Source: Ochromonas danica
Taxonomy: Eukaryota > Sar > Chrysophyceae > Chromulinales > Chromulinaceae
Length of the DNA stretch: 27,879 bases
Direction of reading: 5' to 3'
Assembly: GCA_015146655.1 (NCBI GenBank)
Contig: VKHL01000243.1
Location: 1 to 27,879, forward strand
The notes below the pieces were generated by a model. The model ran no database searches. It was given only the letters and a program-made list of their open reading frames with translations, and had not been told where the DNA came from. The translations under genes and the position numbers were made by a program. Shown one piece after another: positions 1-27,879 of the stretch (positions are counted from its first letter, which is position 1; each line of letters begins with the position of its first letter).

Positions 1-1337
1 ACGAACTTCTGCGTGCTATTGGCGTCAGCAAGTTCGATGAAGGACTATCTTTGCCACTCATTAGTTCAGCGACAAAACCAAGAGCAGATGAGGTTGTTGG
101 TTCACCAGGTGGAGCTGGCCGGCGAGAAGGTGGAGCAGGAGCAGGGGGACTAGTAGGGCAAGTAGCTCTTCCTCGCAGTCAGCACCCCGTCGATACATAT
201 CAATCAGCAGGTAATCATGCAAAACAAGCCATGATTCTTCGCATGGAGCATCTGTTGGATGAGATTCAAAGTCAGCTCTCTGCGCGTCTGCCTGCTGATG
301 CTCCAGTGCTGTCTTTACTCGCAACTCCAGCAGAGGAAGTGGAAGGAAAGGTGCGCTTGCCCACTAAGCCTGTGGTCATTGGGGATGCAGTACCTGTACC
401 TTCCTCCTGTCCTGAGACAGTAGAACAGCTTTTGGAGGCTGGCCTAGCGCATCACAACCTCGGCGCTTTCGAGGAGGCGCTCAAATGTCTGGAAGCTGCT
501 CGAGTGCAACTCACCGAAATCTTGCTGCAAATTCAAACACAGAAAGATACTGTGACATCCTCAAATCATCCGGAATTGATGAATGAAACAACAAGCAATG
601 GCGAAGCTGTTGGCACACCGAAGATTCATGGTACCCCTTCTCATCATCTGCGGAGGGCCACAGAAGTCTCTCCAGAGGTGGCCAACGAGCATTTCTTCGA
701 TGCACAGATGTATGTGCTGCTATGTAAGGGTAATGTTTATCAGAGCTGCGGAGATGATGAGCAGGCTCTATTGCTCTATATTGAAGGCTGGGCCAAAGCT
801 CGTGCTAAAGGCGATCGAGACTGGGAAGTCATCTGTGTGAATAGCGCGGGTATGCTGGCTTATTTCAACCTTCGCTACGATGTGGCACTGCTTTGCTTTG
901 ATGCTGTTTTCACTTTCCGTGACGAGGTAAGTTATATAGTATATATATAACTTTCGTTGACTGATTACTGTCATTTGGTACAGGCTTATGGCGCAGACAG
1001 TGCCGATACCGCGACAGCTATGAACAACGAAGGTTGTGCTCTCTACTGCCTAGCCAAGCGTGGAGAAGCTCGCTTGCGGTTTGAAAAGGCGTGGCATGTC
1101 ATGACTGCCGCTTTGGGCCATCGCTCGCCTCGAGCAGTGACTGTCTGGAAGAATCTCGAGAAAGCGCGACGGGCACATGCTCCTCTGCAAAGCAAGAAAG
1201 ACTTACGAGACACTCTGGCATTGCGAGAAGATGCTGGACGACTCATTCTGGGAGGAACATTCACCATAGCCGCTCTCCCGCCTCCCGAGGTCTCCAAGAA
1301 AAAGAAAACAGGAGGCAAGAAGAAGAAGAAGAAATAA
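1..1337 (+). CDS. TPR-repeat protein, 5' end missing
   Basis: The gene is cut by the left window edge. Reading is open from base 3 and continues through a phase-0 intron at 927-983 (57 nt, GTAAGT donor, TACAG acceptor) to TAA at 1335-1337, giving at least 425 residues. The middle and end hold helical pairs of tetratricopeptide type: a 'LLEAGLAHHNLGAFEEALKCLEAA' region near 424-510, 'GNVYQSCGDDEQALLLYIEGW' near 729-792, and after the intron 'NNEGCALYCLAKRGEARLRFEKAW' near 1023-1100. The last looks like the TPRs of kinesin light chain and NPHP3-type proteins. The protein ends in a lysine-rich tail (KKKKTGGKKKKKK). The N-terminal visible part is Gly/Ala-rich and not conserved-looking. TPR domains bind protein partners; I cannot say which. 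No catalytic motif or targeting signal is visible because the start is absent. Confidence 0.85.
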
Positions 1338-1445
1338 CAAAATCACCTCACTACCACCAACATAAACATACTCGAATATATAACAAGGATTATACCAACG
1401 ATAACTATTTGCCCTCACCCACCTCCTCTTATCTAGTGCTTCTTG

Positions 1446-2543
1446 TCAGTGCTTGTCTGCTCCATCGCGGTTGAGAAGAGCCTGGAAGACGACAGAGAAG
1501 AGCATGCCTTGCAGTCCATTGGCCAGGAGTTTGGTCTTGAGACCGCGACCCAGCAGCCCCACCACTCCCTCCTTATCCACAATATCTCGCGTGATCTCGA
1601 GATAGCCCCTGGCCTTGCCCGTGAGAGGATCGAGTGCTGTCTGTCGAGAGGTTTTAAGGACGCGCAAAGCATTCGTGCAGAGGTCCGAGGTGGACGTGGC
1701 ACAGAGACCGATGACAGCTGATCGGCCAATCTGTGCAATGCCTCTATCCACCACTACCCAAGGCAACAAGAAGTGTTGGATGTCTTCTGCAGTAGTGAGA
1801 TTACTGGAGAGGTAGTTGAAGACGAGGAACCAGGGGTAGTGCCCGGCAAAGGTGGCAGCCGAAGAGGCCAGAGCGCCATTGAATAACACCGAAATCCCTT
1901 CAGATGGCAGACGATTGGCCAACAAGTTCTCTAATCCAGAGGAACCAGACACTTGCAAAGTGGTCTTAGCATTGTCAACAGGTGTTAAACCAATTCTCCA
2001 GAGGCCTGCTAGTAGACTGCCTAGTCCTGTCTGCAGGAACAGCGGCACGTCTGTCATCTCCTGCTGCAAAGAGGCAATCAAGGCCAAGGCCAGGGCATTG
2101 GCTGCTGTATCTCCAAAGCGTGACAACGGTCCCTGCACCAGAGCAAAGCTGACCCCGCGGTAGAGTCTAGGCAGACCTCCTTCCTTGTAGAGTGTGGAGA
2201 GAGCCTCTGAGAGACTTCCGCCATAGCGATATTGATAGTTGACAGCTGTGCGCAGCCACATTAATGTGAGCACTTGCAAGGCTGCAGCAGAGGCTCCAGC
2301 CATGCCTCCACTGAGGGCCTTCTCGGAGGCTTGCGTGGCCACAGCCGCCCAGTCAATGGCCTGCAAACTGCCTGCAGCCTGCTGCCTTCTGCTTGATCGG
2401 GTCAACAGAGGAAGGGAGCAACTGTGAAAGCCATTACCGCCGTCCAATCGCAAGATGATCAACAAGAGCCATAACAAGAGACTTGTCCAATGCATCCCCA
2501 TCTTCATCCTTCTTCTTCTCATCGCTGTTGTCATTGTTGTCAT
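1446..2543 (-). CDS. SLC25-like carrier with plastid-type presequence
   Basis: Intronless, 365 residues, with three tandem membrane-pair repeats like the mitochondrial carrier family (about 300 residues after the leader). The second repeat has the clearest family signature, PVDNAK, within 'GLTPVDNAKTTLQV'. The matching sites in repeats 1 (TLMWLRTAVNYQYR) and 3 (SDLCTNALRVLKT) have lost the proline, so the gate is degenerate and the substrate cannot be read. The start region has several in-frame ATGs; those closest to the hydrophobic stretch (LLLWLLLIILRL) give a normal signal peptide, ending DGGNG before FHSCSLPLLTRSSRRQQ. A Phe after the cleavage site plus a Ser/Arg-rich stretch is the plastid presequence pattern of secondary red-plastid algae, so a plastid-membrane location is inferred. 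It lies tail to tail with the TPR gene, 108 bp apart. Confidence 0.8.
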   Translation of the reverse strand: MTTMTTAMRRRRMKMGMHWTSLLLWLLLIILRLDGGNGFHSCSLPLLTRSSRRQQAAGSLQAIDWAAVATQASEKALSGGMAGASAAALQVLTLMWLRTAVNYQYRYGGSLSEALSTLYKEGGLPRLYRGVSFALVQGPLSRFGDTAANALALALIASLQQEMTDVPLFLQTGLGSLLAGLWRIGLTPVDNAKTTLQVSGSSGLENLLANRLPSEGISVLFNGALASSAATFAGHYPWFLVFNYLSSNLTTAEDIQHFLLPWVVVDRGIAQIGRSAVIGLCATSTSDLCTNALRVLKTSRQTALDPLTGKARGYLEITRDIVDKEGVVGLLGRGLKTKLLANGLQGMLFSVVFQALLNRDGADKH

Positions 2544-2649
2544 CAGAGTGAGGTGGCAATAGTCTTTTGTGTAATTCCATTACTTTAATCTGGAGTGAAA
2601 TACACAACTACAGTATACGGAAGACCATTATAGTCTATAGCACTATTAA

Positions 2650-2676
2650 CCAATAGCAATGCATTTTTACCAATAG
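2650..2676. promoter_or_regulatory. Paired CCAATAG boxes before carrier gene
   Basis: The heptamer CCAATAG occurs at 2650-2656 and again at 2670-2676, each preceded by AC and spaced 20 bp. They lie 107-133 bp upstream of the carrier start, where CCAAT-type elements usually act, but are read on the strand opposite to the gene. CCAAT boxes can work in either orientation. That they act here is inference only. Confidence 0.25.
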
Positions 2677-2778
2677 ATAATAACTAGCCATGCATTGATC
2701 TTACACAGTCTACCACAAAGCGTACTAACATGAAGCATAAATAAGTTCATCACAAGTTACAATCTCCTCGTCTCAGTA

Positions 2779-2844
2779 CAGTAGCTCAACAGTAGCTCAA
2801 CAGTAGCTCAACAGCAGCTCAACAGCAGCTCAACAGCAACTGTG
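2779..2844. repeat. 11-bp minisatellite, five to six units
   Basis: Units CAGTAGCTCAA at 2779-2789, 2790-2800 and 2801-2811 are followed by CAGCAGCTCAA at 2812-2822 and 2823-2833. A decayed sixth unit (CAGCAACTGTG) ends at 2844. The single T/C difference splits the array into two homogeneous blocks, a sign of recent unit duplication. Confidence 0.85.
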
Positions 2845-3258
2845 CAGCAGCTCTACATGTAGTAGCTGTAAAGTACTATAATCCAATCTAGCTGTTGGGC
2901 TGTTGTTTCGTCACTAAAGAGACCATTTTGATAGACAACTACTCATGACATTCTTCAATAATGATCTGTCTGATATTATTATTACACTATAGACACTCTA
3001 CACTATATCATATCCATATCTACTATACAGTATATAGTACTAGTATATAGTACTACTAGTAGTATATAGTATACAGTATGTAGCTAGCTAGCTAGCTAAC
3101 TACTGTACCATAACTGTATACTCTATATACAATACTGTAGTATATACCATACCATATGTACAATACTACTACCCCCTCCCAAGACTACTCTGCTGCTATG
3201 TAGGGGTAGTGTATGTGTTTACACTGTGCGCACTGTGTGTGTCTCTCTGTCTACAATA

Positions 3259-3310
3259 CAGCACTACACTACACTACACTGCACTACACTACATTGCACT
3301 ACACTGCTAC
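3259..3310. repeat. CACTA-type short tandem repeat
   Basis: An imperfect run of CACTA pentamers, interrupted by CACTG and CATTG variants, lies just downstream of the giant gene's stop codon, so probably within its 3' untranslated region. It is simple sequence, not the terminus of a CACTA transposon: no inverted partner was seen. Confidence 0.6.
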
Positions 3311-3376
3311 CCCTCCATCATCTCCTTCTTCATCTCCTCTATCATCATCTTCATCATAACGCTGACTACACCTCTC

Positions 3377-6300
3377 TTAGCTGTGCTGACTAGAGCGACT
3401 CCTCCTCCTACTACTACTGCTGCCACTACTACCACCAGTCTGACTGACACTATGACTTCCACTAACGCTGCTGCGGTAGCTCTCTAGAGAGTGTGAGTAG
3501 TGGCTAGCTGACTCTTCCTCCTCCTCCTCCTCCTCATCGCTATCAAGGAGGTGGGAGGAGGAGGAGGTGGAGGAGGAGGAGGAGGAGGGAGGGTAGTCCT
3601 TCTCTTCTTTTACCCACCTACTGCTGCTATTACTAGTGTAACTAGTGTGGCTAGCACTGCTGTAGCTGTGGTCATCATAATCCAAATAGCTGCTAGCCAG
3701 AGACTGCTCCTCCTCCTCCTCCTGCTGCTCATCTCTCTGGGTAGCAGAGGATCTGCGAAGATGATCTCTTCTTCCACGCTGGGAGTAGAAGGAAGACAAA
3801 CTACCCTCACTACCCTCCTCCTCCTGCCCCCAGTCATCATCATACCCCTCCTCCTCCTCCTCCTCCTCCTGCTTCTTCTTCTTGTGGTAGTCTCTGTCTC
3901 TTCTACCGCTGTAGATGCCCGAGTCTTCTGAGCGAGCGCGTCTCAAAGTGCGCACTGCCGAGTAGATGGTAGACAGTGTGCGCTGTGTGGCCAGAGTGCT
4001 ACCATCCTCCTCCTCCTCCTCCTCCTCCTCTTCATCCAGGCCTTCGCTATCCTGCGGGTAGGGTAGGAGGAGGAGGTGGTCGATGGGCGGGATAGTGGAG
4101 GAACGAGTGGTAGCTGTGCTCTGTGTGTAGTCTTCACTGTGGTAGGTGGAGGAGGAGGAGTAGGTGCGGGCAGAGGAAGGCTGACTACCTTCCCCAGCAC
4201 TACCTAGACTAGCACTACTGCTACCGGGCACCTCTTTGTAGCCTCTACTTCGTAATAAGGCAGTGGCAGCAGAGCCCTGCAGAATGGCACTACCCTCCTC
4301 CTCCTCCTCCTCCTTCTCCTGCTGCTTAGTGAGTGATGAGGTAGCCTCTGCAGCGGGTTGCTTTTCTTCTTCTTCTCGCTTCGAATCCTCTTTGACAACA
4401 GAGATAGCAGAGTGACTGCTAGCAACCTCCTCCTCCTCCTCCTCCTCCAGCATATCCTCCTCCTCCTCCTCCTCCTCTATGTCTAGACTGAGGCTAGTAG
4501 CTGTTGTTGTGGTAGTAGTGCTACTAGCACTGTCCATGAAGAATACATCAGACAGAGATACCTCATCCTCCATAGTACTACCCTCCTCCTCCTCCATCTG
4601 CTCCTCCTCCTCCTCCTCCTCCATCTGCTCTTGTTCATCTACCACAAGCGAAGACTTCTTGCTTCTCTGTCTAGCAGACCACGACCTCAACGCCTTCTCT
4701 CTCATCTGCACGTCATCAAATCGCTTCAATTGCGATTGTAATCGTCTTCTCTCATTGCGAGCTAGTCGCTGTCGATCTCGTCGTTGTTGCTGTTCGATCT
4801 TCTCGATCTTCTTCTCATTCAGATCGACGGTTGACTTGTAATGGGTAGCTAACGACTGATAAGTGCGTATCTCTTCAAGTTGTTGTAGGCGGTAGTGATC
4901 AGTTAGTAATGCTAATAATGCGATTTGTAAAGAATCGTTCGATAAGTCATGAGGAATACGATCTACCCCTTGATACACTGGCAACAGTGAGGAGGAGGAG
5001 GAGGAGGAGGGGATGGTATAGGAGGTGTTATTCTGTGTAAACCACTGCACCAAGTGAGCTAGATGTGCGGGACTGCTATGATAGTTGTTGTTGTAGTAAT
5101 GCGGTAGATAGACCAAGACGTAGGCCTGACCTCGTCGATCCAATTGGAACTCTTCCAGTCGATCTCGTCCTCGATTGTCTGCGATGTAGCCATCATCTTC
5201 GATTGTTAAGTCAGGATGTAATTCAAACAATCCTTTACTTGTTGGTAATACTATCAGACCTCCTCCACCACCTCCTCCTCCTCCTCCACCTAGTTTAGAT
5301 GTTGATCGTAGGCGATGGTAGAGGTTAAACACAGTCTCTCTTCGACTAACGACTAGCTTCTTGATATACCCCACTGGCATCACTTTGATGTAGACTACCA
5401 TGTAGCTCTCCACTGAGTTACGATAGGCTCGAATAGCTTTCAAAGTAGTGAGAACGGTGTGACAAGTAGGTCGATGCGGACTACCACTACCACCACCTCC
5501 TCCTCCTCCTGCTACCTCTCCCTCTACCTCAGTAGTGTTGGTGGACACTGAGGCAGTGGTAGTGGTAGCAGTCGAAGAGTCATCATCCTTATCAAGCAGA
5601 GGAGAGGTAGTAGTGTGTTGCTGCTTCTTTCTGACGTGGTAGATCTTGGCCTGCTTGTCTTTCTCTTTCTCTACCTCTTCATCGTAGGCGAACTCTCCGG
5701 GCATGTAGCTCATACCATTGTCATGCTTAGGTAGCATGTAGCACCTGGGACAACCTGGTAGTCCTATACTACAAACTAGACATCTACCACGACTTGCAGC
5801 GGAAGGATCCCATTTGAAAGGATTGACTTTCCTTGCTACCCCTCCTCCTCCTCCTCCTTTGCGTCGACCACTACCTTGTTGTTGTTGTAAGATATGAGCA
5901 TTGACCATAGTCTTCTTAAATAGACTGTAATTAGTAAAGATGGGATGTATAAATCGACTCTCATCTTCAATGTTACCTCGAAAACGGACTTTGAATCCAA
6001 AGAAAGCTGGATGGACTACCATTTGTCGATCATATTCCTCTGCTACCTCACGGTATTTCTGTCGTACGATACCAAAGCCAATAGGTGTAATAGGGAAGTT
6101 AAACCAATGTTGTGCACGATGAATGATGGAGGAGGAGGAGGAGGTGGTGGTGGAGGAGGAGGAGGGTGATGGACTACTACTGCTACCACCTCCTCCTCCT
6201 CCTTCCCAATACGATGCTGGCTTACGAGAGATATGATAGACATTGACCGACAAGTCAATGTCAACTGTAAGGATAGCTCCTGTTCCACCTCCTCCGTACT

Positions 6301-9300
6301 CCTGTGCTACCTCAAACCCAACGAACACATTGCGTTGACTCTGCATTACCTCTTCTTTACAATGGCCTGCTACGATATCTTCATATGCTAGACAAGCCTT
6401 CGCAACAATCAATTGACCTCCTGTATTGGCATCGCGTACATCAAACACTAACATTTGACCAGTTCGTAACACGAAACTAGACCATTTGAAACAATCTGTT
6501 ACATTGTCATACGATAGCGTTAGATCCTCTTTACTAGGCGGTAGTGGACCATGTATGTTAATGACCTTGATAACTGGTGTTTCAGCATACCAGTTACCAT
6601 ATGGCTTACAAGCCGTTAGGAATGGTTTTAAGGGTAGCACTGTTAAGTTAAGCATGGACAAGTCAAGGCCCACGATACCCTTTATTGTGAACTTAGCTCG
6701 TAAGGGAACTTTTACCTCTTGATTGTTATTACGTAGAATAGTTTCAAATCGAAAGAGTTTCTTCTTGTTATTGTTGGTAGTTGACACTGTGTTGTCATCT
6801 CCTCCTCCTCCTCCTCCTACTCCTGTTCCTCCTCCTCCTCCTGCTAATGCTGATGATGATTGATTCATTGTCCACGAGTCCATGGTAAGGTTAGGTTGAC
6901 TACTGAGGATAACTCCCTGTCGCTTTTTAAACACTTCCCTACCACCACTACCACCACCTCCTCCTCCACCACCTCCACCACCTCCACCACCTGAGCCTCT
7001 ACCCACAGGGTGGTGGTGGAGGATGGTATCCATCATTTGACCTCCTCCTCCTCCTAGTTGACGGTTCAACACTCTTCTCATTCCTGTGGCAAGTTGTTCT
7101 TCAACAGCTTTGACAGCGAGAAGAAAGATCAACTTCTCCTTCTCCTTCTCCTTGTTACCCTTGTTGTTGATGTTGATGTTACCCTTGTCATTGATGTTGA
7201 TGTTACCCTTGTTGTTGATGTTGTTGATGTTAGTCCTCAATGACCATGTCAGAGATAGAGACATCATCTCAGTCATCATCTTGTTGTTATTAATAGCATC
7301 ACTATTGTCATTGTGATAGTCAATGTGATAGTCATTATCATAGTTGTTATTGTTGTGGTGGTGGTGGTGGTGAGGGAGGTAGTCTCCTCCAGTGCTACCA
7401 ACAGCTTCTGCCGCAACAAAGCTAGCTACCACACTATGTAACAGATGGCTAACCCAGTGAGCTGCTGTCCACAAGACTATTCGATCATAACCAGTGAAGG
7501 AGGAGGAGGAGGGGGGTTTGTATGGTATCATGTTGTCGTTCTCTTCGTTATTGAAGGAAGAGTCAAAGGTAACCTCACTGCGGGGGGTAGCACACCCCTC
7601 CTCCTCCTCCTCCTCGCCCTCTGTGATCGATGGAGGATAATCATGAGAGGACTGCGAAGCCCACGAGACTCTATGTGGGCTATTGCTATTGATATTACCT
7701 CCTCCTCCTCCTGCTCCTCCCTCGTGGCCGCTGAAGATGGTAGTTGGGTAATGATTGCTGTCTGCAAACGAAGTGACGCTGTTTTGTGTCGAATCGCCTC
7801 CTCGAGAAGTCTTAGGCCTGTCGAAGGTACTCGTGCTGTCAGCCCCAGTAGAGGTGTAGGTAGAGTAGGTAGAGTAGGTAGAGTAGGTAGCAGAGGTAGC
7901 AGAGGTGGAGTAGGTGACATTGTCATCATCATTGCCATATGTATTAGATGGATAAGAAGAAGAGAACGAAGAAGAAGAAGAAGAAGATCGAGCAGAACCC
8001 AAAGGAAATGGATCTTCTTCTTCATCGTCTCTGCTGTCGACATCAACATCATCATGTTGTAGCTGCTGTCGTTGTCGTTGTTGTTGTTGTTGTTGGAAAG
8101 ACGTCAAAGAGGCGAAGGTAGAGGAGGCAGAAGCAATTGAAGTGTTAGTTGACGAATAGTCATCAATGTTGTCTTGCAGCATCTGCTTCATCTTCATCTT
8201 CTCTCGTTTATTGTATGGCACTATCTTATACCTTTCCTTCACACCGACAGGTGACATGGAAGTTAGCACAGCAGCAGTAGCAGGAGAGCTACCTTTCTCC
8301 TCCTCCTCCGCCTCGGGGTAGTCTTCACTTTCGAACTTGGACATTAGTCGCAAGACCATCTCCATGCTACCACTACTTCCCTGGCCATTCTTCTTGGCCA
8401 ATGATCGTTTAATGATCAAGCGACCATCAACAGCTTCCATGAGAAGCAGATCGGAAATGTTGATAATCGCTTGGCCTATTAGCACTGAAGCTGAAGTGAC
8501 TGCCAGAGTGATAGAGAAGCGATTATGACAATGGATCACATAATGAATCTCCCGCCATGTAGCACTGCTTCCAGCATAGGGCAGGGATGGAGAAGAGTAC
8601 GTCTGCCCTACATAAGACAAGGTGAAACTTGGCGAGTTTTTGCCAAAGCGATGAACAGAAGGCAAATCATGAAGGTAAAGCTCTTCTACCATGAATGGAT
8701 GTCCTTCTTTCAATCTCTTGGGAATAGCAAACATGTGTCGATCAGAAGAAGAGTCAGTAACAAGTGTTTGATGACGATTCTGTTGTTGTGGACTACCTCT
8801 GACTCCTCCATCATCCCCAGCACTCTTGATCTTGTGCTTGCTGTTGTTCTTCTCAGAGGAAAGAAGCTCAAAGGCTAGGCTGAACTTCGCTATAGGAGTG
8901 ACTCCAAAGACAATATCTCCAAACAAGGTGACCATTTCAATTCCATCTCCATCTTCTTCTTCTTCCTCTCCTTGTGGCACTTGTTGATGACCAGCAACAC
9001 GATGAGTAGGAGAAGTGGTAGCCATGTTGCTGGTAGTGATGGCCGCTGCATCAAGAAATCTTGAAGCAAAGAGAGTCGCAGAGCCGATGCGATCTTGATA
9101 CTTCAACACAATCTTCCTGTTGCCATCCTGTCCAATGAAAGTCTCATCATCTTGTTCTTCTACTTCTTGTTCTTGTTCTTCCTCCTGTTCTAGACGAGGG
9201 TGAAGCTTAAACAAAGTGATCGTAAGAGACTTGGAAGGAGAATTCAATACAATACTAGGCCAATGACTGGTATTGATGACCACAGATCCAGAGACATTCC

Positions 9301-12300
9301 TAGCCAAAGGCTGGTACTCCAAATAGTCGTTAGAAGTGACAACAACAGCGATTTTGGGATAAAAGACAGAGAGGTCAGTAATAGACAGTAGATGTAATTG
9401 AATCTCTCCTTGTTGGTTATTGCTTTGGCTATCATCAGCTAGATGACGTATTGATACTGGGAGATGGAAACGATTTCTTGCCAATAGATTTGATATGCTC
9501 TGCTTTGAAGAAGTGGAAGATAGCAACAATCGACAGCGTAATCTACCCACTACTTTCCGTTGTCTGCGATGGACAAGATCACTAAAGATATCAATACAAC
9601 CATGTGCTGAACGACGTGATTGCAACAGATCCGCTGCAGTCCATGCGACTTCTCCTACGATCCCTCGACCCATTTGCCGACTTTGTAATTGAATAAACAA
9701 TTCGACATTGTGGTCGAAGATATCAAGACTGCATAGTAACATGTTCCAGAAGTATCGACTTTGTTGCTTTTCACTACATGCAAAGCTATGCTGTTGGTTT
9801 AACACATGATTCCCTCGACTTCTTACAGAGACTATTAGTCGTAAGGTATGAGTTGGTAGGGAATGAAGACTGTGTTTATCATCGTCCATTATTATCTGCA
9901 CAATAGCTATGGACATAGGTAATGTGACGAGATAAGGCAGTTTGGGGCGAAATGGATGGGGAAGTTGTTTAGGGGAAGCAGCAGGCAAGGAAGAGCCCAA
10001 CGGCAAACTACGCCGCGACTGAGAAGTTTCGTCAACAATGATGCTAGTGGAGGTATTGAAATGCCCTTGCCCATCACTTTTCAAAGAGATATCTGTCTCT
10101 TGCAGTGCTTCATCGACCACTTGCAAGGTCAACACAATCGTTCCACGCTTGTCGACATGAAGCATATCCGTGCAATAGGTTTCAATCGTTGCTTTCAATG
10201 ATACCATGTTATTGCCATCACGATTGAGCCGCAATACGTCTTGAAGTGATATTATCGAATAACCAAGTAGCTGAGCATTCGACAGCACATCAACACGCAA
10301 CGCTTTGCAACTACTGGGCACAGAGGTTGGTCCAGTTTGATCGGTCTCTAGTGCTTTAAACTTCCATTCTTGTGTCCTTGGAAATACCCACGTGGCCAAA
10401 GAGGACGGAGAGGGAAGAGTGCAGAGGTCAGACTCATTACGAAAGCCGTCGTACAAGAAAGCGACTCTGATCGAATTGGAAATACCATCCCCTTGACCCA
10501 CAACATCTCGAACAATGCATTTCACTATGAACAAACTTACTCCTTTCAGATCAGGTAGTATCTCATTCTCTTCAAAGATCGCCTCTTCATGACTGGGCGG
10601 CACTTTGGCAGGAGATGGAAAGGCACTCTTCTGATGAGAATGAAGACACGACAGAGCTACATCTCCTCGATACTCTCCTTCACTGTTAACAAACGAGTTG
10701 CATAAGTCCACGACTTCAGTCGTTGTGAAGACAAATCTCTCAATCTGCTCATAGGACATTTCACACCATCCTATTGTCTCATTGTTTGACTTGATGACCA
10801 GGCGGATATTCGCTGGCATTTGACGAGCAAATTGAAACAAATCAATCACAGGCCATTCCACCAAATCCCAAGAATATCGATCTCCTGCTTCACGTGCTAC
10901 TGTCGTACTCATTGAGAATAGTTTGTCAATAGAGACAAATACTCGAAGAGAGTTTGAAAATAGCTTGTAGACAGCGGGGATATTGCATACGGAGAGATTG
11001 AGAAGGCGAAGACTCCCCAAATACTTTGCTTCATCTTGACTGGGATCATAGACTTCTTCAAATCCAGGAAGAGAAGGAGAGAAAGGAGTGCATTTCATTA
11101 TAGGAAAGGCTTCGAATTGAATGGTTAAATAGCCCATTCTGACACAATCTTCTTCATTCCCTCTCCTGGAAGAGAGAAGAACGCCATGATATTGACTCTC
11201 CCAACGACCTTCGTCAGCCCCAGCCAGTGAATAACTTGTGCTTTGACAGGAACGACTAGTAGCAATAGCCCACTGCCAATCTTCGATATCCAGCGCTGCT
11301 TCTCCAGCACGGCAGGAGGTGATCTCAATGCTGATTGTCCATTCATCTGTGCATGCAGTCGCTGGAAGAACCAAGGAGAGGTCTTTCCATTCTATTCGGC
11401 CATTGGAAGGATTGCCCTCATTGGCTAATTGATTGACAATTGCCCCTTCGAATGAAAAGGTTAAGTCATGAGTTTTGATGACCAGCAGTGCAGTCATCAA
11501 GAAGGCGCTGTCATGCCAGTCCTTATCATTCAACAGTTCGTCCAACATGATCAAGTCATAAGCAATCGCACGCTTGATCGATAAGAAGAATGGCGTTGCC
11601 AACAGCTCCTTAGCGGGAGGAATATTTGTTAAAACCATTCCTTCCCGTCGACTTCGCGTAGCCGTCACCACATCAGGCACTTTCTCCGCGACTAAAGTCT
11701 TTCCATTCTCTTTGCTGCTAATGGGACCGAGTATTGAAGAAGAGCCATCAAGATAGGGTTGTTTCCGATAGGCCATTCTCAAGCGAACATGGCCCATCAG
11801 AGTGCGCTCGTCATAAAACACACTCTCTTGCGAGAGAATGGATCGGTCTTGGCCGTTCGAAGGCGGTGATCGAGTGAGAACTTTTCCCAAGTCATAAGTA
11901 CACGATCCTATCTCGCGGTTGTTGCTGTCGTATAAGCGCAGATGGAGGGAAGGCCAGAGAGAAGGGGCCAACGGCGAGTTGTCAGCAGTAGCAGGAAGGA
12001 TATGAGAGGATGGGAGAGGCAAAGTTATCGAGAGTGGACCACTGTGATAGCGCTGCCCTTGTTCCTCCTTCAACTGTGGGCAGTCAAATAGTTTGGATCA
12101 TTCAGTGTCAACACAGAGTCAAAGAGGTTACAAAGCTCACCTGTAACGCAGTAACGAGTCGGTCACAAACCAATTGAACGTTGACAATCCCTTCCGAAAA
12201 GAATCGTTTGGCTCTGGAAGATCCTTGCAATGCAAACACAATGTGCTCCACATCTACAACCCATTCATATGATTCCATCATACTTACTAAGGAATCAGCA

Positions 12301-15300
12301 TCACGGTTAGATCGTGTAGACTGCGAGGTCGAAGGGAGCAAAACTGATCTGCCTCTTCCTTCACTCATAATCAAGCTTCCTCCATCACTGCTACTTTCTC
12401 CATGGCCTGCAGGAAACTGTTCAACATCTGATGCATCTTCCTTGTCTTCAATCGACTGATCATAGTCTAAGGCATCCTGTGGAGAAACATACGGTTCTGA
12501 GGTATAGGATAGACGAATCATGCCACGCGAGGCAGCGGTCTTCATGGAGAAAGCTTTCAGACGAAGACTATCAACCCTATTATTGCTATTGCTCAAGCTA
12601 CTGCTTTGCATGAAAAGACCATCCGGTTGGTTGACATCATTATTCTCCGCATCCTCCAAATAGAGGAGACAGTCTAACTGACAAATGCCATATTTATCTG
12701 GTATCCTTTCAAAGAATTGTTCAGCTCGGACAAGAGCTTCCCCTATAACTATACTGTCCGATATCACCTGTAGAAAGACTGTGGAGGAAGACGAAAATAG
12801 CAGCACCTCCCACAAGAGGTTAACCCATTTACCCATTGCCCCTCCATCAGCAAGCACTGGAGTCGCGTAGTCCACAGGACCTTTCTTGGGAATCCAATAC
12901 CGTAGCTTGAGAGAAGGAGAGTTCTTTGCAAAGAGATGAACAGATGGCAAGTTCACAAATCCAATGTGATATACAACAATGAGATTTGGGTAGCATTTCT
13001 CTATCATAGGTTTCACAGAGAGTGATTGTCCGCTTGTCTTGTCTGTGGGTACTGCATTGTCAATGAAATATCGAAATTTGATCTTTCCTCCATGACTTTG
13101 ATTTGATGACTTCGTAGAGGTGAAAACAGAGTAATATTCTCTGATACCCGCACCATCAGGTCGAATGTCCAACATGCTGTCAATGGACAGACTGAGCTCA
13201 CCTAAGATTGTCTTACGAGATTGAATATAGAGATGAATTGTACTTCCCTGCTGGACAGAAAGCTTGGTATTCAACCCAAGCCATTGGCAATGTTGCCCTG
13301 CATTGTTCTGCACAGTCGTCCTAGATGAGGCGCTACCACAGACAATCGTGACAAACAAAGCATTCTTTGCCAAGAAATGTGCCTTGCGAACATCCATGAG
13401 GATAAGATCGAGGATAGTCACAGCGACAGGATAGACCGCAGTTTTCGAAGTTATCACATTCTCCTTTGATCTGGAGGAAAAAGACGGAACAAAGAAGCGA
13501 TCTCTCTCAACCTCTTGAATCAGCTCTTTATTTCTTGCCAATTGTGATGGATCTGCTAGATTGCCTCCTTCAAGTACTGGAGAAATAGAAGGACGATCAT
13601 TTGCAATCAAGCGATCGATGGTGTCCACAGCACCTTCAGATTTGATTTTCCCATAGAAAGCAATTTTCCCAACAATGGCAGTTGTTCCATAGAGATAACG
13701 ATGAATTTCTATTAACCAGCTACTATTTTTATCACTTGTTAGTCTCTTTTTCTTCATCAAAATTAACTCATCCGCACAAAGGGTCATACTAGCGAGAACT
13801 GTCTTTGACTTATTTGACTCAATTTTGCAAGTGATGAAGAATCGGTTCTTGACAGGCAGATCCCAATTCAAATCCACGAAGCTGATTTTGTTTAAACCCT
13901 CGGTATCCAAACTCCACCGATCTTTCGTGAACATTGAGGAGAAGTTCCGATAAGCACAAGAGAGGCAAAGTGTGCTCAAGGCAAGATCTGGAAGCAAGCT
14001 TTTATCCAAAGCCACCAATTCAATCTTCTCCAAGGCTAGAATAGCCGGTAATTGAATTGAATCCTCTTGCCATGAGGAGTTGATTTCTGCCGCGGGATGC
14101 AATCGATGCTCCTGGGAGATATCATGCACTGCGGACTCACATGCCAAAGAAGAGGAAGAAATTGGAAGAGAAGTTGTAGAAGCAGGAGGTTCTTTCACCA
14201 GTCTACCCATGATGACAATCTTCCCAATCGCTTCCTCTCGCGGTTGAGTCAGATCGTGCCCTTTCTCTTCAATATCTCCATAGATCTGCAAGGTCATCTG
14301 GGAGGTATGAATAGCTTCCATAGCCTCGACACCCGTGAAGACATATCTTCCAAACAGATTCTGTGTTTTGGGTTGTCCACGATAAAGATTGAAAATCAAA
14401 TTACTCTCTGGACCTGGAACAGAGACTTGCCAATCTAATTCTCTCCAACACACTTCCGTCCCAGACATTTTCTCATAGACGTTAGAACGACCACTGCCAG
14501 TAGAGGTAGCAGCGCTTTGTGCAGTATTCCATGATTTACTGCCCAGGTCAAGCTCGATGTGGACATACTCTTTGAAAAGAAAGCCATGGGGAACAACTGA
14601 CTCCCATAAATCCAAGAGTTCCACCTTCTCAAATTGTATCACAAAAGGAAAGATGATTCCAGTAGTCTGTGTATAGTGCTTTGGTAGATTGCGGACAATG
14701 GACTTCAGTTGTCGCTGGTCTCTTTCCTTTAGTTCGCAAAGTTGTACAAACCAGTCCCATTCCTCACCTTTCTCCACCAATACCTTCGCTGTGAGCCTGC
14801 CAAAACCTTTATCATTACCTGGCCTATGCAGATCTGCGATAAGTTGGAGGGTATAGTCTGCTTCTGTTGGCATGGAAAGGATATGTTCGCCTGTAAAAGA
14901 TACGCTGCCGACCAAAGTGGAGGATGGAGAAGTGAATGGTAGCAAATTCTCACGATAGAAAGACACGTCAAAATTAACGGATTCGTCTTTGTACAAACGG
15001 AAGACCCAGTTCAGTTCCGCCCATTCACATCGCTTTCCTGCAACAACGACAATATCATCAACAATTAGTAACAGAGCAGGTTCACAATTAACAGACATCA
15101 TTCTCATCCAGTCAATTGATATGTATTAGTCATACCTGCTAAGGAGTAGATCTCAGTAACAAACTTGCCTTCACCACATTGCATGGATACAAAAGGTGAA
15201 GGATATTGTAAATGAATACCAGCACGAAGATCTTCAAGTCGAATCGATTGAATGGTCAATCGCGCTAGAACACTTTGGCCTTTGGGTTTGTTGAGAGCAT

Positions 15301-17473
15301 TCACTTCCATATCCAGAAAAGACACTCTCTTTCTTCCACCGTCATTGATATGAGCATAACTTATCTTTTTTCGATTCATATCATGGGTTGGTTGTTTTCT
15401 ACCATGACGCAAAGGAGGGATGTCTTCTGGTGGGATTATATGATAACGTTTAGTAATTCCCTTTTCTGCACGATATTGCACACCAACGCTTCGGTCTGAT
15501 TTCAACAATCTTGCTAAAGATAAGGCAACATACGAGTGTCTGCTGGACTGGCGAATATAGTCAGCAGTGAAGAAAGCTGGATGCAGTACGCTGGAGTTGA
15601 AAAGCTCCTCTTGACTACGACCAGAATGGTCCTCTTTCAAACAGTAGTAATTCATCATAGCAGGGTGAACTTTACTAGCAGGTAGAACTTGTACATCCAC
15701 AACATTGTTGGATGGTGACAATCGATCATCCAGAACACCTTGAGAGACTGTGACGGCAGGACATGGAAGGATCTCTTGGAAACAATGCGACAAAGCAGTC
15801 AGTCTCTCCAACGGTGACACTCCAGGAGAGGATTTCTTCAATTGTGCAAAAGTGGACAGTACATGCTTCTTGATGCGATATTGCAGCTCCATTAACTCTG
15901 TACGATTGTAGACAACATTCGATGAAGATGCGGCTGCTGAGCGAGAGACAGTTTTGTGCTTTGGTATTCCGTGCTTCTTCATCTCAGCTATTCTCTTCAA
16001 CTTCTTGTTACGGCGCACAATCATTGCCGTTGGTGAAGGCACTGGTGATGTGGGGGCAGACACAGAAACAGTATTAGGAGGAGGCGCGGTATCCACCGCA
16101 ATCATGTTGTCTGTTGTTGATTGGACATTATCAATCGGTACATCTGCCGCATTCTCATCCTCGTGAAGAGCAACCTCTTCGACATAATCAGCAGACGAAG
16201 AAGAGGGCACAACAGCCGGTGAGGGGACATCCGAAGGAACCTCAGAAGGAGCCTCAGGAACAACGACAGGAGGAGGCAGCGGCTGCGATTGAATAGTACG
16301 ATGATGATACTTCCTTCGACGAATACCATAATGATCAACATAAGAATCTTCAAAATACCTTTTCTTCTGATCTGCAACTAAGTCATGATTCTTGATTTTG
16401 AGATATTTCCTTCTCTCTGCTTTCAATTTTCGTTCATGTTGTTGCCGCAAGACAAACTTTTCTCTTTCCACGTCACGGAATCGATGTTTGGCATACTTTC
16501 TCAATCTCTCAATACTCTCTTCACTGTCTAGATAGCGGATATAGAAATCTCTAAACTCTTCAAATTCAAACTCTCCCGATCCATCTCGATCATATTGTGC
16601 AAACAATTCTGCCATCAAGACTTCCATCTGACCTTGTGTGATGCCCAGGTTCAGATTCATCAACATTGGTTGTCCCACATGAACATGTTGATAGGTGGTG
16701 TCTTCCGCTGAGAAGCCAAAGGAATAGCGACAGCTTCGCCGACAATTGGGTCCAGTGGAGAAGAGCAATCGGAAAGTCAAAGTCTCTGACCGAAAAGTGA
16801 TCTGTCTGCGATGGATATTGAACTCTACTTTGATTTCATTTAGCAAAGGATTAACTTGTCGAAACGCCTCATGGATTTTGCCCGTAAAGATCTCTGGACT
16901 GTAAACTGCTCCAGTAGGCAAAGTGATGGAATAGACGTCATCATCTACCTCGATATCCAACGCACAGCAGAACTTGTTAATAATCAGTATAGGCTCATCA
17001 AAGGAGAGGGTTAATGCATCATCATTGATTCGCAAGAGCTCTTCATAAAGGAAGGTGAGAGACTTCTTATTATGTGGTTTGATCAACTTTTCATTGATAG
17101 CATGTAAACGCATACGTTCTATGAGGAATGGCACAGCAGATGCAGCAGATCGTTCCTCTATAGTCACAATGACAACACAATTCTCTTCATCCAAGCCAAA
17201 GACCAAGCCAGTGTCAGGGTGGTCGAAGTCGGCGGAGACGAAGCGAATCACTTCTCCCATGAGCACACGGTTGAGTTCGCGGAGAGAGACTGTTCCACCA
17301 CCATCTACATCCATCATGGAGAAGAGCTTGTAAGCTCGATAGTTCTCCTCTTGAGTATCTGTACCCCAACAACAACCACAACCACAACCACAACATCATG
17401 TCAGACTGACACAGACAGATAGACAGACACATGCGAGAGATGCTTGCTTACAGCTTATTCGATTTTCAGCCAT
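3377..17473 (-). CDS. Giant EF-hand and multi-C2-like protein, about 4,612 aa
   Basis: Four exons: 17473-17452, 17358-15136, 15037-12141 and 12073-3377 (TAA 3377-3379). Introns are 93, 98 and 67 nt in phases 1, 1 and 0; all join in frame, giving about 4,612 residues. The 22-nt first exon encodes MAENRIS and completes the first EF-hand helix. EF-hand loops: DVDGGGTVSLRE (24-35) and DRDGSGEFEFEE (264-275). Then come a basic coiled coil (about 290-335) and a Pro/Ala/Ser linker. From about 690 to 2,950 I count some twelve C2-like beta repeats; two share LPSVHxFxKNSPS (about 1,447 and 2,857). Further on are low-complexity Ser/Gly/His/Asn tracts, another C2-like unit, a CX2CX6CX2C knuckle (about 3,819), a possible ubiquitin-like fold (3,930-4,030), a basic coiled coil (4,115-4,190) and an acidic/Ser tail ending in Arg-Ser. 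Calcium-regulated membrane or centriole/cilium scaffolding (compare ferlins, C2CD3) is a guess. Most C2-like units seem to lack the full set of calcium-binding Asp residues. Confidence 0.8.
7155..7226 (-). repeat. 24-bp coding minisatellite, three units
   Basis: Three adjacent 24-bp units begin with TTACCC at 7155, 7179 and 7203. On the sense strand they encode an Asn/Ile-rich octapeptide repeat around KGNINI. Length is a multiple of three, so the frame of the giant gene is kept. Confidence 0.85.
7859..7912 (-). repeat. 9-bp coding repeat, Thr-Tyr-Ser units
   Basis: Six 9-bp units: GGTAGAGTA at 7859, 7868 and 7877, GGTAGCAGA at 7886 and 7895, and GGTGGAGTA at 7904. They encode Thr-Tyr-Ser and Thr-Ser-Ala type tripeptides in the giant protein. 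Confidence 0.85.
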
Positions 17474-17727
17474 CTTGTTATAAATACATGCAAACTATTA
17501 TCCAAGATTTAATATCAACTGCTTACTAGCTTACAATAAGCAGCACAAATACTGTAAAATACAAGTAAATCAAAATGGAAATCAAACCCAACATGGCATG
17601 GAAAGAAACGAATCCCACGCAACAAAACAATAATCCATCTCTTACCCCACGCAATATTATAATAATTGGCACTGGGTCCCACGCAACCTGTATTATTTGC
17701 CCACTCAAACCATTAAATTAGACAAAT
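17474..17727. promoter_or_regulatory. Divergent promoter with three CCCACGCAA at 32-bp spacing
   Basis: These 254 bp separate the start codons of the giant gene (minus) and the EFM7-like gene (plus), so they must contain both promoters. CCCACGCAA occurs three times in the same orientation, starting at 17614, 17646 and 17678, exactly 32 bp apart (about three helical turns). Outside the nonamer the 32-bp units share only a loose AT-rich centre, so this is either a decayed tandem repeat or a set of binding sites kept in phase. The copies lie 42-114 bp upstream of the EFM7-like ATG. Confidence 0.55.
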
Positions 17728-18564
17728 ATGGTGACAGATGATGAAGGGCTCACTACAGTGAAAGAATGGCCCTGCTTGTACGGACAGAGAGTTGAGATCG
17801 TGTATTCCTTTCCTTCCCCTATAAGCAGCTCTCCTGTCAGTCTCACCGTGTCAGCAGCCAAACGGAATGATTCGCTGGGAGCCAACCTGGACTGCTTTGT
17901 CGACCCTGGCCAGCCTGACTCTTCTATTGCTCTCTATGCAAATTACATCTGGCCTGGGTCTATTGTCCTGGCTGATTACCTTGTGTCTCATCCTGAGGTG
18001 GTGAAGGATCGCGCTGTGTTGGAGTTTGGTGCGGGCACGGCCTTGCCCTCGCTGACCAGCTGCAGACTGGGAGGCAAACTGGTCATAGCCACTGATTTCC
18101 CTGACCCTATCATATTGGAGAATATGAGGCATCTGAAAGAGCTCAATCAATGCTCCAACCTAGTGGTTCAGCCTCATAAATGGGGCGATGCTGACAGCAA
18201 CGACACACAGAGTCTGCTCCTTGCCAACCATGGCCAAGGATATGACGTCATCTTACTCGCTGAAGTTTTATGGAAGGATACCTATGCGCTGCATAGGTCT
18301 CTCCTAGCCTCAGTGAACAGATTTCTCCGTCGACCCGATGGGATCGTCTTGCTGGCAGTGGCCCACAGACCCACTGACAATCATGAGCCTTGCCACGATC
18401 TCGAATTCATTGGTCTGGCTAAGGAGTTGTATAAATTAGACGCTGCGCTACTTGTTCGCAGTGACCGCTATCGAGATGCGATAGAAGGAGAGCCAGCCGA
18501 GGTCTTTCTCTACAGGCTGAGCCAAGGCACTGACGGAGTTGAGAGCGACGCTGGCTTTCAATGA
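17728..18564 (+). CDS. EFM7/NNT1-like protein methyltransferase (MTF16 family)
   Basis: Intronless, 278 residues. It is a seven-beta-strand SAM-dependent methyltransferase of the METTL21-type family 16. The leading Trp-Pro motif (IWPGSIVLADYL, 74-85) precedes motif I, VLEFGAGTALPS (97-108), where SAM binds. TDFPDP (122-127) follows at the end of strand 2. DVILLAEVLW (163-172) occupies the place of the family's (D/E)XX(Y/F) post-II motif. VAHRPTDNH then DLEFIGLAKEL (201-223) matches the yeast Nnt1/Efm7 pattern HRP...DLEFF. Yeast Efm7 methylates the N-terminal Gly and Lys2 of elongation factor eEF1A; the same substrate is inferred, not shown. No targeting leader is seen, so it is probably cytosolic. 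It diverges from the giant gene and converges on NDUFS4, 160 bp between stop codons. Family assignment is firm; the exact subfamily is less so. Confidence 0.82.
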   Translation: MVTDDEGLTTVKEWPCLYGQRVEIVYSFPSPISSSPVSLTVSAAKRNDSLGANLDCFVDPGQPDSSIALYANYIWPGSIVLADYLVSHPEVVKDRAVLEFGAGTALPSLTSCRLGGKLVIATDFPDPIILENMRHLKELNQCSNLVVQPHKWGDADSNDTQSLLLANHGQGYDVILLAEVLWKDTYALHRSLLASVNRFLRRPDGIVLLAVAHRPTDNHEPCHDLEFIGLAKELYKLDAALLVRSDRYRDAIEGEPAEVFLYRLSQGTDGVESDAGFQ

Positions 18565-18724
18565 TCTTTTGTTTATGTTTGTATGATATGATTAGATGCT
18601 AACCGCGATACTAATAGTTCCTCCATTTCGATTATTATTGCTGTTACCAATGTCCTCCTATTCAATTCTCCAACTACACTCCCCCACTATCCTCTATCAG
18701 CACAAATATGCACGTAGAAGACTC

Positions 18725-19539
18725 TTAGTTAGCAGCAGGTTTAGGGCCGTGCTGGGTAACAACACCGTCTCCGTGGTATTTGAGAGGCATGAACCAGTGT
18801 GACTCGCCATAGGTGGGAGCCTCCCAGATCTTGGTGGATGGGCCTTCTTTCTTCATCTGTTCCATGGTTCTCTTATCCAAAAAGTTGTGCTTGTAGAGGT
18901 TGGTACCCAGAGGAGTCGTGCGCTGGGCGGTGGGGCGTTGCAAATTATACTTCCACCCGTTCCTCTGGGCAAAGGCGATAGCCTCTTCTTTAGAGTCAAA
19001 GTGAAGCTATGATTCACATAAAAACACACAGAGAGAAAGAGATTAACATGGATAACAACACGCAGCATAGAAGGACAAGCTCACTCACCTTGACATTGGA
19101 CATGGGGTCAGAGGTACCAGTCCAGCCCATGAGACCGTTGCTCCATCTGGCCTGATTGGGCCAGGTGATCTGCCACTGATTAGCATACTTACCACCTGAC
19201 TGCAAGCTTTTCAAAAGTCTTGGTGCGATGATAACAGTGCGCTGGGCCTGTTCAACGGGCATGCCAGAGAGCACGGCCATCTCTGACAGATCCTTAGGAA
19301 TATAAAGATCCTTGCCCGATCCAAGACCTTGAGTAATCGTAGTAGGTTGCACTGGGATAGAGTAGACCATAAGACAGACTCAATATTATTTTTTAAAAAA
19401 ATCCAACAAGTCAGTCAGCCAATTTACCTGATTGCTGAACAAACTTCTTGAAGCGTTCACCTCTTTCCAAGGCTGCCTTAACCTCTTCAGGAGTTCTCTG
19501 AACTTTGGTTGATAAGCCACGTACACTTTGTCGTAACAT
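18725..19539 (-). CDS. NDUFS4: NDUFS4, complex I 18-kDa accessory subunit
   Basis: Three exons: 19539-19428, 19351-19089 and 19006-18725. Introns are 76 and 82 nt (phases 1 and 0). The product has 218 residues. It starts MLRQSVRGLSTKV, a typical mitochondrial presequence. The core has the hallmark stretches of the NDUFS4 family: 'RTVIIAPRLLKSLQSG', then WQITWPNQARWSNGLMGWTG, then TSDPMSNVKLHFDSKEEA and RNGWKYN. The human protein has the same order (a QSG segment, ERWENPLMGW, ADPLSN, SKEDA, KNGWSYD). NDUFS4 sits in the N module of respiratory complex I and helps assemble or stabilise it in the mitochondrial inner membrane. The C-terminal tail is longer than in animals by about 40 residues (KRTMEQMKKEGPSTKIWEA onward), as in some other protist and plant forms. 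It diverges from the PPR-methyltransferase gene. Confidence 0.95.
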
Positions 19540-19734
19540 TTTGGATAGTTAGGCTAGTTTCTCTCTACGATGAGATGCGATAAGACAACAAAAGAAGAAG
19601 CACGCAGCTGTGCTGCCAGAGAGAAGAGGGCGGCCAGGGAAGTTAAAGCCTGATCTAGACAAGTTAACCCTCCAGATCTGCAGAATCTGGATCTGGGTTG
19701 AGAGGGTGAAGGGATTGATTGGATCGTGTTTTGC
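19540..19734. promoter_or_regulatory. Divergent promoter, NDUFS4 and PPR-TrmB
   Basis: This 195-bp gap lies between two start codons on opposite strands. It contains a short hyphenated palindrome, CCAGAT...ATCTGG, at about 19671-19689. No CCCACGCAA copy was found here. The functional assignment rests on position alone. Confidence 0.4.
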
Positions 19735-22423
19735 ATGGTTGAGAAGAAAAGAAGCATGGAACGCAGTGAAATTGTGACAACCAATCAAAAGATTGCTTTA
19801 CATGCCAAACGAAAGGAGCTTTCTTCAGCGCTAGAGTTATTTAATTCTCTCTATAGTCAGAATGCAGCTAATAGTCATACCTACGCCTCAATGATCAACG
19901 CGGCAGTGCAATGTGGTGATCTCCAGCTAGCTGAAGAAATTGTCCAGAAAATGATCCAATCGGGAAGGAAGTTACATCGTGAGGTTATTCTGTGTACTAC
20001 TCTGATGAAAGGCTATTGCAATAATGGTCAACTGGGTCAAGCCATGCAATTGTTCAAAGAGATGTTGGAACGCAATGCGAAAGACAATCAACCCAATATC
20101 CGCACTGTCAACACTTTATTACGTGGGTGTGTTCAAATGGGAGCAGTACGTGAAGCTGAAGAGATCTTCACCATCTTACTCAAGGATCTCAAGCTTTCCC
20201 CCGATGTCTCCGCCTGGGAATACCTCCTCATCCTGCAGTGCCAGAATCTCGACCTGGACAAGATCCTCCCCGCGATAGGCCGCATTAAAGATGATGCTAG
20301 TATGAAAACTGGGCTTCTCCGCATTCACCTATGCCTCACTCGATGCTGTGCTATTCTGGGCGAGAGCAAGTCTGCACGACGATTTCTCTCCACCACACAA
20401 CAACTCCTTTCCCAATCCAATTCTGAAGATGAGCAGAATCATGGGGGTAGTGGAGGGAATGATGTGGTTGAGATGGCAGAGATCCTTGAGCAGCTTCAAG
20501 GCAAGCAGTCGCAGCAAGGAGAGGAACAGAAAGTTATTCGCAATGCGCAAAAGACAATCACGGGGGGTAAGAGAGCATGGAACTCTCTGCATCAACAAAG
20601 CACAGAGTCAGTTGACGAAGCTAGAAATCAGTCTCTTGCACTCTATAGGGACCATATTAACCAAGAGGCTAGATCAGACTTAGCATTGGTAGAAGCATTC
20701 CTGCAAGGCCACCCTCAACACTGTGGATTCCAAGCTTTCCAATCTCTCTGTCGCTATCTTCGACGATTAATCTCCTTACCAAGCTCCTTCCCAATCAAGG
20801 AGAAAGGAGAAGAAGATGAAGGCGTTGGTAAAAAGTTATGGAAAGCACTTTTGGAGCGGTTTGGTTTGCAAGTGTTTGTGAAGCGATTGACTCGAAAGAC
20901 GATTCCACAGCTGCTTGATGAGTTGGATCAGGCTACACGCAAAGCACAAAAGGAAGGAAAAGCCAGTGTCGATCCTAATAGTGTTGATTTACAGGTTGGA
21001 CAAGAGCTCTCACTTCTTCAATCACGATTAGACAATTATTTCCAACCCAATGGCCAGTTCTCCTTTGATGTGATCTTTGATGTTGATAAGAATGATCCGA
21101 AGAAGACCCATAGACCCTTGAAAATGGAGATTTGCTCTGGAGCAGGTGAATGGGCTTCAATTCAAGCGAAAAGCGATGAAGGTAGATCTGATTGGATGAC
21201 TTTAGAAGTGCGGCAAGATCGCGTCTACCACACGTTTGCTCGTATGATGATGCAAGATATCCAAAACTTGGCTGTGCTTGGTGGAGATGCGATGAAACTC
21301 TTGCCTCAGCATTTCCCTGACGATGCCTTGGAATACATTTTCGTGAATTATCCCGAGCCACCTCAACAGCGTGCTGGTGATGATCATTCTGAAGCACGTC
21401 ATCTGCTAACAACACCATTCTTTGAGGAGGTCTATCGCATATTGAAGACTGGTGGACGATTAGTGATCTTGACAGACAATCTCTGGTATGGCAAGTTAGT
21501 CACTCGTATCCTCAGCGAACAAGAAGGAGTCACTTGGAAGTCAGTCACTCAACGCGTCTCAACAGTCAAAGGACAAGGCAAGAAGAAGTACTTTGGAGAA
21601 GAGGAGAAGGAGGAAGGGACTTCTCCAGAAGAGCAACCAGCAGAAGTGGTGGTGGTTGAAGAGAGTGGTGTTACCTCACAATGGAAGAGTATCCTCACAA
21701 TGGGCAGCGTTGTTCTCTACGAAGGTGAACCTGGCCCTCAGGCGGGTCATCTCACTTCTGCTTCTTCATACTTTGACCGGTGAGATTTGGTCATATTTTT
21801 GTTCACGTAGATTGCTCATCTTTGTTTTTGCTTTTGCTTTGAATAGTTTGTGGCAGAGAAGTTCCCAACAAGAGCGATACTTTATTGCACTGGAAAAGGT
21901 GCAAGCAAATACTGCAAAGGGTTCTTCTAAAGAAAGAAAAGGCAAAACGGAGACACAAGGAGGAGCCTCTTTGAAGCCTCAAGCTGTGTTACCCACACAC
22001 GAAACTGCGTCTAAAAAGAAGGCCACAACTGCTTCCAAGCCTGAGACTTCTGCCCAATCTGCAACTGTAGGGGAGGAGAAGAAGAAGAGCAAGAAGGTGG
22101 CTGTTGCTGCGGTCAAGCCACAGGTTGACACAGCCGAGAAGTCTGCGTCTAACAACCTCCCCTCAACAGTCTCCAAGGTTCGTCAAGTCGCTAGGAGACG
22201 GCAAATTAGTAATGATGACAGTGACGATGATGATGACGTTGATAGCGGCAGTCTAGCAGAGAAGGCTATTGCCAAGTTACTTGCGGTTGGCAATGATGAC
22301 GAAGAAGAAGATTTGAGGCAATCATTTGAGACAAATAAGCGCAGAAAGAGGTCTTCATCAGGAGAGGACGACCGCATTATGCTCAAGAAGAAGCGTGTTC
22401 CTTTGAGAAAGTCTTCTCATTAG
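19735..22423 (+). CDS. PPR repeats fused to TrmB-type tRNA m7G methyltransferase
   Basis: Two exons, 19735-21779 and 21847-22423, with a 67-nt phase-2 intron; 873 residues. I chose the ATG at 19735 because the frame extends only three codons further, to a GTG. Residues about 45-170 hold three to four pentatricopeptide repeats (for example SHTYASMINAAVQCGDLQLA and NIRTVNTLLRGCVQMGAVRE). From about 460 comes a TrmB fold: MEICSGAGEW is SAM motif I, VNYPEPPQQ (about 537) replaces the usual NFPDPWPKKRH motif, LTDNLWYG (about 579) matches the family's TDN motif, and SYFDR/LWQRSSQQERYF across the intron is the conserved C-terminal signature. TrmB methylates guanine 46 of tRNA. PPR tracts bind RNA, so the fusion may choose its substrate. 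The C-terminal tail carries acidic runs and KRRKR, which looks nuclear or nucleolar; no organelle leader is evident. PPR-methyltransferase fusions have been reported in algae and other protists (recalled, not checked). Confidence 0.88.
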
Positions 22424-22503
22424 TTAGATCTAGGTTCTATAGCTAAATAAGGAAGAGTTTAAATGTGTTTCAAGTGGTGGAGAACTCCAGCTGCTTATAG
22501 TCT

Positions 22504-23196
22504 TCACTTCACCTTTACCACTTTAACCTCCCATTTCCATATGGTATGATCTTGATGCGAGAGGATCTGTCGTTTGGCACCAAAATCTTCTGGCAAAGGG
22601 CCTGGAGAGCCTTCATCGACACCCTGCACGAAGGACACTTCTGATGGGGTGTCGATTCGACGCACACCGCCTGACCTCATCCCTCGAATTCCTTCATCGA
22701 GACCTTCAATAACCTTCTGCTTATTACCCACCCGATAGATGAAAGGTTCGTCACCATATCGCTTGGATGAGTCTACGAAGTATCCATTAGCTCGACGGAG
22801 AACCCATAGGAACTGTACCGACTTTCCCTCCTCCACTTTGTCACCATCACCTAACTCGAATATGAGGAAAGTTAAAGAAGTGTTTAGTGGGGAGGAGAGA
22901 GGGATCAGCTAACCTTCAATGACATCGTAGTAATCAACTCCAGATGGAAGATGTACCGTTTCACCCACTGCCATAGCGGGTTGAGAAGAAAATGAAGTAA
23001 GCAGTACTGCTGTGCTGGCTGCTATCTTTGCTATGGAGTGCAGATTTGCTATGCTGTCTCCCCACAAGCCCATTGAGCACCTCGAGCAACGATGAAGTCG
23101 GTCACGGTATGGTGACGGAGTATGAAGAAATGATTCGATGGTTACTATCATGAACATCACCATGACCATGATCATCACGGTCTTCGTCATCCCCAT
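22504..23196 (-). CDS. FKBP peptidyl-prolyl isomerase, probably thylakoid lumen
   Basis: Two exons, 23196-22914 and 22850-22504, with a 63-nt phase-1 intron; 209 residues. The leader looks tripartite. A signal peptide rich in Met/Val ends TIES before Phe23. A Ser/Arg transit-like stretch (FLHTPSPYRDRLHRCSR) follows. A second hydrophobic segment ends AMA before Val77, a signal-peptidase site for passage into the lumen. No twin arginine precedes this segment, so Sec-type transport is more likely than Tat. The FKBP domain runs from about 85 to the end: VQFLWVLRRANGYFVDSS matches the VxVHYTGxLxDGxxFDSS strand, then KQKVIEGLDEGIRGMRSGG, and WKWEVKVVKVK closes the fold. Several aromatic active-site residues differ from classical FKBP12, as in many plant lumenal FKBPs, so isomerase activity is uncertain and an assembly role is possible. 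Tail to tail with the PPR gene, 80 bp between stop codons. Confidence 0.85.
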
Positions 23197-23621
23197 CGCT
23201 TCTTTCTTTCCAATTCCCAACGAAGTGAGGATTATTGCGTGGGAAACATGAAAACCAAAGAAATTGTCAAGAAGAGATTATGACTCTGTGTGATAATAAT
23301 AATGATAATGATTTCTATCCTAAATAATGTTATCAACTATGTAAAACCGTCGTAGTTACAACATTACAACTGTTCCAAGCGCTGTGAACAGAACATGTAC
23401 ATGATAGCATATGATAGTTTCCGCGACACTACACTGATCAAACTCTGACTTTTCAATTTGAAACCTCCAAATTCTCTCAACGGAATGACATCGATGTCTG
23501 TTGTCAAGAAGTGAAGCTGAAGTGGATGGGCAGAATGAATTGATGAACAAGAAGACAATTATCTCTGTCTGGTAAAATTCTAGTGATTTATCACATATAT
23601 ATACACACACTTTTTTTAATC
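23197..23621. promoter_or_regulatory. Divergent promoter, FKBP and permease; one CCCACGCAA
   Basis: This 425-bp gap separates two start codons. TTGCGTGGG at 23235-23243 is the reverse complement of the motif repeated in the 17.6-kb promoter. Read towards the FKBP gene it is CCCACGCAATAATCC, with the motif 39 bp upstream of the FKBP ATG. The remainder is AT-rich with ATAATA runs (about 23291-23310) and a TATATATA stretch at 23596-23603 just before the permease start. No gene was seen. Confidence 0.45.
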
Positions 23622-25571
23622 ATGATGAGCCAGTCGAATGTGAGTCTTAAAAATGGAGGGAGGATAGAACTTGTTGCTTCATTTTATGATATCTATTTAT
23701 TGGGAATTACCATCGTCCTTGCTGGACAGTTATGTATCTGGAATATTGGTAAGCCAGCCTTCTAGGAGTCATCATTCCTCTCGTTCTCATCTGACATGAT
23801 TGTAACAGGGCTTCAGATTGGATTCTGGGAGTATTTTATTGGTCTAATGATGGCCTCGGCTGGTCATATCTGCTTGACCTTGTGTCTTGCAGAAATGTCA
23901 TCTTTCCTCACCTTTGCTGGCGGGTCCTATGGTTATGTTCGATGCTCGATGGGCTCTACAATGGGGTATCTTGCAGGATTCTTTGAATCCGTAGAATACA
24001 CACTCTACCATGCCATTGCTGTGGCACAGTTTGCTGATCTCTTCCCCGCCATGACAGGCATGGATAAGAAATATTCTCCTCTTATCTGGCTAGTTTTCTA
24101 TGTCATTGCCTTGCCAGTAAGTATCCGGGGAGGCAAGTTCTTTTATCAGCTCAGCAACTTCATAGCAGTGTATTTGATGTTATTAATCGTCGTGTACTGC
24201 TGCGGAATGTTGCCGGAGCTAAACTTGCCAAAATACTCCACTGGTATAGTTGGAGGAGGAATGGAGTTTATGCAACACTATTCGTCCACTTTATGGTTCT
24301 ATGTCGGAGTTGAGGCATTGACTTTGGTCTGTGATGAGATCAAGGATGTAAGTTTGGAATCATTTGCATCTGAACCAGTTGAGACTGTTCTTATGCGTCT
24401 GCTAATGTTAAATAGGCTGGCAAACAAGTTCCAAAGGCCATCATGGCTTTAGTGCTCACCATGTTTGTGACAGGCATGTTGGTGTTCTTCTTCACTTCGG
24501 CTGTTTCCCCGGGTCCCGATGGTCTGGTCACTGAGTGGTCTCCTTTAAATCCTGGTTTGAGATCGGTCTTTCATCTTAATGATATGGCCTTATCATACCT
24601 AGCTATGCCAGCTAGCTTTGCTACAGCTTTTGGCTTTATGTTCGCTTATGGACATCAGCTGCATTCGATGTCAAAGTCTGGCTTATTCCCGAAGTTTCTG
24701 TCGGGAACTTATGGTGATTTTGTGACACCTCATCGATCTTTATTAGCAGGAAGTTTCTTTAGCTTTTGCTTGCTGTTAATAGCATTTCATTATGTGGAAA
24801 ACTACCAAAAGAAGATCTTCAACATGTGCATGCTAAGTTCCTGCTGGGTGTATGTCGCGATAGGCAGAGCTTACATTATCTGTCATGATCGTTACAGCAA
24901 TCTTGATCGTGATTTTCGCTCACCATTGGGGAAGTGGGGAGCTTATTGCGTTGTGGCGGTTTATTCCTTGATGATTGTAGGTTTAGCATTCTTTCAGGAT
25001 GATAACTATCAGTCGTTCATCTTATTTATAATTTGTCTGGTTCTGGGATATTTATATTATTATTTTGTTGGTCAAGGTCGTGAGTTCTTTTCTCGAGAAG
25101 AGCAGAAGAGGTTCATGAAAGCTTACATCTTAAATGGTGAGTCTTGAGTGATGAGTCGTGTTGAGTTGCTTGTTGAATGCTCATGCACTTTTCGACTGTC
25201 TGGTATATATTTTAGCTAACCACAGGAAGAAAAAGAAGTCGAACAAGTCGAACCTGACCTTTTCGTTCTTTAATCAGGCGAGCAGATTGTTTGGAGGCGT
25301 TCGAGTTCGACCCATGGTGAGTAAAAGCAAGGCACCCAATTCCATGGATATCGAGAAACAATCGACTCCTTCAGAGCAGGAGAAGAGCTCTGTGATTATG
25401 GATGCAGCACTTCCTTCACCATCGGTTCGCTTTGGGCGAGGAAATGTTGTGTCACCAACTCCAGTCGAATGCGACTCTCCAGTTGAGGCAGTTAATACTG
25501 TAACTCGCCAACAAGAAGACCAAGTTCAAGCGTTTGACTCGGAAATTCGAAATCCTTCAAGTACGAAGTAA
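23622..25571 (+). CDS. Ethanolamine/amino-acid permease, APC superfamily
   Basis: Four exons: 23622-23748, 23809-24347, 24416-25136 and 25216-25571. Introns are 60, 68 and 79 nt (phases 1, 0, 1). The product has 580 residues and about twelve membrane segments. Family marks are AEMSSFLTFAGGSYGYVR in the first third, FESVEYTLYHAIAVA, and MPASFATAFGFMFAYGHQ with FVTPHRSLLAGS in the second half. These closely follow bacterial ethanolamine permeases (LAELS...AGGAY..., LPASFATAFGFMFAYGRQ, TPHRALIAGS). Proton-coupled uptake of ethanolamine or a related amine or amino acid is the family role; the substrate here is inferred. The last exon adds a roughly 118-residue basic then Ser/Pro/Thr-rich soluble tail, probably cytosolic and regulatory. 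I chose the TTTTAG acceptor at 25215 over CACAG at 25225 because only the former keeps the long tail in frame. The start is the first of two adjacent ATGs. Confidence 0.9.
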
Positions 25572-25931
25572 ACAACAATGAAGGTGCATTGTGTACCTCT
25601 TCGATCCATTCAGTCAATTAGCATTGCAGGAAGAGCTGCATTGCGTAGTGTTGTAGGTAATGATCCGTTAGTTTTATTAGTGGTATAATGCTTGTTATGG
25701 AATGAGTGTGATGGATAGCCTTGAAGTGTTTGGTGATTTGTCATTCTCGTGATCTTTCAAAATGTTCCAATGCGAACAATTCTACTATTCTGTAATGTAC
25801 TTGTGTGCTTATCTCCTCATCGCGTGGTGTGTATCAAATATTGTAGCAAAGAAATGTGTTGTTGTCCTAACAATCAGGTACTACAAGGCTCTTTAATATT
25901 TCAACAGTCTTCTGTTCCAAACAATAGCAAC
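25572..25931. other. Convergent 3' gap, no gene
   Basis: These 360 bp separate the stop codons of the permease (+) and the CCB-like gene (-). A 66-codon open frame at 25749-25949 runs into the CCB-like coding sequence and has no recognisable composition. I see only presumed 3' untranslated sequence. Confidence 0.6.
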
Positions 25932-26849
25932 TTAGGCATCTGTAGATAAAGAAGTAGAAGAGTAGATGTCTACAAGAGAGCGAATCCGTCTCAAGTCTTT
26001 CAACCTCAGCGCCTTGGCTTGTCGCCCTCCCATCACAATGGCCCCGCCACCCTCCACCAGAGGAAGAATCAAGACAGCTTGACAGTTTAAAGGTAAATAA
26101 CTAAACTCAATTCTACCGGGAAGGATTTGTAAGTCTGGTAGATAGACTTCTTCTCTTTGTTGGAGTGCTTTGGAGAGGATGGGCATGGCATCAACCTTCA
26201 CTGCTGCCATGCGATGAGGAGACATGGATAGCACTCCTCCACCTCCCATATACTCTCCTCTCTCATTGACAATCCAGATACTATTGACAGGTGTGTGTTG
26301 CAAGAGAGTGTTCATCAGCCAGCGTAGACGGCTCTGATGATATGGTAACAATTCATCAGAACACTGTGGCTCTGGTAATGCATAGCCAAGAAGAGAAACA
26401 ATATCCCTCTCTCTAGCAGCAATATCCTGCTTACTCAGAAGGTGAAGTAGCAAGGCAGAGGATGCCATGACACCAAGGATGTCAGCACGAGCCTGCAGGT
26501 CTGACACCACATCTCCACAGGAGAGACGATTTATCAAAATTATCATCATTCCTGCTATTCCACCTCCCAGAGATACTTGAGGGTCTAAAAGGACATTGAA
26601 AATGGCAGATCCAGCGGATTGACTGGAGGAAGTGAGGTGGTGGAGGTGGTGGTGGTCTGTCTTGCCTGTGCTAGGCAGAGCAGTGGATGATGCAGGCAAT
26701 GTCTCCTGGCTGAGCTTATAACGTAATTGTGAGGACAGTCTCACGGACTGACAATAAAGCTTTCCAGTGGGAAGATAGCCACATGCAGAGAATAGTTGAA
26801 TCGATAAGACAACAAACAATAGAATAGACTTCATTGCTGTTCTTCTCAT
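25932..26849 (-). CDS. CCB2/CCB4-like cytochrome b6f cofactor assembly factor
   Basis: Intronless, 305 residues, first ATG at 26849. The N-terminus is a signal peptide (MKSILLFVVLSIQLFSACG) before YLPTGKLYCQSVRLSSQ, a bipartite plastid leader with Tyr instead of Phe at the probable +1. Two membrane segments follow: GGGIAGMMIILINRL and the region RADILGVMASSALLLHLL, the latter typical of the CCB2/CCB4 family (DUF2930, 'cofactor assembly of complex C subunit B'). The soluble part contains RLRWLMNTLLQHTPVNSIWI and GGGVLSMSPH, which fit that family's W..LL..TPA.S pattern. CCB proteins attach heme ci covalently to cytochrome b6 on the stromal side of the thylakoid membrane. I cannot separate CCB2 from CCB4 without an alignment; a GAF-like module in the second half is another reading. 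If right, the host has a working b6f complex. Confidence 0.68.
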   Translation of the reverse strand: MRRTAMKSILLFVVLSIQLFSACGYLPTGKLYCQSVRLSSQLRYKLSQETLPASSTALPSTGKTDHHHLHHLTSSSQSAGSAIFNVLLDPQVSLGGGIAGMMIILINRLSCGDVVSDLQARADILGVMASSALLLHLLSKQDIAARERDIVSLLGYALPEPQCSDELLPYHQSRLRWLMNTLLQHTPVNSIWIVNERGEYMGGGGVLSMSPHRMAAVKVDAMPILSKALQQREEVYLPDLQILPGRIEFSYLPLNCQAVLILPLVEGGGAIVMGGRQAKALRLKDLRRIRSLVDIYSSTSLSTDA

Positions 26850-26962
26850 TTTCCTTCCTCGTTCCGCCAGCAGGGAAAAGTGGGATTTACCGCAATTATT
26901 AATGTTTTACCTTCTTTTACCCGTCTGTAGTTTGTTTGGGAAAACAAGAAGTTCAGAATGGA
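26850..26962. promoter_or_regulatory. Short gap before CCB-like gene, possible divergent promoter
   Basis: The 113 bp upstream of the CCB-like ATG contain TTACCGCAATTATTAATG (26889-26906). This resembles the CACGCAATATTATAAT context of the 17.6-kb motif but is not an exact copy. It would serve both genes only if the weak gene to the right is real. Confidence 0.25.
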
Positions 26963-27480
26963 ATGGGATCATTGTTCAGTAGCAGTAATGGCCACCGTGC
27001 AGAGAAGAAGAAAGCCAAGACACCTTCTTCCTCTTCTTCTTCATCTGTAGGAGGTCGACCCACTCACTGCTCTAGTTATGTTATGGAGTCTTGGCGGTCA
27101 TCCTCGCTGTTGCACTCAAATTTGTTCTTTTGATTTCCAATCGGATTTCGCACAAATCATCAATCTTTTATGCAATATCGGTTCCTTCCTAGGTCTAACA
27201 TACCCTTCTCGCGACGTGAAGTCGATTCAGGAGGAAGAACGTGCTAATCACTTCAAAGATGAAGTAGCTGACGCCATCAAGCGCTATGGATACTCCAGAT
27301 GATCGCTATGGATACTCCAAAACAGGGTAAGACTTCGAGAAGAAGCACATTACAACGCTCATTCACTCAAACGGACTCTAGGGTTGCAGATTCAAGAAAT
27401 TCGGCAAGAAGAAGCGATCGAACATGCTGTTCTCTAAAGCCCGTTTCAAGACGAACGCTGCTGCCAAGACTCGTACATGA
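26963..27480 (+). CDS. Possible small multi-exon gene, product unknown
   Basis: I do not recognise this gene and its exon structure is unsure. An ATG at 26963 opens MGSLFSSSNGHRAEKKKAKT, a possible N-myristoylation start, then a Ser run. A coding-like piece EEERANHFKDEVADAIKRYG begins at 27231 after an acceptor (GATTCAG) with a CTAAC branch-like site 31 nt upstream. The last exon is better supported: a GTAAGA donor at 27327 and TTGCAG acceptor ending 27389 define a 63-nt intron of the size normal here, joining a KTG.. stretch to FKKFGKKKRSNMLFSKARFK and TGA at 27478-27480. The two pieces lie in different frames; a 16-nt direct repeat sits where the frame changes. A joining intron from about 27047 to 27230 is my guess. 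It could be a broken gene, a sequencing error or a misread locus. Confidence 0.3.
27282..27319. repeat. 16-nt direct repeat, offset 22
   Basis: CGCTATGGATACTCCA occurs at 27282-27297 and again at 27304-27319. The first copy is in frame with the upstream coding-like piece (RYGYS then a stop), the second with the downstream spliced exon (RYGYSKTG). An offset of 22 is not a multiple of three, so both cannot be read in one frame. Confidence 0.85.
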
Positions 27481-27879
27481 AGAAAGGCGTCTGTGGTAGT
27501 TCGTCAACAAAAAGTCAACAAAAAGTCGCACACTTGTTAAGTGTAACTTGTAAGTGAGTCTAATTACCAATGAAAGTTGTTTTGGAACGTTATTAATATT
27601 TAGCCTCTATAGTGAACTTCTAATAGAACAACAGAATCACCAAAGGTAAATTACATTCTGACAGATCATCACATTCACTGACCCTGGTGGTCAGATGGTT
27701 GTATTTTCATTCATACAATCCTACTACTTCAAGTACTCGTCATTTGCATTCATGCAACAATCCTATCCTCATTTCATCTCATCAAATCACATCACCATTC
27801 TCAGTTTCACGCCTGTTCCTTTAACTTAACACTATTATGTTAAGTTCACTTCATCTTAACTTTATAAGATTGATGTTCA
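27481..27879. other. AT-rich right end, no gene seen
   Basis: About 400 bp without a convincing reading frame. It contains one perfect inverted repeat, AACTTAAC (27823-27830) and GTTAAGTT (27839-27846), around an 8-nt loop. Upstream there is a TCATTT/CATCTCATC-rich stretch (27740-27800). A start codon of a further gene may lie beyond the window. Confidence 0.5.

Follow-up and report, generated by a model that had tools for sequence, protein, structure and literature searches.

A predicted 4612-residue EF-hand and multi-C2 protein of Ochromonas danica in which the C2 repeats have apparently been deprived of calcium sites

Gene structure and the two ends of the protein

The window, that is, the whole 27,879-nucleotide stretch of Ochromonas danica DNA that was analysed (contig VKHL01000243.1), carries on its minus strand, from 17473 to 3377, a frame of 4612 residues without an internal stop that is divided among four exons:

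17452..17473, minus strand: exon 1, residues 1-7 with the start codon, placed by start and splice signals only
15136..17358, minus strand: exon 2, residues 8-748, with EF-hand 1, an insert, EF-hand 2, a linker and the first half of C2 repeat 1
12141..15037, minus strand: exon 3, residues 749-1714, with the second half of C2 repeat 1 and the next four repeats
3377..12073, minus strand: exon 4, residues 1715-4612 and the stop codon, with two clear C2 repeats and one borderline one, low-complexity blocks, a Cys motif and an acidic/Ser tail

The sole basis for the 22-nt exon 1 is its ATG within an AAGATGG context and its GT donor. All three introns (93, 98 and 67 nt) have GT-AG ends, and the lengths of introns 2 and 3 are not multiples of 3, so that the frame is kept only when they are removed. 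Intron 2 (15135-15038) splits the C2 repeat at residues 708-824, which scored 40.1 bits in a profile search when joined, compared with 13.3 and 14.8 bits for its halves, which align to profile positions 6-41 and 46-95. Scored by the codon usage of seven neighbouring frames, the frame of the gene came first of six in 42 of the 44 300-nt blocks; stop codons were penalised, to the disadvantage of the other frames. The intron ends, the uninterrupted frame and the repeat rejoined across intron 2 bear out, as far as sequence can, the single four-exon frame drawn in the earlier note.

A division of the locus into two or three adjacent genes, with exon 4 or its C-terminal part being separate, would draw on intron 3 (12140-12074), which is backed only by splice signals and by the weak domain support of a C2-like slice at residues 1670-1825, and on the last third of the protein, which contains low-complexity stretches and in which profile searches found no C2 repeat beyond residue 2953. 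We regard this division as quite improbable, as the frame is kept across intron 3, repeats of the same type lie on both sides of it, exon 4 runs for 2898 codons without a stop, and its first 92 codons lack a Met, an argument against an independent gene that begins with this exon.

The N-terminal end contains the following features:

17276..17311, minus strand: EF-hand 1 loop, residues 24-35, DVDGGGTVSLRE; Pfam EF-hand stretch, calmodulin match at E 0.0044
16646..17233, minus strand: insert between the EF-hands, residues 50-245, about 195 residues, without a match in Pfam or PHROGs
16556..16591, minus strand: EF-hand 2 loop, residues 264-275, DRDGSGEFEFEE; the best Pfam EF-hand stretch here

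Pfam EF-hand_1 matched the exon proteins in these two stretches at 34.8 bits against a cut-off of 25.4, and calmodulin-type PDB matches (E 0.004-0.01) covered both, confirming the EF-hands proposed for this end; the Pfam match and the acidic loop together place them in the family. A structure model of the insert reached a pLDDT of 35.4, too low for use. A viral link for the insert, suggested by a motif likeness to viral and protist proteins, was dropped because IMG/VR offered a single relative, matching over 39 residues within what by eye was an apparent phage topoisomerase, and PHROGs gave no match.

The C-terminal third contains four regions:

6746..8338, minus strand: low-complexity region, residues 2960-3490, with runs rich in Ser, Asn and Gly and tandem repeats at the DNA level
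5741..5782, minus strand: CxxC-x6-CxxC motif, residues 3812-3825, a sequence pattern
5111..5404, minus strand: proposed ubiquitin-like region, about residues 3938-4035, without support
3380..4633, minus strand: acidic and Ser-rich tail, residues 4195-4612, by composition

Composition agrees with the low-complexity block and the acidic/Ser tail that had been described, and the putative Cys knuckle is present as a four-Cys pattern. The ubiquitin-like fold found no such support: a slice including a poly-Gly run matched two ubiquitin entries (E 0.11 and 0.39) and a ubiquitin fusion (E 2.2) among 53 mostly unrelated chains, and without that run no ubiquitin match at E up to 10 and no Pfam match remained. 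A ten-slice Pfam scan returned only DUF4407, at E 0.84. Seven of ten exon 4 matches in the genome lay on contigs other than C70 and C243, scored 9.7-19 bits, fell mostly in low-complexity stretches and were set aside; the one among them that touched the ubiquitin-like region aligned over only 10 residues on testing.

Profile and fold of the central repeats

Between these two ends lies an array of repeats, listed here with their profile scores, those of the eight C2 repeats coming, unless marked otherwise, from a profile built solely from repeats of a second locus of the same genome, C70 (the C70-only profile):

14811..15259, minus strand: C2 repeat, residues 708-824, cut by intron 2; 31.5 bits
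14253..14639, minus strand: C2 repeat, residues 882-1010; 20.9 bits
13746..14039, minus strand: borderline C2 repeat, residues 1082-1179; 7.7 bits (below the best shuffle, 8.1), 59.9 bits with an iterated profile that includes it
13077..13421, minus strand: C2 repeat, residues 1288-1402; 63.4 bits; model pLDDT 84.1, Foldseek C2
12642..12980, minus strand: C2 repeat, residues 1435-1547; 32.6 bits
11741..12275, minus strand: weak C2-like slice, residues 1670-1825, spanning intron 3; 3.8 bits, reached by 0 of 500 shuffles, HHalign probability 13.5%
11081..11638, minus strand: weak C2-like slice, residues 1860-2045; 4.4 bits, 1 of 500 shuffles, HHalign probability 2.9%
10652..11011, minus strand: C2 repeat, residues 2069-2188; 18.3 bits
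10100..10558, minus strand: weak C2-like slice, residues 2220-2372; 4.9 bits, 2 of 500 shuffles, HHalign probability 2.3%
9521..9928, minus strand: borderline C2 repeat, residues 2430-2565, core 2473-2553; 9.4 bits (best shuffle 8.1), 57.5 bits with an iterated profile that includes it
8357..8695, minus strand: C2 repeat, residues 2841-2953; 38.2 bits

Eight repeats were recovered by the iterated profile that includes them; the C70-only profile, for which the C70 repeats had been chosen by eye for their likeness to these before it was built, scored six of the eight at 18.3-63.4 bits, one at 9.4 and one at 7.7, and the best of 200 shuffled proteins reached 8.1 bits. Two further candidate slices lack support: residues 2596-2795 do not stand out from 500 shuffles as C2-like, and residues 3490-3665 (6221..6748, minus strand) scored -1.0 bits, a value reached by 114 of 500 shuffles, with no Pfam match. 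These scores and controls give six clear, eight likely and up to eleven C2 repeats, so the estimate of about twelve stands only in part.

By profile and predicted fold, the central repeats are C2 domains. The best solved match of the repeat profile was the plant C2 protein At3g55470 (5yq3, E 4.7e-6), followed by a Trichomonas C2 domain (9bkw, E 0.013) and two non-C2 chains (E 0.085 and 0.56), and a second profile link to known C2 domains runs through the repeats of a third locus of the genome, C140. The repeat at residues 1288-1402, the only one modelled, was predicted from six sequences to form eight strands (pLDDT 84.1, with two of five models at 55-57), and the 50 listed of its 1256 Foldseek matches in the PDB were all C2 domains or C2-containing proteins, PI3K gamma and cPLA2 being counted among the latter. 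For this repeat, the C2-type beta sandwich on which the earlier note had made its reading depend is thus predicted. An alignment of 12 rows (A1; seven of the eight repeats and five C70 repeats) has near-invariant Gly and Trp positions, with rows 13-24% identical to the first. The Pfam C2 cut-off was missed by the exon proteins and by all 12 rows, and contig C243 was absent among 47 genome matches to Pfam C2; a FAP42_B3 match of one of the 12 repeats (E 0.013) was taken as chance. The protein had been said to belong to no recognised family, and Pfam at the cut-offs used indeed gave nothing beyond the EF-hand.

A C2 protein that tethers membranes like ferlins, E-Syt or MCTP and has diverged beyond recognition would share the tandem C2 layout; dysferlin, myoferlin, otoferlin and E-Syt all contribute C2 domains to the 50 fold matches listed, the ferlin C2A fold being similar to the modelled repeat. 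Ferlins carry many C2 domains in one chain and end in a membrane anchor, and they are not known to have EF-hands, whereas the present protein has EF-hands and an end that is acidic and Ser-rich by composition. The exon proteins had no Pfam match beyond the EF-hands at E up to 1, Fer and DysF domains (absent from the three exon proteins searched) and any other ferlin-specific domain included, and the ten slices yielded DUF4407 alone, making this type rather unlikely.

Calcium-ligand columns and related loci

The columns that we take to be calcium ligands come from a single MAFFT alignment of 21 repeats, and a gap was scored as not acidic. None of the eight repeats of the 4612-residue protein had an acidic residue at any of the five columns, while the C140 array was acidic in 6, 7, 6, 0 and 5 of its seven repeats and the C70 repeats in 0, 0, 0, 0 and 3 of six; as the rows of the related alignment A1 share only 13-24% identity with its first row, individual columns may be misplaced, and some repeats of the 4612-residue protein have an Asp or Glu adjoining one. 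Acidic ligands of the PKC/synaptotagmin type were not found in loops 1 and 3, loop 3 is shorter in six of the eight repeats than in the calcium-type C140 array, and His occupies the first loop-1 column in 4/8 of these repeats and 4/6 of those of C70. The C2 array thus appears, from this alignment, to have lost its own calcium sites, and calcium sensing, if any, would rest on the EF-hands. A decaying gene whose calcium sites were lost under relaxed selection might also show low identity among its repeats and low-complexity stretches, but 4612 codons without a stop, codon use like that of the neighbours, and ligand-poor loops common to the C70 repeats, with the same His in both, make this highly improbable.

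In genome-wide searches with an E limit of 1, a C70 repeat matched C70 (five places), the 4612-residue gene (four places) and nothing else; a repeat of that gene matched itself, C70 (four places) and, once, the C140 array (E 0.009). The multi-C2 locus C70 holds the same ligand-poor subclass of C2 domains but is shorter and has linkers rich in Gly, Ser and Thr; it consists of several open frames, which presumably form a single gene, and showed no EF-hand by eye. The C140 locus is likewise a tandem C2 array but, unlike the 4612-residue protein, has kept acidic ligands and a Pfam C2 match. A profile of C140 repeats only scored 15.3, 13.7 and 6.2 bits on three repeats of the 4612-residue protein (best of 200 shuffles, 3.1 bits) and below zero at two further places. 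On C85, Pfam C2 matches are present, yet the seed profile found no repeat.

Outside the genome, no relative was found in the viral and prokaryotic collections: peptide-seeded searches, able to detect only close relatives, gave none for exon 2 in viral and prokaryotic contigs and none for exon 3 or a 292-residue slice of exon 4 in viral contigs. Among the publications listed by full-text literature searches, none had a title or an opening of the abstract that described this architecture. As proteins with C2 domains in tandem are already familiar, and multi-C2 loci also lie on C70 and C140, calling the protein the best candidate for an undescribed system was too strong.

A possible calcium-tuned scaffold

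Most likely, the protein combines known kinds of domain in an unusual order as a calcium-tuned scaffold. Compared with the C2 superfamily (PF00168; At3g55470, 5yq3; Trichomonas 9bkw), with which it has profile and fold matches in common, its repeats are missed by Pfam C2, lack acidic ligand columns and mostly have the shortened loop 3. Membrane targeting by C2 domains can be independent of calcium, and in CEP120 three C2 domains, all calcium-independent, are possible microtubule binders (PMC8239364); in human cells, the C2 protein SAS-1 binds to microtubules and stabilises them (PMC4238951). C2CD3 also resembles the present protein in having several C2 domains, and the part of PMC8239364 describing it assigns it five C2 domains of the classical kind plus an N-terminal C2 and names no EF-hands.

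Such calcium-independent domains (PMC8239364), together with the IFT46 and B9-type proteins encoded in the genome and the appearance of Cep120 C2A at rank 41 of the 50 listed of 1256 fold matches, would suit a diverged basal-body C2 protein of the C2CD3, RPGRIP1 or CC2D2A type. We consider this unlikely, since the Pfam scans of the exon proteins and of the ten slices found neither the C2CD3 N-terminal domain (C2_C2CD3_N) nor another ciliary C2 family, a whole-genome search run without a positive control did not find that domain either, and the best solved profile matches are plant and Trichomonas C2 proteins.

The preferred reading, to which we give an even chance of being correct on the basis of sequence and modelling, is one gene for a scaffold with an EF-hand calcium sensor, a calcium-independent C2 rod and a largely flexible C-terminal third. 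The two EF-hands framing the insert would act as the sensor, the rod of protein- or lipid-binding sandwiches would keep partners in order, and the flexible third might carry docking or phosphorylation sites. Calcium would then alter binding at the front end and thereby tune the position of the rod at a membrane or at a structure built on microtubules, for example the basal body, a location that is a guess, although the IFT46 and B9-type genes make a basal-body role possible. The calcium-responsive scaffold of the earlier note is therefore retained as far as the EF-hands are concerned, and not in the sense of a C2 array that itself answers calcium.

Should this model hold, control by calcium has passed from the C2 domains to an EF-hand head apart from them, and a C2 subclass without calcium sites, missed by Pfam, occurs at two large loci of the same alga. 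That would broaden the search for C2 domains in such genomes and give algal cell biologists a specific candidate for a large scaffold tuned by calcium. A bolder version, possible but doubtful, makes the protein the founder of a new family of giant scaffolds that are gated by calcium in flagellated algae. In it, two EF-hands with a novel domain between them would control a rod whose C2 domains form a distinct calcium-free subclass (often with His in loop 1, often with a short loop 3); the rod would organise a structure at the basal body or at membrane contacts, and the C70 gene would be a partner or paralogue.

The alga is probably photosynthetic and flagellated. A light-harvesting protein of the genome had its best match in LHCI chains of 9vfj, followed by XLH, VCPI and fucoxanthin proteins.

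Gene structure and domains outside the C2 array

The giant gene occupies the minus strand of the window, and its exon joining was derived by script as follows:

17473-17452, minus strand, exon 1
17358-15136, minus strand, exon 2
15037-12141, minus strand, exon 3
12073-3377, minus strand, exon 4

As the earlier note had proposed, the four exons join in a single frame, with a computed product of 4612 residues, and the three introns (93, 98, and 67 nt) all have GT-AG ends. The strongest evidence for the predicted joining of exon 2 to exon 3 comes from a C2 repeat that intron 2 interrupts and that scored 40.1 bits when joined compared to 13.3 and 14.8 bits for its halves (profile positions 6–41 and 46–95), using a profile of repeats from contig C70, a second multi-C2 locus of this genome, that contained no giant-gene sequence. 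Intron 3 is less well supported. The reading frame fit codon use in 42 of 44 blocks, in a comparison where stops were penalised in the competing frames.

EF-hands were the sole Pfam matches in the three exon proteins (E up to 1), and ten slices of the protein searched at E up to 10 added only DUF4407 (E 0.84), consistent with the claim that the protein as a whole matches no recognised family beyond EF-hand. Residues 50–245, between the EF-hands, produced no match in Pfam or PHROGs, and their structure model failed. The proposed Cys knuckle corresponds to a CxxC-x6-CxxC pattern occurring once, at residue 3812. For the possible ubiquitin-like fold near residues 3938–4035, sequence and Pfam searches that left out the poly-Gly run yielded nothing in its favour, a negative of limited weight because diverged folds escape sequence searches. 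The pentapeptide HPAFF occurs at residues 600 and 3735 (window 15569–15583 and 5999–6013, minus strand), perhaps as a repeated short domain or by chance.

Number and fold of the C2 repeats

A search of the genome with exon 3 returned three places on C70, one in exon 4 of the same gene, and one further match on contig C9 (E 0.226). An iterated profile, built from eight seed repeats picked by eye (three window, five C70), identified eight C2 repeats in the window protein, with scores that are inflated because the profile contains those same repeats. A profile of the six C70 repeats alone scored 63.4, 38.2, 32.6, 31.5, 20.9, 18.3, 9.4, 7.7, and −2.9 bits, and 200 block-shuffled versions of the protein reached at most 8.1 bits (second, 3.5); by sequence, therefore, six repeats are clear and two borderline. 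Three of five extra slices (3.8, 4.4, and 4.9 bits, equalled in 0, 1, and 2 of 500 shuffles; HHalign probabilities 13.5, 2.9, and 2.3%) are only suggestive of C2-like domains. The other two were unremarkable, with shuffles reaching their scores in 94 and 114 of 500, as were five control slices (223 to 310 of 500). The proposed count of about twelve C2-like repeats thus holds for six clear and two borderline repeats, with three suggestive slices, and not for the two slices at shuffle level.

Assignment to the C2 fold, which the earlier note had left to HHpred or structure prediction, was borne out by profile and by one modelled repeat. A 12-row alignment (seven of eight window repeats, omitting 2430, and five of six C70 repeats, omitting 905) matched four PDB sequences when the cut-off was E 10. 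The best were the C2 proteins 5yq3 (E 4.7e-6) and 9bkw (0.013); two non-C2 proteins followed, a Rex repressor at E 0.085 and an acyl-CoA hydrolase at E 0.56. Residues 1283–1405, modelled from a six-row alignment, reached pLDDT 84.1 and pTM 0.78, with three of five models at pLDDT 83.5–84.1 and two at 57 and 55. With a cut-off of E 10, Foldseek returned 1256 matches, 38 of them with E no higher than 0.001; the best 50 were all C2 domains or C2-containing proteins, with TM scores of 0.48–0.71 by query length.

The seed profile had ten hits, spread over two frames and reaching 29.9 bits, in the tandem array on contig C140, which Pfam recognises as C2, and frames on C85 and C9 gave zero matches. 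A C140-only profile scored 15.3, 13.7, and 6.2 bits on the window protein; two further places gave −1.9 and −3.1, and shuffles went up to 3.1.

Calcium-ligand columns and a possible function

Five ligand columns, which we take to be the calcium-binding positions of PKC/synaptotagmin C2 domains, were taken from a C140 repeat and compared across an alignment of 8 window, 6 C70, and 7 C140 repeats. Acidic residues occupied these columns in 0, 0, 0, 0, and 0 of the 8 window repeats, 0, 0, 0, 0, and 3 of the 6 C70 repeats, and 6, 7, 6, 0, and 5 of the 7 C140 repeats, with gaps scored as non-acidic and some window repeats having Asp or Glu adjoining a column. The fourth column is Asn in 6/7 C140 repeats. 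In the window repeats, loop 3 has lengths of 15, 10, 8, 6, 6, 6, 9, and 6 residues, against 6–8 in C70 and 10–11 in C140, making it shorter than the C140 loop in six of the eight. DPF or DPY is found in all seven C140 repeats and in none from the window (0/8) or C70 (0/6), NSP in 2/8 window, 3/6 C70, and 0/7 C140 repeats, and His at the first loop-1 column in 4/8 window and 4/6 C70 repeats. Judged by these residues, the window C2 array is probably calcium-independent, and a calcium response of the array itself is not supported.

On the favoured interpretation, the giant protein would be a scaffold in which a calcium-sensing head is joined to a calcium-free C2 rod. SAS-1, a C2 protein, is described as binding and stabilising microtubules (PMC4238951), and CEP120 as having three calcium-independent C2 domains that may bind microtubules (PMC8239364). 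These are parallels and do not place the protein in either family, because Pfam scans of the window protein and a genome search for the C2CD3 N-terminal domain found no marks of C2CD3, ferlin, or another family. The suggestion of an undescribed system is overstated: the domain kinds are already known. The domain order and the ligand-poor C2 subclass, shared with C70, look new among the collections searched, which held no eukaryote proteomes. Orthologues may already be known to specialists.

Genome setting and other C2 loci

The genome assembly comprises 31.19 Mb in 337 contigs, of which the window is C243, and we infer that the host is a photosynthetic and flagellated alga that may belong to the stramenopiles. 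In this genome the chlorophyll a/b-binding family has 47 matches (several being fragments of a single gene), IFT46 two (adjoining pieces), and B9 four; the giant gene's neighbours encode, among others, a CCB2/CCB4-type protein and an FKBP. At window 19702–21783 (plus strand), a single frame combines a TrmB-type methyltransferase domain (Pfam Methyltransf_4) with pentatricopeptide repeats (Pfam PPR), a fusion of which we know no other example. On C224 (8673–16382), four equal-scoring light-harvesting matches are spaced by exactly 2407 bases, which may reflect recent tandem duplication or an artefact of assembly.

The second locus of the ligand-poor subclass (C70, 8354–15220) has Gly/Ser/Thr-rich linkers, and a run of about 700 N starts a short way downstream, at about 15491. 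On C85 (37145–52999), Pfam detects C2 in a 5749-residue open frame, which would encode another giant protein; the window's C2 profile had no match there within the slices analysed (5285 residues). The stretch analysed of the giant tandem C2 array on C140 (43000–52999) has 176-residue units, of which the first two are identical (176/176) and the third matches 123 of the first 130 residues, as after recent duplication.
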